From positions 62,001-126,000 of the forward strand of contig NZ_ML119081.1 of NCBI RefSeq assembly GCF_003789055.1: 64,000 bases of DNA, read 5' to 3'. A model generated the notes under the pieces. That model had not been told where the DNA came from and did not search any database. It worked only from the letters and a program-made list of their open reading frames with translations. The translations under genes and the position numbers were made by a program. Of the stretch, positions 1-64,000 are shown piece after piece (the first letter of the stretch is position 1; the number at the start of each line of letters is the position of its first letter). Origin of the DNA: Histidinibacterium lentulum (GTDB taxonomy: Bacteria > Pseudomonadota > Alphaproteobacteria > Rhodobacterales > Rhodobacteraceae).

Positions 1-490
1 TCCGGCTCAGCCGCTGGGGCGCGGCGACATTGCGGAAGATAGAGACGACCGCGGAAGGGTCGGTGGTAGCCACGATCGCCCCGAGCATCAGGCAGGCGAC
101 CAGCGGCAGGGTCGTGAAGGGCGTGAGCGCGAAGCCGATGGCGAAGGTCGCCACGACGACGGCAAGCACCGCCATGACGAGGATCGGCACCCAGTCATCG
201 GCCATGCGCCTGAGGTTCAGACCCAGGGCAACCTGGAAGAGCAGCGTCGGCAGAAGCACATAGAGGAAGACGCTCGCCCGTATGCGGAATCCGAACGCCT
301 CGATTTCGGGCGGCAGCTCGACGATGTCGCGGCCGTTCTCGATCAGGAACACGGCGCCGGTGCCGATCAAGACGCCGATGATGGCAAGCACCACCGTATA
401 GGGCAGCCGAGTACGGTCGGCCAAAGGCTCGCTCAGGGAAATGACGATGAAGAGCGCGGCAACGATGCCGACGAGCGAGATGACATCCAT
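1..490 (-). CDS. CPA1-type Na+/H+ antiporter, N-terminal part (cut by window edge)
   Basis: Reading frame open from ATG at 490 to the window edge, about 163 residues, so only the first third of a sodium/proton antiporter is present. The translation begins MDVISLVGIVAALFIV and shows at least four hydrophobic segments followed by the motif ATTDPSAVVSIF. TDPSAVV is the hallmark of the CPA1 (NhaP/NHE) exchangers, where the Asp region belongs to the cation pathway. The protein would sit in the inner membrane and exchange Na+ or K+ for H+. It is divergent from the universal stress protein at 844 and close to two further cation transporters, which suggests an ion-homeostasis block. The C-terminal half cannot be judged. 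Family assignment is confident, substrate is not. Confidence 0.85.
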   Translation of the reverse strand, partial: MDVISLVGIVAALFIVISLSEPLADRTRLPYTVVLAIIGVLIGTGAVFLIENGRDIVELPPEIEAFGFRIRASVFLYVLLPTLLFQVALGLNLRRMADDWVPILVMAVLAVVVATFAIGFALTPFTTLPLVACLMLGAIVATTDPSAVVSIFRNVAAPQRLSR

Positions 491-843
491 GACATGGCCG
501 GAGACCGCCAGTGCGGCTCTGATAGGTTGGAACCCGGGAGAACTCTCTTGCTAATGGGGTTTGCGGCCCCGCTCGTCAATCCTCGGCATGTGCTGCTCTC
601 GCTGCAAGGCTTTGATCTGGCGTGTCAAAGGCACCTTTGCTGAGTCTCGGTCCGACCTGTCCGGCGAACGAGGCACCCGGTCGTGTGAAGGACGAGCAGC
701 ACTCCGTGAACCGCGCTGCGTGGACGCGGGGACGCCGGTGTGGTCCGACGCCGTCGTCTCACGGCGGTTTCGGGTTCTCCTGTCGGGGCTTTGGTGTCAT
801 ATTCTTAAGGACTTGCCCCCCAATCAGAGAAACCGCCATCTCG
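491..843. promoter_or_regulatory. Divergent intergenic region with a candidate inverted repeat
   Basis: 353 bases between the divergent antiporter and universal stress protein genes. An open frame extends the stress protein upstream to 622, but this stretch does not look like coding sequence of the family, so I treat it as leader and promoter. An inverted repeat CTTTGA-N9-TCAAAG lies at 610-630. Its arms resemble FNR half sites, but the spacing is too wide for a classical TTGAT-N4-ATCAA box. No clear -35/-10 pair was identified. Confidence 0.35.
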
Positions 844-1698
844 ATGCTGACTTCGATCCTCGCCGCCTCAGACCTGTCCTCCCGTTCGAAGCCGGCAGTT
901 CAGCGGGCTGTTCAGCTTGCCGAAGAAGCTGGGGCGAAGCTCTGCGTATTGCACGTGGTCGAAGACGATCTGCTCGAGACCCGAATGCGTGACGAAATGC
1001 GCAGCGCCGAGGAGGCGTTGACGAAGCAACTCGATGGCTTCGGCCTTTCTCGCGGTGACGAGGTCGTGATTGCGACCGGTCATGCGTTCCATGTCATTGG
1101 TGAGACAGCGCGGGAACATTCCGCCGATCTGATCGTCATGGGCGCGCATCGCAGGCAATTCCTGCGCGATGTTTTCGTGGGAACCACGATCGAGCGGGTC
1201 ACCCGTACGGCTGGCCTTCCGGTTCTCATGGCGAATTCGAAGGCGGGCGAGCGGTGGCGCAAGGTATTCATCGCAACCGACATGTCCGAGACATCAGGGC
1301 ATGCGGCGCGCATTGCAAAATCGATTGGCTTGCTGGACGGCGCCGAAGTGACTTTCGTCCATGCCTACGCGCCGATCACGCGGCAGATGATGACCTATGC
1401 CGGCATCCCTGTAGAGCGGGTCCAAGAGGAAGCCGAGCGAGAGTTCGAGTCCACCCGGCGAGAAGTGGCGCATTTCATTCAGAGCCTTGAGATGGATGGA
1501 CTGACCTATCACGCTCGGATCATCGAGGGGATTGGCGCTGAAGCCATTGCAGGGTTGGTGGGTCAGGCCAAACCCGATCTTCTGGTGATTGGAACGCGCG
1601 GGCTTTCCGGCGTGAAGCGCCTTTTCCTTGGAAGCGTTGCCCAGGAGCTCATGAGCAGTCTCGAGATAGACGTTCTCGCGGTGCCACCGCCAGTGTAG
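844..1698 (+). CDS. Tandem-domain universal stress protein
   Basis: 284-residue protein with two UspA folds in series. Domain 1 starts MLTSILAASDLSSRS and contains GAHRRQFLRDVFVGTT. Domain 2 ends in VIGTRGLSGVKRLFLGSV, which matches the ATP-binding signature G-2x-G-9x-G-S exactly. In domain 1 the second glycine of that signature is Arg (GAHRRQ), so only the C-terminal domain is likely to bind ATP normally. I chose the ATG at 844 because USP domains start within a few residues of the first beta strand; the frame is open upstream to 622 but that part is not USP-like. Cytoplasmic, probably a stress or low-oxygen response protein. A paralog with the same HRRQ-LRDVF signature lies at 9582. Confidence 0.88.
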   Translation: MLTSILAASDLSSRSKPAVQRAVQLAEEAGAKLCVLHVVEDDLLETRMRDEMRSAEEALTKQLDGFGLSRGDEVVIATGHAFHVIGETAREHSADLIVMGAHRRQFLRDVFVGTTIERVTRTAGLPVLMANSKAGERWRKVFIATDMSETSGHAARIAKSIGLLDGAEVTFVHAYAPITRQMMTYAGIPVERVQEEAEREFESTRREVAHFIQSLEMDGLTYHARIIEGIGAEAIAGLVGQAKPDLLVIGTRGLSGVKRLFLGSVAQELMSSLEIDVLAVPPPV

Positions 1699-2179
1699 GC
1701 GGAACGTGCAGCTGAGGCGCAGACAGCCATGGGTTGTCCCGCAATCACGAGCGCATGAACTTGGCAGACCTTGAAAGGACCGCGCTAGATCCAGCTACGA
1801 CCGACCAGAAGTCGCTCGTAGTCCGGGTTGAGCACTTCCCTTTGGTCGCGGGGATGCGGCATTGCGTGGGGTGACATCCTGGGATGCGTCGGATCACGCT
1901 TCTTCTCCCGCGGATGAGGTCTTGAGCCAAGCTGCTCGCGGGGGTGGGGTCGGTGCGCAACCGGAATCCCGAGGATGCATTCTGTTCTCGTCCACCTCGC
2001 GTGGATGAGCGAACCCCCTTTTATCGATGCCTCTGTCGCCGCCGGATTGCATGAATTATCAGGATCTTTCTCTGGATAATGAGTGACTGTATCTGCGTTT
2101 GGCAACGTGAGTGGCTGCGTAGCGTGTGTCAAGTTTGTCGGCTGGTCGCCGGATCTAAACTGTACGCACGACCTTCCAC
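1699..2179. other. Intergenic region with a 30-bp periodic motif
   Basis: 481 bases between the convergent stress protein and P-type ATPase genes. I see no convincing gene. An open frame on minus (1785-2183) has no recognisable domain and mainly translates the repeat described separately at 1841-2020 into His-Pro-Arg decapeptides. No strong terminator hairpin was found. Confidence 0.5.
1841..2020. repeat. Degenerate 30-bp tandem motif, six units
   Basis: A short core, consensus roughly CGCGGGATGNG, occurs six times with its GGATG (or GGGTG) at 1852, 1882, 1912, 1942, 1972 and 2002, a 30-base period. For comparison the cores read GGGATGCGG, GGGATGCGT, CGGATGAGG, GGGGTGGGG, AGGATGCAT and TGGATGAGC. 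Sequence between the cores is not conserved. On minus the pattern is read as a repeated His-Pro-Arg decapeptide. It could be a decayed minisatellite or the trace of a repeat protein. I see neither conserved full-length repeats nor cas genes that would support a CRISPR array. Confidence 0.55.
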
Positions 2180-4882
2180 TCACTCCTTGGCAAAGCGGTC
2201 GCGTAGCAAGTGCTTCTCAACTTCGAGGAGCACGAAGCTCGCTGCACCGATTGCTAAGATGATGCCGCCTTCCACCAAAGTGAGCGGACGGGACCCGAAG
2301 ATCGTGTTCATGAACGGCAGGTAGGTGAAAGCCAGTTGCCCGAGAATGACCGCGGCGAGCGCGATCAGCACGGCATTGGTGCCCTTCACGCCGGTCAGCG
2401 TGAACGAGGTCATGTGCAGGTACCGCACGCTGAACAGGTAGAAGATTTCCAGCACCACAAGCATGTTCACGACCATGGTGCGCGCCGTTTCCAGATCGCG
2501 TCCCTGACCGAGCACCCAGAAGAACACACCGAGCGAGATGCCAGCGAAGAGGAACGAGACGAACACGATCCGCCAAAGGATGAAGGGCGTCAGCAGTCCC
2601 GCGTCGGGCCTCCGTGGCTTTCGGCGCATCACGCCTGGTTCGGAGGGCTCGAACGCCAGCGCCAGCCCAAGCGTCGCGGCGAGAATGAGGTTCACCCAGA
2701 GGATCTGAACCGGGCTCATGGGCAGGGCGAACCCGAACAGGATGGCGACAACGACCGTAAGCGCCTCGCCGCCATTGGTCGGCAGCGTCCAGCCGACGAC
2801 CTTGCGGATGTTGTCGTGCACCGTGCGCCCTTCCTGCACGGCGGCGACGATGGAGGCGAAGTTGTCGTCCATCAGCACCATTTCGGAGGACTGCTTGGCG
2901 GCCTCGGTGCCCTTGATGCCCATCGCGACGCCGACATCGGCCTGCTTGAGCGACGGTGCGTCGTTCACCCCGTCGCCGGTCATGGCCACCACGCGGCCCT
3001 CGGCCTGGAGCGCCTGCACGATGCGCAGCTTGTGCTCGGGGCTGGTCCGGGCAAAGACCGTGGTCTCACGCACTGCCTTCGTAAACTCCTCGCCTGACAG
3101 GCGGTCGAGATCGGATCCCGACAGCACGGCGGGGTTCTCCCCGAGCCCGAGCTGATGGGCGATCGCGCTGGCGGTGGCCGTGTGGTCGCCGGTGATCATC
3201 CGCACCTCGATCCCAGCCGACCGGCACTCGGCAATGGCCGCAATCGCCTCGGCGCGGGGCGGGTCGATGAAGCCCACGATGCCGAGGAAGACGAGGCCGC
3301 TCTCGACGTCCGGAAAGTCGATCCTGTCCGTCGTGTCGGTCACATGGCGCATGGCAAAGCCCAGCACGCGCTCCCCCTGCGCGGCGGCCTCGGCGATTCT
3401 GTCCGACCAGAAGCCGTGATCCAGCGGAGCCGCGCCCGCGGTTCCTTCTTGCCGGTCGCACATCGCGAGGACGGCCTCCGGGGCGCCCTTCACGAGGACC
3501 ACATGCTCGCCCAGAGGCATCCGGTGCAGCGTCGCCATGAACCGGTGGCCTGCGTCGAACGGGATGTCGTCGAGCCGTGGCCACTCCGCCCGTTCGTTTT
3601 CCGGATCGAAGCTGGCCTTCAGCGCCAGCGTGACGAGGGCGCCCTCCATCGGGTCGCCCTCGACATGCCATTCGCCCCCGTCCACGCGCAGCCGCGCGTC
3701 GTTGCAGAGCAGCCCCGTGCGGATCAGCGACAGCGTGGTCGCATGACCTTCGGGCGCCCGTGACCCGCTGTCGTCGAACAGCCGGTGCTCGCCCGGATCG
3801 TAGCCCCCACCCTCCACGAAGGTGGCATGGCCCGGCGTGACGACCCGGCGCGCCGTCATCTCGTTGCGCGTCAGTGTCCCGGTCTTGTCCGAGCAGATCA
3901 CGGAAGTGGCGCCCAGCGTCTCCACCGCGGGCAGGCGCCGGATCACCGCGTTGCGGGTGGCCATGCGCTGGACGCCGATGGCGAGCGTGATCGTGATGAC
4001 CGCCGGCAGACCTTCCGGCACGAGGCTAACGGCCAGAGCGACCACGGCCATGAGCGCGTCACTCCAGCCGAAGTCGCGGAAGCCGACTGCGAAGGCGAAG
4101 AGAACCGCGGCGCCGATCAGGGCGAACCGGGTGAAGCGCTGGCCAAAGCGGTTAATCTGCCGCAGAAGCGGCGTCGTCAGTTCCTCCACGCTGCTTAGAA
4201 GTGCGCTGATGCGACCGATCTCGGTCTCGAGCCCGGTCGCGCAGACAACGCCCGTGCCTTGCCCCGTCGCCACCAAGGTGCCGGAAAAGGCCATCGAGGT
4301 CCGGTCGCCCAAAGCGGCGGAGGCCAACACCGGGTCCGTAGTCTTGGTCGTCGCGACAGACTCGCCGGTCAGGATCGCCTCGTCCACCCGCAGGTTGCGG
4401 GCGCGCAGCAGCCGCAGATCGGCAGGTACGCGGTCACCCGCCTCGATGAGCACGACATCGCCCGGGACGAGGTCCGCCATGGGGACGCTGATCCGCTTGC
4501 CGTCCCGAAGGACGCTGGCTTTGGGCGCGATCATGTCGCGGATCGCCGCAAGCGCGCTCTCAGCCTTGCCCTCCTGGATGAAGCCGACGATGGCGTTCAC
4601 CAGTATGACCGCAAGGATCACCCCGGTATCGATGACATGGCCCAGCGCCGCCGCTGCGGCCGCCCCAGCGAGCAGGAAGTAGATCAGAGCGTTGTTGAAC
4701 TGGGACAGGAACCTCAGGAGCGGACTGCGCTTCGGCGGTTCGGGCAAGCGATTCGGGCCATGCTTCGCAAGGCGACGTGTGTATTCCCCGGTTTCGAGCC
4801 CGCTTGACCTGGAAGCGAGGACGTCCAGTGCCGCGGCCGAGGGCATTGCGTGATAGGCTAGAAGCTCTTTGTGGTTCGTCAT
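2180..4882 (-). CDS. Cation-transporting P-type ATPase (P2 type)
   Basis: 900-residue ATP-driven cation pump of the inner membrane. From the N-terminus: a cation-ATPase N-terminal domain (about 1-70), first membrane helices (about 65-105), actuator loop with TGES at 172-175, the M4 motif PEGLP at 289-293, phosphorylation motif DKTGTLT at 332-338, nucleotide-binding KGAPE at 465-469, hinge TGDGVND at 635-641, then about six C-terminal helices. PEGLP in M4 is shared with Ca2+ and related P2 pumps. The M6 stretch NLILAATLGLALAFEP lacks the Asp of the SERCA NxxTD site, so Ca2+ specificity is doubtful and I leave the ion open. Start ATG at 4882 (MTNHKELLAY); the frame runs on to 5017 but that overlaps the upstream antiporter. 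It lies 37 bases behind that antiporter, so probably the same operon. Confidence 0.93.
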   Translation of the reverse strand: MTNHKELLAYHAMPSAAALDVLASRSSGLETGEYTRRLAKHGPNRLPEPPKRSPLLRFLSQFNNALIYFLLAGAAAAAALGHVIDTGVILAVILVNAIVGFIQEGKAESALAAIRDMIAPKASVLRDGKRISVPMADLVPGDVVLIEAGDRVPADLRLLRARNLRVDEAILTGESVATTKTTDPVLASAALGDRTSMAFSGTLVATGQGTGVVCATGLETEIGRISALLSSVEELTTPLLRQINRFGQRFTRFALIGAAVLFAFAVGFRDFGWSDALMAVVALAVSLVPEGLPAVITITLAIGVQRMATRNAVIRRLPAVETLGATSVICSDKTGTLTRNEMTARRVVTPGHATFVEGGGYDPGEHRLFDDSGSRAPEGHATTLSLIRTGLLCNDARLRVDGGEWHVEGDPMEGALVTLALKASFDPENERAEWPRLDDIPFDAGHRFMATLHRMPLGEHVVLVKGAPEAVLAMCDRQEGTAGAAPLDHGFWSDRIAEAAAQGERVLGFAMRHVTDTTDRIDFPDVESGLVFLGIVGFIDPPRAEAIAAIAECRSAGIEVRMITGDHTATASAIAHQLGLGENPAVLSGSDLDRLSGEEFTKAVRETTVFARTSPEHKLRIVQALQAEGRVVAMTGDGVNDAPSLKQADVGVAMGIKGTEAAKQSSEMVLMDDNFASIVAAVQEGRTVHDNIRKVVGWTLPTNGGEALTVVVAILFGFALPMSPVQILWVNLILAATLGLALAFEPSEPGVMRRKPRRPDAGLLTPFILWRIVFVSFLFAGISLGVFFWVLGQGRDLETARTMVVNMLVVLEIFYLFSVRYLHMTSFTLTGVKGTNAVLIALAAVILGQLAFTYLPFMNTIFGSRPLTLVEGGIILAIGAASFVLLEVEKHLLRDRFAKE

Positions 4883-4919
4883 CCCGGTCGGTCCGTCTTT
4901 CCTCTGCGCTGCATCACGA

Positions 4920-6641
4920 TCAGGACGCCAGCTTCTCTTCCGTTTCGATGGACGGGATCTCGGTGCGCTCTTCCTCGGGGGCACCGCAGAGCAGTTCCAC
5001 CGCGCGGTCGGCGGCATCCTGGAACGGCTCCAGCACCATGTCGGCGCCGGACGCGAACAGCTCCTCGGTGTCCCTCGGGTGATGGGACGCCACCGCGACG
5101 CGGCCGCGGAAACCGGAGGTGCGCGTCAGCTGGATCAGCGTCGTGCGCGTGTCCTCGTGGCTGAGGCCGGTCGGGTGAATCGGCACGGTCGAGACGATCC
5201 ATTCCGCCCGCGACAACGGAAGCTCGGCCACGAACTCCGGATCGGTCGCGTCGCCGAACTCGGTCTCGAGACCAAGCTCGCGCCAGCGCCGAATGGCCAG
5301 CGGGTTGAAGTCCACTCCCAGGACCTTGATACCCCTCTTCTTCAGGCGGAGCCCGATCGCGGTGCCGAAGCGCCCCAGCCCGAAAATGATCACCTTGTGG
5401 CCGTCGTTGCGATGCGTCCCGGCCTCGGACGGCTCGCGCGGCGTGCCCTTGCGTTCGAACACGCCCAGGAACCTCTCGAACACGGCATAGAGCTGATGCG
5501 AATAGGTGATCATGTAGGTCGAGGCGGCGATGGTCACGAGGCCGACCATGGTGACGAGGCCGAGCGCGTCTTCCTGCACATGGCCGAGCGATACCCCCAT
5601 GGCGACGAAGATCAGGGAGAATTCGCTGATCTGCGCCACTGTAAGGCCCGCGAGGAAGCCCGTGCGCTTGCGGTAGCCCATCGCCCCCATGATCGCGAGC
5701 ACGATGAGCGGGTTGCCGATCAGCACGAAGAGCGAGAAGATGATCGCCCCGCTGACATGCGCGCCGAGGAGGGAAAGATCGAGCGCGGAGCCGAGCGCGA
5801 TGAAGAAGAACAGCAGCAGGAAGTCGCGCAGAGGTGCGAGCCGCGCCGCAATGGTCTCACGATAGGGGGTCGAGGCGAGCGCGACGCCTGCCAAAAGGCC
5901 GCCCACCTCCTTGCCGAGCCCCACGATGTCGCCCGCCGCCGCGAACATCGCCGCCATGGCGATGGCGAAGATCACGAGCAACTCGGGCGCGTGCGCCAGC
6001 CGCTCGGTCAGAGGATTGGCGACGTAGCGGACGAAGAGCACGACAAGCACCACCATTGCCACGCCCGAGGCCAGAACCAGCGGAACCGACCCGCCGCCAT
6101 GGCCGCCATCCGCCGCACCGATGCCGATGGCCGAGAGCACGATCATCGCCAGCACAACGACGAGGTCCTGCACGATCAGGAAGCCAAGCGCGATCTGCCC
6201 ATGCAGGCTGTCGATCTCGCGTTTGTCCGACAGCAGCTTCACGATGATGATGGTGGAGGAGAAGGTGAGCGCGACGGCGACGTAGAGGCTGGTGATATGC
6301 CCGAGCCCGAGCGCGAGCCCGATGAGGTAGCCGAAGATCGACGTGAACGCGACCTGGCCGAGCCCGGTCAGGAGCGAGACCGCACCGAGGGAGCGGATGA
6401 GCTTCACGTCGAGCTTGATGCCGACGAGGAACAGGAGGACTGCAATGCCGAGCTCGGACAACAGGCTGATCTGCTCGTCCGACCGAACAAGGTCCAGCGC
6501 CGAGGGCCCTGCGATCAGGCCAACCGCGATGAAGCTGACGATCAGCGGCTGGCGCAGGATGATCCCGAGGAAGCCTACCACCGCCGCCAAAACGAGCAGT
6601 GCAGCGATCTCCGCAAACGGCGACTGAACGATTACTTCCAT
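4920..6641 (-). CDS. CPA2 cation:proton antiporter with TrkA-N domain (KefB-like)
   Basis: 573-residue membrane protein. Residues 1 to about 390 form a CPA2 sodium/hydrogen exchanger domain with some 12 hydrophobic segments. A cytoplasmic Rossmann (TrkA-N/RCK) domain starts near residue 415 with IIFGLGRFGTAIGLRL and has the GxGRFG dinucleotide motif followed by an acidic strand end (GVD). Architecture matches KefB/KefC-like K+ efflux systems, in which the nucleotide-binding domain gates the channel. The start ATG (6641-6639) overlaps the stop of the upstream HTH gene as TGATG, so the two were translationally coupled. The P-type ATPase follows downstream. The IS66 insertion upstream may have separated this operon from its native promoter. 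Confidence 0.92.
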   Translation of the reverse strand: MEVIVQSPFAEIAALLVLAAVVGFLGIILRQPLIVSFIAVGLIAGPSALDLVRSDEQISLLSELGIAVLLFLVGIKLDVKLIRSLGAVSLLTGLGQVAFTSIFGYLIGLALGLGHITSLYVAVALTFSSTIIIVKLLSDKREIDSLHGQIALGFLIVQDLVVVLAMIVLSAIGIGAADGGHGGGSVPLVLASGVAMVVLVVLFVRYVANPLTERLAHAPELLVIFAIAMAAMFAAAGDIVGLGKEVGGLLAGVALASTPYRETIAARLAPLRDFLLLFFFIALGSALDLSLLGAHVSGAIIFSLFVLIGNPLIVLAIMGAMGYRKRTGFLAGLTVAQISEFSLIFVAMGVSLGHVQEDALGLVTMVGLVTIAASTYMITYSHQLYAVFERFLGVFERKGTPREPSEAGTHRNDGHKVIIFGLGRFGTAIGLRLKKRGIKVLGVDFNPLAIRRWRELGLETEFGDATDPEFVAELPLSRAEWIVSTVPIHPTGLSHEDTRTTLIQLTRTSGFRGRVAVASHHPRDTEELFASGADMVLEPFQDAADRAVELLCGAPEEERTEIPSIETEEKLAS

Positions 6642-6818
6642 CAATTCTTCTGTTCCTTCGTCTTCTGTGCCGCTGCCTCCTCCGGAGACGTGTTCGTGCC
6701 GCCGTTTGGCCTAGCGGCGGGCCGCGTCGCGTGACCTTCCAGGAAGGCGTCGAGGTCCTCCGGACCGATCCGCCATCCCTTGCCGATATCGATCGCCCGG
6801 AGCTCGCCGTCCTTGATC
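6641..6818 (-). pseudogene. 3' fragment of excisionase-type HTH gene split by IS66
   Basis: Carries the C-terminal part of a small MerR/excisionase-family DNA-binding protein: IKDGELRAIDIGKGWRIGPE and DLDAFLEGH, the wing and C-terminal helix of the fold, followed by a polar tail rich in Thr, Ala, Lys and Gln. Its 5' half lies on the other side of the IS66 element, at 9368-9452. Removing the element and one copy of the 8-base target duplication gives 255 bases, exactly 85 codons with stop and no frameshift. The stop TGA overlaps the start of the CPA2 antiporter gene. A frame running from inside the IS through this fragment exists but would not be a natural protein. Confidence 0.85.
6811..6818. 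repeat. Target site duplication, left copy
   Basis: CCTTGATC directly abuts the left end of the IS66 element. The same eight bases abut the right end at 9368-9375. An 8-bp duplication is the known IS66 signature. Confidence 0.92.
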
Positions 6819-6842
6819 GTAAGCATCCGGCGTAGGCCGCGG

Positions 6843-8489
6843 TCAGGCGGCTTGGCTGCTTTCTGAAGTTCGCCAGTTCCACGGGAGCAGGTTCGGCACC
6901 TGGGAGGCGGTCGTGCCGGGTAACTGGGCGAGGACATCGGCGAGCCAGGCCTGAGGGTCGATGTCGTTCATCTTCGCGGTGACGATCAGGGAATACATGA
7001 AGGCGGCGCGGTCGCCGCCGCGCTCGGATCCGGCGAAGAGCCATGACTTCCGGCCGAGGGCCACGCCGCGGAGCGCACGTTCGGCCGCGTTGTTCGTGAG
7101 GCAGACCCGGCCATCCTCGAGGAAGCGGGTGAAGGCGCCCCAACGGTCTTTCCTGAACATGTAGCCGATCGCCTTGGCGACGGGGTTGTGCTTCGACATG
7201 GTGCCGAGCTCGGCCCGCATCCAGTCGTGCAGGTCCTCGACCAGCGGCCGGGAGAGCCGTTGCCGGGCCTCGAGCCGTGATGTGGCGTCCAGCCCGTTGA
7301 ACTGGCGTTCGATGTCGAAGAGGGCGTCGATCTTCGCCACCGCCTCCAGCGCGACGGGCGATATGTCATGGGCGGGCTTGCCCTTGCGGACGGTCCCCTT
7401 GATATCGGCGAGTTCGAAGAACTTGCGCCGGGCGTGGCTCCAGCACAGCGCGCTGATGACCGGCCCGGGGTCGCGGTCTCCGCGATAGAGGTCGTTGTAT
7501 CCGCCGTAGGCATCGGCCTGGAGGATGCCCTGCCACCCCGCGAGATGCCGGTTGGGATGGGCCATCTCCCGGTCACGGGAGAAGTGGAACAGCGCGGCCG
7601 GAGGAGCGCCGCCGGCAAAGGGACGATCGTCCCGGACATAGGTCCAGAGCCGCGCCGTCCGGGTTCCGCCCTTCGCCAGGAGCGGCACCGTCGTATCATC
7701 GCCGTGCAGTCGCTCGGCTGCCAGGACATGAGCCCGGATCAGCCCGTGGATCGGCTCCAGCGCAGCGGCGCAGGTGCCGACCTGGTCGGCCAAGGTCGAC
7801 AGGCTCAGATCGACGCCCTCCCGGGCATAGCGCTCGGCCTGGCGGTTCAACGGCTGGTGCTGCCCGAACTTCTCGAAGAGGATCGTGGCCAGCAGGTTCG
7901 GCCCAGCCCACCCTCTCGGGGTTGCATGGAACGGGGCCGGCGGTTGGCTGATCTTCTCGCAGGCGCGACAGGTGAACTTCTCGCGGACCGTCTGGATCAC
8001 CTTCCACTGCCGGGGGATCACCTCCAGCGTCTCGGTGATATCCTCCCCCATCTTCACGATGCGGTCGGAGCCGCAGCAGGCGCAGGCGGTCGGCGCCTCG
8101 ATCACCACGCGCTCGCGGGGCAGATGCTCCGGGAAGGGCTTGCGAGCCGGGCGGCGACGTTCGAAGCCGGCGACCGGGGTTGTCTTGGTCGCCTTCTCCG
8201 CGGTGATCTCGTCCTCGGTGGCGGCGGCTTCGAGCTCCTCGAGCTGCAACTCCATCTGATCGAGCAGGCGGGCGCGGCGTTCCGAGCTGTGGCCGTATTG
8301 ATCCCGCCGCAGCCTGGCGATCTCGAGCCTGAGGTGCTTGATCATCGCCTCGGAGGTCGAGACGACCGCACGGGCCTGCGCCAACTCGCTCTCGGCTGTC
8401 TCTGCACGGGCCTCCGCGGTCTCGACGCGCGCCTCGGACGCCGCGAGGGCGGCCCGCAATCTGGCAATCTCCAAAGCGGCATCCGACAT
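6843..8489 (-). CDS. tnpC: IS66 transposase TnpC
   Basis: 548-residue DDE-type transposase. Order of parts: an N-terminal coiled-coil (about 1-75, heptad-like EARVETAEARAE pattern) reaching the conserved FGxSSER-like motif, here YGHSSERR; a zinc-ribbon-like region with paired cysteines (CACCGSD and CRACEK); the DDE core with HGDDTTVPLL (first Asp), QADAYGGYN (second Asp) and LTNNAAERALR (Glu); and the IS66 C-terminal domain containing KMNDIDPQAWLADVL. I start at ATG 8489 (MSDAALEIARL) rather than the in-frame codon at 8522. Works with TnpA and TnpB for transposition. Confidence 0.95.
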   Translation of the reverse strand: MSDAALEIARLRAALAASEARVETAEARAETAESELAQARAVVSTSEAMIKHLRLEIARLRRDQYGHSSERRARLLDQMELQLEELEAAATEDEITAEKATKTTPVAGFERRRPARKPFPEHLPRERVVIEAPTACACCGSDRIVKMGEDITETLEVIPRQWKVIQTVREKFTCRACEKISQPPAPFHATPRGWAGPNLLATILFEKFGQHQPLNRQAERYAREGVDLSLSTLADQVGTCAAALEPIHGLIRAHVLAAERLHGDDTTVPLLAKGGTRTARLWTYVRDDRPFAGGAPPAALFHFSRDREMAHPNRHLAGWQGILQADAYGGYNDLYRGDRDPGPVISALCWSHARRKFFELADIKGTVRKGKPAHDISPVALEAVAKIDALFDIERQFNGLDATSRLEARQRLSRPLVEDLHDWMRAELGTMSKHNPVAKAIGYMFRKDRWGAFTRFLEDGRVCLTNNAAERALRGVALGRKSWLFAGSERGGDRAAFMYSLIVTAKMNDIDPQAWLADVLAQLPGTTASQVPNLLPWNWRTSESSQAA

Positions 8490-8547
8490 GCCGCATTCTA
8501 CGCCACGCCGCTGGAAAGGCACAATAAAATAGGGCGATCAGGCGAAC

Positions 8548-8898
8548 TTATCCCGCCTTCGTGGGCCGCTGCGTCCAACGTGGATTGCGCCAGTCGATCC
8601 CCTCAAGCAGGTAGCCGAGTTGGGCCGCGGAGATCCGAACCGCCTCGCCGCTCCCGCTGGTCGGCCAGATGAACTTCCCCGCCTCGAGGCGCTTCGTGTA
8701 GAGCGACATCCCCACACCGTCATGCCAGAGCAGCTTGACCAGGTCGCCTCTACGCCCGCGGAAGCAGAAGATCTCGCCGGCATGCGGATCGCGCCCGAGC
8801 CCCTGCTGGACCTGCAACGCCAGCGTGTTCATCCCGCGCCGCATGTCTGTCACCCCGCCGGCGATCCACACGCGCACCCCCGCCGGGAAGGCGATCAT
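8548..8898 (-). CDS. tnpB: IS66 accessory protein TnpB
   Basis: 116-residue protein of the IS66 Orf2 family: GVTDMRRGMNTLALQVQQGL near the N-terminus, then IFCFRGRRGDLVKLLWHDG and KRLEAGKF, all typical of this family. Its ATG overlaps the tnpA stop as ATGA, indicating translational coupling. Needed for IS66 transposition in studied members; biochemical role unclear. Confidence 0.95.
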   Translation of the reverse strand: MIAFPAGVRVWIAGGVTDMRRGMNTLALQVQQGLGRDPHAGEIFCFRGRRGDLVKLLWHDGVGMSLYTKRLEAGKFIWPTSGSGEAVRISAAQLGYLLEGIDWRNPRWTQRPTKAG

Positions 8899-9308
8899 CG
8901 GCCGTCCAGCACCGGAAGGAGCCGCGCCAGCATCTCCGGGTCCACCGTCGACGGGACGAAGAGCCGACGCCCGTTTCGCAGCATGACCTCGAGCCGCACA
9001 TCAGGGCGGTTGCGGGCCGCGGCCGGAGCAGCCGCGGGCATTGCCGAAGGCACTTCCGGCGAGAGCGACAGCGGGAGGAAGGCCGGCCGCGTCTCGTCAC
9101 ACAACCCCCCCTCGCGAAACTGCCGCCGCCAGATCGTCAGCAGAGAGCGCGACACACCATGCCGCCGAGCCGTCGCAGCCACCTGGCGATGACCCAGAAA
9201 GCTCTCCTTCACGATCCGGATCTTGTCCGCATCACTCCAATGCCGCCGCCGCGGCACATCCGCGGCGGAAAGGATTTCGATCTTGGGTCTGAACCTATGG
9301 TCGGCCAT
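8895..9308 (-). CDS. tnpA: IS66 accessory protein TnpA
   Basis: 137-residue protein with a helix-turn-helix of the IS3/IS66 OrfA type: RRRHWSDADKIRIVKESFL, then VAATARRHGVSRSLLTIWRR. The C-terminal half is Ala/Pro-rich with a short conserved tail. First gene of the element, 59 bases inside the right inverted repeat; overlaps tnpB by 4 bases. Confidence 0.93.
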   Translation of the reverse strand: MADHRFRPKIEILSAADVPRRRHWSDADKIRIVKESFLGHRQVAATARRHGVSRSLLTIWRRQFREGGLCDETRPAFLPLSLSPEVPSAMPAAAPAAARNRPDVRLEVMLRNGRRLFVPSTVDPEMLARLLPVLDGR

Positions 9309-9367
9309 AAGGTCGGACTTAGCACCGGCGTCGCAGTCCCGTCAGACGGCTTCCGCCGGAGGGTTAC

Positions 9368-9375
9368 CCTTGATC
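9368..9375. repeat. Target site duplication, right copy
   Basis: CCTTGATC adjoining the right inverted repeat of the IS66 element, identical to 6811-6818. Confidence 0.92.
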
Positions 9376-9452
9376 CAGCGTCGTACGGTGACCTCGTTGA
9401 CCTGAAGGAGGTCCGCGACCTCCTTGACGGTCCGATATTGCTCGCGTGACAT
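9368..9452 (-). pseudogene. 5' fragment of excisionase-type HTH gene split by IS66
   Basis: Begins with ATG at 9452 and encodes MSREQYRTVKEVADLLQVNE then VTVRRWIKG, the classical recognition helix of excisionase/MerR-like DNA-binding domains. It runs into the IS66 end and stops a few codons later (NPPAEAV). Rejoined with 6641-6818 it gives an 84-residue protein. In intact form it is expected to be a small regulator of the downstream antiporter and ATPase genes; this is inference from position and coupling. Confidence 0.88.
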
Positions 9453-9490
9453 GCTGGCGCCTTTTCACCGAGTTTGGCTTAAGATAGCGT

Positions 9491-9519
9491 ATTATAGGAT
9501 AGCTGAGATGATTCAGACA
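9491..9519 (-). promoter_or_regulatory. Possible promoter of the HTH-antiporter-ATPase operon
   Basis: On the minus strand a perfect -10 hexamer TATAAT (9496-9491) stands about 40 bases before the HTH start codon. The -35 at the expected distance (TGTCTG) is poor. The location in an A/T-rich patch supports a promoter. If this is the native promoter, the IS66 insertion now lies between it and the transporter genes. Confidence 0.4.
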
Positions 9520-9581
9520 GAGCTTGATGCGTCGCACCGCATCGCTCACAAGCGCGAGGCCATGGCCCGGGACCGGAGACG

Positions 9582-10445
9582 ATGAAGAAAATCATGGTGG
9601 CCACGGACTTTTCGGAGCGGTCGGATCGGGCGCTGCGGCGCGCGACCCTTCTGGCCCGCCAGTTCGAAGCCACCATGCTGCTGGTGCACGTTGTCGACGA
9701 CGATCAGCCGCGCCGGATTGTGGACGCCGAGCGCGACGAGGCCTTGACGCTGCTTCGCCAGATGGCCGCCACGCTGCGGAACGTGGACGGCGTGATCTGC
9801 GAGACGCGTGTCATCCTCGCGTCCCCATTCGTCGGCATCGCGCAAGCCGTGGCGGACGCGACGCCGGACTTTCTCGTCATCGGCCCGCATCGACGCCAGG
9901 TGCTCAGGGACGTGTTCCTCGGCACCACGGCGGAGCGGACGATCCGGTCGGTGGATTGTCCGGTCCTGATGGTGAACGCCACACCGGCAGGGCACTACCG
10001 CCACGTGTTGCAGACGACGGACCTGTCCGACCGCTCGCGCGACGCGTTGCTGCGGTTCCAGTCGCTGGGGCTTGCCGACCATGCCCGGACGTCGCTGCTT
10101 CATGTCTTTGATGCTCCTGCGCTCCGTCTTGCCTTCAGCCATTCGATCCCGAAAGACGATCAGAAGCACTACCTCGAGGATGAACAGCGCGACGCTTCCC
10201 TCGATCTTGCTCGCTTCCTCTCCTCGACAGATCTGGGCCGCCTGAGGCAGATCGTGCGCTACGAGGCTGCGCCGGCGCCGCACGAAATCCTGAAGGCGGC
10301 CGGTGAAGAGCAGGCGGACCTGATCGTGGTGTCGACGCATGGCCGAAGCGGACTGGCCAAGATGCTCATCGGCAGTGTGACGGAGCAGGTGCTCAAGACA
10401 GCACAGATCGACGTCCTCGCCATTCCCCCGCAACGCAGAGCATGA
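9582..10445 (+). CDS. Tandem-domain universal stress protein (second paralog)
   Basis: 287 residues, two UspA folds. Domain 1 begins MKKIMVATDFSERSDRALRR and holds GPHRRQVLRDVFLGTT; domain 2 holds STHGRSGLAKMLIGSV, an ATP-binding loop in which the first glycine of the usual GTHGRSG is Ser. It shares the HRRQ-LRDVF-GTT signature with the protein at 844, so the two are probably lineage-specific duplicates. Start ATG at 9582 with an upstream purine-rich stretch. It is divergent from the HTH-antiporter operon. Cytoplasmic stress-response role expected. Confidence 0.9.
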   Translation: MKKIMVATDFSERSDRALRRATLLARQFEATMLLVHVVDDDQPRRIVDAERDEALTLLRQMAATLRNVDGVICETRVILASPFVGIAQAVADATPDFLVIGPHRRQVLRDVFLGTTAERTIRSVDCPVLMVNATPAGHYRHVLQTTDLSDRSRDALLRFQSLGLADHARTSLLHVFDAPALRLAFSHSIPKDDQKHYLEDEQRDASLDLARFLSSTDLGRLRQIVRYEAAPAPHEILKAAGEEQADLIVVSTHGRSGLAKMLIGSVTEQVLKTAQIDVLAIPPQRRA

Positions 10446-10486
10446 GCGAGGCGTCGGCTTTGGCAACGTCGATGACGGGTCGCAGG

Positions 10487-10762
10487 CTAGTCCTCAAGTG
10501 CCAGCCAGATCTGCCGTGAGACCGTCCGCGGTCCGCGGAGCGCCTCCCGCAGGGTCATGAGGCGTTGTTCGAGGGGCGGCGAAGCGCCAGCTTTTTCAGT
10601 GCTGTGAGCCTCGAAGAGAACCTTGCGTTCACCGTCTACCTCCACGAGGGACCACTTCTCATGCCGCGATTCGCCGCCTTCACCGCGCGACCGTTCATGC
10701 AGCGTCCTGATGCGGGTCAGCGAGCGGGGAGGCGCGTGGAACTGTCGTCCGCCGCCTGTCAT
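10487..10762 (-). CDS. Small hypothetical protein
   Basis: 91 residues from ATG 10762 (MTGGGRQFHAPPRSLTRIRT). No family recognised. Soluble, basic and polar, with a central stretch KWSLVEVDGERKVLFEAHST that could form two beta strands, then an arginine-rich C-terminus. Its start overlaps the stop of the membrane protein upstream as ATGA, which supports both genes. The frame is open upstream to 10861 but that part overlaps the neighbour. Confidence 0.55.
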   Translation of the reverse strand: MTGGGRQFHAPPRSLTRIRTLHERSRGEGGESRHEKWSLVEVDGERKVLFEAHSTEKAGASPPLEQRLMTLREALRGPRTVSRQIWLALED

Positions 10763-11091
10763 GTCCCGAGCAGCGGATTGCCGAAGATCACCGCGAGCAG
10801 ATTGCCGACCTGGATCCCCAGCAGATGCAGGAAGATCGCCTCCACGAACGCCATCGACCAAACCCGTCTGGCGAACATGCCGTCATAGTAGGACCAGACG
10901 ACGGCGACGATGTAGGAAACGCCATTGAGCTTGAGGTTGGCTTCAGGATCCTCGCCGAGAAGCAGATAGAGCGCGGTTCCAAGCAGAACACCACGCCACA
11001 TCAGCGCGCCGGTGGCACGAAGCGTGTCCGCGCTGATCCCGGTTCGCTGCAGTCGCTCTACGAACTCGCCGAAAAGTCTCGTGTTGTTCAT
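10759..11091 (-). CDS. Small membrane protein of unknown function
   Basis: 110 residues. N-terminal about 25 residues polar, then hydrophobic segments around residues 28-48, 55-70 and 78-108 (GVLLGTALYLLLG, GVSYIVAVVWSYY, AIFLHLLGIQVGNLLAVIFG), so probably two or three membrane helices. No family recognised. Coupled through ATGA to the 91-residue protein downstream. Neighbours are stress proteins and cation transporters, so a membrane stress role is possible but unproven. Confidence 0.6.
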   Translation of the reverse strand: MNNTRLFGEFVERLQRTGISADTLRATGALMWRGVLLGTALYLLLGEDPEANLKLNGVSYIVAVVWSYYDGMFARRVWSMAFVEAIFLHLLGIQVGNLLAVIFGNPLLGT

Positions 11092-11602
11092 GCTACATTC
11101 TTATCACAGTGCACCGGCGGACGCCACGTCGGTGGCGCGGCAATGCCAACGAACGTGCACGTGCGGCTAGACTGCCTGTCATCTGCCCTGCGGGAGGAAG
11201 GTCGACGGACCGCGCCATAATTGATCGGCGAAGCACGAAGTACAATTTTGGAATAAATGAAAACAATAAGTTAGGGTGGAGAAGGTTGGATATCAGACCC
11301 ATCCCCTCCGCCACTTGCCCCTGCGAAAGCGTTCTCCCGATCCGGCTCCGGCCGGATTTTTCTGTCGTATCGAGGGTTGTGCGGTCGGGGCTGGGGTCGG
11401 GTGGCGGGCTCGAACCGATCGGCGGATTCCGCGGTGTCGTATCTTCCCGTCTCACGGGCTTCACCCGGCGGAACAGGATGTCGAGTCGTTCGGACCCGGC
11501 GAGAATCCGCCGTAACACGGCATCGGTCCGCAGGACGTTTGCGCGCCAGCGGCCCCGCGGCGCACTCTTCCCCCATTCCAAATCCGGAACTGGAGAATTG
11601 CC
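11092..11602. other. Intergenic region before the gamma-glutamyltransferase
   Basis: 511 bases. Several open frames exist on both strands but none has a recognisable domain or ribosome binding site. An A/T-rich patch at about 11235-11275, containing TACAAT at 11241-11246, stands out against the GC-rich background and may hold a promoter. Confidence 0.4.
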
Positions 11603-13387
11603 ATGCCATCACGCTGGATAACGCTGGCGCTGGCCGCGCTGGCCTCGACACCCGCCATGTCGCAGCAAGCGGCCGATGCCGTCACGACCGAGGGCGCGGC
11701 GGCCGGTGTCGTGGAGGGGCTGAGCGCGGAGGCCGCGGCGGCGGTCGAGGCCAAGGAGGCCGGCGAACCGGTCACCTCCGATACATGGATGGTGGCGGCG
11801 GCCAATCCGCTCGCCGTCGAGGCCGGGGCCGAGGTCTTGCGGAACGGCGGAACCGCTGCCGACGCGATGGTGGCCGTTCAGACCGTGCTCGGCCTCGTGG
11901 AGCCGCAATCCTCGGGCCTGGGGGGCGGGGCCTTCCTTGTCTGGTACGATGCCGCGAGCGGCGAGATCACCACGCTCGACGGTCGCGAGACGGCGCCGCT
12001 GGCTGCCACGCCGCGGTACTTCCAGGACGAGACCGGTGAGCCGCTCGACTTCTGGGAGGCCGTCGTCGGCGGCCGGTCCGTCGGCACCCCCGGAACGCCG
12101 GCGCTGATGGAAGCGGCGCACGACCGCTGGGGCACGCAGGACTGGGCGAGCCTGTTCGAGCGCGCCATCACGCTTGCCGAGGACGGCTTCACGGTGTCGC
12201 CGCGGCTCGCCACTCTGGTCGCGGACGAGCCCGAGGACCGCCTGCCGCGGTTCGAGGCGACCGCGGCCTATTTCTACCCGGACGGATCGCCGATCGAGGC
12301 CGGGGACACGCTGACCAATCAGGACTATGCCGACGTTCTGCGGGCGATCGCGCAACGCGGCAGCGGTGCCTTCTACGACGGTCCCATCGCCGAGGCGATC
12401 GTCGAGGTCGTGCAGGCCAACGGCGGGCTTCTCGCAATGCCGGACTTCGCGACCTACGAGGTCGTCGAGCGCGCCCCGGTCTGCGTCGACTATCGCGAGA
12501 CCAGGGTCTGCGGCATGGGACCGCCGTCTTCGGGCGCCCTGACCGTGGGCCAGATCCTCGGAATGCTGGACGCGTTCGACCTCGCCGGCATGGGCCCCGA
12601 CAGCCCCGAGGCCTGGACGCTGATCGGGGATGCCTCGCGGCTCGCCTTCGCCGATCGCGGCCGCTACATGGCCGACAGCGATTTCGTGCCGATGCCGACC
12701 GAAGGGCTCGTGGACGCGGCCTATCTCGATCTCCGGGCGGAGCTTCTCGATCCGTCGCGATCGCTCGAGGAGGTCGCGCCGGGGGAGCCCCAATGGGATC
12801 ATGCGATGCTCTGGGGCGACGACGCCTCGCTGGAACTGCCCTCGACGTCGCATATCTCGATCGTGGATGCCGAAGGCAACGCGCTCTCGATGACCACGAC
12901 GATCGAGAACGGGTTCGGGTCGCGCCTGTTCGTGCGGGGTTTCCTGCTCAACAACGAGCTGACCGATTTCTCCTTCACGACGCACGACAACGGCTGGCCC
13001 ATCGCCAACCGGGTCGAGCCCGGAAAGCGGCCGCGGTCGTCCATGGCGCCCACGATCGTGATGCAGGACGATCAGCCGCTTCTGGTGATCGGCTCGCCGG
13101 GCGGCAGCCGGATCATCGGCTACGTCGTTCAGGGCATCATCAACTACGTCGACTGGGGCATGGATCCGCAACAGGCGGTTTCCGCACCGCATCTCGTGAA
13201 CCGCTTCGGTACCTTCGACATCGAGGCCGGCACGGCGGCCCTCGAGCTGGACGGTCCGCTGCAGGAGGCCGGCTTCGAGACGAGCATTCAGGACCTGACC
13301 AGCGGCCTTCACGTCATCGCGCTCGAGAACGGGATGCTCGTGGGCGGGGCCGATCCGCGGCGGGAGGGCATCGCACTCGGCGACTGA
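11603..13387 (+). CDS. ggt: Gamma-glutamyltransferase precursor
   Basis: 594-residue N-terminal-nucleophile hydrolase that cleaves glutathione or transfers its gamma-glutamyl group, expected in the periplasm. Residues 1-20 form a signal peptide (MPSRWITLALAALASTPAMS). The large subunit has NGGTAADAMVAVQ and SSGLGGGAFLVW, both typical. The autoprocessing and catalytic threonine is Thr415 in LPSTSHISIVDAEGNA (family pattern T-[TS]-H). Substrate-binding motifs PGKRPRSSMAPTIV and GSPGGSRI follow. Length is usual for bacterial GGT. It is a single transcription unit, with a strong hairpin directly after the stop. Confidence 0.94.
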   Translation: MPSRWITLALAALASTPAMSQQAADAVTTEGAAAGVVEGLSAEAAAAVEAKEAGEPVTSDTWMVAAANPLAVEAGAEVLRNGGTAADAMVAVQTVLGLVEPQSSGLGGGAFLVWYDAASGEITTLDGRETAPLAATPRYFQDETGEPLDFWEAVVGGRSVGTPGTPALMEAAHDRWGTQDWASLFERAITLAEDGFTVSPRLATLVADEPEDRLPRFEATAAYFYPDGSPIEAGDTLTNQDYADVLRAIAQRGSGAFYDGPIAEAIVEVVQANGGLLAMPDFATYEVVERAPVCVDYRETRVCGMGPPSSGALTVGQILGMLDAFDLAGMGPDSPEAWTLIGDASRLAFADRGRYMADSDFVPMPTEGLVDAAYLDLRAELLDPSRSLEEVAPGEPQWDHAMLWGDDASLELPSTSHISIVDAEGNALSMTTTIENGFGSRLFVRGFLLNNELTDFSFTTHDNGWPIANRVEPGKRPRSSMAPTIVMQDDQPLLVIGSPGGSRIIGYVVQGIINYVDWGMDPQQAVSAPHLVNRFGTFDIEAGTAALELDGPLQEAGFETSIQDLTSGLHVIALENGMLVGGADPRREGIALGD

Positions 13388-13396
13388 CGCCAGCAC

Positions 13397-13427
13397 GGCG
13401 GTGGTTTCGGAATGCGAAGCCACCGCC
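13397..13427 (+). terminator. Hairpin terminator after ggt
   Basis: GGCGGTGGTTTCG (13397-13409) pairs with CGAAGCCACCGCC (13415-13427): 13 base pairs with one G-T, 5-base loop, starting 9 bases after the ggt stop. There is no T-run, as is common in GC-rich alphaproteobacteria. The rest of 13388-13695 shows no gene. Confidence 0.7.
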
Positions 13428-13695
13428 AATCCCACTGAACCGCGGAAAGGGGCGGACTGCCCACGCGGTTCCATCGGACGGGGGCCAGGACCCGCGCAAG
13501 CCTCGCCCGCAACCTCTGCTTCCGGTCAAGGATCGCTGCGGCGATGCCGGGCGCAAGAAGCGTGGGACGCAGGATGCACGTCATCCCGGAGGATGCGATG
13601 GCCGGGCATAGGCGGTCGTCGCCGGCGCTCCCCCGAGGAAGACCGGCAGGATCGCTTCGCGCTGCCCATTCCGGGTTCGGCGCGATGACGGGCGG

Positions 13696-13995
13696 TCACT
13701 CGGGCAGGTGGGTTCCGACGGGAGAGGAAAAGAGACCGAATCCCACGCCCTCGGTTTCGATGCTGGTGACCGGATCGACCGAGGCGATGGCGCCCGTCGC
13801 GACACCGGCCGGCGTGGCGAGCTCCGCGGTGGCCACGAAGGGTCCCGATGCCGTGGAGTAGCTCATCCCGACCACCTGGTCCCCGTCGACGACAAGGCTG
13901 AGCTGGATCTCCATCTTTGGGGTCTCCGCCGAGGCGGCGAGCGCCGTCAGCGCCGCGGAGAGGGTGAGGCAGCAGAGGCGGAGCTGCTGGGTCAT
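13696..13995 (-). CDS. Small secreted protein, last gene of the barrel cluster
   Basis: 99 residues from ATG 13995 (MTQQLRLCCLTLSAALTALA), preceded at good distance by AAAGGG; an upstream in-frame ATG at 14013 has no such site. Signal peptide to about residue 23. The mature part is about 75 residues, beta-rich by pattern: IQLSLVVDGDQVVG, then AELATPAGVATGAIASVD and GVGFGLFSSPVG. The LSL start, the ATxxGVATG segment and the GF-SS-VG end recall the three small paralogs at 16196-17488, so it may be a distant fourth member. It follows the barrel gene by 21 bases, so same operon. No known family. Confidence 0.65.
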   Translation of the reverse strand: MTQQLRLCCLTLSAALTALAASAETPKMEIQLSLVVDGDQVVGMSYSTASGPFVATAELATPAGVATGAIASVDPVTSIETEGVGFGLFSSPVGTHLPE

Positions 13996-14016
13996 GATCG
14001 TCCCTTTCGTCATGGG

Positions 14017-16056
14017 TCAGAAGCTGATCTCGAGCGCGGCGGAGAGGCTGTCCTCGGTGACGCGCAGCGCGTTGCCGACGGCGTCCTCGCCGTAGTCGTA
14101 GGCCGCGCGGGCCCAGTGCAGGCTCAAGGCAGGCCCGCCCGCGTCCTCCCCGAGCGCCACCTGCAGTCCGGCCCGCGCCTCGATGAAGCTGTTCTCGGTC
14201 GAGGCCGGGGTAACGTCGAGGCTCGTCGAGACCCTCTCGCCGATCCTGTAGCCGAAGCCGATCGTCGTGCTGTCGCCGCGGTCGTCCTCGCCGAGATTGG
14301 TGAACCGCTGTCGCAGGGTCACGGTCGCGGGCCCTTCCCGGTAGGACGCGGTGAGGTCCAGCAGCGTGTCGTCGCCGCCCGGTTCGAGACTGCCGTCCAC
14401 CTCTGGCCGATCGATCTCCGCCGCGGCGGAAACACCAAGGGACACCTGTCCCGCGCCCAGCGAGACGGTGTGGGAGAGGCTGCCGAAGGCCCGGCTGAAA
14501 TGGTCGTAGGTCGGATCGGCATGGACGGTCGCGCCAATGGTGGCCCGCACCCCGGTCTCGGTGTTCACCGTGTAGTCGCCGCCGACATAGGCGTTGGGCT
14601 CGTCATCGAGGATGACGCCCGCGAAGTAGCGCAGCACGCTGGTGCCGTCCGTCCGGTTACCGGTCCAGGACAGGTGCGGGACATAGGAATAGCGCCAGGT
14701 CTCCGTCGTCGTCATCCGCCGGATCGCCTCCTGTTCGGTCAACGCGCCGCCCGCCTGAACGTAGATGTCCTGGATGTTGGTGATGTCGAACTCGGCGAGA
14801 CCCTGGGTCGCGAGGTCGAAGATCGAGATCCTCCCGGTGATCTCCGGATCGAGGTCGTAGGTCACGCCGGCCTCGCGCAGGGACTCGCGGATGGTCCGCC
14901 GCTCGGAGGTCGGAACGATCTTCATCTCGGCGGTCCGGGTCATCCTGCTCACCGGAGAGAAGCCCAGCCACACGCCGTCGGCCCAGGCCACCGGCGTCTC
15001 GGACGCCCGGGTCGGCGCGGTCTGCGAATGGTCGCCCCAGGCCCGCGCTCCGAAATAGACGGTGAAGCTGTCGGGCGGCAGTCGCAGGTTGTTGGCGGCG
15101 TGAAAGAGGTTGTTGCTGATGTTCAGGTCCGGCGCGCCGTCGCCCGGGGCGAGGGTGGCGTCATAGGACGGCAGAAGCATCGCGAGCGCCTGGAGCGCGA
15201 AGGCCTCGCCCGTCCAGTCCTCGTCCGGCAGCAGCACGCCGCCGCGGATCGTGCGGTCGAGCGCGGCCCGGCTGTCGGTGCTGTAGAGGTTCTGCTCGAC
15301 CTCGGAAAAGGAGAGGATCGGCCGCAGTTCGGTCCGTTCCTCGCGGGTGATCCCGTTCCGCCCGTCGCGGGTCTCCGAGAAGGTGAACCCGGCGTTCGGA
15401 ATGTCCGCGATCAGCGCCACGCTGTCGTCGATCCCCGGTCCGCCGCGCTGGAAGCCGGGGGCTTTCAGGGCCTCGTGGGTCGCCCTCGGGATCACCGTGC
15501 CGAAGCCGCGGTCGACGTCGAAGCCGCTGGGGACCAGCGTGTCCGGGTCGATGCGATCCTCGCCGATCACGAGGCCCGGCGTATAGGTGCAATAGGCGTC
15601 GGGGTCCGATCCGGGCAGGAGGCAGCGGCCGGTCAAGGTCAGCCGTGTGATGGAGCCGGAGACATCGATCGCCTCTTCCCGGACCGTCGTGATCCGTCGC
15701 TCCTGCGTCACCGTGCGGGACTGGAAATACTGCCCGGTCTGGCGGCGGTGGAAGACGCCGCCCTCGACCTCCTCGACCAGCGACCTGTCGCGCGCGGCCG
15801 TGAGGGAGAGCGGCGTGACGGGATCGCTGCCGGTGCCGATGGTCACGCCGAGGTTGGCCGTGGACTCGATCCCGTAATGCAGCGCGGTCCCGTTCAGAAT
15901 GAAACTGGTGGTCAGCGGCACGAAGCTCGGGGCAGGGGCCGGATCGGACGTCGCGGGCTCCTGCGCCGATGCGGCGAAGGGACCGGCAGCGAGGACGAGA
16001 GAGGCACAGGACACGGCCGCCAGGCGACGGCCACGGGAGGAGAAGCTGGAGATCAT
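14017..16056 (-). CDS. Orphan outer-membrane beta-barrel protein
   Basis: 679 residues. Signal peptide 1-31 (ending AASAQ), a Pro/Ala-rich linker, then a long mixed domain (about 45-470) with scattered polar repeats, including RRQTGQYFQSRTVTQERR, and a C-terminal region (about 480-679) of alternating hydrophobic strands typical of a barrel, for example TLLDLTASYREGPATVTLRQ and SLSAALEISF. The last residue is Phe, the classical BamA recognition signature. I recognise no family. It shares an apparent operon with small exported proteins upstream and one downstream, so it could anchor, assemble or export them. That is inference; the barrel call itself rests on strand pattern, signal peptide and C-terminal Phe. 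Confidence 0.7.
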   Translation of the reverse strand: MISSFSSRGRRLAAVSCASLVLAAGPFAASAQEPATSDPAPAPSFVPLTTSFILNGTALHYGIESTANLGVTIGTGSDPVTPLSLTAARDRSLVEEVEGGVFHRRQTGQYFQSRTVTQERRITTVREEAIDVSGSITRLTLTGRCLLPGSDPDAYCTYTPGLVIGEDRIDPDTLVPSGFDVDRGFGTVIPRATHEALKAPGFQRGGPGIDDSVALIADIPNAGFTFSETRDGRNGITREERTELRPILSFSEVEQNLYSTDSRAALDRTIRGGVLLPDEDWTGEAFALQALAMLLPSYDATLAPGDGAPDLNISNNLFHAANNLRLPPDSFTVYFGARAWGDHSQTAPTRASETPVAWADGVWLGFSPVSRMTRTAEMKIVPTSERRTIRESLREAGVTYDLDPEITGRISIFDLATQGLAEFDITNIQDIYVQAGGALTEQEAIRRMTTTETWRYSYVPHLSWTGNRTDGTSVLRYFAGVILDDEPNAYVGGDYTVNTETGVRATIGATVHADPTYDHFSRAFGSLSHTVSLGAGQVSLGVSAAAEIDRPEVDGSLEPGGDDTLLDLTASYREGPATVTLRQRFTNLGEDDRGDSTTIGFGYRIGERVSTSLDVTPASTENSFIEARAGLQVALGEDAGGPALSLHWARAAYDYGEDAVGNALRVTEDSLSAALEISF

Positions 16057-16113
16057 CGGTCTTTCGGTCGGCCCTTGTCGGCCTTGTGTTGGGGGTTGTT
16101 CCCGGGGTTCGGC

Positions 16114-16149
16114 GGCGAGGCGGCATCCTGCAGGGCATGTCGCCTCGCC
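16114..16149. other. Intergenic hairpin before the barrel gene
   Basis: GGCGAGGCG (16114-16122) pairs perfectly with CGCCTCGCC (16141-16149) around an 18-base loop, between the 123-residue secreted protein and the barrel gene. It could attenuate or stabilise the transcript. Confidence 0.5.
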
Positions 16150-16195
16150 TGTCCGTCGCCCTGTCGGGGCGACGGGCGCCGCTCTGGGCGTTGCG

Positions 16196-16567
16196 TCACG
16201 GCGCCGGGTGGATGTACCCGCCCGGGCCGACGGAGGACCGGAACCCGTCCCCGTCGATCGCGACCGTGGACCGAAGGCCCGTGGAGTGGAAGTTCAGGCC
16301 GGATCCCATGCTGGCGCCGCCGTTGGACGAGGAGGCTCCGGCTCCGTCGATGCGGGCCGCGGTCGCGTTCGACAGCGCGGTGCCGCCGCCGGTGGCGACC
16401 GAGGCGGACAGCGTTTCGAGCGAGAGCATGGCCTCGCCGGAGAAGGTCACCCCGAGCGAGAGCGCGAAGGGAGGCGACGCCGGCTCCGGATTGGGGATCG
16501 CCGCTGCCGCAGCCGGCAGCAGGGCGGAAACCGCGGCGATCGCCAGAAACGTCGAATAAGGGGTCAT
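16196..16567 (-). CDS. Small secreted protein, paralog 1 (SNATA/SSSNGGAS family)
   Basis: 123 residues with signal peptide 1-22 (ends AAAAA). Mature part: PPFALSLGVTFSGEAML, TLSASVATGGGTALSNATAA, then ASSSNGGAS, and at the end VAIDGDGFRSSVGPGG. The same order of blocks recurs in the two upstream neighbours. No cysteines in the mature part; very rich in Ser, Ala, Gly and Asn, with beta-strand-like alternation. Ribosome binding site AAGGAT before ATG 16567. Family unknown to me; the composition resembles secreted fibre or surface-layer subunits such as curlin-type proteins, but there is no curlin repeat signature. Confidence 0.75.
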   Translation of the reverse strand: MTPYSTFLAIAAVSALLPAAAAAIPNPEPASPPFALSLGVTFSGEAMLSLETLSASVATGGGTALSNATAARIDGAGASSSNGGASMGSGLNFHSTGLRSTVAIDGDGFRSSVGPGGYIHPAP

Positions 16568-16588
16568 GATCGATATCCTTCAGGTAAT

Positions 16589-16627
16589 CCGGACCGGCCT
16601 TGCCCGCAGCGCGGGCGGCCGGTCCGG
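16589..16627. other. Strong intergenic hairpin between paralogs 2 and 1
   Basis: CCGGACCGGCC (16589-16599) and GCCCGC (16602-16607) pair with GCGGGC (16611-16616) and GGCCGGTCCGG (16617-16627): 17 base pairs, one TT bulge, loop AGC. It sits between two tandem paralogous genes. Possible partial terminator or mRNA stabiliser that sets their relative expression. Confidence 0.65.
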
Positions 16628-16658
16628 GGTGCGGACCGTGGTCCGGTCCGGCACGGGT

Positions 16659-17009
16659 TCAGTGGACGAGGTGAACCGACTTGCCCGTTCCCACGGTCGA
16701 GGTGAAGCCCTCGCCGGCGATCATGACGCGGGACTGAAGGCCGGCGTCGGAGTTCGAGCTCGCGCCGCCGTTGGAGGAGGAGGCGCTGTCGCCGCCGATG
16801 ATCCCCGCCGTGGCGTTCGACATCGCGACCCCGCCACCCGTGGCGACGGAGGCGGAAAGCGTGTCGAGGGCCAGCACGCCCTCGCCGCCGAAGGTCACGC
16901 CGAGCGAGATCGCGAAGGGCGCGGAGGGTTCGTAGTACGGGTCGGCGAAGGCGGCGCCCGAGGTGAGACCGGCCACGACGGCTGCGATCAGGGTCTTCGT
17001 AATGGTCAT
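16659..17009 (-). CDS. Small secreted protein, paralog 2 (SNATA/SSSNGGAS family)
   Basis: 116 residues. Signal peptide 1-22 (MTITKTLIAAVVAGLTSGAA, then FA-DP). The mature part repeats the family blocks: APFAISLGVTFGGEG, TLSASVATGGGVAMSNATAG, SASSSNGGASSNSD, and GEGFTSTVGTG. AGGAG lies upstream of ATG 17009. Most compact member of the family and a good seed for searches. Exported; function unknown. Same strand and close spacing with paralogs on both sides indicate one operon, although each gap carries a large hairpin. Confidence 0.78.
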   Translation of the reverse strand: MTITKTLIAAVVAGLTSGAAFADPYYEPSAPFAISLGVTFGGEGVLALDTLSASVATGGGVAMSNATAGIIGGDSASSSNGGASSNSDAGLQSRVMIAGEGFTSTVGTGKSVHLVH

Positions 17010-17030
17010 TGCATGTTCTCCTGAGGTAGG

Positions 17031-17077
17031 GTCCGCGCCGGCCTTGCCCCGGTCTCGGGGCGCGGCGGGGGGCGGAC
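17031..17077. other. Strong intergenic hairpin between paralogs 3 and 2
   Basis: GTCCGC-GCCG (17031-17040) pairs with CGGC (17063-17066) and GCGGAC (17072-17077). Inside, GCCCCG (17046-17051) pairs with CGGGGC (17056-17061) around GTCT. Similar in position and strength to the hairpin at 16589-16627. Confidence 0.6.
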
Positions 17078-17089
17078 GTCCATGAAGGT

Positions 17090-17488
17090 TCAGTTGTACC
17101 CGTAGGTCCCGTTACCGACGGACGAGGTGAACCCGTTTCCGCCGATGCTGACCTCGGAGCTGAGAGGCGCAAACGGATTCGAAGAGGCGCCGCCGTTCGA
17201 GGACGATGCGGTCTCGCCGTCGATCACCGCCGCGGTCGCGTTCGAGACTGCGGTCATCCCGCCCGTCGCGACGGTGGCGGACAGCGTGTCGACCCCGCCC
17301 AGAAGCGGGCCGAGGCCGCCCAGCGGGTCGTCGTAGTCCGACGTCATGGCCATGCCGTGGTCCATGGGCGCCGAGAAGGTCACGCCAAGCGAGATCGCGA
17401 ACGGCTCCTGGTCAAAGGACTGCGCCGCGGCCGCAGTCCCGAGAAGGCAGACGCACAGCGCGCTGCCAAGGGCGAAGAAACGAGTCAT
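17090..17488 (-). CDS. Small secreted protein, paralog 3 (SNATA/SSSNGGAS family)
   Basis: 132 residues from ATG 17488 (MTRFFALGSALCVCLLGTAA), preceded by GGAGA; an in-frame ATG at 17524 has no such site. Signal peptide to about residue 22. Blocks: EPFAISLGVTFSAP, an extra Asp/Gly/Met-rich insert of about 25 residues, TLSATVATGGMTAVSNATAA, ETASSSNGGASS, and GNGFTSSVGNG. First gene of the apparent operon that leads through two paralogs to the barrel protein. The insert may give it a distinct place in an assembly. Confidence 0.75.
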   Translation of the reverse strand: MTRFFALGSALCVCLLGTAAAAQSFDQEPFAISLGVTFSAPMDHGMAMTSDYDDPLGGLGPLLGGVDTLSATVATGGMTAVSNATAAVIDGETASSSNGGASSNPFAPLSSEVSIGGNGFTSSVGNGTYGYN

Positions 17489-18271
17489 GGAATCTCCAGT
17501 TTTGATCTTCGGTTTGCGCGCCATGACAGCCCGGTGTCCGGGGGTCAGGGCAGTCGCTGGTTCGGGGCGGCATCAGAAACGGGCCACCCGGCAGGGGGGA
17601 AATCAGGCCACGGCTGATCGGAATCCGGCAACGGCGAGCCGACGCTGACGAACCCAGTGACGATCCTGTCCGGGAATGAAGCCGGGTCCTGCCATGAGGC
17701 TTTCCGAAGACCCGTCGACCATCGCGGAACCGCAGATGCGGTAGGTCTCCGGAGCGGATATCCCGCATGTTGATCTGGGTACCGGGTGCTGCATGGGTCT
17801 GATGGATCTGCTGAGCGTCAGTTCGACTCGATCAGCCGGTCGTCGGCCAGTCGCAACGGAAGCTTTGATACGAGATCGGATAATCGGCAAGCGATAATAG
17901 GACAGAAAAGAACTCATTCGAGACATCGCACGCAACGTCATCTGATTCGACGCCGCGGCGCCGGGTCACAAATGGAAAGTAACGGCGCCTCCGATCGTGG
18001 CTCGTTGTCCGGAAAGCCGCTCATTTGATCTGGGCTTGACACAGCCCGGCCGCCTTCGGAAACCCCGTCTGCCCCAAATGAGGGATGCGGATCGCGTCCG
18101 ACTGCCCGAGGCTCGCGGCGCACGGGGGCGGTCCGGTGCGGCATCGGTCGTTCCGGGAGCGCGGCGGGACGGAGACTGCGCCGACCCGGGCCTATGGCGA
18201 GGATGGTCCTCGACCAGCCGGCCGGCGCGGGAACTGCCGTGATGGCGCGACGCGGAGAGAACGGGCGACCC
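17489..18271. other. Intergenic region upstream of two divergent units
   Basis: 783 bases. Open frames here (for example 17603-17941 minus) carry no recognisable domain and no good ribosome binding site. An A/T-rich patch at about 17860-17930 holds two direct copies of GATAAT 14 bases apart on the plus strand and could contain promoters. The unit starting at 17488 must have its promoter in this region. Confidence 0.4.
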
Positions 18272-18991
18272 ATGGATAGTCTGATGAACGTGATCGTGTT
18301 CGGCGGCACCGCGCTGCTTTTCGCCGGTCTGATCTGGCAGACGCGGCAGCGGGCCCGGGCGCGCGAACGCGGCCGCGAGGCCCTGAGCGCCCTCGCAGAC
18401 CGGCGCGGCCTGCGCTTCGATCTGGTGGGCGACCGGCGCGGCGAGCGGCAGCAGATGCGGCTGTCCGACCCGGCCGGTGCCTTCAGCCTCACGATCAGCC
18501 CGGCGGCGCCCTCGAAGAAGGGCCGCGGGGATGGCGGCGGCACGGTGCTCCACATGCAGGAGCCCTCCTTTCCCGGCGGTCTTGCGATCTATTCGCCGGA
18601 CCTGCACCGGGACCTGCCGCAGGCGCTCTCCACCTTCAGCGGTGCCCTCGACAGCAACCTGGCGCGGCGCGTGCTGTCGCGGTTTCTCGACGCGGATATC
18701 GCCGAAGGGTTGGGCGAGTTGCAGGCGTTTCCGCCTCCCGGCGGGATCACGATGTCGGTGCTGGCCAATGTCGACCCCCATCCCTGGTTCGACGCCGCCG
18801 CCATCGCGCGCGTCGTGGCAGAGGACCCGGTCGCGCGCACGGGAGGCAGGGTGCAGAGGATCGTCATTCTCAGGCGCAGCGGGCTCGACCTCAGGCTGAC
18901 GCGCGCCGTCACCACCCCCGAGGAGTTGGAGGCGTTTCTGGACGCGGGCCTCGCGCTGCGGGCGGACCTTCTGCAGAAGGCCGCGGGGTAG
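18272..18991 (+). CDS. Hypothetical protein with N-terminal membrane anchor
   Basis: 239 residues from ATG 18272 (MDSLMNVIVFGGTALLFAGL). Residues 5-22 form a single membrane helix followed by a basic stretch QTRQRARARERGREAL, so the rest is probably cytoplasmic. The soluble part alternates strands and helices (RRGLRFDLVGDRRGERQQMR, VLHMQEPSFPGGLAIYSPDL). No family recognised. The frame is open up to 18194 but the upstream part is not protein-like. It is the first gene of a plus-strand run; the next gene starts 163 bases later. Confidence 0.6.
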   Translation: MDSLMNVIVFGGTALLFAGLIWQTRQRARARERGREALSALADRRGLRFDLVGDRRGERQQMRLSDPAGAFSLTISPAAPSKKGRGDGGGTVLHMQEPSFPGGLAIYSPDLHRDLPQALSTFSGALDSNLARRVLSRFLDADIAEGLGELQAFPPPGGITMSVLANVDPHPWFDAAAIARVVAEDPVARTGGRVQRIVILRRSGLDLRLTRAVTTPEELEAFLDAGLALRADLLQKAAG

Positions 18992-19154
18992 GGGGTTCGC
19001 CACTCGGGTGCGCCGCGGGCCTTGAACATCGCCGGGACAGCGGCAACTAAGGGTCACATGCCGCCGCGTCATTGGCGGACGAGGTCAGGACCCGCAGCAG
19101 GATGCCCGTCGCAGCGCTTCGCCCCGATCCCGCAATGCAGCGGGTTCCCTCCGG

Positions 19155-21011
19155 ATGAGCACCGGACGGGCGCCGCGGGCGCCGGTCACGTCGGTGTCGA
19201 CGATCTCTTCCGCGGACGGCGCGCCGCTTCTGGTGCGCGAGGTGCGTCCGGACGGCGCGCGGGCGCGCTTCGCCGCCCTGATCGGCCACGGACCGACGGT
19301 TCATTCGGGACATCTGACCGGCGCGGCCGAGGCGCTGGCATGCCGGGGAGTGGCCTGCCTTGCGGGCGATCTGCGCGGGCATGGCGGTTCGGTCACCCAG
19401 CGTCAGCCGCTGGCGCATCTCGATCCGGACACGGGCTGGCAGGCCTGGCTGGAGGACATGGCGGCGATGGCGCGGGTGGCGTTCCGGGACGTCCCGCGCG
19501 AGCGGCGGGTGCTGATCGGCGGCGCGATGTCCGGGCACCTGATGGTGGAGCTGCTGCGCCGGGACCCGTCGCTGGCCGCGCATCTGGTGATGGCCGCGCC
19601 GATCCCGCCGCAGCCGGGGCTGCGCACGATCGTGATGGCCTTCCTGCGGTTCCGCCGGATGACCCATCCGCTCGACCGCCCCGATCCGCAGATCATGCAC
19701 CATCTCTACGGGTTTCTGCGCGCCCACCTTCCCGCAGGCAGCCGGAACCACGACACGATCAGCGCCGATCCCGCGACGGTGGCGCGGGTGCTGCAGGACC
19801 CGCGCGGCTTTCCTACGCCGACGCTGGGCTACTGGATCGCCATGCTGACGGGGATGGATGCGATCTGGACCGGAACAGGCCCCGGCGAGCTGGCGCCCGA
19901 CCTGCGGGTCCTGATCCTGACCGGGCCGGAGGAGCCGCAGACGCGGGGCGGACGGCTTCTCGGTCGGCTGCAGGGCTGGTGGCGAGACCGCGGGGTGACG
20001 GATGTCGCGGTGCGGTCGATCGACGGGGTCAGGGCCAACATCCTGATCGACGCCCCGCGTCTGCCGGTCGTCCCTGCTATCGTGGACTGGCTCGACGGCG
20101 GAGCGGCGACGGTCGCGACCGCGCCGCAAGCGGACCCGCAGGTTCCCTATGACACGGCGCTGGCCCGGCTCGGCGTGACGGCGGAGGGGACGGCGAGCCT
20201 GCACGAGCTGATCGAGCTCTGCTATGCCGCGCTCGACGACGACGAGCGCTGGGTCGAGCTGATCTACCGCCTGCTTCTGACCAGCGAGGCCGACCCCGAG
20301 GGGATGGACGATCTCATGCAGACCATCCAGCCCCATTGGCAGCGTGCCTTCGAGCTGCGGGAGGACATGCGGCAGGCGGCCTCCATGGGGCGTCTCTACC
20401 ACGACCTGATCGACCGGATGGCCGTCGGCGTGGCGGTGCTCGACGCGGGCTTCGCGCTGCGCGACTGGAACACCGCCTTCGCCGAGGCAGTGGGGCGTCT
20501 CTTCGGTCGGCCAGGTGGCGCCACCAGCCTGCAGCGGGACGTCGCGCGGCTGCTGGCGACCCGGCCTCAGGGCGCACCGGAAAGCCAGAGAGCCGGGGAC
20601 GATGTCCCGATCCTGCACGAGGGCCGTCTGGTGGGGGTGCTGCTGCAACCCCCGAGCCTTTTCGGCGCGGGTCTCGGGGCGGAGCCGCCGGGTCACCTGA
20701 TGGTCCTGCGCGCGCCCGACAGCCGCAGCGCGGACCGCCAGCACCGGGGGAGCCTCCTTGCGCTCGCCTACGGCCTGACCGGTCAGGAGGCCATGGTGTC
20801 CGTGCATCTGGCGGACGGGCTCTCGACCGAGGCCATCGCCGGCGCCCTCGGCATCAGCGAGGCGACGGTCCGCAGCCACCTCAAGCAGGCCTTCGCCAAG
20901 ATGGACGTCTCGAGCCGCCCGGAACTGATCCACCGGGTGCTGTCGGGGCCGCTCGGCTGGCTGATGGGCGAGGACCGCGCGGCACCGCCGCACCGCTCGC
21001 TGCCGCACTAG
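19155..21011 (+). CDS. Alpha/beta-hydrolase-fold and LuxR-type HTH fusion regulator
   Basis: 618 residues. Residues about 20-310 look like a monoacylglycerol-lipase-type alpha/beta hydrolase: ALIGHGPTVHSGHL (oxyanion region) and LAGDLRGHGGS. The nucleophile elbow, normally GxSxG, reads GAMSG (123-127), with Met where the catalytic Ser belongs, so hydrolysis is doubtful. Residues about 330-530 are helical then PAS-like (DRMAVGVAVLDAGFALRDWN). Residues 541-596 form a LuxR/GerE HTH: LTGQEAMVSVHLADGLSTEA then LGISEATVRSHLKQAFAKM. The fusion suggests a transcription factor that senses a small molecule through a dead hydrolase. The symporter gene begins one base after its stop and may be co-transcribed. 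Confidence 0.8.
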   Translation: MSTGRAPRAPVTSVSTISSADGAPLLVREVRPDGARARFAALIGHGPTVHSGHLTGAAEALACRGVACLAGDLRGHGGSVTQRQPLAHLDPDTGWQAWLEDMAAMARVAFRDVPRERRVLIGGAMSGHLMVELLRRDPSLAAHLVMAAPIPPQPGLRTIVMAFLRFRRMTHPLDRPDPQIMHHLYGFLRAHLPAGSRNHDTISADPATVARVLQDPRGFPTPTLGYWIAMLTGMDAIWTGTGPGELAPDLRVLILTGPEEPQTRGGRLLGRLQGWWRDRGVTDVAVRSIDGVRANILIDAPRLPVVPAIVDWLDGGAATVATAPQADPQVPYDTALARLGVTAEGTASLHELIELCYAALDDDERWVELIYRLLLTSEADPEGMDDLMQTIQPHWQRAFELREDMRQAASMGRLYHDLIDRMAVGVAVLDAGFALRDWNTAFAEAVGRLFGRPGGATSLQRDVARLLATRPQGAPESQRAGDDVPILHEGRLVGVLLQPPSLFGAGLGAEPPGHLMVLRAPDSRSADRQHRGSLLALAYGLTGQEAMVSVHLADGLSTEAIAGALGISEATVRSHLKQAFAKMDVSSRPELIHRVLSGPLGWLMGEDRAAPPHRSLPH

Positions 21012-21012
21012 G

Positions 21013-22296
21013 ATGGAGCCGCTCGTCGTCCTTCTCGGGCTCGGCGCGCCGGCGGCCTATGCGCTCATGCGGGCGCGCGGGATCGGGCAGGCGGATTTTC
21101 TTGCCACCGCGCGCCGGACCTCCATGGCGCTGACCCTGGCCGGGGTGATCTGCGGCAACATCGGCATCGGCACGTTCGTTGCGCTGTTTCTCTTCACCGC
21201 CGAAAGCCCCGTCCTCGGCTACACGGTCGCCCTCAGCTACGCGGCGGGTCTGCTGCTCTGTGCCGCGCTGGCGGGGCGCATCCATGCCGCGTCGCGGGCG
21301 ACCGGGACCTATGGGCTGGTGGATTACCTCGCCGCCGCCCATGGCCTCGGGTCCTCGCTGCCGATCTGGGCACCGGTGGCGGTGGCCTTCGCGCTCCGGA
21401 GTATCGTGCAGCTGATGGCGCTGGGGCTGATCCTCGAGCTGTCTCTGGGCCTTGCCCCAGGCATCGCGCTCGCCATCGCGGGGCTGGCCGTGGGACTCTA
21501 CACCGCCATCGGTGGCTACCGCGTGGCGCTGGAGACCGACCTCGCGCAGGCGCTCATCATCCTGGCGGGCATGGCGCTTGCTGCGCTCGGGCTGTTCGCG
21601 GACACGCCGCCGGGGGTGGCGGGGCCCGCGTTCTTCGACCTCGGGCCCCGGGGCCTGCCGTTCCTGATCGCGGCGGCGCTGTTCCTGCCGTTCTCCGCGG
21701 TGCTCGCCGTCGACAACTGGCAGCGTATCGCCACGGCGACGAGCGCCGGGACCGCCCGCCGGGCCTATCTGCTCGGGGCCGCGATCTGCACACCGGTCTA
21801 TCTTCTCCTGGCCCGACTGGGGCAAGTCGCGGCAAACGGAGGGGCAAGCGGCATGGCCGAGGCGCTGGGGGCGTTCCGGGCGCTGATGCCGCCCGGCCTG
21901 CCGGTGCTTGCGGACCTCGTGGTGATGATGGCGGTGATGTCCTCCATCGACACCTTCGTGATGCCGCTGATGACGGGCCTGTCCCGCACGCGCTGGGGCA
22001 TGGGGCGCATCCGGCTGGCGGTGGCCGGTGTCTTTGCCGTGCTGACGCTTGTCGCGCTCGGGATCGGCGACGCGCTGACGGGGGTGATCGCGGCCTTCAA
22101 CACGCTCGTCGTGTTCCTGCCGGCCGTGCTGGGCGCGCTGGTGCTGGGCGACCGGGCGCCGCGGGCGGCGATGCTGTCCATGGGCCTCGGCGTCGCAGCC
22201 ACGCTTGCCCTTGGCGCGCTGGCGCTCGATCTCGCCGCGCTCGCGGGGTTCCTGCTGGCGGCGGGGCTCTACGCGGCGCTGCGCCGGCGCGCCTGA
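21013..22296 (+). CDS. Sodium:solute symporter-family membrane protein
   Basis: 427 residues with about 12-13 hydrophobic segments. The stretch LYTAIGGYRVALETDLAQAL matches the conserved SSS-family loop (typically TxxGGxxAVxxTDxxQ). The first segments carry GVICGNIGIGTFVALFLFT. Shorter than the 480-550 residues usual for PutP-type members, with a compact N-terminus. Substrate unknown. It directly follows the hydrolase-LuxR regulator, which may control it and sense the transported compound. Confidence 0.75.
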   Translation: MEPLVVLLGLGAPAAYALMRARGIGQADFLATARRTSMALTLAGVICGNIGIGTFVALFLFTAESPVLGYTVALSYAAGLLLCAALAGRIHAASRATGTYGLVDYLAAAHGLGSSLPIWAPVAVAFALRSIVQLMALGLILELSLGLAPGIALAIAGLAVGLYTAIGGYRVALETDLAQALIILAGMALAALGLFADTPPGVAGPAFFDLGPRGLPFLIAAALFLPFSAVLAVDNWQRIATATSAGTARRAYLLGAAICTPVYLLLARLGQVAANGGASGMAEALGAFRALMPPGLPVLADLVVMMAVMSSIDTFVMPLMTGLSRTRWGMGRIRLAVAGVFAVLTLVALGIGDALTGVIAAFNTLVVFLPAVLGALVLGDRAPRAAMLSMGLGVAATLALGALALDLAALAGFLLAAGLYAALRRRA

Positions 22297-22341
22297 CGAT
22301 ACGTCCTTCCGTTTTCCCGCGGCCTGCCCATTACTGCGGTC

Positions 22342-23328
22342 ATGGACATATTGGTGACAGGCACGAGCGGGTTCGTCGGCGGCGCGGTGGGGCGCCATCT
22401 GCGCGCCCGCGGGCACCTCGTGACCGGGCTCTCCCGCCGTCCGCCCCGCGCGGAGGCGGCGGACCGGGCCATCGTCCATGATCTCTCCCGGCCACTGACG
22501 GAGACCCCGCGCGTCGACGCGGTGATCCATGCCGCGGCGCTTTCGTCGCCCTGGGGGCGCCCCGCGGCCTTCGAGGCGGCCAATGTCGAGGGCACGCGCC
22601 ACGCGCTTGCGCTTGCGGCGCGGTGCGGCGCGCGGTTCGTGCTGATCTCCTCCTCCTCGGTGCTCTACGCGCCCGGCGACCAGGAGGACCTCGCGGAGGG
22701 GCCCGCGCCGGACAGCCCCCCCGTCAACGACTACGCCCGCACCAAGCGCGCGGCCGAGGCGCTGACCCGCGCCCACCCCGGGCCCTGGACCATCCTGCGC
22801 CCCCGCGCCGTCTATGGCGTCGGCGATACGGTCCTGTTCCCGCGCATCGCCCGCGCGGCCCGGCTGCGGCTCCTGCCGCGCTTCCGGAGGGAAACGCCCG
22901 CACGGGGGCATCTCGTCTCGATCGACAGCCTCGTGCGGCAGGTCGCGCGTGCGGTCGAGACAGGGGCGGAGGGCATCCTCCACCTCGTCGATCCCGCGCC
23001 GGTCGGCATCGAGGCCTTCGTCACCGAAGCGCTGGACCGCGTGGGCCTGCCCGGTCCCTCGGTCCGGGTGGGGGTGGCCGGCGCCATGCGCAGTGCGGCA
23101 GGCCTCGAGGCGCTGTCACGGCGGACGGGCTGGTGGGAGCCGCCGCTGACGCGGTTCGGTGTCGCGGTGTTCACCGAAACGAAGACCTTCGACGACAGCC
23201 GCGCCCGCGCGCTCCTCGGGCCGCCCGACATCCCGAGCGCCGTCGCCGTGGCGCGGTTCGCGCGCTGGTGGCAGGCGGGCGCCCGGCTCGACGATCCCGC
23301 GATGGGGCGGGTGGGAGAGGACCCCTGA
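22342..23328 (+). CDS. NAD(P)-dependent epimerase/dehydratase (extended SDR)
   Basis: 328 residues. Rossmann motif TGTSGFVGGAVGRHL at 6-20 (GxxGxxG), a central SSSSVLY region, and the catalytic YxxxK in DYARTKRAAEAL. C-terminal substrate domain of the 3-beta-hydroxysteroid dehydrogenase/OleD-like group. Expected to reduce a keto group or oxidise an alcohol on an acyl or sugar intermediate. First gene of the plus arm of the biosynthetic cluster; its stop overlaps the start of the glycosyltransferase. In olefin/beta-lactone pathways an SDR of this type (OleD) reduces the beta-keto product of a ketosynthase-III enzyme; a similar enzyme is present here at 28134. Confidence 0.82.
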   Translation: MDILVTGTSGFVGGAVGRHLRARGHLVTGLSRRPPRAEAADRAIVHDLSRPLTETPRVDAVIHAAALSSPWGRPAAFEAANVEGTRHALALAARCGARFVLISSSSVLYAPGDQEDLAEGPAPDSPPVNDYARTKRAAEALTRAHPGPWTILRPRAVYGVGDTVLFPRIARAARLRLLPRFRRETPARGHLVSIDSLVRQVARAVETGAEGILHLVDPAPVGIEAFVTEALDRVGLPGPSVRVGVAGAMRSAAGLEALSRRTGWWEPPLTRFGVAVFTETKTFDDSRARALLGPPDIPSAVAVARFARWWQAGARLDDPAMGRVGEDP

Positions 23329-24446
23329 CCGCCGCCGCCCTTGCCGTGCTGGGCGCGCTCTATGCCGTCCTCCAGGCGCTGCGGCTGGGGCTGGCATGGC
23401 GGCACCGGCCCGGAGAGGGCGGCGGCGCTCCCTCGGTCACCGTCCTGCAACCGATCCTGTCGGGGGACCCGGCGCTGGCGGAAACGCTCGCCGTCGGGCC
23501 GGACCAGGCGCACGGGGCGCGGTTCGTCTGGCTGGTCGATAGCGACGACGCGGAGGGCGTCGCGGTGGCGACCCGCCTCGCCAAGGGGCGGAGCGCCGTG
23601 CGGGTCGTCGAGGGGCGGCCGCCTCGGGACGGAGAGAACCCCAAGACGCTGAAGCTGGTCCGGGGCGAGGCCCATGCGACGGGCGAGGTCGTCGCCGTGC
23701 TTGACGACGACACCGTGATGCCGCCGGGCGGGCTCGAGCGGCTTGCCGCCGCGGCGAAGACGACCGGCGGGCTCGCGACGGCGCTGCCGACCTGGGGCAG
23801 GGCGCCCCGGACCGCCTCGGAGGCGCTGGTCGCGGGTTTCGTGGACGGGCAGGGCGCCTCGGCGTATCTCGCCATGGCGCGCCTTGGCCGGACCCGGACG
23901 ATCAACGGGATGGCCTATGCGGCGGATGCGCGGGCCTTGCGCCGGGCCGGGGGCTTTGCCGCCATGGGGCATGCCGTGACCGATGACTGGGCCATCGCGC
24001 GTCTTTTCGAGAGCGCCGGGCTGCCCCTTCTGCAGACCGCCGTTCCCGCCCGCGTCGCGGTCACCGTGGCGGGACCGCGTCAGGCCGTGAGGCTGCTGCG
24101 ACGCTGGACGATCTTCGCGCACAGGTATGTCGGGGCCAATCTCGACGCGGCCATGGCGTTGCTGGTGCTGCTGCCGGCCGTCCTGCCGCTGGCGGGGCTG
24201 ATCCTCGCGCTCGTCTCGGGGCCTCTCGCCGCGGGGCTCTGGCTGCTCCTCCTCGCCGGGCGGGCGGCGCTGCACCGGAGGCTGGTGCGGGGGATCGGCG
24301 GGGCGGGAACGGCCCCGCTCTGGGCCGTCGTCGCAGCGGAGCTGGCCTTGCCGCTGCTGTCGGGGCTTGCCCTCTGGCGCCCGAGCCGCATCCGCTGGCG
24401 CACGCGCCGCATGCGGCTTGACCCCGACGGGATCCGTTACGAATGA
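23325..24446 (+). CDS. GT2/GT21-type membrane glycosyltransferase
   Basis: About 373 residues. Residues 1-25 form a membrane helix (VLGALYAVLQALRLGLA). The catalytic domain has SVTVLQPIL at the first strand, ENPKTLKLV, the acidic cluster VAVLDDDTVMPPGG, NGMAYAADARALRRAGGF, VTDDWAIARL and the RRW box in RLLRRWTIF, then three C-terminal membrane helices. This is the layout of ceramide-glucosyltransferase/HpnI-type enzymes, which add sugars to lipids. No ATG is available near the N-terminus. A strong GGAGAGG stands five bases before CTG 23325, which overlaps the SDR stop as CTGA; GTG 23346 is the alternative. Confidence 0.78.
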   Translation: MTAAALAVLGALYAVLQALRLGLAWRHRPGEGGGAPSVTVLQPILSGDPALAETLAVGPDQAHGARFVWLVDSDDAEGVAVATRLAKGRSAVRVVEGRPPRDGENPKTLKLVRGEAHATGEVVAVLDDDTVMPPGGLERLAAAAKTTGGLATALPTWGRAPRTASEALVAGFVDGQGASAYLAMARLGRTRTINGMAYAADARALRRAGGFAAMGHAVTDDWAIARLFESAGLPLLQTAVPARVAVTVAGPRQAVRLLRRWTIFAHRYVGANLDAAMALLVLLPAVLPLAGLILALVSGPLAAGLWLLLLAGRAALHRRLVRGIGGAGTAPLWAVVAAELALPLLSGLALWRPSRIRWRTRRMRLDPDGIRYE

Positions 24447-24988
24447 CCGCGCCGCGGATCGCCCTTCTGACGGGACGGTCCGATCCGGCGCGGACGGGCC
24501 TTCCGCCCGTGCAGGAGGCCTTTCTCGAGGCCGTCGTCCCGCCGGGGATGATTGCGGTCGGGGACGGCTATCCCTGGACCGGGGGCGCGCCGGAGCGGCC
24601 CGTTCCCCTGCCGCTCGCCGCATTGCGCAACGCGGCGCAATGGCGGGCGGCGCGCAGCGGCGCAGCGCGGGCGGAGGTCTCGGCGCGGCTGGCCCGGCTG
24701 AAGGGCGACCCGCTTGCGATCGTGACGGGAAGCTGCGGGCTCGACCTTCTCGTTTGCGGCTGGGTGCCGGGCCTTTGCGATCTCGTGATCGCCCTTGGTC
24801 CGGTCCGGAGGCGGCCGGCCTGGGCGGGGGTGCGGATCGTCACCGTCGTGGGCCGCCGGGACGCGCTGGCGCGGGCGTTCCACCGGGAGAGGCCGGACAT
24901 CGTCGTCCCCTGCGGCCACATGAGCTACTGGGCCTGCCCGGCAACGCGCGACGCCGTCGCCCGCGTCCTCGGGGACTGGCGCCCGTGA
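24443..24988 (+). CDS. Unknown protein, tentatively alpha/beta-hydrolase-like
   Basis: 181 residues; start ATGA overlaps the glycosyltransferase stop. No family recognised with confidence. The order IVTGSCGLDLL (around 93-103), VVGRRDALA (Asp140) and VVPCGHMSYW (His159) resembles the nucleophile elbow, acid and histidine loops of a small alpha/beta hydrolase, with Cys98 in the nucleophile place. Shorter than most hydrolases. In an olefin-type pathway a hydrolase-fold protein (OleB) is expected, but this link is speculative. The tight overlap with both neighbours shows it belongs to the cluster. Confidence 0.5.
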   Translation: MTAPRIALLTGRSDPARTGLPPVQEAFLEAVVPPGMIAVGDGYPWTGGAPERPVPLPLAALRNAAQWRAARSGAARAEVSARLARLKGDPLAIVTGSCGLDLLVCGWVPGLCDLVIALGPVRRRPAWAGVRIVTVVGRRDALARAFHRERPDIVVPCGHMSYWACPATRDAVARVLGDWRP

Positions 24989-26220
24989 GGGTGCTCGTCG
25001 CGGCGCCGCCCTTTGCCGGGCATCTCGACCGGCTGGTGCCGCTGATCCGGGCAGCGCAGGACGCGGGCCACGGGGTGCGGGTGCTGACCGGGCATGCACG
25101 GCTGTCCTTACTCCAGGCCCGGGGGATCGAGGCCGTGGCGCCGCCCTCGCTGCCCGATGGTGCTCTCGAGCAAATCGCCGAGGGGTTCGGGCGCATCTCG
25201 GGCCGGCCAGGGGCCGCGCTCGCCCAGCTGCGGGCCAACTTCGACCTCCTGCCCGCCCTGACCGCGGACCTCTGCGCGGAACTCGAGGTGTGGCGGGCCG
25301 ATGTGCTGGTCGCCGACAGCGTGGCGCTGATGGCGGGGCCTGCGGCGGCGCGCACCGGCGTTCCCTGGATCACCACCGTCGCCTCGCCCCTGTCGCTCCA
25401 TACCTCGGGGGGCACACCCGCCTTCATGGGGGGCTGGAACCCGCCCCGGGGCTGGCCCGGGCGGGTGCGGGACGGTCTCGGGCGGATGGCGCAGGATGCC
25501 GCGCGCGAGGCGGTCTTTGCTCTGATGCGCGCCCGCCTGCCGCCCGAACTGGCGCGGCCCTTCAGGCCGGACGGGAGCGAGACGATCTATTCGCCGCAGG
25601 CGATCCTCGGCTTCGGGATGACCGAGCTCGAGTTTCCGCGGGACTGGCCCGCCGCCTTCGAGATGATCGGGCCCCTCGCCTCGGCGCCGAGCTTCGATCC
25701 GCCCCCCGATCTGCCCGATGCGCGGCGGGCGGTCTTCGCCACCCTCGGCACGCACCTGCATTGGGCGCGGGCGGCGTGGCGCGGGGGGCTCGAGCGGCTC
25801 GCCCGGGACAGGCCCCGCTGGCTGATCGTCGCGTCCGAGGGGCGGATGGCGGGCGGTGCGGAGGCCCGGACGGGACCGCCGAACCTGATCACCGTCCCGC
25901 GCCTGTGCTACCGGCGCGACCTGCCGCGCTTCGACGCGGTGATCCACCACGGCGGCTCGGGCATCGCCCTTTCCGCCATCGCCGCGGGCCTTCCGAGCCT
26001 TGTTGTCCCCCATGATTTCGACCAGGCCGACATGGCCGCCCGCATCGCCTGGCACGGGCTCGGCCTCAGGGCGCGCAGCCTGGCGGGCGCGGCGCGGTCC
26101 CTCGACCGGCTGATGGGGGAGGAGTGGCCCGCCTTGCCCAGGTTCGCCGAGGCGGCGGCGCGCTATCGCCCGGAGGAGCGCTTTCTCGCCGCGCTGGCAC
26201 GCGTCACGGGCTCCGCATGA
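24985..26220 (+). CDS. UDP-glycosyltransferase-like enzyme (GT1 family)
   Basis: 411 residues from GTG 24985, overlapping the previous stop as GTGA. N-terminal Rossmann start VRVLVAAPPFAGHLDRLVPL has the AxxxxGH of glycosyltransferases acting on lipophilic or natural-product acceptors. The C-terminal donor domain has VFATLGTHLHW, VPRLCYRRDLPRFDAVIHHG and GSGIALSAIAAGLPSLVVPH, matching the GT1 HHGGxGT-like and DQ-binding motif (here HDFDQ). Probably transfers a sugar onto the product built by the other enzymes. Its 3' end overlaps the convergent adenylate-forming gene by 17 bases. Confidence 0.85.
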   Translation: MRVLVAAPPFAGHLDRLVPLIRAAQDAGHGVRVLTGHARLSLLQARGIEAVAPPSLPDGALEQIAEGFGRISGRPGAALAQLRANFDLLPALTADLCAELEVWRADVLVADSVALMAGPAAARTGVPWITTVASPLSLHTSGGTPAFMGGWNPPRGWPGRVRDGLGRMAQDAAREAVFALMRARLPPELARPFRPDGSETIYSPQAILGFGMTELEFPRDWPAAFEMIGPLASAPSFDPPPDLPDARRAVFATLGTHLHWARAAWRGGLERLARDRPRWLIVASEGRMAGGAEARTGPPNLITVPRLCYRRDLPRFDAVIHHGGSGIALSAIAAGLPSLVVPHDFDQADMAARIAWHGLGLRARSLAGAARSLDRLMGEEWPALPRFAEAAARYRPEERFLAALARVTGSA

Positions 26221-27382
26221 CGCGTCTCAGCTTGGTGGTCTCGGGCGGGGCGAGGCGGGCGACCTGCAAGGTGACGGCGCGCCCCAGCAGGGTCTCGAGG
26301 GCGACGCGCGGGCCCGCGGTCTCGCTGCCCGGGGGGAGCGTCAGCACCGGGGTCTCGTCCCCGACCTGTGCCAGCCGGAAGTCGCGCGCGCCCGCGCCCA
26401 GCACCGCGTCGCGCAGGACGTCGGGCGCGATCCCGCCGATCCGGTCGGCGACACGCCCCGCCACGACCACGGCCCTCAGCGGAGAACCGCAGGGACAGGA
26501 CACGAGCCGCACGAGATCGCCGGTCCGGTAGCGCGCCATCACCTGAGCGCGCCGGGTGAAATCGGTGACGACGGGCTCGAGGGTGCCGTCGCCCGCCTCG
26601 GTAAGCTCGACATGCACGCGATCCTCGGCCAGGTGCAGCGTCCCGTGACCGCAGCTGACCGCGAAGAGCCCCTCGGTGGCCATGTAGATCTCGCCCAGCC
26701 GGGCGGCGGGAAATCCGGCCCGGATCGCCGCGCGCTCGGGCGGGTCCAGCACCTCTGCGGCGGCATAGATCCGGCGGGGGGAGAGGCGCGCGCGGCGCCC
26801 CGCCAGCCAGCCGAGGTAACGGGGCGGCGCCACGAGGACATCGGGAGCGAAGCCCTCGAGCGCGGGCAGGGTCGCGGAGAACCCTGCGCCCAGCGAGACG
26901 AAGCACAGGGGCAGGGCGCGCCCGTCGCCCGCGGCATCGTAGAGCGCCGAGCCCCGGGGCAGGGCCACCGCCACGCGGGGGCGGCGCAGCGCCTCGAGGC
27001 CCAGCGTCTTGGCGAGGATCGTGCCGAGCCAGATGAACCGTTCGGCCTCGGAGATCAGGTAGGGCATCCGGACGCCCGAGGTGGTGCCCGTGCTCAGCCC
27101 GACATGGTGACCGGGCGGCGGCGCGGCGCGGCCCTCGGCCATGGCGGTCGCTGCTTCCGCCGTCAGACCCAGGCGGTTATGCGCGGCAAAGCCCGCCATC
27201 AGGGCCGCGCGATCCATGATGGGCAGGTCCTGAAGCCCCTCCACCCCCGCGGTCTGCCTCAGCCAGCGCCGCATCCGCCGCGCCTGCCAGGCCTCGAGCC
27301 GCGCACGGTCGCTGAAGAGGGCGGCGCGCGTCAGGGTCGCGGCGCAGGCACCGAGGGCAATGGCCGCCCCGCGCAGGGTCAC
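26204..27382 (-). CDS. Adenylate-forming enzyme, F390-synthetase/PaaK-like
   Basis: 392 residues from GTG 27382, overlapping the upstream stop as GTGA. The phosphate-binding loop GLSTGTTSGVRMPYL lies at 95-109. Later motifs IYMATEGLFAVSCG (aromatic/acyl pocket and the ATEG) and YRTGDLVRL are typical of the superfamily, and VVVAGRVADRIGG matches the GRxxD hinge. Compact relatives are annotated as coenzyme F390 synthetase-related adenylate-forming proteins. Expected to activate a carboxylate as an acyl adenylate. Third gene of the minus arm, after the ketosynthase and the metallo-hydrolase. Its acceptor (CoA, ACP or internal hydroxyl) is unknown. Confidence 0.8.
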   Translation of the reverse strand: MTLRGAAIALGACAATLTRAALFSDRARLEAWQARRMRRWLRQTAGVEGLQDLPIMDRAALMAGFAAHNRLGLTAEAATAMAEGRAAPPPGHHVGLSTGTTSGVRMPYLISEAERFIWLGTILAKTLGLEALRRPRVAVALPRGSALYDAAGDGRALPLCFVSLGAGFSATLPALEGFAPDVLVAPPRYLGWLAGRRARLSPRRIYAAAEVLDPPERAAIRAGFPAARLGEIYMATEGLFAVSCGHGTLHLAEDRVHVELTEAGDGTLEPVVTDFTRRAQVMARYRTGDLVRLVSCPCGSPLRAVVVAGRVADRIGGIAPDVLRDAVLGAGARDFRLAQVGDETPVLTLPPGSETAGPRVALETLLGRAVTLQVARLAPPETTKLRRVMRSP

Positions 27383-28143
27383 GCGGTGAAGTCCGGCACG
27401 GGCGCGGGATCGTGGCACAGGACCACGCGCCCCCCCGCGGCGGCGAAGGCCCTGACCCGGGCGAGGCTCTCCATCGCGGCGCGCGCATCGGCATAGATCG
27501 CCCGCGCGGGTCCCCGCGGCGGGCGATCCTCGGCGATGGCGGGCCAGACCCATTGCACGTCGGCGGCATAAAGGACGGGCGGATCGAAGGCCGGGAACAG
27601 CAGGCCCGAATGCCCCTCGGCATGGCCCGGAAGCGGCAGCGACAGGACCGAGCCGTCCCCCAGCACATCCCGTCCCCGCCCCAGCCCGAAGGGCAGGGGC
27701 TGGTTTCCCTCCAGGTCCTCCACGGCGTCCGGCAGGAGTTCCGCCATCAGCCCGTGCCTGAGCGCGCGCCAGGGGTGGTGCCGCGCATGGGCAAGGGCGC
27801 GGGCGGGCCCATGGACGGGAACGCCGGAGAGGCCCCGGACCGCGCCGACGTGATCCGCATGGAGGTGCGACAGGATGACGGCGGCGGGCGCCCGGCCATC
27901 CAGAACCGCAAGGGGCGCGCGGCCTTCGTCGATCCGGGGCCTCAGGAGCGCGCGGTAGATCCTCAGCGCCGCGCTCTCCCGGGGCGCGCGGTCCGGCCAG
28001 CCCGCGTCGATCAGGACCGGCGCCCGGCCGGGCCGCTCCAGAACGCCGAAGCGCACCGCGAGATCGACGCGGCCGCGTCCACCGGCCAGCACCAGCCGCT
28101 CGGGCACCGGAATGCGGGCATGGACATGAAAGCTCAGCCGCAT
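27379..28143 (-). CDS. Metallo-beta-lactamase-fold hydrolase
   Basis: 254 residues, ATG 28143. The zinc-binding HxHxDH motif is at 93-98 (SHLHADHVGAV); a later PLPGHAEGHSGLLF provides the third histidine and ADVQWVW the bridging Asp region. The protein resembles quorum-quenching lactonases and glyoxalase-II-like thioesterases in layout. In a cluster with a ketosynthase and acyl-activating enzyme it may hydrolyse a thioester or lactone intermediate, or give self-protection. Overlaps the ketosynthase stop by 10 bases and the next start by GTGA. Confidence 0.85.
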   Translation of the reverse strand: MRLSFHVHARIPVPERLVLAGGRGRVDLAVRFGVLERPGRAPVLIDAGWPDRAPRESAALRIYRALLRPRIDEGRAPLAVLDGRAPAAVILSHLHADHVGAVRGLSGVPVHGPARALAHARHHPWRALRHGLMAELLPDAVEDLEGNQPLPFGLGRGRDVLGDGSVLSLPLPGHAEGHSGLLFPAFDPPVLYAADVQWVWPAIAEDRPPRGPARAIYADARAAMESLARVRAFAAAGGRVVLCHDPAPVPDFTA

Positions 28144-29120
28144 GGCGCCGCCTCGAGAATTCCCGCTCCGAAGGTGACCCCGGCGGCGGTCCCCAGCATC
28201 AGCACCCTGGCGCCGGGCGCGATGCGGCCTTCGCGCCGCGCGTGGTCCAGCGTCACGGGCAGCGAGGCCGCGACCTGGTTGCCGTGGGTGGCGGAGAGGT
28301 CCACCAGCCGGTCCTCGGGAACCTTCAGGGCGCGGACCATCAGGCGCAGGGCGGCGGGGCTGGCCTGATGCGGAAGGACGAGGTCGATCTCCTCCATGGT
28401 CAGGCCCGCCTGCTCCAGCGTCCGGGAAACGAAGGCGCCGAACCGGCGGCGGGTCAGGGCAAAGAGCGCAGGACCGTCCATGGCGAAGTGCAGCGCGTGG
28501 GGCGGGGCCAAAGCCCCGAGGCGGGTGCCGCCGGCGGGCAGCCCGGCGGCCTCGTAACCCGAGGGGTGGGTGCTGAGCGCGATCGGTCCGAGCCTCAGCC
28601 CGCCCGCGCCGGAGCCCACCACGGCGGCCCCCGCGCCGTCCCCGAAGAGCCCCGCCGTCGCCGGGTCGCGCCAGTCGAGGTTGTCGCTCACCTTCTCGGA
28701 GGCCACGACGAGGACGTGGCTCCACCGGCCCGTCTCCACCATCGCCGCCGCGTGCTGAAGCGCGGCGAGGAAACCCAGGCAGGTCGCGCCGACGTCGTAG
28801 GCGGCGACCGCCCCGTCGCCCAGTCCCAGGGCGAGCTGCACCAGGGGCGCCGTCGCGGGGATCGTCTGATAGGGCACGGCGGCGGCGTGCAGGATCGCGT
28901 CGAGCCTCCCCGCCTCCAGCCCCGCGTCGGCCAGCGCCGCCCGCCCCGCCTCGGCCGCAAGCTCCACCTGGTCCCGGCCGATGGCGCGGGGCCGCAGGTG
29001 GACGCCGGTCGCCTCCGCGACATGCCCGGGAGGGAGGTCATGGTAGCGGTCGAGCGTGGCGCTGGCGACCGGGGCGAGGCTTGCGGCGCGGCCCGTACCG
29101 AGGATCGATGCTGTGGCCAT
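28134..29120 (-). CDS. Ketosynthase III (FabH/OleA-like thiolase superfamily)
   Basis: 328 residues from ATG 29120 (MATASILGTGRAASLAPVAS). The triad is visible: Cys114 in VGATCLGFLAAL, His251 in VLPHQASPAAL, Asn281 in HGNQVAASLPV. Predicted to form a carbon-carbon bond by Claisen condensation of acyl thioesters, or to transfer an acyl group. The segment TIPATAPLVQLALGLGDG preceding the Cys strand resembles the OleA loop, but the residue before PATA is Ile, where from memory OleA has a catalytic Glu. First gene of the minus arm; the three genes overlap and form one transcript. The frame is open far upstream on the strand opposite malQ, which I regard as shadow. Confidence 0.88.
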   Translation of the reverse strand: MATASILGTGRAASLAPVASATLDRYHDLPPGHVAEATGVHLRPRAIGRDQVELAAEAGRAALADAGLEAGRLDAILHAAAVPYQTIPATAPLVQLALGLGDGAVAAYDVGATCLGFLAALQHAAAMVETGRWSHVLVVASEKVSDNLDWRDPATAGLFGDGAGAAVVGSGAGGLRLGPIALSTHPSGYEAAGLPAGGTRLGALAPPHALHFAMDGPALFALTRRRFGAFVSRTLEQAGLTMEEIDLVLPHQASPAALRLMVRALKVPEDRLVDLSATHGNQVAASLPVTLDHARREGRIAPGARVLMLGTAAGVTFGAGILEAAPCG

Positions 29121-29393
29121 GGCGCGCCCTCCGCCGCGACCGACCCCGCGGCCTGACGCACAGAGATAAGGCCCGGCGCGCCACGCTGTAAAGCGGCGCC
29201 TGAGGTCTCCGCGTTCCGATGGCGGGCCTGCCGGCCCTGTCCTGGACGGGGACACACCCGCCGCAGGCCGGAGGTATCGCGCCCAGGTCCCCCGCGAGGA
29301 ACAAGAGCGGCAGCGGGTCTGTTGTCGATCAGGACCGGAAGACAGGGGGCGGGGCTTGCACACTATCACGGACTGCACGATCCGGAAGATTCC

Positions 29394-31538
29394 ATGAGCG
29401 CGCTCGAGCGGCTCATGGAGAGGATCGGCATCGAACCGGGCTTCGAGGACGCCCTCGGTGCCAGCCGCCCCACCGACCCGGATGTGGCCCGCAGTCTCGC
29501 CCGGGAACTGGGCTTTCCGGCAGCCGACGAGCGCGAAGCTCGAAGGACGCTGGCGAGGCTCGACGCGGAGGCGGCGCAAAGACCCCTGCCGCCGGTGATC
29601 GTGACGACCTGTCCGGGCGGGCGCCTCGATCTTCCTGCGGACGGCGCGCGCCGGGGCCGGACGTGGACGCTCCTCGACGGAGAGACGGAGGTGACCCGCA
29701 GGACTGCGCCGGACGGTGAGAGCGTCGCCCTCGATGTGCCGGAGGCCCTCGGCCGTTACCGCCTGCGCCTCGACATGGAGGGGCGCGACCCCGCCGAGAC
29801 CGTCCTGATGGTGGCGCCGGACGCCTGTTGGACCCCGCCGGCGCTCGCGGAGGACGGGAAGATCTGGGGCGTCTCCGTGCAGCTCTATCTTCTGAGATCG
29901 GCCCGGAACTGGGGCATCGGCGATTTCACCGATCTGGCGCGGTTCGTGGAAATCGCCGCAGATTGGGGGGCCGACATGATCGGGCTGAACCCTCTCAACG
30001 CCGGGTTCCTCGACGATCCCGACCATGCGAGCCCCTATTCTCCGGCCAGCCGCCTGTTTCTCAACGTGCTCTACATCGATGTCGGCGCCGTGCCCCGCTT
30101 CGGGACCGATCCCGCCGTGCGCGCACAGGTCGAGGATCCGGAGTTCCGGCGCAGGCTCGAGGCCTGCCGCGCGGCGGATCTGGTGGACTATTCCGGTGTG
30201 GCCGCACTCAAGGTGCCGGTTCTGGAGGCGCTTCACCGGGCGTTCCGCGACGGCGCGTCCGCGCGCGAGCAGGAGGATTTCGCCGCCTTCCGACGCGAGA
30301 GGGGGCAGGCGCTGGAACGGTTCTGCCGGTTCTCCGCCCTCCGCGCGCATTTCGCCGCACAGACCCCGGCCCGGGCGGACTGGCGGACCTGGCCCGCGCC
30401 GTTCCGGGACTGCCGCTCGGACGAGATCGCGCGGTTTGCCGCGGATCACGCCGGGCGGATCGAGTTCCACGCCTGGATGCAGTGGATCGCCGAGGGCCAG
30501 CTGGCACGGGCCGCGGCCGAAACGGAGCGGCGTGGCATGGCGGTCGGCCTCTACCGCGACCTGGCCGTCGGGGCCGACGCGGCCGGGGCCGAGAGCTGGT
30601 CGAACCCCGAGGCGGTTCTGTCGGGGCTGCAGATCGGCGCGCCGCCCGACATGCTCAATCCCGCGGGGCAGAACTGGGTCCTGCCGCCCTTCGACCCCAA
30701 CGCGCTGCGGCAGGAGGCCCATGCGAGCTATGCCGACCTCGTGCGCGCCAACATGCGACATGCCGGGGGACTCCGGATCGACCATGTGATGGCCCTGCAG
30801 CATCTCTACCTCATTCCGGAGGGACACCCCCCGACCAAGGGCGCCTATGTGACCTATCCCATGGAGGAACTGCTCGCGGTTCTGGCTCTCGAAAGCCACG
30901 AGCGGCCCTGCCTGATCGTGGGAGAGGACCTCGGCACCGTGCCCGAGGGCTTTCGCGAGCGGATGGCGGAAGCCCGGGTGCTGTCCTACCGGATCGCAAT
31001 GTTCGAGCGGGACGAGAAGGGAGCCTTCGTGCCGCCCGGGGACTATCCCCGCGCCGCGCTGGCCATGCTGGGCAGCCACGACCTCGCGACGCTCCGCGGC
31101 TGGTGGGAATCGCGCGACATCGATCTCAAGGCCCGGCATGGACTCTATGCCTCGAAGGACGAAGAGGGGCGGCAGCGCGCGCAGCGGGAAGAGGAACACG
31201 CGGCGTTCGTCGCGGCGCTGGAGGACGCAGGACTGCTGGACGCCGGGGAGATCCTGCCCTCGGAGCCGTTCGGCCCGCGCATCGCCGCGGCCGCGCACGG
31301 GTTCCTGGGGCTGGCCAGGTCGGGCCTCGCGGTGGCGCAGCTCGAGGATCTGCTCGACCAAGCGGAGCAGGTGAACCTGCCCGGGACCGTCGAGGCGCAT
31401 CCGAACTGGCGTCTGCGTTACCGGCTGCCGCTCGAGAGCCTCGCGGAGGACGCCGGCGCCCTCGCGCGGATCGAGGCGCTGAAGGCTGCCCGCGCCGGTG
31501 CGGCGGAGGCCACGAGGGATTCTCCGGATCCGGCCTGA
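29394..31538 (+). CDS. malQ: 4-alpha-glucanotransferase (amylomaltase)
   Basis: 714-residue GH77 enzyme that transfers maltooligosaccharide units between alpha-1,4-glucans, in the cytoplasm. N-terminal about 150 residues are a beta-rich extra domain. The catalytic barrel begins IWGVSVQLYLLRSARNWGIG. Catalytic motifs: GLRIDHVMALQHLY (nucleophile Asp), IVGEDLGTVPEGF (acid/base region), and LGSHDLATLRGWW (transition-state Asp). ATG 29394 is preceded by GGAAG. It stands alone between the biosynthetic cluster and ion transporters and ends in a hairpin that begins within its last codons. Confidence 0.93.
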   Translation: MSALERLMERIGIEPGFEDALGASRPTDPDVARSLARELGFPAADEREARRTLARLDAEAAQRPLPPVIVTTCPGGRLDLPADGARRGRTWTLLDGETEVTRRTAPDGESVALDVPEALGRYRLRLDMEGRDPAETVLMVAPDACWTPPALAEDGKIWGVSVQLYLLRSARNWGIGDFTDLARFVEIAADWGADMIGLNPLNAGFLDDPDHASPYSPASRLFLNVLYIDVGAVPRFGTDPAVRAQVEDPEFRRRLEACRAADLVDYSGVAALKVPVLEALHRAFRDGASAREQEDFAAFRRERGQALERFCRFSALRAHFAAQTPARADWRTWPAPFRDCRSDEIARFAADHAGRIEFHAWMQWIAEGQLARAAAETERRGMAVGLYRDLAVGADAAGAESWSNPEAVLSGLQIGAPPDMLNPAGQNWVLPPFDPNALRQEAHASYADLVRANMRHAGGLRIDHVMALQHLYLIPEGHPPTKGAYVTYPMEELLAVLALESHERPCLIVGEDLGTVPEGFRERMAEARVLSYRIAMFERDEKGAFVPPGDYPRAALAMLGSHDLATLRGWWESRDIDLKARHGLYASKDEEGRQRAQREEEHAAFVAALEDAGLLDAGEILPSEPFGPRIAAAAHGFLGLARSGLAVAQLEDLLDQAEQVNLPGTVEAHPNWRLRYRLPLESLAEDAGALARIEALKAARAGAAEATRDSPDPA

Positions 31539-31569
31539 CGCGCCCGCCGCTCCGCGTGGCCGGATCCGG
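31524..31569 (+). terminator. Hairpin terminator overlapping the malQ stop
   Basis: CCGGATCCGGCC (31524-31535) pairs perfectly with GGCCGGATCCGG (31558-31569). The 22-base loop contains the malQ stop codon. No T-run follows. Confidence 0.6.
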
Positions 31570-32114
31570 GCCCTGCCGGCCGCGACGGCGTCAGGTTCCC
31601 GGCGCGCGGTGCCCCGCCCGGCCTCGCTGCGCGGGCCGGGTCCGGTCGCTCGACAGCGGCGAAGGTCCGGCGACGTGAGGACCGGTGCCCCGCGAACGCC
31701 CGACCTGTCCGGCGGGACCTGGCGCAAGATGCCGCGCGAAAAAAAGAAATCCGCGGGCGCGGATTGAAAGAGACGGGCCGATCGCCACCTCTCGCAAGCC
31801 CGGGCGCCGGGCCCCGTGACCGCCGCAGGGCGCGACGGGACCGCGCCGCGGGCGGACCTCTCGGGACGCGTCAGATGAACCTCCTCCTAGTCGATCCTCC
31901 GGGCAAACCTCCCTGGGCCCCGCCGCGCTCTTCCGCACCGCAGGGCGGCTGAGAGCGGCCGGAGGGGTCCGCCGCCGCGCGGACCCACCGACAATGGGCA
32001 CCGGGGAACCGCGTCGACGCCGCCCCTGTTGGCCCGGAACCAGGACCCGGCCGGTGCCGCGGGCCCGCAACGGGCAATCAAGACCCCGGCGAGGGGACAT
32101 ATGGAGAAACTTGA
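31570..32114. other. Gene-free GC-rich intergenic region
   Basis: 545 bases between malQ and the cation antiporter gene. Open frames here are Arg/Pro/Gly-rich and lack domains. A single A-rich run at about 31738-31750 and a short palindrome CCGCG-GG-CGCGG next to it are the only notable points. Confidence 0.4.
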
Positions 32115-33098
32115 ATGACGGACGTGGTTCTGCCCCTGATCGGGGGGCTGGTGCTGCTCATCGCGGGCGGGGAATTCCTCGTGAGGGGCGCCGTGAACAT
32201 CGCCACCCGCCTCGGCGTGTCGCCGCTGGTGATCGGGCTCACGCTGGTGGGGTTCGGAACATCGACGCCGGAGCTCGTCACTTCGGTGCAGGCGGCGCTG
32301 GCCGATGCGCCGGGCATCGCCTACGGCAACATCGTCGGTTCGAACATCGCGAACATCCTGCTGATCGTCGGGATCGCGGCGCTGCTCGCGCCGATCGCGG
32401 TGGCCTCGTCCGCGCTGAAGCGGGACGGGCTCGTGATGGTCTCGGCCGCAGTGATCTTCGCGGGACTGGCGGCGGTGATGCCGATGGGGCGCGTTGCGGG
32501 GGCGCTCTTCGTTGCGGCGCTCGGTATCTACATCTGGACGGCCTTCCGCCAGGAACGCGTGGCGACGGGGGGCGACCACGGCGCGGTCCATGACAAGAGC
32601 GCCGCGCTGCAGGAGGTCGATCCCGCCCTCGATCCCGGGAAGCCTGTGCAGGCCTCGCTGCCCGTCTCGATCCTGATCGCCGTCGGCGGTCTCGTCCTCG
32701 TGGTGCTGGGCGGCGGATTCCTGGTCGACGGCGCCGTGGCGCTGGCGCGGGGCATGGGCATCTCCGAGACGGTGATCGGCCTGACCATCGTCGCCCTGGG
32801 CACCTCGATGCCGGAACTCGTGACCTCGGTCGTGGCGGGGCTGAAGAAGCAGGGCGACGTCGCCTTCGGCAACATCGTGGGCTCCAACATCTACAACATC
32901 CTCGGGATCGGCGGCTTCACCGCGCTGATCGCCCCGGGCGCGGTTCCAGCGGAGATCGTGACCTTCGACAATCTCGTCATGGTGGGCGTGTCGCTGCTGC
33001 TCCTGCTCGTGGCCTGGACCGGCCTGCGCATCTCTCGGTGGGAAGGGGCGGCCCTGCTCGCGGGCTACGCGGTCTATGTCTTCGTCATCTGGCCCTGA
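32115..33098 (+). CDS. Calcium/sodium antiporter (CaCA family, YrbG-like)
   Basis: 327-residue inner-membrane antiporter. Two inverted half-repeats are clear: GTSTPELVTSVQAAL with YGNIVGSNIANILL in the first, and GTSMPELVTSVVAGLKKQG with FGNIVGSNIYNILG in the second. These alpha repeats hold the acidic residues (PEL) that bind the ions. About ten membrane helices. A hydrophilic loop of about 30 residues (around 150-180) separates the halves. It likely exports Ca2+ in exchange for Na+ or H+. Convergent with the DMT transporter; the stop lies in a shared hairpin. Confidence 0.93.
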   Translation: MTDVVLPLIGGLVLLIAGGEFLVRGAVNIATRLGVSPLVIGLTLVGFGTSTPELVTSVQAALADAPGIAYGNIVGSNIANILLIVGIAALLAPIAVASSALKRDGLVMVSAAVIFAGLAAVMPMGRVAGALFVAALGIYIWTAFRQERVATGGDHGAVHDKSAALQEVDPALDPGKPVQASLPVSILIAVGGLVLVVLGGGFLVDGAVALARGMGISETVIGLTIVALGTSMPELVTSVVAGLKKQGDVAFGNIVGSNIYNILGIGGFTALIAPGAVPAEIVTFDNLVMVGVSLLLLLVAWTGLRISRWEGAALLAGYAVYVFVIWP

Positions 33099-33115
33099 GC
33101 CACTCCGGCTCAGGG
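33093..33115. terminator. Bidirectional terminator shared by two convergent genes
   Basis: CCCTGAGCC (33093-33101) pairs perfectly with GGCTCAGGG (33107-33115), loop ACTCC. The stop codons of both the antiporter (33096-33098) and the DMT gene (33110-33112) are inside the stem. Confidence 0.7.
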
Positions 33116-33982
33116 ACCGACCACCGGCGCGCGGCGCGGGTAGAGCGACAGGGCGAGGCCCGACCCGACGATCAGAAGCGCGCCGAGAAGCATGGTCGGA
33201 CGCGGCACGTCGCCGAAGAACAGGTAGCCGAGGATCATCGCCCAGATCAGGAGGGTGTATTGCAGCGGCGCGATCAGGGTCGCGTCGGCGAGCTTGAGCG
33301 CGCGGTTCACGCTCAGGTGCGCGGTCATCGCCACCACCCCGAGAAGGCCGAGCAGCACCCAGTCCAGCGCTTTGGGCGGCGCCCAGCCGATCGGGGCCGC
33401 GATGGCCCCCGCAACCCCGGCGCCGATCAGCTGCCAGAAGACCAGCGCCGTGTCGGGCGTGCCCCTGAGCGAGCGTCCGGTGATCATCATCAGCGCGAAA
33501 CACATCGTCCCCACGATGGCGGCAGTCGTGGCGACGGGGGAGACCGCGCCCGAGGGGCCGAGGGCGATGATCACGCCGAGAAAGCCCACGATCACCGCGC
33601 CCCAGCGCCAGAGACCCACGCGCTCTCCCAGAAGAAGCGGAGACAGCGCGGCCACATAGATCGGAGAGGCCAGCCACCACGTCATCACATCGGCCAGAGG
33701 CAGGTCGCGCACGGCGAGGTAGAAGCAGAAGACCTCCACCGTGGAAAAGGCCACCCGCAGGGCCTGCAGCCAGGGACGCTCGAGGGAGAAGAGGCGCCGC
33801 GGTCCGAAGGCCCAGACGAAGGGCGCGAGCACGATCAGCGCGGCGAGGCTGCGGATCAGCAGGACCTGCCCGACGCCGTAGCTGGCGACCAGCCATTTGC
33901 CCATGGCGTCATTGAGCGCGAAGAGGAACATCCCCGCGAGCATCAGAAGAAGGCCGAGCGTGGCTCCGGACAGTCGGGTCAT
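33110..33982 (-). CDS. DMT superfamily (EamA) transporter
   Basis: 290 residues with ten predicted membrane helices in two EamA repeats: LLMLAGMFLFALNDAMGKWL opens the first, and GAVSPVATTAAIVGTMCFAL the second. Start ATG 33982. EamA proteins export metabolites or amino acids; the substrate cannot be read from sequence. Same strand as the TRAP operon upstream, but separated from dctP by a strong terminator, so it likely has its own promoter. Confidence 0.88.
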   Translation of the reverse strand: MTRLSGATLGLLLMLAGMFLFALNDAMGKWLVASYGVGQVLLIRSLAALIVLAPFVWAFGPRRLFSLERPWLQALRVAFSTVEVFCFYLAVRDLPLADVMTWWLASPIYVAALSPLLLGERVGLWRWGAVIVGFLGVIIALGPSGAVSPVATTAAIVGTMCFALMMITGRSLRGTPDTALVFWQLIGAGVAGAIAAPIGWAPPKALDWVLLGLLGVVAMTAHLSVNRALKLADATLIAPLQYTLLIWAMILGYLFFGDVPRPTMLLGALLIVGSGLALSLYPRRAPVVGP

Positions 33983-34035
33983 CGTGGGGTCTGTGCTGAA
34001 AGGTCGCCGCAGGGGCAGGACGAAGGGCCGGAGGT

Positions 34036-34062
34036 GCCCCGCCCCCCCTCGGGGGACGGGGC
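34036..34062 (-). terminator. Terminator of the TRAP operon
   Basis: GCCCCG-C-CCCCC (34036-34047) pairs with GGGGG-A-CGGGGC (34051-34062), loop of three bases and one mismatch, 12 bases past the dctP stop. Confidence 0.65.
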
Positions 34063-34074
34063 CGGGACCGGAGC

Positions 34075-35082
34075 TTATTCGCCGCGGATCGTGGCCAGTT
34101 CGGACATCATCGAGTCGATGACGTCCTGGCCGATGCTTTCGGCGCTGCGGTCATAGACGCCGGCCACGGCCTCGCGGATCCGCTGGAGCTCGGCAGGGTC
34201 GATCTCGTTGAACTGCATCCCGGCCTCCTGCACGCGGGCGAGCGACTGGTCCGACAGCTCGCGGCTCACGGACCGCTGCACGTCCCGGCCGATCTCGGCG
34301 CAATCGACGAGGATCTGCTGCTCTTCCTCGGAATAGGTGTTCCAGATCGGCCCGGAGAACAGCACCATGAAGGGCGTGTAGGCGTGCTGCGTCGCGGACA
34401 GGTAGTCCTGAACCTCGAAGAACTGCGACGTGTCGATCGTCACATAGGGGTTCTCCTGCGCGTCGATCGCCCTGGTCTCGAGCGCGGTGAACACCTCGCC
34501 GAAGGCCATGGGCGTGGCGTTGGTGCCCAGCGTCTGGAACGTGTCGAGGAAGATGTTGTTCTGCATGACGCGCACACGCATCCCCTCGAAATCCTCCAGC
34601 GTGGTGACCGGGCGGACCGAGTTCGTCAGGTTGCGGAAGCCGTTCTCCCACCAGGCCAGGTTCACGAGGCCGGCGTCGCGCATCCTCTCGCTCATCATGT
34701 CGCCGAAGTCGCCGTCGAGGACAGCATCGGCCTCCGCCGCATCGTTGAAGAGGAACGGCAGGTCGAACACGCCGAGCGCGGGCTCGATGCCCACGATCGG
34801 CGAGGTGGAGGTGACCACCATCTCCTGGGTGCCGGAGCGCAGGGCCTGCGTCGCGGTCAGGTCGTCGCCGAGGGCCGAGGACCAGAAGGCGTTCAGCGTC
34901 CAGGCGCCGTCGGTGCGCTCCGTCATGCACTCGCGCATGGCCTCGATGCCGTTGCCGACGGGATGGCTCTCGGCCACGCCGTTCGAGACGGTGATGGTGC
35001 GGCTCTGGATCTCCGCCGAGGCGGGCAGCGCCACGCCCGCGGCGAGGATCGTCGTCAGGGTCAGTTTCGTCAGGTTGGTCAT
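34075..35082 (-). CDS. dctP: TRAP transporter substrate-binding protein
   Basis: 335 residues from ATG 35082, with GGGAGGAA upstream. Signal peptide 1-23 (MTNLTKLTLTTILAAGVALP). Periplasmic DctP-type solute receptor: SNGVAESHPVGNGIEAM in the first strand, GDDLTATQALRSGTQEM in the ligand region, and the conserved Arg in FEGMRVRVMQNNIFLDTF, which in this family binds the carboxylate of the ligand; then NATPMAFGEVFTALETRAID. This fits an organic or sugar acid as substrate. Last gene of the dctQMP order on the minus strand, divergent from a LacI regulator and sugar-acid catabolic genes. Confidence 0.93.
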   Translation of the reverse strand: MTNLTKLTLTTILAAGVALPASAEIQSRTITVSNGVAESHPVGNGIEAMRECMTERTDGAWTLNAFWSSALGDDLTATQALRSGTQEMVVTSTSPIVGIEPALGVFDLPFLFNDAAEADAVLDGDFGDMMSERMRDAGLVNLAWWENGFRNLTNSVRPVTTLEDFEGMRVRVMQNNIFLDTFQTLGTNATPMAFGEVFTALETRAIDAQENPYVTIDTSQFFEVQDYLSATQHAYTPFMVLFSGPIWNTYSEEEQQILVDCAEIGRDVQRSVSRELSDQSLARVQEAGMQFNEIDPAELQRIREAVAGVYDRSAESIGQDVIDSMMSELATIRGE

Positions 35083-35123
35083 GGGTCTTCCTCCCTTTTG
35101 GTGTTCGTTCTGGGCTCTTCTCC

Positions 35124-36401
35124 TCAGCGCAGCCATGACAGCGGCACCAGGACAAGCTCGGGCAGCGCGACAAGCAGCATCAGCACACCGACCTGCGCGA
35201 CAAGAAACGGGGTGACCCCCCAGATCACCTGGCCGAGGGGCACCCGCGCGACGCCGCTGACGACGTTGAGCACGACGCCCACGGGCGGGGTCATCAGGCC
35301 GATGCAGGTGGTCATCACGAAGATGATGCCGAAATAGACCGGGTCGATCCCCGCGACGGTGACGACGGGCATGAGCACCGGCGACAGGATCAGGATCGTC
35401 GGAGCGAGATCGAGCACCGTGCCCACGCACAGCACCAGCAGCACGATGACCAGCATCAGGAGTTTCGGATGCTCGATCACGGGGGCCAGCAGGCGCGTGA
35501 TCTCGGCCGGAATGTTCGCGCGCGTGATCAGCCAGGAGGTCACCAGCGCCGCCGCCACGAGAAAGAGCACGACCGATGTCGTCTTCGCGGCGTTCAGGAA
35601 CACGCCATAGAGATGGCTCGGCTTCAGCTCGCGGTAGATGAACATGCCAACGAAGAGCGCGTAGACCGCCGCGATCACCGCGGCCTCCGTGGGTGTGAAC
35701 ACGCCGAAGCGGATGCCGCCGAGGATGATCACCGGCATCACCAGCGCCCAGCCCGCGCGGGCCGTCGCCACCAGGCGCTCGTATCCCGACCGGCGGGGCA
35801 GGGGCGCGATGTTCTCGCGCCGCGAGACGATGATCCAGGCGGCGATCAGCGAGGCGGCCATCAGGAGGCCCGGAAAGATCCCGCCCATGAAGAGGCCCGT
35901 GATCGAGACGTTGGCGGCCACGCCGAAGATGATGAAGGCGATGGACGGCGGGATCACAGGCGCGATCACCCCGCCCGCGGCCATCAGGCCGGCGGATCGC
36001 GGCACGTTGTAGCCTGCCTGTCGCATCATCGGAATGAGGATCGCGGCGAGCGCCGCCGAATCCGCCGCCGCCGATCCCGAGAGCGAGGCCATGACCACCG
36101 CGGCCAGCACCGCCACGATCCCGAGGCCGCCCCGGATATGGCCGACGCAGGCGACGGCGAACTCCACGATCCGTTTCGACAGGCCGCCTGCGTTCATCAG
36201 TTCGCCCGCCAGCAGGAAGAACGGGATCGCGAGCAGGGTGAAGGTATTCGCCCCGGTCACCATCTGCTGGCTGATGATCTGCGCGTTGAACTGCCCGGTC
36301 CAGACCATCATCACGACCGCGCAGAGGATCAGCGCGAAGGAGACGGGAACGCCGATGGCGAGGCCCAGAAAGAGGGTTCCGAGAAAGACGCCGAGGATCA
36401 C
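35124..36401 (-). CDS. dctM: TRAP transporter large permease
   Basis: 425 residues, GTG 36401 overlapping the dctQ stop as GTGA. About 12 membrane helices; typical DctM motifs IPFFLLAGELMNAGGLSKRI, SLSGSAAADSAALAAILIPM and GGVIAPVIPPSIAFIIFGV. Forms the Na+-driven transport channel with DctQ. Length matches the family (about 425-430). Confidence 0.95.
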   Translation of the reverse strand: MILGVFLGTLFLGLAIGVPVSFALILCAVVMMVWTGQFNAQIISQQMVTGANTFTLLAIPFFLLAGELMNAGGLSKRIVEFAVACVGHIRGGLGIVAVLAAVVMASLSGSAAADSAALAAILIPMMRQAGYNVPRSAGLMAAGGVIAPVIPPSIAFIIFGVAANVSITGLFMGGIFPGLLMAASLIAAWIIVSRRENIAPLPRRSGYERLVATARAGWALVMPVIILGGIRFGVFTPTEAAVIAAVYALFVGMFIYRELKPSHLYGVFLNAAKTTSVVLFLVAAALVTSWLITRANIPAEITRLLAPVIEHPKLLMLVIVLLVLCVGTVLDLAPTILILSPVLMPVVTVAGIDPVYFGIIFVMTTCIGLMTPPVGVVLNVVSGVARVPLGQVIWGVTPFLVAQVGVLMLLVALPELVLVPLSWLR

Positions 36402-36922
36402 GGGCGGGGGTCCTCCGCGTCGAACTCGCCGGTGAAGCGGGCCATTTCCTCGGGTGTCGTCGTTCCGGTGATCGCGCGGATCAGGCGGACCAATGCGATC
36501 CCCGCGATGGCCGCTCCGGTCACATAGGTGATGCCGAAGACCCAGATCATCGACAGGCCGACCACGGGCGCCGTCATCGACGCGTTGATCTGGTGCTGCT
36601 TCCAGGTGCCCCAGAACAGGATGACGCCGCACATCAGGATGATCCCGTTCGTCAGCGTCAGGCAGATCCGGCGACCCACGGGGCCGAGCAGGCGGACCAG
36701 GGTCTCGACGCCCACATGGGCATATTCGCGATAGGCGAGGACGGCGCCGATGAAGGTGAGCCAGACGAACATGTAGCGGGACATCTCCTCGGAGAAGTTC
36801 AGCCCGCTGTTGAAGCCATAGCGCAGCACGACGTTGCCGAACACCATGACCACCATCCCCGCGAGAAGCAGAACGAGCAGGGTCTCCGCCAGCCTGACCA
36901 GCCAGGCCTCGATACGCGCCAT
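36398..36922 (-). CDS. dctQ: TRAP transporter small permease
   Basis: 174 residues with four membrane helices (LLVLLLAGMVVMVFGNVVLR, VWLTFIGAVLAYREY and two later). The FSEEMSRYMFVWLTFIGA segment is the DctQ signature. First gene of the transporter operon, transcribed away from the LacI-family regulator at 37039. Confidence 0.93.
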   Translation of the reverse strand: MARIEAWLVRLAETLLVLLLAGMVVMVFGNVVLRYGFNSGLNFSEEMSRYMFVWLTFIGAVLAYREYAHVGVETLVRLLGPVGRRICLTLTNGIILMCGVILFWGTWKQHQINASMTAPVVGLSMIWVFGITYVTGAAIAGIALVRLIRAITGTTTPEEMARFTGEFDAEDPRP

Positions 36923-36981
36923 GATGCCTCTCTCCCTTCGGTCGCACCTCTCGCGACCGGGGACCGGCTTGCCGGTCTCTC

Positions 36982-36998
36982 ATGAAAACGCATATCAT
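36982..36998. promoter_or_regulatory. Candidate LacI-family operator
   Basis: ATGAAAA-CGC-ATATCAT is a 17-base imperfect palindrome (5 of 7 arm positions match) with a central CG, as in many LacI/GntR-type operators. It lies between the divergent dctQ (start 36922) and the LacI-family gene (start 37039), so one site could control both directions. Confidence 0.4.
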
Positions 36999-37038
36999 CG
37001 GCGGGCGGACCAGTTCAAGGAGTCCGGGGCTCCGGACG

Positions 37039-38082
37039 ATGATGTCTATAAAAAACTATAAGAGACAGTCAGTTACTCTGACGGATGTGGCCGAGGCCGC
37101 CGGTGTCAGCGTTGTCACGGTCTCCCGCGCCCTGCGCACGCCGGATCTGGTGTCCCAGGCCGCGCGGGACCGGGTGGATACCGCGATACGGGCGCTGGGC
37201 TACGTGCCCAATCCGGCGGCGCAGGCGCTGGCCTCCGCGCGGTCGCGAATCATCGGCGTGGTCATTCCCTCGGTCACCAACCAGGTCTTCGCGGATCTGC
37301 TGCGCGGGGTCATGGACGCGGTCGAGGGCACGCCCCATGCGCCGCAGTTCGTCAACACGCGCTTTCACGGCGCGCGCGAGGAGGATCTGCTCCGGATGCT
37401 CGCGACGCAGCGGCCGGCGGGCATGATCGTGACCGGCACCGACCAGACCGCGGCCAGCCGCGCGATTCTCGGGGACATGGGCTGCCCGGTCGTTCAGGTG
37501 ATGGAGACCGGCCCCGATCCCGTCGACATGATGATCGGATGCGACCATGTCGCCGCGGGACGGGCGGCGGTGCGCCACCTGCTCGATCAGGGCTACCGCC
37601 GCGTGGGCTTTCTCGGGGCGCGGATGGACCCGAGGGCGCAGCGGCGACTTGCCGGATATCGCGCAGTGATGGAGGCCGCGGGCCTCGACGATCCGGCCCT
37701 CGTCGTCACCACCGCGGAGCCCTCCTCCTACAGCGTGGGCGGGCGGCTCATGGGCGATCTGCTCAGCGCCACCCCAGACACCGACGCGGTATTCTGCAAC
37801 AACGACGACGTGGCGCTGGGCGCGCTCTTCGAGTGCCAGCGCCGCGGCCTCCGCATTCCCAGCCGCATGGGCATCGTGGGCTTCAACGATCTCGACATCT
37901 CGGCCTGTTCGGTGCCCACCATCACCTCGGTGCGCACCCATCGCTACGACATGGGCCACCGCGCGGTGGAGATGATCGTCGCGGCCCTCGAGGATGCGCG
38001 ACCCGCCGAGGCGGTCATCGACCTCGGGTTCACCTTGATGGAACGGCAGAGCAGCCGGCGACTGGAAGGAAAGACGACATGA
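37039..38082 (+). CDS. LacI-family transcriptional regulator
   Basis: 347 residues from ATG 37039. HTH at about 12-35: [20 protein letters not shown], with hinge [13 protein letters not shown]. Then a periplasmic-binding-protein-like sensor domain: [56 protein letters not shown] and [20 protein letters not shown]. The pattern is that of GntR-type repressors of sugar-acid genes. Divergent from the TRAP operon, and its stop overlaps the denD start as ATGA. It probably represses both operons and is released by the acid substrate or an intermediate. Confidence 0.92.
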
Positions 38083-39071
38083 AGATCCTGATCCTCGGGG
38101 CAGGGGGCATGATCGGCCGCCGCATCGCGGCGGCGGTGGCGGAGGCCGGGACGATCGGCGGTCAGGGCGTGACCGCCATGACCCTCGCGGACATCGCGGA
38201 GCCGCCGGTGCCGCAGGCCGGGGGGCTCTCGATCGCCGCCCATGGTCTCGATCTCTCGGAGCCCGGCGCGGTGGAGCGGCTGCTCGCGGACCGCCCCGAC
38301 GTGATCCTGCACCTTGCCGCCGTCGTCTCGGGCGAGGCGGAGGTGGATTTCGACAAGGGCTACCGCGTCAACCTCGACGCCATGCGCGCCATGCTCGACG
38401 CCATCCGTGCCGTGCCCGACTGGTGTCCGCGGCTCGTCTACGCCTCCTCGCTCGCCGTCTTCGGCCCGCCGTTTCCGGACCGGATCGACGACGATTTCGC
38501 GCCGCTGCCCGCCACCAGCTACGGCGCGCAGAAGCTGATGGCCGAGATCCTGATCTCCGACTACAGCCGCAAGGGCCATGTGGACGGGGTGAGCCTGCGA
38601 CTGCCCACCATCTGCATCCGCCCCGGCGCCCCGAACCGCGCCGCCTCGGGTTTCTTCTCGGGCATCCTGCGCGAGCCCCTGGCGGGCCTGCCCGCTGCCC
38701 TGCCGGTGCCGGAGAGCACGCGCCACTACTTCGCCAGCCCGCGCGCGGCCGTCGGCTTCTTCCTTCACGCCGCGGCGATGGACACAGCCCCCCTCGGCCA
38801 CCGCCGGGCCTTGAACATGCCGGGCCTCTCGGCCACCGTCGGCGAGGTGATCGCGGCCCTGCGGAGCGTGGCCGGGGACGCCGCCGTGGCGCTGATCCGG
38901 CCCGAGCCCGACCCGCTGGTGGCGACCATCGTGGGTGGCTGGGGGATGGACTACACTGCCGCGCGCGCCCGGGACCTCGGATTCACCGCCGAGACCCGGT
39001 TCGAGGACATCATCGCCGCCCATGTCGAGGACGAGCTCGGCGGCCGCATCGCGAAGGGAGCGGGCGCATGA
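38079..39071 (+). CDS. NAD-dependent sugar-acid dehydrogenase, DenD-like
   Basis: 330 residues, extended SDR fold: [16 protein letters not shown] with GxxGxxG at 7-13, [25 protein letters not shown], and YxxxK in [11 protein letters not shown]. The VSGEAE and [11 protein letters not shown] motifs match D-erythronate dehydrogenase (DenD) proteins, which oxidise a C4 sugar acid to the 2-keto acid. Coupled to the regulator upstream and the SDR downstream. No OtnK/OtnC genes of the C4 pathway are nearby; instead a C5-type dehydratase follows, so the true substrate may differ. Confidence 0.8.
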
Positions 39072-39814
39072 GCCTGAGGACAGCCATCGTCACTGGCGCG
39101 GGCAGCGGCATCGGCCGCGCGGTCGCGGTGGAACTGGCCGCTCAGGGCTGGAAGGTGGCCCTTGCCGGCAGGCGCGCCGCGGCGCTCGAGGAGACCGCGG
39201 CGCTGGCCGGCACCGGGAACTGCCTCGTCCATCCCGCCGACCTCACCGAGCCCGCGGCGGCGGACGCCCTCTTCGCGGCTTGCGTCGACACCTGGGGCAG
39301 GGTGGACCTTCTCTTCAACAACGCGGGCATCTTCCCGCCCGTGGTCCCGCTCGAGGATCTGCCCCCCGAGGACTGGCGCGCGGTGGTGGCGATCAACCTC
39401 GACGCGGCCTTCTGGTGTACCCAGGCCGCCTTTCGCGTGATGAAGGCGCAGAACCCGCGCGGCGGTCGGATCATCAACAACGGCTCGGTCTCGGCCACCG
39501 CGCCGCGCCCCTTCTCGGCGGCCTACACCGCCACGAAACACGCCATCACCGGCCTGACCAAGTCCGCCTCCCTCGACGGCCGGGCCTACGACATCGCCGT
39601 GGGCCAGATCGACATCGGCAACGCGGCAAGCGACATGACCGAGGCGATGGTCTCGGGCGTGCTGCAACCCGACGGCTCGCGCCGTCCCGAGCCGGTGATG
39701 GACGTCGCCAATGTCGCCCGCTCGGTGGCGCATATGGCCAGCCTCCCGCTCGAGGCGAACGTCCTGTTCATGAACGTGATGGCCACCGCCATGCCCTTCG
39801 TCGGGCGCGGCTGA
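39068..39814 (+). CDS. Short-chain dehydrogenase/reductase
   Basis: 248 residues, classical [19 protein letters not shown] near the N-terminus, NNAGIFPP, a Ser in NNGSVSA, and YxxxK in [14 protein letters not shown]. Start ATG overlaps the DenD-like stop as ATGA. In this operon it likely oxidises a sugar to its lactone or reduces a keto intermediate; the exact step cannot be read. Confidence 0.88.
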
Positions 39815-39833
39815 GGCCCAGAAAGGAAGACCG

Positions 39834-41615
39834 ATGACCGATACGCGCGCAAGACGCAGGTTCCGGAGCCAGGAATGGTTCGACAACCCGAACAATCCCG
39901 GCATGACCGCGCTCTACCTCGAGCGCTACCAGAACCAGGGATACACCCGCGAGGAGCTGCAGTCCGAACGCCCGGTCATCGGCATCGCCCAGACCGGCAG
40001 CGACCTTGCCCCCTGCAACAAGATCCACGTCTTCCTGATGGACCGCATCAAGGCCGGCATCCGTGACGCGGGCGGAATCCCGATGGAGTTTCCCGTCCAT
40101 CCCATCCAGGAGACAGGCAAGAGGCCCACCGCGGCGCTCGACCGCAACCTCGCCTATCTCGGCCTCGTCGAGGTGCTGCACGGCTATCCCATCGACGGCG
40201 TCGTGCTGACCACCGGATGCGACAAGACCACGCCCGCGATGCTGATGGGCGCGGCCACCGTCGATCTGCCGGCCATCGCGCTCAACGGCGGGCCGATGCT
40301 CGACGGCTGGTGGAACGGCAGGCTCGCGGGCTCGGGCACGATCATCTGGGAAAGCCGCCGCCTGCTCGCCGAGGGCGCCATCGACTACGACGAGTTCATC
40401 AGCCGGGCCTGCGCCAGCGCGCCCAGCCTCGGCCATTGCAACACGATGGGCACGGCAAGCACGATGAACGCCATGGCCGAGGCCCTGGGCATGAGCCTCA
40501 CCGGATGCTCCGCCATCCCCGCACCCTTCCGCGAGCGCATGTCCATGGCCTACAAGACCGGTCGGCGGATCGTCGAGATGGTCCACGAAGACCTGAAACC
40601 CTCCGACATCCTCACCCGCGAGGCCTTCGAGAACGCCATCGTGGTCAATTCCGCCATCGGCGGCTCCACCAACGCGCCGCCGCACCTGCAAGCCGTCGCG
40701 CGTCATGCCGGAGTGGACCTGCACGTCAGCGACTGGCAGAAGGTCGGCTTCGACGTCCCGCTCATCCTCAACATGCAGCCCGCCGGCGAATACCTCGGCG
40801 AGAGCTTCTATCGCGCGGGCGGCGTGCCTGCGGTGATGGGAGAGCTCATGAAGGCCGGGCGCCTGAACGCGGGCGCCATGACCGTCACGGGCCGGCCCAT
40901 GGGCGAAAACCTTCAGGGTTGGGAGAGCCGCGACCGCGACGTGATCCTGCCCGTGGACGCGCCCTTGCGCGAGAACGCGGGGTTCCTCATGCTGTCGGGC
41001 AATCTCTTCGACAGCGCGCTGATGAAGACCTCCGTGATCTCCCCCGATTTCCGCCAGCGGTTCCTGTCGAAGCCCGGATCGGAAGGTATCTTCGAGGGTC
41101 GGGCCGTCGTCTTCGAAGGCCCCGAGGACTATCACGAGCGCATCAACGATCCGTCGCTCGGGATCGGCGAGGACACCGTTCTCTTCATCCGCGGTGTGGG
41201 CTGCGTGGGCTATCCGGGATCGGCGGAGGTGGTGAACATGCAGCCGCCCGACGCGCTGATCCGCGCCGGCATCAACCATCTGCCCACAGTGGGCGACGGC
41301 CGCCAGTCGGGCACATCGGAAAGCCCGTCGATCCTGAACGCCTCGCCCGAAGCGGCAGTGGGGGGCGGCCTCGCGTTCCTTCAGACCGGCGACCGGGTGC
41401 GGCTCGACCTCAACGCCTGCACCCTCGATGCGCTGGTGCCCGACGAGGAATGGGCCGCCCGCCGCGCCGACTGGACCGCGCCGGAGCTGCGTCATCAGAC
41501 GCCCTGGCAGGAGATCTACCGCAAGAACGTGGGGCAGCTCGCCGACGGAGGCTGTCTGGAACTCGCGACCGCCTACCACCGGATCGTCAGGGACCTGCCC
41601 CGCGACAATCACTGA
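39834..41615 (+). CDS. xylD: IlvD/Edd-family sugar-acid dehydratase (D-xylonate dehydratase-like)
   Basis: 593 residues. The N-terminus [20 protein letters not shown] matches the Caulobacter D-xylonate dehydratase XylD pattern closely, and the close resemblance continues along the whole chain. Iron-sulfur ligands expected from the family are Cys61 (LAPCNKIH), Cys129 (TTGCDKTTP) and Cys202 ([11 protein letters not shown]). Catalyses removal of water from a sugar acid to a 2-keto-3-deoxy acid in the cytoplasm. Lies 19 bases after the SDR. Together with the TRAP uptake system this indicates growth on a pentonate or similar acid; L-arabonate or D-fuconate are alternatives to D-xylonate. Confidence 0.88.
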
Positions 41616-41813
41616 TCGCCCCGCCCCGGAGGACCGGCTCGCGAGGGCCGGAGCGGCCCGCGGACGTGGCTGCGGCCCGCACGCCACGTTCCGCCGGCCC
41701 TCCGGACGCGCAGGGGCGGCCGGGGCATGGTCCGCCGGGCGGAGTGACCGGTGGCGCGCTGACGCAACGGCCGCTATCGTCGCCGCGACGGCAGGATCAA
41801 CCCGGAGACCACC

Positions 41814-42275
41814 ATGCGCAGACTTCCCGGCCTCTTGGCCATGCTCGGCCTTCTCGGGCCCGCCACCGCTTCGGCTCAGACCGTCCTCCCCTGCGACGGC
41901 CGCGTCGACGTCACCCAGATCGTCGAGCCGTGGGAGACGCGGACCCGCGCCTTCGCCCAGGGCGCCATCCGCATCTTCGAGGTCTATGTCGACCCCAACG
42001 TCGCACAGGGGGCCTTCGTCGGCGTTCTGCATCCGGCCCCGACGGAGGACGGGATCGCCGCCAACCGCGGGTGCACCGCGGTGATGACCGCCCTGACGCC
42101 GGACGGCATGATGGCCGAAGCCTATATCGAGGATGCGACCGCCCGTTACGATCCCGCGCGCGGTCTGACGATCACCGTGCCGATCCGCATTCTGGGTGGC
42201 GCCTCCGACGTGACCGACACGCTGGTCTTCACCGTGAACCAGGCCACCGGACAGGTCCTGCCGGGCGACGGCTGA
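41814..42275 (+). CDS. Small secreted protein of unknown function
   Basis: 153 residues with a signal peptide (MRRLPGLLAMLGLLGPATAS, then AQ). Two cysteines in the mature part (VLPCDGRVD and NRGCTAV) could form a disulfide. Pattern suggests an all-beta periplasmic domain (IRIFEVYVDPN, LTITVPIRILGGASD). No family recognised. Isolated by about 200 and 270 bases from its neighbours. Confidence 0.65.
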   Translation: MRRLPGLLAMLGLLGPATASAQTVLPCDGRVDVTQIVEPWETRTRAFAQGAIRIFEVYVDPNVAQGAFVGVLHPAPTEDGIAANRGCTAVMTALTPDGMMAEAYIEDATARYDPARGLTITVPIRILGGASDVTDTLVFTVNQATGQVLPGDG

Positions 42276-42547
42276 CCGACGGGCGGGCCCGCGCCGATGA
42301 GGGCGGAATCCGACCCCTGTTCCGCAAGCCCGCCTCACGATCCGCGAAAAAAGAACGTCCGTCTCCTCTGGCGTTCCTGCGGGGACAGATGTTCTTCTCC
42401 GCCCGGCGCCCCGAAATGCCCGTATCCGGCCCGCCGGTCCTGCAAGATGGCCGGACCGGCCTCCGCCTTCCAGGCCGCGCCGTGCCGTTTGACGAGGGCG
42501 CGGCGGCACCCGATATGGCGGGGGACACCGACACTGGGAGACAGACC

Positions 42548-43486
42548 ATGTCCTATCGCACCGTCCTCGCCGGCACCGCCACCCTGGCCCTGCTCGCCGC
42601 ACCTGCCGCCGCGCAGGAATTCGGCCCGCTCCTGACGCCCGCCGAGCTTTCCGAGGCGCAGTCGAGCGTCGATCCGCTCGTCATCGACATCCGCGCCTTC
42701 GACGAGGCCTATGCCCAGGGTCACATCCCCGGCGCCGTCAGCGCGCCCTATGCTCTCTTCCGCGGTCCCTCCGACAATCCCGGTCTGCCGCCCTCCGAAG
42801 AGGCCCTGACCGCCGTGCTGCAGGACCTCGGCGTCGAGACCGACCGCCCGGTCGTCGTGGTGCACCAGGGGTCCGATGTCACGGATTTCGGTGCCGCCGC
42901 CCGGGTCTACTGGACGCTGAAATCGAGCGGCGTCACGGACCTCGCGATCCTCAACGGCGGCGTGAGCGCCTGGGAAGAGGCGGGGCTGGAGCTCTCCACC
43001 GAGATCGTGGATGCGCCCGACAGCGACATCGTGGTCAGCTTCTCGACCGAATGGCTGGCCACGGCCGAGGACGTGCAGGCGGCGATCGACGCGGGCGAGG
43101 GCTCGCTTCTTCTCGACGCGCGCCCCGAAAGCTTCTGGAACGGCGAGCAGGCGCATCCCGCGGCGGCCCGTCCGGGAACCCTGCCGCAGTCGCAGTACTT
43201 CGTGCATGACAGCTGGTTCTCCTCCGGGCCGGTCATCGTCGACGCCGCCGCCGCGCGGGCGCTGGCCGAAGAGCAGGATTTCACCGGGGCCGATGAGATC
43301 ATCTCCTTCTGCAACACCGGGCACTGGGCCGCGACCAACTGGTTCGCGCTGAGCGAGCTCGCCGGCATCGACGACGTGAAGCTCTACCCGGAATCGATGG
43401 TCGGCTGGTCCAATGCGGGCTACGAGATGGCCAACGTCCCCGGAATGCTTCAGAACCTGCGCAACCAGGTCTTCGGCAACAACTGA
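42548..43486 (+). CDS. Periplasmic thiosulfate sulfurtransferase, double rhodanese
   Basis: 312 residues with signal peptide 1-23 (ends AAPAAAQ). Two rhodanese domains: the first (about 30-150) has VIDIRAFDEAYAQGHIPGAV but its active-site loop VVVHQGSDVTDFGAA lacks cysteine; the second (about 165-300) has LLDARPESFWNGE and the active Cys255 in FCNTGHWAATNWF. Transfers sulfane sulfur in the periplasm. Nine bases before a YeeE/TsuA-type permease, so the two probably handle the same sulfur compound. Confidence 0.9.
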   Translation: MSYRTVLAGTATLALLAAPAAAQEFGPLLTPAELSEAQSSVDPLVIDIRAFDEAYAQGHIPGAVSAPYALFRGPSDNPGLPPSEEALTAVLQDLGVETDRPVVVVHQGSDVTDFGAAARVYWTLKSSGVTDLAILNGGVSAWEEAGLELSTEIVDAPDSDIVVSFSTEWLATAEDVQAAIDAGEGSLLLDARPESFWNGEQAHPAAARPGTLPQSQYFVHDSWFSSGPVIVDAAAARALAEEQDFTGADEIISFCNTGHWAATNWFALSELAGIDDVKLYPESMVGWSNAGYEMANVPGMLQNLRNQVFGNN

Positions 43487-43494
43487 GGCAAGTC

Positions 43495-44622
43495 ATGACT
43501 GATGCTGTCGCGGCGCCCCGGCGCCGCCTCACGCCCGTCCTGCAGCGCGCCGGCCTCATCGGGCTGGCGCTTCTGCTGATCGGGACACTCGCGGTCACCG
43601 CGGGCCTGCGGTATGCGCTCCTTCTCGCGCTCGGCCTCGGCTTCGGCATGGTGCTCGAGGGGCTCCGCTTCGGCTTCGCGGGGCCCTGGCGGGCGATGAT
43701 CCTGCGACGGGAGCCCGCGGGCCTCCTCGCACAGCTCGTCGCCATCGCGCTCGTGGCCATCGTGGCCTTCCCGCTGCTCGCCTCCGACGGCGGAGAGCTG
43801 ATCGGCGCCCATGCGCCCGTCGGGTTCGCCATGGTGGGCGGCGCCTTCGTCTTCGGCGCGGCGATGCAGGTGGTTCTGGGCTGCGGCTCGGGTACGCTGG
43901 TGAACGCCGGATCGGGCAACCCCGTGGGCCTCGTCGCGCTCCCCTTCTTCGCCATCGGCAGTTTTGCCGGGGCGTTTCACCTCTTCTGGTGGACCGAACT
44001 CGGCACGCTGCCGCAGATCGTCCTCGAGGGTCTGCCCGGCCTTGCCGTGACGCTTCTGGCGCTGGCTGCGGTCGCCGCGTTTCTCCTTTGGCGCGCGGCA
44101 CCGGGCGCGCGCGTCATCCCGCGCCGGCTCTGGTTCGCCGCCCTGCTGGTGGCGGCGCTCGCCATCGGCAACCTTCTGGTGGCGGGCCAGCCCTGGGGCG
44201 TCGTCTACGGCCTTGGTCTCTGGGCCGCCAAGGGGGCGACCGCGCTCGGCGCCGATCTCTCCGGCTCGGCCTTCTGGACCACGCCCACCAACGTGGAGCG
44301 CCTGTCCCAGAGCGTGCTCACGGACGTGACCTCGCTGACCAATATCGGGATCATCGCGGGCGCCTTCCTGATCGCGGCCTGGCGCGGCGGCCTCCAGCAG
44401 GAGCTGCCGAAGCTGCCCGCGAAGGCCTGGATCGCCACCATCGTGGCGGGCTTCCTTCTGGGCTATTCCTCGCGCCTTGCCTTCGGCTGCAACGTCGGCG
44501 CCTTCTTCAGCGGCATCTCCACCGGGAGCCTCCATGGCTGGGCCTGGTTCGGCGCCGGCTTCCTCGGCTCGGTCGCGGGCGTGCGGTTGCGGCCGATGCT
44601 GGGGCTGGAGGCGCGGCCATGA
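43495..44622 (+). CDS. YeeE/YedE (TsuA-like) sulfur compound permease
   Basis: 375 residues, about nine to ten membrane helices. Conserved cysteine motifs VLGCGSGTLVNAGSG and AFGCNVGAFFSGIS match the TsuA family, where such cysteines relay thiosulfate across the inner membrane. N-terminal about 20 residues are cytoplasmic and basic. Follows the periplasmic rhodanese and overlaps the small protein downstream by ATGA. Confidence 0.9.
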   Translation: MTDAVAAPRRRLTPVLQRAGLIGLALLLIGTLAVTAGLRYALLLALGLGFGMVLEGLRFGFAGPWRAMILRREPAGLLAQLVAIALVAIVAFPLLASDGGELIGAHAPVGFAMVGGAFVFGAAMQVVLGCGSGTLVNAGSGNPVGLVALPFFAIGSFAGAFHLFWWTELGTLPQIVLEGLPGLAVTLLALAAVAAFLLWRAAPGARVIPRRLWFAALLVAALAIGNLLVAGQPWGVVYGLGLWAAKGATALGADLSGSAFWTTPTNVERLSQSVLTDVTSLTNIGIIAGAFLIAAWRGGLQQELPKLPAKAWIATIVAGFLLGYSSRLAFGCNVGAFFSGISTGSLHGWAWFGAGFLGSVAGVRLRPMLGLEARP

Positions 44623-44795
44623 GAACCCGCCGCCTGACCGGTCTCGCCGCCCTTGCCCTGATCGCGGGCGTCCTTGTCCTCGACAGCGCGGTGAGCGAGC
44701 CCCTGAACCCCTACCGCGCCCCGCCGGTAATCGCCTTCGGATCGGGGCAGGTGTCCACCGGCGCCCATTGCGCGGCGCTTCCCGCAGCGGAGTAG
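44619..44795 (+). CDS. Small exported or membrane-anchored protein
   Basis: 58 residues. MRTRRLTGLAALALIAGVLV is a signal anchor or signal peptide; the rest carries one cysteine in STGAHCAALP. Start overlaps the permease stop as ATGA, the main argument that it is real. It may be an accessory of the sulfur permease; no family recognised. Confidence 0.55.
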   Translation: MRTRRLTGLAALALIAGVLVLDSAVSEPLNPYRAPPVIAFGSGQVSTGAHCAALPAAE

Positions 44796-44872
44796 TCTCG
44801 GCAGGCCATGGACCGGCATGGCGCGGATCTCGACGTCCTCGCCGGCCACGTCCACCGCCCGCCGTGCCTGGG

Positions 44873-45904
44873 TCATTTCACGCGCCCCAAGGGCCCGTCG
44901 GCCGCGGGGCAGGGCGGCACGTCCGGCACGGGCAGGTCGCTGCCGACGGCGCGGTAATGCCCGATGGTCCGGCGCAGGCCCTCTTCCAGAGGCACCTCCG
45001 GACGCCAGCCCAGCAGCTTTGCGGCCAGCGAGATGTCCGGGCAGCGGCGGCCCGGATCGTCGCGCGGCATCGGCAGGTGGCGAAAGCCCGAGCGCGATCC
45101 GGTCAGCTTCAGGACCATGTCCGCCAACTCCCGGATGGTGTATTCCCCGGGATTGCCGAGGTTCACGGGCCGCGCCTTGCCGATCTCCGTTTCCATCAGA
45201 GCCATCAGCCCGCGCACGAGGTCCGAGACATAGCAGAAGGACCGCGTCTGCGCGCCATGGCCGTGGATCGTCAGCCTCTCGCCCGCCAGCGCCTGCACGA
45301 TCAGGTTCGACACGACGCGTCCGTCGTCGGGCCGCATCCGGGGTCCGTAGGTGTTGAAGATCCGCGCCACGCGGGTGTCGACCCGCCCCTGCCGGTCGCT
45401 GTCGAAGCAGAGCGCCTCCGCCGCCCGCTTGCCCTCGTCGTAGCAGGCGCGGGGGCCGGTGCAGCTCACCCGTCCCCGGTAGCTCTCCCGTTGCGGATGC
45501 TCCTCGGGATCGCCGTAGACCTCGCTGGTGGAGGCCTGAAGCAGCCGCGCCCCGTGCTCGGCCGCGAGGTCGAGCATCCGCCCCGTTCCCAGAACGCAGG
45601 TCATCATCGTCTGCACGGGGTCCGCCTGGTAATGAACCGGCGAGGCGGGGCAGGCGAGGTTGTAGATCCGGTCGAGCCGCTCGGCACACCGATACATCTC
45701 GCAGACATCCTGCTCCACCAGCGTGAAGCGGGGATTGTTCGCCAGGGGAGCCACGTTCGCCCGCGCGCCGGTCAGGAAATTGTCGAGGCAGATCACCCGG
45801 TGCCCCTCGGCCAGCAGCGCGTCGCAGAGGTGCGAGCCGACGAAGCCTGCGCCGCCGGTCACGAGGATGGTGAGCGCGCCACTCCCGGCCGTCAGGTCCC
45901 TCAT
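44873..45904 (-). CDS. UDP-glucuronate decarboxylase-like SDR (UXS family)
   Basis: 343 residues. LVTGGAGFVGSHLCDALL carries GxxGxxG; CLDNFLTGARANV is the UDP-sugar-specific loop; NLACPASPVHYQ, STSEVYGDPEEHPQ and the catalytic YxxxK in RACYDEGKRAAEAL are UXS signatures; RIFNTYGPRMRPDDGRV follows. Converts UDP-glucuronate to UDP-xylose for surface polysaccharides. Its start overlaps the stop of a glycosyltransferase remnant as ATGA, suggesting it was once downstream of a complete CgeB-like gene. Confidence 0.9.
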   Translation of the reverse strand: MRDLTAGSGALTILVTGGAGFVGSHLCDALLAEGHRVICLDNFLTGARANVAPLANNPRFTLVEQDVCEMYRCAERLDRIYNLACPASPVHYQADPVQTMMTCVLGTGRMLDLAAEHGARLLQASTSEVYGDPEEHPQRESYRGRVSCTGPRACYDEGKRAAEALCFDSDRQGRVDTRVARIFNTYGPRMRPDDGRVVSNLIVQALAGERLTIHGHGAQTRSFCYVSDLVRGLMALMETEIGKARPVNLGNPGEYTIRELADMVLKLTGSRSGFRHLPMPRDDPGRRCPDISLAAKLLGWRPEVPLEEGLRRTIGHYRAVGSDLPVPDVPPCPAADGPLGRVK

Positions 45905-46170
45905 CGTCGCATCCTCTCCAGCTTCCTGGCCGGCGCTCCGGGCGCGATCCGCCGCATCACCGCCGCAAGCTCCCGCGCCCGCGCGGGTCCCGTCCGGTCC
46001 GGTGCCCGGTCACGATCCGCCGCGCCCACCCCCACGTCAATTGCCGATCCGCCTCGGGCAGGCACGTCACGCTCGAGGACCAGCACCCGGTGTCCGCAGT
46101 CCCTCGGCCCATTCGCCATCGCGCGAAAGGTGGTCGCGTGGCCGTTGCCCCGGGACGAGGTGATCGACAC
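45901..46170 (-). pseudogene. Truncated CgeB-like glycosyltransferase remnant
   Basis: The frame reads SITSSRGNGHATTFRAMANG then GHRVLVLERDVPA, which matches the N-terminal strand-helix-strand of CgeB-type glycosyltransferases (SITSSWGNGHATTYR and LERDVPWY are typical). After about 45 residues the resemblance ends and the frame continues for about 45 low-complexity Arg/Ala residues to a stop that overlaps the UXS start. The whole catalytic part of a protein normally about 370 residues long is missing, so I call it an internal deletion remnant. Codons for VVIFGV directly upstream of the first GTG belong to the same remnant. Confidence 0.65.
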
Positions 46171-46270
46171 GCCGAAGATGACGACATCCCGAGTGACCGC
46201 CGCCCGGAGCGGGTCCGGATCGGCCGCGATCCCCGAAGGCTCGGGTGCAGGGACCTGCGCGGGCGCCCCG

Positions 46271-46570
46271 TCAGTCAGCCGGACTTCGGTGGGCCGCGGC
46301 GAACCGGGAGCGGCTGAGGACCCGCCCCTCGTCGTCCACCGTCAGCCGGAACGCCCGCCCCCCACAGTAGAGCGTCAGCCGCCAGCGCCCGGCATCCTCG
46401 TCGATGCCGCGCTCGCTGCGGCTGGTGATCCGCCCTTCCCGCATCATCCCGGGGACCGCGGCAGCCTCGAGGCCGAAGGCCCCCGCGATGATCTCCGCGG
46501 GGATGAGAAACTGCCCGTTCTCGCGCGCGATCCGCTCGGGGGATTCGGGGGACAGGGCGCGCTCCGTCAT
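46271..46570 (-). CDS. Small DUF6522-like protein
   Basis: 99 residues from ATG 46570. IARENGQFLIPAEIIAGAFG, then VPGMMREGRITSRSERGIDE and DAGRWRLTLYCGGRAFRLTV, resemble from memory a small conserved family (DUF6522) of Rhodobacterales and relatives. Soluble and cytoplasmic; the EDxGRWRLT part looks like a beta hairpin. Function unknown. It is divergent from the Ntn amidohydrolase, with a palindrome in between. Confidence 0.65.
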   Translation of the reverse strand: MTERALSPESPERIARENGQFLIPAEIIAGAFGLEAAAVPGMMREGRITSRSERGIDEDAGRWRLTLYCGGRAFRLTVDDEGRVLSRSRFAAAHRSPAD

Positions 46571-46698
46571 GGGGCGCCCTCCATGCACCCCTCAGCGCGG
46601 CGCGGGACGTCCGTCATGACGTGGCTGGGTCGGGCAGCAAACATGAATTCAGGATACATGTTCACAGGATGCCCGGCAACGACCTCCTGCCGACCGAT

Positions 46699-46713
46699 TG
46701 TTACGTTGTAACA
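46699..46713. promoter_or_regulatory. Palindromic operator candidate upstream of the amidohydrolase
   Basis: TGTTAC-GTT-GTAACA is a perfect 6+6 inverted repeat. It lies nine bases before TTGACA (46722-46727), a possible -35 of the amidohydrolase gene, and between two divergent genes. It looks like a site for a dimeric repressor such as a TetR-type protein. Confidence 0.5.
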
Positions 46714-46793
46714 GACCGAGCTTGACAGCCTTCCCTTTCGGCAGGCACGCTCGGGCCGCTGACCCAACGTTCCCACAGCCGGAGACGGAACCG

Positions 46794-47855
46794 ATGCGCG
46801 AACTTCTCAAGGCAGGCTCGGCCCTGCTCTGTGCTGCGGCCATGCTGGTCGCCGATGTCGCCAGCGCCTGCACGCGCGCCGTCTACCTCGGCCCGGAGGA
46901 CCGGGTGCTGACCGGCCGCAGCATGGACTGGAAGCTGCCCATGGTGAGCAACCTCTGGGCGTTTCCGCGCGGTATGGAACGGGATGGCGCTGCCGGCCCG
47001 CGTTCGGCGACATGGACCGCCGACTACGGAAGCGTCATCGTCAGCGGCTACGACATCTCCACCGCCGATGGCATGAACGAAGAGGGTCTCGTCGCAAACC
47101 TCTTGTGGGAGGTCGAGGCGACCTATCCCGAGGACGACGGCGTGACCCCGCGCATCTCGCTCGCCGTGTTCCCGCAATACCTGCTCGACCGCTTCGCCAC
47201 CGTCGAGGAGGCGGTGACCGACCTGCGCGAGAACCCCGTCCATGTGGCCACCGGAGAGGTGCCCGTGGGCCCGCCCGGCCGCGCGGCGACGGTGCATGTG
47301 TCGCTGTCCGACGCGACCGGAGACAGCGCCATCATCGAGTTCGTCGATGGCGAAATGGTGATCTGGCACGACCGCGCCTACCAGGTGATGACCAACGAAC
47401 CGACGTTCGACCGGCAGCTTGCGATCCTCGAGTACTGGGACGCGGTGAACCCGCGCGAATTCCTGCCCGGCACGGTGCGCGCCACCGACCGCTTCGTAAG
47501 GGCGCAGTTCTACATCAACTCCGTGGTCCAGAGCGACGACCCACGCATCGCTGCCGCCTCCGTCTTCAGCGTGATCCGGCAGACCTCGGTGCCCTGGGGC
47601 ATCTCCATCGCCGACCAGCCGAACCTGTCCACCACGCGCTGGCGTGTCGTCGCCGACCAGAAGGACCGGCGCTACCATGTGGAATCGGTGATTTCCCCCA
47701 GCGTGTTCTGGGTCGATCTCGAGTCGATGGATCTGTCCGAGGGCGCGGCCGTCCGGAAACTCGATGTGGGCGTGGACATGGAGCGGGTGCTCTCGGGCGA
47801 GGTCTCCGCTCTCTTCGAGGAGGCCGCGGCCTTCGCGTTCCAGTCCGCGGACTAG
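46794..47855 (+). CDS. Exported Ntn hydrolase, choloylglycine hydrolase/penicillin V acylase family
   Basis: 353 residues. Signal peptide 1-25 ends ASA, placing Cys26 as the exposed N-terminal nucleophile (CTRAVYL). Counting Cys26 as 1, the conserved Arg17 and Asp20 of the family fall exactly on GRSMDW; later MNEEGLVANLLW and MTNEPTFDRQL supply the expected Asn residues. Hydrolyses linear amides; family members act on penicillin V, conjugated bile salts or acyl-homoserine lactones. Location is periplasmic or extracellular. An acyl-homoserine-lactone role is plausible in this group but not shown by sequence. Confidence 0.88.
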   Translation: MRELLKAGSALLCAAAMLVADVASACTRAVYLGPEDRVLTGRSMDWKLPMVSNLWAFPRGMERDGAAGPRSATWTADYGSVIVSGYDISTADGMNEEGLVANLLWEVEATYPEDDGVTPRISLAVFPQYLLDRFATVEEAVTDLRENPVHVATGEVPVGPPGRAATVHVSLSDATGDSAIIEFVDGEMVIWHDRAYQVMTNEPTFDRQLAILEYWDAVNPREFLPGTVRATDRFVRAQFYINSVVQSDDPRIAAASVFSVIRQTSVPWGISIADQPNLSTTRWRVVADQKDRRYHVESVISPSVFWVDLESMDLSEGAAVRKLDVGVDMERVLSGEVSALFEEAAAFAFQSAD

Positions 47856-48150
47856 GGCAGGGGGCGTCGCGCCCTCGCGGATTTCAAACCTTTGCTTGAC
47901 AGATCGGTCCCGAGGCCCGATGTGGAGGGCATCGCTGCGCTGCCGCGTGAGCAAGCCGCGCCCTGACGGGCCAACAGCGACCAGAATTTCAGTTCCCCAT
48001 CACGCAGGGTTCCTGACGCGACGGCCGGATGGCACGGGGTACGCCCGTCCGTCCAGAGGCCACGCGAACCCTCATCGGCCGTCCGGGTCCCGGACGGTTT
48101 CGCATCATGCGGCGCCGTGCCCGACGGCCGCGCCGCTGCAAAGGATATCT

Positions 48151-49416
48151 ATGTTCGACTTCGACATGCTCGGCCTCTCGCCGGACCTCAACAAGGCCCT
48201 GACCCGCATGGGCTTTTCCGAACCAACGCCGATCCAGAACCAGGCGATCCCGCTGGCGATGGACGGCCAAGACATCCTCGGCCTCGCCCAGACCGGCACC
48301 GGCAAGACGCTGGCCTTCGGCCTGCCGCTGGTCGAGCACCTTCTGGCCGAGCCCGGCCGCCCCGCGCCCAGGACCGCGAAGGCGCTCATTCTCGCCCCCA
48401 CGCGCGAACTGGTGAACCAGATCGCCGAGGCCCTGCGCCTGCTGACCCAGGACACGAAGCTCAAGGTCACCACCGTGGTGGGCGGCCAGTCCATCGGCCG
48501 CCAGATCAGCGTGCTGTCGCGCGGAACCGACATTCTCGTGGCGACGCCGGGCCGGCTCATCGACCTGATGACGCGCGGCGCGGTCGACCTCGGGCAGGTG
48601 CGCCACCTCGTGCTCGACGAGGCCGACCAGATGCTCGACCTCGGCTTCATCCACGCCCTGCGCCGGATCGCCCCGAAGCTTGGCACGCCGCGCCAGACCA
48701 TGCTCTTTTCGGCCACGATGCCCAAGCAGATGGAAGAGCTTTCCCGCGCCTATCTCACCGATCCGCGCCGCGTGCAGGTGTCCCCCCCGGGCAAGGCCGC
48801 CGACAAGATCACCCAGTCGGTGCACTTCCTGCCCAAGGCCGAAAAGCCCGACCGCCTGCGCGAGATCCTCAGCCGTGACCTCGACGCGCTCACGCTGGTG
48901 TTCTCCCGCACCAAACACGGGGCGGAAAAGCTGATGAAGGGGCTCGTGGCAGACGGCTACAACGCCGCCTCGATCCACGGCAACAAGAGCCAGGGCCAGC
49001 GGGACCGCGCGATCAAGGCCTTCCGGGACGGCACGGTCAAGGTGCTCGTCGCCACCGACGTCGCCGCCCGCGGCATCGACATTCCGGGCGTTGCCTATGT
49101 GATCAACTACGATCTGCCCGAGGTGCCCGACAACTACGTCCACCGCATCGGCCGCACCGCCCGCGCCGGTCGCGAGGGCGAGGCCATCGCCTTCTGCGCG
49201 CCCGACGAGGCGGATCTGCTGCACCAGATCCAGAAGCTGATGAAGATGGACGTGCCCGTGGCAAGCGGCACCAGCCCCCTCGGAGAGCGCGGCGACGGCG
49301 GCAGCCGCCCCTCCCGCGGTCCCCGCAGCGGCGGCGGCCGGCCCGGCGCCCAGCCGTCGGGAAAACCGGGCGGCGCGCAGAAACGCCGCCGCGGCCCCCG
49401 CCGTCGCGCCGCCTGA
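48151..49416 (+). CDS. DEAD-box RNA helicase (RhlE-like)
   Basis: 421 residues from ATG 48151, with AAGGA upstream. Motifs in order: Q-motif GFSEPTPIQNQAIPLAM, motif I AQTGTGKT, Ia APTRELVNQI, Ib TPGRLIDLM, II VLDEADQML, III SATMPKQ, IV LVFSRTKHGAEKL, V VATDVAARGIDIPG, VI YVHRIGRTARAG. The tail (about 375-421) is Gly/Pro/Arg-rich and basic, an RNA-binding extension. Remodels RNA in the cytoplasm, for example during ribosome assembly or cold adaptation. The 295-base gap upstream contains TTGACA at 47896-47901 as a possible -35 and would give a long 5' leader. Confidence 0.93.
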   Translation: MFDFDMLGLSPDLNKALTRMGFSEPTPIQNQAIPLAMDGQDILGLAQTGTGKTLAFGLPLVEHLLAEPGRPAPRTAKALILAPTRELVNQIAEALRLLTQDTKLKVTTVVGGQSIGRQISVLSRGTDILVATPGRLIDLMTRGAVDLGQVRHLVLDEADQMLDLGFIHALRRIAPKLGTPRQTMLFSATMPKQMEELSRAYLTDPRRVQVSPPGKAADKITQSVHFLPKAEKPDRLREILSRDLDALTLVFSRTKHGAEKLMKGLVADGYNAASIHGNKSQGQRDRAIKAFRDGTVKVLVATDVAARGIDIPGVAYVINYDLPEVPDNYVHRIGRTARAGREGEAIAFCAPDEADLLHQIQKLMKMDVPVASGTSPLGERGDGGSRPSRGPRSGGGRPGAQPSGKPGGAQKRRRGPRRRAA

Positions 49417-49423
49417 AGACGAC

Positions 49424-49453
49424 CGGGTGCGGTTCCTGCGCGGGCCGCACCCG
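49424..49453. terminator. Bidirectional terminator between helicase and RTX genes
   Basis: CGGGTGCGG (49424-49432) pairs perfectly with CCGCACCCG (49445-49453) around a 12-base loop in the 44-base gap between two convergent genes. Confidence 0.65.
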
Positions 49454-49460
49454 TCCGCGA

Positions 49461-50867
49461 TCACAGGAAGACGAAATCCTCCGCGTCGAGCGACGACACC
49501 CGAACGTCCTCCAGCCGCAGCGAATTGCCGTTGCCGAAGGTGATCAGCACGTCGACATCGTCGTCGTCATCGTCCCGCACGTTGCGCGCCCGGGCGATCA
49601 GGCTTCCGAAATCCGAGACGCCCAGCGATGCCCGGATCTGGATCGTGTCGGCCTCGGTGAAATCCTCGATCACGTCGCGGCCCTGGGTGAAGATGAAGGT
49701 ATCGGCCCCCGCGCCGCCCTCGAGCGTGTCGTTGCCGCGCCCCCCGTGCAGGATGTCGTTGCCCTCGCCGCCGTCCAGAACGTCGTTGCCGTTGCCGCCC
49801 AGCAGGATGTCGTTGCCCTCCTCTCCGTCGAGCTCGTCATGGCCGAGCCCGCCGAACAGCCTGTCGTTGCCCTCGCCGCCGTCCAGATCGTCGTTGCCGT
49901 TGCCGCCGTGCAGGATGTCGTTGCCCTCCTCGCCGTCGAGATCGTCGTCGCCACCCTCGCCGAAGATGCGGTCGTCGCCGGTCCCGCCGTCGATCTCGTC
50001 GCGCCCGATGCCGCCGAGGATGGTGTCGTTGCCGCCGCCGCCGTCGATCTCGTCGTTGCCCGCGCCGCCCCAAAGGCGGTCGCGACCCCAGCCGCCCTCG
50101 ATGTCGTCATGGCCGCCCTCGCCGAAGATGCGGTCGTCGCCGCCTCCGCCGTAGAGATCGTCCGACCCGATACCGCCGAGGATGCGGTCGTCGCCGCCCA
50201 GCCCCCGGATGTCGTCGTCGCCGGCCCGCCCCTTCAGGAAGTCGTTGCCGTTCGTGCCGGTGATGTCGTCGGCCCGGGGCGTGCCGGTGAAGCTGAACGA
50301 GATGCCCTGCGAGCCGGGCCCGCTTCCGACCGGGCCGCCGGACCCGCTCGATCCGGTCTGGGTCCCGGTCCCTCCCGACCCACCGCCGGGACTGCCGGAG
50401 AAGTCGAACATGCTCGCCGTGACCTGTCCGATCCGCACATCCTCGAGGGTCAGCGTGTTGCCGCTCGAAAAGACGAACCGCGTGTCGTCGCCGTCGTCGT
50501 GGGGCCGGGCAAGGCTCATCAGCTGCGAGAAGCTCCGGATGCCGAGCGAGGGATCGAGGACGATCCGGTCCTCGCGCGTCATGTCCTCGATCTCGTCGTG
50601 GCCGGAGGAGTAGACGAAGACGTCCGCGCCGGGGCCGCCCTCGAGGTCGTCGTCGCCGGGACCGCCCTCGAGCCTGTCGTTGCCCGGGCCGCCGTAGAGA
50701 TCGTCGTCCCCGGTTCCGCCGAACAGCGTGTCATTGCCCGATCCGCCGTACAGATCGTCGTCGCCGCCGAAGCCGAACAGCGTGTCATTGCCGCCGCGGC
50801 CGTAGATATCGTTGTCGCGGCTGGTGCCGTTGAGCCTGTTCGGTCCGTTGTTGCCGTTGATGTCCAT
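49461..50867 (-). CDS. RTX calcium-binding repeat protein, no enzymatic domain
   Basis: 468 residues with no signal peptide, as expected for type I secretion. Two units: residues about 20-80 are RTX nonapeptides (GGxGxDxLx, such as GGSGNDTLFGGTGDDDLYGG) followed by a module GADVFVYSSGHDEIEDM, then a flexible Gly/Ser linker (about 155-190), then about 20 more nonapeptides and a second module GADTFIFTQGRDVIEDF, ending LDAEDFVFL. The DxFxF...G.D.IxDF modules resemble the C-terminal secretion and cap region of RTX proteases and lipases. No catalytic part is present. It binds Ca2+ and probably coats or modifies the surface. No type I exporter genes are adjacent. AGGAGC stands before ATG 50867. Confidence 0.9.
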   Translation of the reverse strand: MDINGNNGPNRLNGTSRDNDIYGRGGNDTLFGFGGDDDLYGGSGNDTLFGGTGDDDLYGGPGNDRLEGGPGDDDLEGGPGADVFVYSSGHDEIEDMTREDRIVLDPSLGIRSFSQLMSLARPHDDGDDTRFVFSSGNTLTLEDVRIGQVTASMFDFSGSPGGGSGGTGTQTGSSGSGGPVGSGPGSQGISFSFTGTPRADDITGTNGNDFLKGRAGDDDIRGLGGDDRILGGIGSDDLYGGGGDDRIFGEGGHDDIEGGWGRDRLWGGAGNDEIDGGGGNDTILGGIGRDEIDGGTGDDRIFGEGGDDDLDGEEGNDILHGGNGNDDLDGGEGNDRLFGGLGHDELDGEEGNDILLGGNGNDVLDGGEGNDILHGGRGNDTLEGGAGADTFIFTQGRDVIEDFTEADTIQIRASLGVSDFGSLIARARNVRDDDDDDVDVLITFGNGNSLRLEDVRVSSLDAEDFVFL

Positions 50868-51285
50868 CTCTGTCGCTCCTCATGTCTGATCGCTCCGCGA
50901 GCCCGGAAGCCGCGGGACAGTCATCGCTTACGCGCGGCGTGCTGACAGCAACCTGACGCGGCGACGCGCGCGGGCCGGTGTCGGCGGAAAGCCTCCGCCC
51001 GCGACGGCGGCCCCCGCGCGGAGGGACGCATGCGGGCGCGCGGACGGGGCAGGGCGGTCCATGCCGGTCCGACGCCGCCGACAGCCGGCGCCGCCGCCTG
51101 CCCCGTGGCCGCCCGCGACCCCGCACCCGGCCGGACCGACCGCCGCTCCGAGACGCCCGGGGCTGACTTGGCGGTAGCGCCCCGCCGTCCTGCGGGCTAT
51201 GTCCCACGGCGTCCGGCGGAGCCGCTCGTCCGCATCGGGCCGTTCCGGACAGGGCCGCCGGCGAACCGCACGGGAGAGAGAGGGA
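50868..51285. other. Intergenic region between divergent RTX and hydrolase genes
   Basis: 418 bases, very GC-rich. No gene recognised; it must hold the promoters of both flanking genes. No clear operator or hexamer pair was found. Confidence 0.4.
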
Positions 51286-52155
51286 ATGACACGCTGGAAG
51301 CGTCGGCTGATCTGGGCCCTTGCGGTCGTGGCGCTGCTCTTTTCCGCGGTCACCCTCAACAGCTTCCGCGGAAGGCTGGGCTGGAGCGCCGTGGCACTCG
51401 ACCCCGGCGAGCTCCTGCAGGACCTCGCGCCCGAGATGGTCTGGACCCTGCCCGAAGGCGAGGGACCCCATCCCGTGGCGATGCTGCTTTCGGGCTGCGA
51501 CGGCCCGCGCCGCAATCTCGACCTCCTGGCCCGCGAACTCGCCGGCATCGGATGGGCCTCGGTCAAGGTCGACAGCCATACCCCCCGCGGCCTCGGCGAG
51601 AACCAGCTCTGGCGTCTCGTCTGCACCGGCCAGCTCCTCAACGGGGCCGAGCGCGCCTCGGACGTGGCCGTGACCCTCGCCGAGATCCGCTCGCGCGCCG
51701 AGCTCGACGCCGGCCGCGCCGTCCTGATCGGTCTCTCGCACGGCGGCTGGGCCTCTCTCGACTTCCTCGCCCTCTCCGCCGAAGGCGTGGTGCCGCCCCT
51801 GCTGACCGGCTGGCCCGCGGCACTCGCCAGCCCGCCCCATACGGGTGTCGTGGGCGCGGTCCTCTACTATCCCTACTGCGGCCCCGCGGCGGTGGGATAC
51901 CGCGGCGACCTGCCCGAGGACCCGCGCTATCTCTTCCTGCTGGTGGAGGGGGACATGATCACCAACGAGGAGCGCTGTCTCGAGATCGCCGGCGGCCTGC
52001 GCGCGGCAGGGGCGGAGGTCGGCGTGCATACCTTCACCGGGGTCACCCATGGCTTCGACCAGCAGGAGAAATCCGATCTCAGTCTTCTGGAATTCGACCC
52101 CGCGGCCCGCGCGGAGGCGGTCGCCATGACCCTCGACTTCCTCAGGGATCTCTGA
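51286..52155 (+). CDS. Dienelactone-hydrolase-like alpha/beta hydrolase, membrane-anchored or exported
   Basis: 289 residues from ATG 51286, with GGAGAGAGAGG upstream. Residues 9-27 form a signal anchor (WALAVVALLFSAVTL). Hydrolase motifs: LLSGCDGPRRNLD for the oxyanion loop, nucleophile GLSHGG, LLVEGDMIT for the acidic loop and VTHGFDQQ for the catalytic His. The fold matches the DLH family (COG0412). Substrate unknown. Single gene. Confidence 0.8.
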   Translation: MTRWKRRLIWALAVVALLFSAVTLNSFRGRLGWSAVALDPGELLQDLAPEMVWTLPEGEGPHPVAMLLSGCDGPRRNLDLLARELAGIGWASVKVDSHTPRGLGENQLWRLVCTGQLLNGAERASDVAVTLAEIRSRAELDAGRAVLIGLSHGGWASLDFLALSAEGVVPPLLTGWPAALASPPHTGVVGAVLYYPYCGPAAVGYRGDLPEDPRYLFLLVEGDMITNEERCLEIAGGLRAAGAEVGVHTFTGVTHGFDQQEKSDLSLLEFDPAARAEAVAMTLDFLRDL

Positions 52156-52315
52156 TCCCGCCCGCCTCCGCCGCGCGGCGCGACGCGGGACCGGTCGGCC
52201 GGGGCGCCGCGATCCCCTGGAGGATCGCCATGGCCATCCGCCCTGCGAGTCCGACAGGCTCGCTTTCGCGCCGGCGCTGGAGTAATCTCTACCCGCGGTT
52301 GCAACGGGCGGGCAT

Positions 52316-52990
52316 GTGACGGTCGATCTGGTCATATTCGACTGCGACGGGGTTCTCGTCGACAGCGAGGGTCCCGTCCGCGCGGCGGTGGCCGACGAAC
52401 TCGCCGGGCTGGGCCTGTCCGCCGGGGCCGGGCTGCTGGGCGATCTTCTCGGCGGCCGCGCCCTGACAGCGGCGGTGCCGCCTCTGGCGCGCTGCCTCGG
52501 CACGGATCTTCCGCCGGATTTCGCCGCCCGGTGCCGCGGGCGCCTGCTCGAGGACTACCGCCCGCATCTGCGGGCGACGCCGGGCCTTCCACCCCTGCTT
52601 GCCGGTCTGCGTCCCGCCTTCTGCGCGGTCTCCGTCTCCGGTCCGGAGCGGCTCGGGGCCACGCTCTCCGCAGCCGGGCTCGACCGGTTCTTCGGCGACC
52701 GGACCTTCAGCGCCGCCGAGGTCGCGCGCCCGCCGCCCGCGCCCGATCTCTTCCTGCTCGCGGCCCGCCGGATGGGCGCCGATCCCCTGCGCACCCTCGT
52801 GGTCGAGGACAGCCCCTCCGGCCTCGTCGCGGCGCGGTCGGCCGGCATGAGGGCGCTGCTCTACGCGGGCGCCGGCCATCTCGCGGGCGCCGATCTCTCC
52901 GACTGGGCCGACGACGTGACGATCCTCGCGGACTGGAGCGACTTTCCGCCGGCGTTCATGTCCCATGCGGGACAGATGCCGGTACACTAG
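52316..52990 (+). CDS. HAD-superfamily phosphatase (PGMB/phosphoglycolate type)
   Basis: 224 residues from GTG 52316. Motif I LVIFDCDGVLVDSEGP (family DxDGxxxDS), a helical cap (about 15-85), motif II VSVSGPERL, and motif III/IV VVEDSPSGLVAARSAGM. Typical of small-molecule phosphatases or phosphomutases of the HAD-IA group. The substrate cannot be read. No close operon partner. Confidence 0.85.
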   Translation: MTVDLVIFDCDGVLVDSEGPVRAAVADELAGLGLSAGAGLLGDLLGGRALTAAVPPLARCLGTDLPPDFAARCRGRLLEDYRPHLRATPGLPPLLAGLRPAFCAVSVSGPERLGATLSAAGLDRFFGDRTFSAAEVARPPPAPDLFLLAARRMGADPLRTLVVEDSPSGLVAARSAGMRALLYAGAGHLAGADLSDWADDVTILADWSDFPPAFMSHAGQMPVH

Positions 52991-53093
52991 ACCGGCCCGA
53001 TGAGGCGGCCGGGACGCCCGGTCGCGTGCGGCGCCGCGTCTCCCGGATGTCCCGACACCCTGTCTTTTCTGGCCGGAAATATCCCGGGGGGGT

Positions 53094-53136
53094 CGCCGAA
53101 AGCCCCCGGCTTTCGGCGTGGGGGGCAGAGCCCCCC
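53094..53136. repeat. REP-like double hairpin between convergent genes
   Basis: CGCCGAAAGCC (53094-53104) pairs with GGCTTTCGGCG (53108-53118), loop CCC. Directly after it GGGGGGC (53120-53126) pairs with GCCCCCC (53130-53136), loop AGA. It follows AAATATCCCGGGGG. Elements of this type are frequent between Rhodobacterales genes, and here it may terminate both the HAD and the sulfotransferase genes. Confidence 0.7.
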
Positions 53137-53196
53137 GCTTGCCTCGCCCACCGGGCGGGGCAAGCGCATGAGGCGCGCCGCAGGCGCCCCGCCTGA

Positions 53197-53850
53197 TCAC
53201 CCGTCCTCCGGCCGCCCCTCACGGAGACCCGCGGTCACCGCGGCGCCCGCGTCCTCGCCGGTGCCCCTCTCCCAGACCGCGAACTCCCGCGCGCGCCTCT
53301 GCCGGAACCGCGCCTCCACCTCCGCAGAGAGCGCAAGCTCCATCGGCGGCGAGACATTGAGCCGTTTCGTCTCGGGCCGCAGGCCGAGACGGGCCTCGAT
53401 GAAGGCCATCAGCGCGGGGAGCTCCTCGTAGCGGAAGAGGTGGTCCACCCCGAGTCCTCCGTCCCGATCCAGGAGAAACGTCGCCTGGCTGCCCACCAGG
53501 GCATGGGGCGGCGGCTCCGCCCGGCAGTAATCCGTGACGAACTCGTCGAAACTCAGGCCGCGCGTGGAGTTGGGATGCCCCGCGAGCTCGTCCCGGTGGC
53601 GGTACCTGTACCAGCTCTTCAGCCAGTCCACCGGATGGCGGACCACGGCCAGGGTCTCCATCTCCTGCCGGCCCGCCTTCTCGAAGAACGGTTCGAGCCA
53701 GCGGCGGTAGCGGTAGATCGCGGAATGCTTCAGTTCCGGCGGATCGCGGATCACCATGGAGGCGCGGGGCGCCAGCGCGCCCTCGAGGGCCGTCGTCCCC
53801 GTCTTGGGCACCGCGAGAAAGACCAGCTTTTCCTTCCAGAACACCAGCAT
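53197..53850 (-). CDS. Sulfotransferase family protein
   Basis: 217 residues from ATG 53850. The 5'-phosphosulfate binding motif is FLAVPKTGTTALEGAL, and VVRHPVDWLKSWYRYR supplies the 3'-phosphate-binding Arg/Ser of PAPS-dependent sulfotransferases. The C-terminal part (FRYEELPALMAFIEARLGL, RLNVSP) matches the sulfotransferase family found in roseobacters. Transfers sulfate to a saccharide or lipid; acceptor unknown. Single gene, divergent from recA. Confidence 0.85.
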   Translation of the reverse strand: MLVFWKEKLVFLAVPKTGTTALEGALAPRASMVIRDPPELKHSAIYRYRRWLEPFFEKAGRQEMETLAVVRHPVDWLKSWYRYRHRDELAGHPNSTRGLSFDEFVTDYCRAEPPPHALVGSQATFLLDRDGGLGVDHLFRYEELPALMAFIEARLGLRPETKRLNVSPPMELALSAEVEARFRQRRAREFAVWERGTGEDAGAAVTAGLREGRPEDG

Positions 53851-53930
53851 AAGCACCTTGATCCCGCGTTCGCCCCGTCGTGAACCCTTCCTTAACACTC
53901 CCGCGCACAGGATGAGGGGGAAAATTCGAG

Positions 53931-53959
53931 TTGAAATGTTCTCCCTTTGGTCCCATACA
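53931..53959 (+). promoter_or_regulatory. Candidate recA promoter
   Basis: TTGAAA (53931-53936) and CATACA (53954-53959) separated by 17 bases. The SOS box begins six bases downstream, the usual place for LexA repression of initiation. Confidence 0.5.
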
Positions 53960-53964
53960 TCCGG

Positions 53965-53979
53965 GAACAAGAGGTGAAC
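53965..53979 (+). promoter_or_regulatory. SOS (LexA) box of recA
   Basis: GAAC-AAGAGGT-GAAC matches the alphaproteobacterial LexA consensus GAAC-N7-GAAC exactly, 51 bases before the recA start codon and overlapping the predicted transcription start. Confidence 0.85.
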
Positions 53980-54030
53980 GAAGCAGCGATTGCAGGCCCC
54001 TCGGTCTGCATGGGATAAGGAGCGCCACCA

Positions 54031-55110
<1,080 letters not shown>

Positions 55111-55120
55111 ACCCGCGCCG

Positions 55121-55143
55121 CAGGCCGGGCCTCAGCCCGGCCT
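55121..55143. repeat. REP-like hairpin, copy 1
   Basis: CAGGCCGGGC-CTCA-GCCCGGCCT: stem GGCCGGGC/GCCCGGCC with loop CTCA, 10 bases after the recA stop. Related copies at 55177-55199 and 58081-58102. Confidence 0.7.
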
Positions 55144-55169
55144 CTACCGCGCGGAGCCCCGCGCCGCCC

Positions 55170-55865
55170 TCAACCGCAGGCCGGGCCTCGGCCCGGCCCC
55201 CCCGGCGCCTTCCGGTCCTCCATCCCGAACCGGCGCCTCAGTCCGAACAGCAGCGCCGCCACCGCGTCGCCGATGACCTCCGTCTTGTCGGCCGACACCG
55301 CGCTTTCGTAGATCAGGTCGCGCACGCCGTAATAGAAGATGCCCCCGTGCATCACCCAGGCGAACTCGATCTCCGCATCCGTCGCGGGCCGCTCCGGCAG
55401 TCCCTCTTCCGCCCGCGCCTCGGCCACGATGGGCTCGAGGATCCGCCGTCGCACCAGCCCCATGTAGCGGCGGTTGATGTCCACGCCCTTCAGGCCCGAG
55501 AAGAGATAGATCCGCATCCACTCCCGGTTGAAGATCACTTCGGTATAGACCCCGTAGAAGGCGTTCAGCCGGTCCTCGAGCGGCCGCGAGCGATCGGCGA
55601 TCAGCCGCTCGAACTCGGGTCGCCAGCGCCCCACATAGACCGCGTCATAGACCTCGGAGATCAGGTCGTCCTTCGACGGGAAATAGCGGTAGAGCAGGGG
55701 CTGCGTCACCCCCAGCCGGCGCGCAAGTCCCCGCGTGGAGCTTTCGAACCCTTCCTCGGCGAAGAACTCCACCGCTTTGGCGATGAACTCCTCGCGCCGC
55801 TCGGACGAGGGTAGCCGCTTGCGCCGCGCCCCCTCCGTACCGTCCGGGCTCTTGTCGTCGGGCAT
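55170..55865 (-). CDS. TetR-family transcriptional regulator
   Basis: 231 residues from ATG 55865. HTH: RREEFIAKAVEFFAEEGFES, then GLARRLGVTQPLLYRYFPSK, the TetR signature. The helical ligand domain (about 75-215) includes FAWVMHGGIFYYGVRDLIYE. The last dozen codons (ending GPGRGPACG) are encoded by the REP-like hairpin at 55177-55199, so the original stop may have been lost or moved. Eleven bases downstream of the OsmC gene and in its operon; the palindrome at 56377 is the probable operator. Confidence 0.9.
   Translation of the reverse strand: MPDDKSPDGTEGARRKRLPSSERREEFIAKAVEFFAEEGFESSTRGLARRLGVTQPLLYRYFPSKDDLISEVYDAVYVGRWRPEFERLIADRSRPLEDRLNAFYGVYTEVIFNREWMRIYLFSGLKGVDINRRYMGLVRRRILEPIVAEARAEEGLPERPATDAEIEFAWVMHGGIFYYGVRDLIYESAVSADKTEVIGDAVAALLFGLRRRFGMEDRKAPGGPGRGPACG
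55177..55199. repeat. REP-like hairpin, copy 2, inside the TetR 3' end
   Basis: CAGGCCGGGC-CTCG-GCCCGGCCC: stem GGCCGGGC/GCCCGGCC, loop CTCG. It forms part of the TetR coding sequence just before the stop. Confidence 0.7.
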
Positions 55866-55876
55866 GTTCCCCTCCG

Positions 55877-56362
55877 TCAGGCGTCCACCCAGCTCTCGCC
55901 GTCCTTCAGCCGATGTCCCACCTGAAGGCCCTGCGCCAGTGTCTGTTCCAGGAAGCAACCCTTCTTCGCGGCCTCCAGCAGCCTTTCCTGATCCGCCATC
56001 GGCGCGGGGCTGTCCAGATCCACGTCGAGATCGAACCCGACCGGGTGGCTCACATAGGGCGCGCCCGGTTCCGCCTCGCAATACCAGTGCAGCCGTGCCT
56101 TTACCGCGACCTCGCCCACGGGCACCTTCAGGCGCTTCGAGAAGGCCCGGATCTGCGTCATGAGGCAGCCGGTCAGGGCCGCGGTGAACAGCGCCAGGGG
56201 CGGCGGCGCCGTGCCGTCTCCCCCGTGAAACGGACCCTCGTCCGTGGCGAGGTCGAAACTCTCGCCCTGGGCCGGCCAGTCCACCTTGATGTCATTGCGC
56301 ATCTTGCCCGTCGCGCGCCCGCTTCCCTCGAACACGACGTCGATCCTCTTCACCTCGGCCAT
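55877..56362 (-). CDS. OsmC-family peroxiredoxin-like protein
   Basis: 161 residues from ATG 56362. The OsmC pattern is clear: a GGDGTAPPPLALFTAALTGC segment with the first redox cysteine and the second in AAKKGCFLEQTL. OsmC/Ohr proteins reduce organic hydroperoxides through these two cysteines. Upstream of TetR and divergent from the cyclase/GST pair, which suggests a detoxification locus under TetR control. Confidence 0.9.
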   Translation of the reverse strand: MAEVKRIDVVFEGSGRATGKMRNDIKVDWPAQGESFDLATDEGPFHGGDGTAPPPLALFTAALTGCLMTQIRAFSKRLKVPVGEVAVKARLHWYCEAEPGAPYVSHPVGFDLDVDLDSPAPMADQERLLEAAKKGCFLEQTLAQGLQVGHRLKDGESWVDA

Positions 56363-56376
56363 CTGTCCCTCCCTTG

Positions 56377-56390
56377 TTATCGACCGATAA
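56377..56390. promoter_or_regulatory. Palindromic operator of the TetR/OsmC-cyclase divergon
   Basis: TTATCG-AC-CGATAA is a perfect 6+6 palindrome 14 bases before the OsmC start. A second half-site CGATAA is at 56453-56458, close to the cyclase gene start. Best candidate for binding by the co-operonic TetR protein. Confidence 0.6.
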
Positions 56391-56496
56391 GCTACGGCCG
56401 GGTCCGGATGCTCACAAGTCCGATTGACACTCCGGCGGATTAATTTTTCACTCGATAAATAACGCCGGCAGCGGGCCGGGCAGGGAGGAGACCTCG

Positions 56497-57453
56497 ATGA
56501 CGAAACTGACACGCGACGACATCTACCGCACCGCGAAAGAGCTGTCGAACTGGGGCCGCTGGGGCGAGGATGACGAGATCGGCACGCTGAACAACGTCAC
56601 CCCCGAAGACGTGGTGAACGCGGCCAAACTCGTGAAGAAGGGCAAGTGCTTCGCGCTCGGCCTCGACCTCAAGCAGAAGATCCAGTCGGGGCTCTTCGGC
56701 GGGCGCTGGAACATGATCCACCAGATGCTCGCCACGGGCACCGACGCCGTGGTCGGCGCCCAGGACGGCGACGGCAAGGCCTACCTGCGCTATGCCGACG
56801 ACGCCATCAACCTGCCCTGCCAGGGCTCGACCCAGTGGGACGCGCTCTGTCACATCTTCCTCGATGACAAGATGTACAACGGCTATCCCGCCACCGACGT
56901 GACCGTGGCCGGCGCCAAGCGTCTCGGCATCGAGAAGGTGCGCGACAAGATGGTGGGCCGGGGCGTGCTCCTCGACATCGCCCGGTGGAAGGGCGTGGAC
57001 AGCCTCGAGGACGGCTATCCCATCACCAACGCCGATCTCGACGGCTGCGCCGCGGCCCAGGGCGTCGAGATCCGCAAGGGCGATTTCGTCATCGTCCGCA
57101 CCGGCCACCAGGAGCGCTGCCTCGCCAAGGGCGACTGGACCGGCTACGCGGGCGGCGATGCGCCGGGCCTCGCCTTCGAGACCGCGCACTGGATCAAGAA
57201 CCACGACATCGCCGCGATCTGCGCCGACACCTGGGGCTGCGAGGTGCGCCCGAACGAGACCGACGAGGCCAACCAGCCCTGGCACTGGGTCGTGATCCCC
57301 GCCATCGGCATCTCCATGGGCGAGATCTTCTACGTCAAGGACTTGGCGGAGGACTGCGCCGAGGACGGGGTCTACGAGTTCTTCTTCTCCGCGCCGCCGC
57401 TGCACATCCCGGGCGCCGCGGGCTCGCCGATCAATCCCCAGGCGATCAAGTGA
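56497..57453 (+). CDS. Cyclase-family metal-dependent hydrolase (kynurenine-formamidase-like)
   Basis: 318 residues. The family metal site usually reads HxGTHxDxPxH; here it is QGSTQWDALCHIF, the variant seen in the longer COG1878 members. Also characteristic are NWGRWGEDDEIGTLNNVTPE at the N-terminus and GDFVIVRTGHQERC. Members open or close cyclic amides, lactones or isatin-like rings. Cytoplasmic. Overlaps the GST start by GTGA and is divergent from OsmC/TetR. Confidence 0.85.
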   Translation: MTKLTRDDIYRTAKELSNWGRWGEDDEIGTLNNVTPEDVVNAAKLVKKGKCFALGLDLKQKIQSGLFGGRWNMIHQMLATGTDAVVGAQDGDGKAYLRYADDAINLPCQGSTQWDALCHIFLDDKMYNGYPATDVTVAGAKRLGIEKVRDKMVGRGVLLDIARWKGVDSLEDGYPITNADLDGCAAAQGVEIRKGDFVIVRTGHQERCLAKGDWTGYAGGDAPGLAFETAHWIKNHDIAAICADTWGCEVRPNETDEANQPWHWVVIPAIGISMGEIFYVKDLAEDCAEDGVYEFFFSAPPLHIPGAAGSPINPQAIK

Positions 57454-58073
57454 TCCTCTGGGGCAGGCCCACCTCCGTCAACGTCCAGAAGGTGCTCTGG
57501 GCGCTCGACGAGTTGGGCCTGCCCTTCGACCATCGCGTCGTCGGGGGCCGCCACGGCGGCCTCGACGATCCGGCCTTCCGCGCGCTCACGCCCGCGGGCA
57601 AGGTCCCGGTGCTCGAGGACGCGGGGCAGGGGGTCTGGGAAAGCCACGCCATCCTGCGCCACCTCGCGCGCCGCCATCCCGAACACGCGCTTTCGGCCAG
57701 CCTCGCCACCGCTGACCCGTGGATGGAGTTCGGCACCTCCACCCTGATGCCGCCCTTCATCGGCCTCTTCTACCAGCGCGTCCGCCTGCGCCCCGAGGAG
57801 CGCTCCGCCGCGCGTGCAGAGGCGCTGGAGCGCGAGCTTTCCGGGGTTCTGTCGGTGATGGACGAGGGCCTCGGGCGCACGGGCTGGCTTTCGGGGGCGG
57901 ACTTCGGCCTCGCCGACATCGCCCTTGGCACGCCGATGTATCGCCTCTTCGACATCGCGCCCGGCCTCGCGCCCGGTTCCGCGCGCCTCCACGACTGGCG
58001 CGCGCGTCTGGCGCAGCGCCCCGCCTGGCAGAGATGGATCGCCACGGATTACAGCGACTTGCGCCCCGAATAA
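57450..58073 (+). CDS. Glutathione S-transferase family protein
   Basis: 207 residues from GTG 57450, overlapping the cyclase stop. N-terminal thioredoxin-like domain: WGRPTSVNVQKVLWALDELG, with NPxGKVPVLED-like TPAGKVPVLEDAGQGVWES (cis-Pro and ES for glutathione binding). C-terminal all-helical domain, GADFGLADIALGT with the N-capping Asp. Conjugates or isomerises electrophiles with glutathione. With OsmC and the cyclase it makes a detoxification set. Confidence 0.9.
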   Translation: MILWGRPTSVNVQKVLWALDELGLPFDHRVVGGRHGGLDDPAFRALTPAGKVPVLEDAGQGVWESHAILRHLARRHPEHALSASLATADPWMEFGTSTLMPPFIGLFYQRVRLRPEERSAARAEALERELSGVLSVMDEGLGRTGWLSGADFGLADIALGTPMYRLFDIAPGLAPGSARLHDWRARLAQRPAWQRWIATDYSDLRPE

Positions 58074-58080
58074 CCCGCCG

Positions 58081-58102
58081 TAGGCCGGGCCTCGGCCCGG
58101 CT
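58081..58102. repeat. REP-like hairpin, copy 3
   Basis: TAGGCCGGGC-CTCG-GCCCGGCT, same core as the two copies after recA, seven bases after the GST stop. Probably also works as terminator. Confidence 0.65.
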
Positions 58103-58252
58103 CCACCCGCGTCATCAGGCCCAAGCCCCTCATTTCACAGCCTTTTCCGCCCCTTGCCGGACCCCGATCCGGCGCAATCGCGATTTTCCGATATTCCATT
58201 TCAAAACAAAGGCTTGTAAAGCGTTTCATCGTGAAACGCCCGGACCCGCTCC

Positions 58253-58867
58253 ATGCCGACCTTCCCGGAACTCCTGATCCTCCGCCACGGAGAGACCGCC
58301 TGGAACGCCGAGGGCCGCTGGCAGGGCGCCCTCGATTCGCCCCTCACGCCCCTCGGCCTCGACCAGGCCCGAGCCATGGCCGCGCTCCTCTCCGGGCTCG
58401 GCATCGGCCCGGCAACCCACGACCTCAGGACCTCCCCCCAGGGCCGCGCCCTGACGACCGCCGAGGCCGTCGCCGCCGCCACCGGCCTCTCCCCCGTCCC
58501 CGACCCCCGCCTTCGCGAGATCGGGGTCGGCCGCTGGGCCGGCCTCACCCGCGCCGAAGCCGACGCCCTGTCCCCGCCGCCCGCTCCCGACGAGCATTTC
58601 CTCGACCGCTACGCCCGCGCGCCCGAAGGCGAGGGCTTCGCCGCCCTCTGGGAGCGCTGCGCCGCCGTCCTCGCGGATCTCCGCCGCCCCACGGTGATCG
58701 TCACCCACGGCATCACCTCGCGCGTTCTCAGGACCATCGCCACCGGCCGCACCCCGGACCGGCTTGCCGACCTGCCGGGCGGGCAGGGCGTGATCTTCCG
58801 CATCGCCGCCGGCCGCCACGAGACCCTCGCACCGCCGGACCTTGCGCGGCAGGCCCCCTCGGTCTAA
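58253..58867 (+). CDS. Histidine phosphatase family protein
   Basis: 204 residues. LILRHGETAWNAEGRWQGAL holds the phosphohistidine motif RHG; LRTSPQGRALTTAEAVAA and VIVTHGITSRVLR supply the further Arg and the second His. Phosphoglycerate-mutase-like phosphatase (CobC/GpmB type), cytoplasmic, substrate unknown. Starts ATG 58253. Followed by tRNA-Val. Confidence 0.88.
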   Translation: MPTFPELLILRHGETAWNAEGRWQGALDSPLTPLGLDQARAMAALLSGLGIGPATHDLRTSPQGRALTTAEAVAAATGLSPVPDPRLREIGVGRWAGLTRAEADALSPPPAPDEHFLDRYARAPEGEGFAALWERCAAVLADLRRPTVIVTHGITSRVLRTIATGRTPDRLADLPGGQGVIFRIAAGRHETLAPPDLARQAPSV

Positions 58868-58884
58868 TCCGGCGCGGCCCGCGG

Positions 58885-58960
<76 letters not shown>

Positions 58961-59055
58961 CCTTCCTCCGCACAGCCCGTCTGCGTCCCTGCGGCGTGAC
59001 CGAGGGCCCCGTTCATCCTAGAGTATGAACCGGGACGAAGAGGGAAGGACGACCG

Positions 59056-59991
59056 ATGAGCTGGAATCCGGCACTGGACCCCCATACGCCCACCGGCGAC
59101 GAGGTGGACGCGATCGAGACCGTGATCATCCCGCGGGCGCGCGATCTCGGCGGCTTCGAGGTGCGCCGCGCACTGCCCGCGCCGCAGCGGCAGATGGTCG
59201 GCCCGTTCATCTTCTTCGACCAGTTCGGCCCGGTGGAGTTCCTCACCGGCCAGGGCATCGACGTGCGCCCCCATCCCCATATCGGCCTCTCCACGGTCAG
59301 CTACCTCTTCCGCGGAACGATGCATCACCGCGACAGCCTCGGCACCGACCAGTGGATCGAGCCCGGGGCGGTGAACCTGATGACCGCCGGGCACGGCATC
59401 ACCCATTCGGAACGGATCGACGGCGAGGTCCGCGCCCGCGGCACCGATCTCTTCGGCATCCAGACCTGGATGGCCCTGCCCGAGGCCAACGAGGACGACC
59501 CCGCCGATTTCGTCCACAACCCGAAGGACGCGCTTCCGGTGATCGAGGGGGAGGGCAAGGCCCTGCGCCTGATCCTCGGCACCGCATATGGCGAGACTGC
59601 CCCGGCGCAGGTGCCCATGGAGATGTTCTACGCCGATGCGGAACTCGGCCCTGGCGCCGCGATCCCCCTGCCGGACGACCAAGAGGACCGCGGCATCTAC
59701 ATCCTGCAGGGCTCCATCGAGAGCGGCGGCGTGGTGCATGACGCCGGAGGCATGCTTGTCTTCCGCCCCGGCGACAAGGTCAGCGTGAAGGCGGGTCCCG
59801 CGGGCGCGCGGCTGATGCTGCTCGGCGGGGCCACCATGGGCGGGCCGCGGTACATCTGGTGGAACTTCGTCGCCTCCTCGATGGACCGGATCGAGGCCGC
59901 CAAGGAAGCCTGGCGCGCAGGGGACTGGGAACATGGACGGTTCCAGCTGCCCGTGGACGACAAGGCCGAGTTCATCCCCCTCCCGGCCTGA
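59056..59991 (+). CDS. Pirin family protein
   Basis: 311 residues, two cupin domains. The N-terminal metal site is visible: VRPHPHIGLSTVSYLF and MTAGHGITHSER supply the conserved His/Glu ligands; FDQFGP precedes them. Bacterial pirins are iron-binding proteins, some with quercetinase activity or binding to metabolic enzymes. ATG 59056. Neighbours give no functional hint. Confidence 0.93.
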   Translation: MSWNPALDPHTPTGDEVDAIETVIIPRARDLGGFEVRRALPAPQRQMVGPFIFFDQFGPVEFLTGQGIDVRPHPHIGLSTVSYLFRGTMHHRDSLGTDQWIEPGAVNLMTAGHGITHSERIDGEVRARGTDLFGIQTWMALPEANEDDPADFVHNPKDALPVIEGEGKALRLILGTAYGETAPAQVPMEMFYADAELGPGAAIPLPDDQEDRGIYILQGSIESGGVVHDAGGMLVFRPGDKVSVKAGPAGARLMLLGGATMGGPRYIWWNFVASSMDRIEAAKEAWRAGDWEHGRFQLPVDDKAEFIPLPA

Positions 59992-59997
59992 CAGCCT

Positions 59998-60759
59998 CTA
60001 GGAGGCGGCGACCCGGCGGAAATGGCGGCTCTGCCAGAGCGGCCAGCCAAGCATCTGGCTGACGGTGACGAAGCGCAGGCCGCGCCCCGTCAGCCCGTCG
60101 AGTGTGGCGGGCATGGCAGCGATCGTGCCCGAATGGATATCGTGGGTGAGTATGATCGCCCCGGGCCGCGAATGGCTGACGATGCGGCTGGCGATCACGC
60201 CCGAGCCCGGTCGCCGCCAGTCCTGGGGATCCACGGACCACAGGATCGTCGGCAGACGCCGGTGTGCGTGCAGCATCCGCCTCTGCGCATTCGTGAAGGC
60301 GCCGTAGGGCGGGCGGAAGGTGACGGGGGGCCTGCCCGTGACATCGAAGATCGCCTCGGTTGTGGCATCGATTTCGCGGATCACGCTGAGGTCGGAGCGC
60401 CCGTTGAGAAACGGATGGGACCACGAATGGTTGCCGATCTCGTGCCCCTCCGCGGCGATGCGCCGGGTTATGGCGGGGAACTGCGCCACCCGGTTCCCGA
60501 TCAGGTAGAACGTCGCCTTGATGTTGCGCGCGGCCAGCATGTCCAGAAGCTGCGGTGTCAGCGAGGGATGGGGGCCGTCGTCGAAGGTCATCGCGACGAC
60601 GGGCTGCGCCGTGGCGACCGCGGTGACCGTGGCATGGTCGTTCGCCACCAGGTCGTCGGGCAGGGAAATCACCCCCTGCGCCGCGGCGGTCGAGGGCAGG
60701 GCGGCGGCCGTCAGGGCGCAGCCCGCTGCGGACAGAAACGTCCGGCGGTCGAAAGTCAT
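59998..60759 (-). CDS. Polysaccharide deacetylase (NodB domain), exported
   Basis: 253 residues. N-terminus MTFDRRTFLSAAGCALTAAA has a Tat-like RRTFL followed by a hydrophobic stretch, so it is probably exported folded. NodB motifs: MTFDDGPHPSLT (Asp pair), GNHSWSHPFL (metal His), RPPYGAF (catalytic Arg region) and LTHDIH. Removes N-acetyl groups from peptidoglycan or a polysaccharide. Single gene, convergent with pirin. Confidence 0.92.
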   Translation of the reverse strand: MTFDRRTFLSAAGCALTAAALPSTAAAQGVISLPDDLVANDHATVTAVATAQPVVAMTFDDGPHPSLTPQLLDMLAARNIKATFYLIGNRVAQFPAITRRIAAEGHEIGNHSWSHPFLNGRSDLSVIREIDATTEAIFDVTGRPPVTFRPPYGAFTNAQRRMLHAHRRLPTILWSVDPQDWRRPGSGVIASRIVSHSRPGAIILTHDIHSGTIAAMPATLDGLTGRGLRFVTVSQMLGWPLWQSRHFRRVAAS

Positions 60760-60975
60760 CGAATCGGTTTCCCCAAGGACAACAGGCAGTCAGGCAGGAA
60801 GAACGATTCGCCGCAGATCACGTTTTCGCAAGCATTATCGAGCCCGGGAGGAGGCTGGTCCGCGACGGCATGGCGGAGCGGCAACGACCGAGTGCGACGA
60901 TTGCCGCTTGACCCCCGACTCGTGGCCCCCTAGAACCCCGCTCACTCCGAGGCGCAGACGCGCCGAACGAGATGC

Positions 60976-61052
60976 GCGGTTGTAGCTCAGTTGGTTAGAG
61001 TACCGGCCTGTCACGCCGGGGGTCGCGGGTTCGAGCCCCGTCAACCGCGCCA
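60976..61052 (+). tRNA. tRNA-Asp (GTC), copy 1
   Basis: 77 bases. Acceptor GCGGTTG/CAACCGC, D arm TAGCTCAGTTGGTTAGAG, anticodon arm CCGGC-CTGTCAC-GCCGG with anticodon GTC, T arm GCGGGTTCGAGCCCCGT, encoded CCA. Identical in sequence to the copy at 61367. Confidence 0.97.
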
Positions 61053-61339
61053 CTTCCCCCCTTTCCTCCGGCGAACCGGGGCCACGGTCTGATTGCCCGG
61101 TCGGCGCCCGATCGGCCGACGCCGCAGCCGGAAGTTGCGGATCGGGCCGCCTCCGCCCTCGTCCGCGATGGCGGTGTCCTTCTCTTTTCCGGCAGTCACC
61201 ATCCCGGGGTGCGGGGCGGAGACCCGCGAACCTCCGCCCTCCGGATTGACCCTGTGTCCGAAGCGGATTGGTGCCGGACCGTGCGCAAGACAGGGGCTGC
61301 CCCGTCTTCCGCCGTGATCATCCGCGTTGACGCCCGCGC

Positions 61340-61359
61340 ACCGCTGAGCTATCCGCCCC
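61340..61359 (-). other. tRNA-like remnant
   Basis: On the minus strand GGGGCGGATAGCTCAGCGGT matches the acceptor strand, position 8-9 TA and D-arm start of a tRNA. The rest of a cloverleaf does not follow. It lies between the two tRNA-Asp genes, in a 314-base spacer that otherwise shows no gene. Confidence 0.4.
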
Positions 61360-61366
61360 GCTACGC

Positions 61367-61443
61367 GCGGTTGTAGCTCAGTTGGTTAGAGTACCGGCCT
61401 GTCACGCCGGGGGTCGCGGGTTCGAGCCCCGTCAACCGCGCCA
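61367..61443 (+). tRNA. tRNA-Asp (GTC), copy 2
   Basis: 77 bases, identical to 60976-61052 including the flanking GC at the 5' side and ACTTCCCCCCT directly after the 3' CCA's first bases, which points to a duplication. Confidence 0.97.
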
Positions 61444-61489
61444 CTTCCCCCCTGACGATGCGGGGCCATTCCGGGAGCTTCCACGCCGG

Positions 61490-62866
61490 TCAGCCCTTCG
61501 CCAGCGCGTCGAGGATCCGCACCCAGGACCGGGCACCGCGGTGGAAGGACGAGAGGTGGTATTTCTCGTTCGGGCTGTGGATCGCGTCGTCGTCGCGTCC
61601 GAATCCGATCAGCATCGACTCCATCCCGAGAATCGACCTGATGTAGCCCGCCACCGGGATCGACCCCCCCGAGCCGATGAAGGCCGCGAGGTTCGGCCAT
61701 TCCGCGCTGAGGGCCCGCCGCGCGGTCTCGAAGGCCGGGTCGTCCGTCGTCATGACGGAGGCCGGGGAGGCTCCGTGATCGTGCCAGCTGGCCGTGCAGT
61801 CGGGCGGCAGCATCTCCTCGACCATCCGGCGGAAGCTCTTCCGGATCGCGTGGGGGTCCTGGGTGCCGACGAGGCGGAAGCTGATCTTGGCGCTCGCCTT
61901 CGAAGGCAGCACGGTCTTGAAGCCTTCGCCGGTATAGCCTCCGCTGATCCCGTTGATCTCGCAGGTGGGGCGCGACCAGATCATCTCGAGCGCGGTGCGA
62001 TCGGCCTCGCCCGCAGGCTGCGACAGGCCCACGGCGCCGAGAAAGGCGTCCGCATCGAAGCCCAGCCCGTCCCATTGCGCACGGATTTCCGCGGGGATCT
62101 CGGGGACGCCGTCATAGAAGCCGGGCACGGTGACGCGGCCCTGATCGTCGTGGAGCGCCGCAAGCACCCGCGAGAGCACCCGGATCGGGTTGCGGGCAGG
62201 CCCGCCGTACATGCCCGAATGCAGGTCGATGCGCGGTCCGGTGATCGTCAGCTCCTCGCCGAGGAGGCCGCGCAGCATCGTGGTGATCGCCGGCGTCTCG
62301 GAGTCGAAGAGGCCGGTGTCGCAGATCAGGGCGAGGTCCGCCCGGATCGCGTCGGGATTTTCCTTCATCCACGGCACGAGGCTGGGCGAGCCCGATTCCT
62401 CCTCACCCTCGAAGAACATGGTGACCTTGCAGGGCAGGGCGCCATGGACCGCGATCCAGGCGCGGCAGGCCTCGACGAAGGTCATCAGCTGGCCCTTGTC
62501 GTCCGCGGCGCCCCGGCCCCGGATCACGCGGCCGGTGTCGGTCTCCTCCACCGCCGGGTCGAACGGGTCGCGGTGCCAGAGCGACAGCGGGTCCACGGGC
62601 TGCACGTCGTAATGGCCGTAGAACAGCAGATGCGGCGCGCCGGTCCCGGCTGTGCCCACGACCATCGGATGGCCCGCCGTGGAATGCGCCTGCGCATCGA
62701 ATCCCATGGACCTGAGATCCTCTACCAGCCAGTCCGCCGCCCGGGCGACCTCTCCGTCATAGGCGGGGTCGGTTGAGATCGACGGAATGCGCAGAAGCGC
62801 CATCAGCCGCTCCAGCGCGGAGTCGAGGTCACGGTCGATACGGTCGAGCACTGGGGCGAGTGTCAT
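61490..62866 (-). CDS. M20-family dipeptidase
   Basis: 458 residues from ATG 62866. Zinc-site motifs of the M20/ArgE/DapE clan: LLFYGHYDVQPVDP (first His and Asp), GRGAADDKGQLMTF (bridging Asp), FFEGEEESGSPSL (catalytic Glu pair), DTGLF and the C-terminal DDAIHSPNEKYHL (last His). The dimerisation domain occupies about 205-365 (IDLHSGMYGGPARNPI). Hydrolyses dipeptides in the cytoplasm. Length typical of this dipeptidase group. Confidence 0.93.
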   Translation of the reverse strand: MTLAPVLDRIDRDLDSALERLMALLRIPSISTDPAYDGEVARAADWLVEDLRSMGFDAQAHSTAGHPMVVGTAGTGAPHLLFYGHYDVQPVDPLSLWHRDPFDPAVEETDTGRVIRGRGAADDKGQLMTFVEACRAWIAVHGALPCKVTMFFEGEEESGSPSLVPWMKENPDAIRADLALICDTGLFDSETPAITTMLRGLLGEELTITGPRIDLHSGMYGGPARNPIRVLSRVLAALHDDQGRVTVPGFYDGVPEIPAEIRAQWDGLGFDADAFLGAVGLSQPAGEADRTALEMIWSRPTCEINGISGGYTGEGFKTVLPSKASAKISFRLVGTQDPHAIRKSFRRMVEEMLPPDCTASWHDHGASPASVMTTDDPAFETARRALSAEWPNLAAFIGSGGSIPVAGYIRSILGMESMLIGFGRDDDAIHSPNEKYHLSSFHRGARSWVRILDALAKG

Positions 62867-62938
62867 GAAGGCTCCTTCGGCGGGTTCGCCGCGAGCCTAG
62901 CAGCGCGGCCGCGCGAGGGGGAGAGGTCGCGCCGCGGC

Positions 62939-62952
62939 TTGACCTGAGTCAA
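62939..62952. promoter_or_regulatory. FNR-type box upstream of hemA
   Basis: TTGAC-CTGA-GTCAA is a perfect palindrome with the FNR/FnrL spacing (family consensus TTGAT-N4-ATCAA). It lies 191 bases before the hemA start. Regulation of hemA by FnrL is known in Rhodobacter. Confidence 0.65.
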
Positions 62953-63143
62953 GGTCCGCACCCGCCCGCACCGGTAACCAGTCTGCACCGGCATGTCGCC
63001 GGACCGCTGAACCCGTTGTTCACCATGGGAAACGCGGAAAATTCCCGGTCCCGGAGATGCGACATGTGGCGCATCCTCGGGCGGTTGTTCATGGTCCGGG
63101 GGGACTATATGAGGCTTAGAAACGTTCCAGAAGGGGAAGCGGC

Positions 63144-64000
63144 GTGACCAATTACGAGGCGCACCTGGACCAGGCCATTGCCAGGCTGCACGAGGAAGGC
63201 CGCTACCGCACCTTCATCGACATCGAGCGCAAGCGCGGGCAGTTTCCCCACGCGACCTGGCGCCGGACCGACGGGACGGAGCGGCCGATCACCGTCTGGT
63301 GCGGCAACGACTACCTTGGCATGGGCCAGCACCCGGCCGTCCTCGAGGCCATGCACGAGGCGCTCGACGCCACCGGGGCGGGTTCGGGCGGCACGCGCAA
63401 CATCTCGGGCACCACGGTCTACCACAAGCGGCTCGAGGCCGAACTCGCAGATCTGCACGGCAAGGAGGCGGCGCTGGTCTTCACCTCCGCCTATATCGCC
63501 AACGACGCGACGCTCTCGACCCTGCCGAAGCTGTTTCCCGGCCTCATCATCTATTCCGACAGCCTCAACCACGCCTCTATGATCGAGGGCATCCGCCGCA
63601 ACGGCGGGGCGAAACGCATCTTCCGCCACAACGACCTCGCCCACCTGCGCGCGCTGCTCGAGGCGGACGATCCCGCGGCGCCCAAGCTCATCGCCTTCGA
63701 GAGCGTCTATTCGATGGACGGCGATTTCGGCCCGATCCGCGAGATCTGCGATCTCGCCGACGAGTTCGGCGCGCTGACCTATCTCGACGAGGTCCATGCC
63801 GTGGGCATGTACGGCCCCCGCGGCGGCGGCGTGGCCGAACGCGACCGGCTGATGCACCGGGTCGACATCATCAACGGCACGCTGGGCAAGGCCTTCGGCG
63901 TGATGGGCGGCTACATCGCCGCGTCCGACCGGATGTGCGACGCGATCCGCTCCTATGCGCCGGGCTTCATCTTCACCACCTCCCTGCCGCCGGTCGTGGC
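63144..64000 (+). CDS. hemA: 5-aminolevulinate synthase, cut by the window edge
   Basis: First 285 residues of the PLP enzyme that condenses glycine and succinyl-CoA, the first step of tetrapyrrole synthesis in alphaproteobacteria. Starts at GTG 63144 (preceded by GGGGAAG) and reads [20 protein letters not shown], very like Rhodobacter HemA. Seen: [55 protein letters not shown] (PLP-binding Asp and His) and the Schiff-base Lys249 in [13 protein letters not shown]. About 120 C-terminal residues lie outside. An FNR-like box upstream suggests oxygen control. Confidence 0.97.

Follow-up and report, generated by a model that had tools for sequence, protein, structure and literature searches.

A recurrent seven-gene ketosynthase and glycosyltransferase unit of Histidinibacterium lentulum that probably makes a sugar-bearing lipid

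Introduction

What is made by a cluster that combines a ketosynthase III, a metallo-hydrolase, an adenylate-forming enzyme and a reductase with two glycosyltransferases and a small hydrolase, and do these genes belong together at all? The question was raised by seven genes in the window, which is the whole stretch of 64,000 nucleotides of Histidinibacterium lentulum DNA that was analysed. An earlier note described the cluster as possibly "ole-like", guessed at a glycosylated lipid-like product, and knew of no characterised pathway with this exact set. This last claim stands, as none was described among the open-access papers matched: the PMC matches listed included no paper on the seven-gene cluster or on the related core operon of Escherichia coli considered below. 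A lipocone paper among the candidates (PMC12419801) was, in the part available, unrelated to the cluster. The seven-gene unit is thus apparently uncharacterised so far.

Results

Gene organization

As shown in Table 1, a plus-strand glyco arm (SDR>GT2>HYD>UGT) converges on a minus-strand acyl arm (KS3>MBL>LIG), and all seven reading frames are intact. Overlaps between neighbors are 4, 4, and 4 nt in the plus arm and 4 and 10 nt in the minus arm. The first of these holds if GT2 starts at the CTG in the SDR overlap; its start is uncertain, with a GTG at 23346 as the other choice. The coordinate of the LIG query, 27385, lies 3 bases past the true GTG start at 27382. Of 13 further convergent loci in which the ends of UGT and LIG were measured, 9 also have them overlapping. 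Families were assigned by HMM searches against Pfam and NCBIfam, with the exceptions of LIG (no Pfam family; identified by profile) and HYD (neither; identified by predicted structure). Both the arrangement in two converging, overlapping arms and the gene identities given in the earlier note were borne out.

Table 1. Genes of the unit and the junction of its two arms, in window positions
Feature	Position	Strand	Description
SDR	22342..23328	+	extended short-chain dehydrogenase/epimerase-fold reductase; glyco arm gene 1; PF01370
GT2	23325..24446	+	GT2/GT21 glycosyltransferase, HpnI / ceramide glucosyltransferase-like; PF13506
HYD	24443..24988	+	compact alpha/beta hydrolase; without Pfam/NCBIfam family
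UGT	24985..26220	+	GT1-type glycosyltransferase, EryCIII/CalG1/YjiC-like; GTG start; PF06722
LIG	26204..27382	-	PaaK/F390-synthetase-related adenylate-forming enzyme; GTG start
MBL	27379..28143	-	metallo-beta-lactamase-fold hydrolase, AHL lactonases nearest; PF00753
KS3	28134..29120	-	FabH-type ketosynthase III, Cys114-His251-Asn281
Tail-to-tail overlap, UGT/LIG ends	26204..26220		17 nt between both stops

Recurrence of the seven genes

A scan with UGT found 25 loci besides the window. All seven genes occurred together in 11 of these, which answers the co-occurrence check proposed at the outset; one was colinear, and the ten convergent like the window belonged to Alphaproteobacteria, Actinomycetota, and Bacteroidota. 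Among the 30 largest sequence groups, no eighth family was present in more than 6 of the 26 loci. Because the same seven families recur jointly in several phyla and no other family among those groups is common, the grouping is more than chance. Catalytic residues were kept almost without exception across the seven families. Evolutionary distances were correlated at 0.75-0.91 for all 21 gene pairs (p 0.001) in 10 loci including the window; this test was run without L053, whose HYD reading frame is overlong, and L058, whose HYD was missed by tblastn. The concatenated tree was built without L017, and L117 was in none of the analyses. Two incomplete genes were used: the SDR of L043, a MAG in which the match lies in two frames (the longer piece was taken), and the interrupted GT2 of L050, as is. 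These results demonstrate that the seven genes are a real biosynthetic unit that crosses phyla.

Some clusters depart from this form. Six Lysobacteraceae loci have no LIG, and it was missing from 6/6 genomes of this family searched (genome completeness not given). The L055 cluster, examined as a cluster only, is likewise without it. LIG is therefore either not indispensable or replaceable. In three Acidobacteriota MAGs the two arms stand at separate loci, and KS3-MBL-LIG was present elsewhere in 3/3 genomes whose glyco arm stands apart. In L108, the acyl-arm locus scanned among these, the arm is followed by genes for a peptidase of family S41 and for a sigma factor, with no lipid genes.

The seven-gene form is rare among the relatives of H. 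lentulum. A convincing HYD was found in 2 of 394 genomes of the family, the window's own counted, and UGT in 1 of 385 genomes of the class, the window's own. Two weak HYD matches (G177, G369) were dropped, with no cluster around either. Among 72,556 plasmid records UGT had no match and GT2 one weak match, so these records yielded no instance of the seven-gene form; LIG matched 34 records, of which 7 were inspected. No LIG relatives were found on viral contigs. An empty-site comparison with four other genomes of the genus gave, at the limits used, a MalQ match in one (43% identity) and the LuxR protein in none. A tblastx comparison of the flanks was dominated by high-GC noise and was excluded from the results.

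Ketosynthase

KS3 carries Cys114 in 36/36 aligned rows, and the Cys-His-Asn triad is conserved. The family profile matched MxnB (305 bits) and CorB (300 bits), of the myxopyronin and corallopyronin pathways, ahead of the best FabH (262 bits). However, the window KS3 searched as a single sequence preferred FabH (159.7, best match 4ryb) to CorB (145.3). In Foldseek searches CorB ranked first, with FabH and CorB/MxnB interleaved, and PqsD appeared among both the sequence and the Foldseek matches. A tree with two paralogs from the same genome had very long paralog branches and was not relied on.

In the part available, PMC7064751 gives as the OleA-defining residue Glu117, which precedes a Pro and lies some 26 residues ahead of the nucleophilic Cys; it also reports that p-nitrophenyl hexanoate is hydrolyzed by OleA but not by FabH. 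The corresponding position 87 of KS3 is I/M in 21 rows and I/L in 14, and Glu in 0/35 non-gap rows. It lies 27 residues before Cys114, the spacing of V94 to C121 in the part of the MxnB description available. KS3 resembles MxnB and CorB in having a small hydrophobic residue (V in theirs) instead of Glu and in its Cys-His-Asn, but FabH shares both features, which do not separate the two. MxnB and CorB, which condense two beta-ketoacyl thioesters, work within multimodular PKS/NRPS pathways with carrier proteins, whereas KS3 belongs to a small free-standing cluster, and no carrier protein is encoded among the seven genes.

Since the window KS3 prefers FabH and the Foldseek order is mixed, two-chain joining is a candidate function and not an established one. 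A decarboxylating, FabH-type KS3 has a smaller but real chance of being correct. It would perform one extension with malonyl-ACP, SDR would give the 3-hydroxyacyl product, MBL would release it, and LIG would re-activate it, yielding a glycosylated 3-hydroxy fatty acid or ester. The single-sequence match to 4ryb and the retained triad agree with this, as does the matching of NCBIfam PRK07204 and FabH models to 22/22 KS3 members scanned. On the other hand, the family profile favors MxnB/CorB, and a pathway to 3-hydroxyacyl products only would presumably repeat fatty-acid synthesis.

Ligase and metallo-hydrolase

LIG had no Pfam match at E<=0.01, and hence no AMP-binding PF00501. It scored 154 bits against TIGR02304 (F390 synthetase-related), below the cut-off of 251.9. 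At E<=0.001 this model is unspecific, with matches in 6 of 14 control genomes too; of its 53 matches in all, some of the strongest (L111-L116) were examined. The profile matched PaaK (E 5e-21), the P-loop is conserved, and the terminal Lys385 is present in 29/29 rows. Four further LIG matches (L026-L029) were of the ligase only, with KS3, SDR, and MBL not found beside it, and were taken as outgroup. MBL matched AHL lactonase (E 6e-31), with HxHxDH, H174, and D195 in 35/35 rows. Judged by its sequence, MBL is a lactonase-type metallo-hydrolase.

An acid-activating ligase, a KS-III, and an MBL hydrolase also stand together in PqsA-PqsD-PqsE, which make alkylquinolones, and known PaaK-family members activate aryl acids. 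With LIG nearest to PaaK-family enzymes and PqsD among the KS3 matches, LIG could supply an aryl or unusual acyl-CoA starter for condensation by KS3, MBL could act as thioesterase, and the aryl or alkyl ketide could then be reduced and glycosylated. We consider this order of steps unlikely. Lactonases lead the profile matches of MBL, and PqsE is not named among the 29 listed; no aryl-acid-making gene recurs widely among the 30 largest sequence groups; and seven clusters keep the rest without LIG. Furthermore, the window ligase, ketosynthase, and MBL best match other subgroups than the Pqs enzymes, and an SDR and glycosyltransferases are added.

Glyco arm

GT2 has the DDD, DD, and RW motifs in 23/24 rows (the remaining row is a gap) and shares them and the GT2/GT21 family with HpnI and ceramide glucosyltransferase; the profile match to the latter had an E of 8e-10. 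HYD had no Pfam or NCBIfam match. Its predicted structure (pLDDT 92.3) matched alpha/beta hydrolases in Foldseek, including Bacillus lipase A and dienelactone hydrolase (best E 3e-5, TM about 0.5), and a putative triad, Ser97-Asp140-His159, is kept as S/D/H in 24/24 rows. UGT matched CalG1, YjiC, and others by profile in the PDB.

As GT2 is nearest to HpnI and ceramide glucosyltransferase, the unit might decorate an existing hopanoid or ceramide-like membrane lipid and make no aglycone of its own. This seems very improbable. The window GT2 reached 86.5 bits against HpnI, 223 bits short of the cut-off of 310, and its gene neighbors differ from those of both enzymes. KS3 and MBL adjoin the glyco arm in 20 of the 25 UGT-selected loci and occur elsewhere in the genome in the three Acidobacteriota searched, which argues against a glycosylation-only system, as such a system would need neither.

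Comparison with the Ole pathway

SDR (PF01370, 88.6 bits) has Y131/K135, and its best NCBIfam model was OleD. In OleABCD, OleC carries PF00501 and the nucleophile of OleB is an Asp. The two systems are parallel at superfamily level in four functions, a KS-III-fold enzyme, an OleD-like SDR, an adenylate-forming enzyme, and a hydrolase in a single cluster, and two-chain joining is possible in both. A true Ole/beta-lactone pathway, with OleA, OleD, OleC, a replaced OleB, and glycosylation, would find a precedent in the OleA-GT-OleC-P450-OleD cluster, for which a glycosylated beta-lactone is proposed in the part of PMC7064751 available. We nevertheless rejected membership, and a true Ole pathway has only a slight chance of being right, as four tested features fail: KS3 lacks the OleA Glu; LIG is PaaK-like and lacks PF00501; a metallo-lactonase takes the place of the OleB alpha/beta-hydrolase beta-lactone decarboxylase; and SDR scored 88.7 bits against the OleD equivalog cut-off of 580. 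HYD is an alpha/beta hydrolase, but with Ser at the nucleophile place. OleA was not named among the best 50 Foldseek rows for KS3, and the window unit adds two glycosyltransferases and a small serine hydrolase. The "ole-like" description therefore holds as an outline analogy and fails as membership.

The acyl arm in a wider module

KS3, MBL, and LIG are also members of a broader module of four genes, KS-SDR-MBL-LIG, which has an SDR of its own and for which we coined the name core module. It is found in Rhizobiales, Rhodobacterales, Paraburkholderia, and E. coli (for example NRG857_RS06425-06440), the last with matches in 672 of 5426 complete genomes. The unit shares with it the families of KS3, MBL, and LIG and the gene order KS-(SDR)-MBL-LIG. 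In contrast, the core module has no glyco arm, and the SDR of the unit comes from a separate group: glyco-arm SDRs, including that of the window, form one group (SH-aLRT 100). The other tailoring genes that accompany the core module encode PAP2, sterol-desaturase family, desaturase, Rieske, ATP-grasp, GNAT-like, and DUF3419 proteins; lipid-type genes (PAP2, sterol-desaturase family, acyl-CoA desaturase, DUF3419) adjoin kin of the acyl arm. In the KS3/MBL/LIG tree, the window and L043 group with eight core loci (support 100/100) and are sister to those eight (92/90). These trees indicate that the arms have been combined more than once.

Discussion

The unit probably makes an acyl-derived lipid with sugars attached. 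The earlier note's suggestion of a lipid-like, glycosylated product stands as an inferred reading. We propose, with moderate confidence, a mobile two-arm unit in which the acyl arm and SDR build a lipid aglycone and the glyco arm adds sugars, the substrates and step order being those suggested by the enzyme families. KS3 would hold an acyl chain on Cys114 and couple it through a C-C bond to a second activated acyl unit; the likeliest reaction is the joining of two chains, as in its relatives CorB and MxnB. SDR would reduce the keto group to an alcohol, and LIG would adenylate a carboxylate, either supplying an activated chain or closing or coupling the product. MBL may hydrolyze an intermediate, a lactone or (thio)ester, or else an off-product of this kind. 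The glyco arm would use the alcohol, with GT2 placing a first sugar at the membrane and UGT a second, and HYD may move or remove an acyl group. The product would be a glycosylated long-chain hydroxy-lipid or lactone.

More tentatively, the loci may represent an unrecognised, horizontally spread class of lipid pathways, in which a chain-joining KS3-MBL-LIG core with an SDR swaps head-group arms. The SDR-GT2-HYD-UGT arm would then yield a new glycolipid across four or more phyla, and other arms further lipids, one of them in roughly an eighth of complete E. coli genomes.

The finding describes a biosynthetic family that is compact, spans phyla, and follows a testable logic, in which one conserved acyl core is paired with varying tailoring arms. 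The frequency of the core module in E. coli makes its chemistry relevant to a well-studied species as well. Should the product prove to be a new glycolipid, a lipid class would be added, and the modularity may make the products of related clusters predictable from their arms.

Gene content and layout of the cluster

Seven genes in two converging arms had been described at 22342-29120 in the earlier note, and all of them were present there. The glyco arm encodes a short-chain dehydrogenase (SDR), two glycosyltransferases (GT2 and UGT) and a small alpha/beta hydrolase (HYD). The acyl arm encodes a ketosynthase III (KS3), a metallo-beta-lactamase-fold hydrolase (MBL) and a PaaK/F390-synthetase-related adenylate-forming enzyme (LIG). 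Genes overlap by 4, 4 and 4 nt in the plus-strand arm (the first only if GT2 starts at CTG) and by 4 and 10 nt in the minus-strand arm, and at their stops the arms share 17 nt. The GC content of the cluster was 75.5%, compared with 69.4% for the window. It is the highest-GC stretch of its length, and the 6.8-kb stretches with the highest GC in the window begin at 22201-22601. The LuxR-HTH protein encoded elsewhere in the window had no match at E 1e-40 in four other genomes of the genus. Two tRNA-Asp(gtc) genes lie near each other.

Coordinates of the cluster genes and of features in the window and compared loci
Feature	Location	Coordinates	Strand	Observation
SDR	window	22342-23328	+	epimerase-fold SDR in HMM searches
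GT2	window	23325-24446	+	GT21/HpnI-like in HMM searches
HYD	window	24443-24988	+	no match in Pfam or NCBIfam
UGT	window	24985-26220	+	EryCIII-like in HMM searches
LIG	window	27382-26204	-	F390-synthetase-related in HMM searches
MBL	window	28143-27379	-	MBL family in HMM searches
KS3	window	29120-28134	-	KS-III in HMM searches
LuxR-HTH protein	window	19155-21011		alpha/beta-hydrolase domain, C-terminal LuxR HTH
tRNA-Asp(gtc)	window	60976-61052
tRNA-Asp(gtc)	window	61367-61443
GT2	L050	7836-9059		split by an extra reading frame
LIG to MBL	L058	12931-19293		~7 kb between the two genes
DUF3419	L022 (window's family)	7413-8510		directly after LIG
DUF3419	L016 (Rhizobium plasmid)	10250-11323		directly after LIG
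Seven-gene operon	E. coli NRG 857C, NC_017634.1 (L030; also L019)	1305029-1311910		KS-SDR-MBL-LIG-PAP2-sterol desaturase family-acyl-CoA desaturase

Recurrence of the seven genes

The seven-gene unit is real. The UGT alignment, used to scan contigs of GTDB genomes, yielded 25 loci, and the co-occurrence check suggested earlier found all seven genes together in 11. Since the loci were picked by UGT, it is the joint presence of the six remaining genes that counts as independent evidence. The complete convergent layout was found in 10 loci: L043 (Cypionkella), L044 (Alphaproteobacteria), L050 (Nitrospirillum), L051 (Rhodospirillales), L052 (Hymenobacter), L053 (Cellulomonas), L058 (Hymenobacter negativus; HYD detected by blastp only), L059 (Bradyrhizobium), L060 (Actinotalea) and L061 (Micrococcales). 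The genes were colinear in L056. Three loci truncated at contig ends (L049, L054, L057) were consistent with the convergent layout, and L046 contained a KS3 piece, HYD and UGT. LIG was missing between UGT and MBL in L055 and from six Lysobacteraceae loci (L062-L067) with colinear KS3, MBL, SDR, GT2, HYD and UGT; its absence from these seven clusters speaks against its being indispensable. LIG was also not found in any of six Lysobacteraceae genomes searched whole, for which completeness is not given.

The window's flanking genes (SSF, LuxR, MalQ) had no match in any of the 25 loci. When reading frames of 26 loci including the window were clustered, the 30 largest groups comprised the seven families, groups whose example members were other frames of them, and groups of six loci, all Lysobacteraceae, with one exception (five Lysobacteraceae and L053). 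UGT and LIG had overlapping ends in 9 of the 13 convergent loci measured. Gene distances correlated for all 21 gene pairs across ten complete loci including the window (r 0.75-0.91, p 0.001), partly due to shared descent. Within the Rhodobacteraceae, 10 of 198 genomes had a LIG relative and 2 of 394 had a convincing HYD, both counts including the window's own genome. The second HYD genome, G351 (L039, whose length and matches suggest that it is the contig of L056), has SDR, GT2, HYD, UGT, KS3, MBL and LIG in colinear order.

The acyl genes without the glyco arm

A KS-SDR-MBL-LIG operon, which we call the core module, occurs without the glyco arm. LIG relatives were found in 34 plasmid records; six of the seven examined carried the operon, and in the seventh, Pseudomonas Leaf58, the module genes were scattered across 10 kb. 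The module was also found in five other Rhodobacteraceae genomes (L021-L025), two of the window's genus (L037, L038) and all six further proteobacterial loci picked from the strongest TIGR02304 matches (L111-L116). TIGR02304 gave matches in 53 of the 349 proteobacterial genomes, with 5 exceeding the cut-off, and in 6 of the 14 control genomes, with 1 exceeding it; weak matches are therefore no proof of a core module.

The genes after the module differ, and include a GNAT-like protein, Rieske oxygenase, ATP-grasp and DUF3419. Rieske oxygenase adjoins the modules L014, L015, L021 and L115, some of them also with GNAT-like or ATP-grasp proteins; these genes are possibly further arms. A BtaA-like betaine-lipid role of DUF3419 would point to a lipid head group. 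In E. coli the module is followed by PAP2, a sterol-desaturase family protein and an acyl-CoA desaturase, and L111 has fatty acid hydroxylase and desaturase domains. The E. coli operon sits between narI and tyrT/purU and was matched in 672 of 5426 complete genomes, with at least 80% of it covered in 671.

In Acidobacteriota the arms lie apart. Three contigs show a glyco arm without an adjoining acyl arm: the arm is whole in L048 and truncated by the start of the contig in L045 and L047. When the whole genomes were searched with the LIG alignment, all three had a strong LIG on other contigs, where KS3-MBL-LIG stand together, complementary to the SDR-GT2-HYD-UGT operon elsewhere; no SDR match lay beside them. 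In L108, the only such locus scanned, the acyl arm is followed by genes for a peptidase of family S41 and a sigma factor, neither of them informative about a lipid.

History of the arms

Sequence comparison suggests that the arms were combined more than once. In a quick tree of 34 rows, SDRs of the seven-gene loci formed one group separate from core-module SDRs (SH-aLRT 100). In a concatenated KS3, MBL and LIG tree (27 loci, 1066 columns), the window and L043 joined eight core-module loci as their sister (100/100), L056 grouped with three other loci (98/98), and the other eleven seven-gene loci formed a third group (94/95). A single clade of all seven-gene loci was rejected for these proteins (AU p 1.8e-68; LG+G4, run after quick trees had hinted at the outcome and with unusual letter make-up in 12 of 27 rows). 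The direction may have been assembly or loss.

Predicted functions of the enzymes

KS3 Cys114 was kept in 22/22 seven-gene and 14/14 core rows, His251 in 35 of 36 rows (one gap) and Asn281 in 34 (one gap, one Thr). Glu-Pro is the published hallmark of OleA (PMC7064751), whereas the KS3 family has I, M or L at the Glu position in all 35 non-gap rows. At that position the stand-alone ketosynthases MxnB and CorB, which belong to the FabH clade, carry Val (PMC4578411); MxnB links two beta-ketoacyl chains (PMC5724707). The KS3 profile scored 305 bits for MxnB, 300 for CorB and 262 for the best FabH, whereas the window KS3 alone scored 160 for FabH and 145 for CorB. In Foldseek, CorB was the top match with FabH matches interleaved. 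The family profile favours two-chain joining as the putative activity of KS3.

The MBL profile matched AHL lactonases best, and HxHxDH, H174 and D195 were present in 35/35 rows; this lactonase type points to an intermediate that is a lactone or a labile ester. LIG scored 154 bits with the F390-synthetase-related model, below the cut-off of 251.9, its profile matched PaaK (5e-21), and Lys385 was present in 29/29 rows. The GT2 profile matched ceramide glucosyltransferase (8e-10), and all 17 GT2 members scanned matched HpnI (window GT2 86.5 bits, cut-off 310). UGT is of the CalG1/YjiC type. The AlphaFold model of HYD (20 sequences, pLDDT 92.3) resembles small alpha/beta hydrolases, with Bacillus lipase A on top (E 3e-5, TM ~0.5). 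Based on motif and fold, Ser97, Asp140 and His159, present in 24/24 rows, are a putative triad.

In the most economical reading, the acyl core would make a hydroxylated lipid, to which the glyco arm would then attach sugars; LIG may load a chain or finish the molecule. Lipid-type genes next to the core module of other genomes lend support to a lipid product. In line with the earlier view that no characterised pathway is known with this exact set, neither the cluster nor the core operon was described among the open-access papers listed in literature searches. The closest printed idea found was a cluster proposed to make a glycosylated beta-lactone, with OleA, glycosyltransferase, OleC, P450 and OleD (PMC7064751). 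We regard the cluster as a probable small lipid or lactone pathway of the KS-III kind whose arms can be exchanged.
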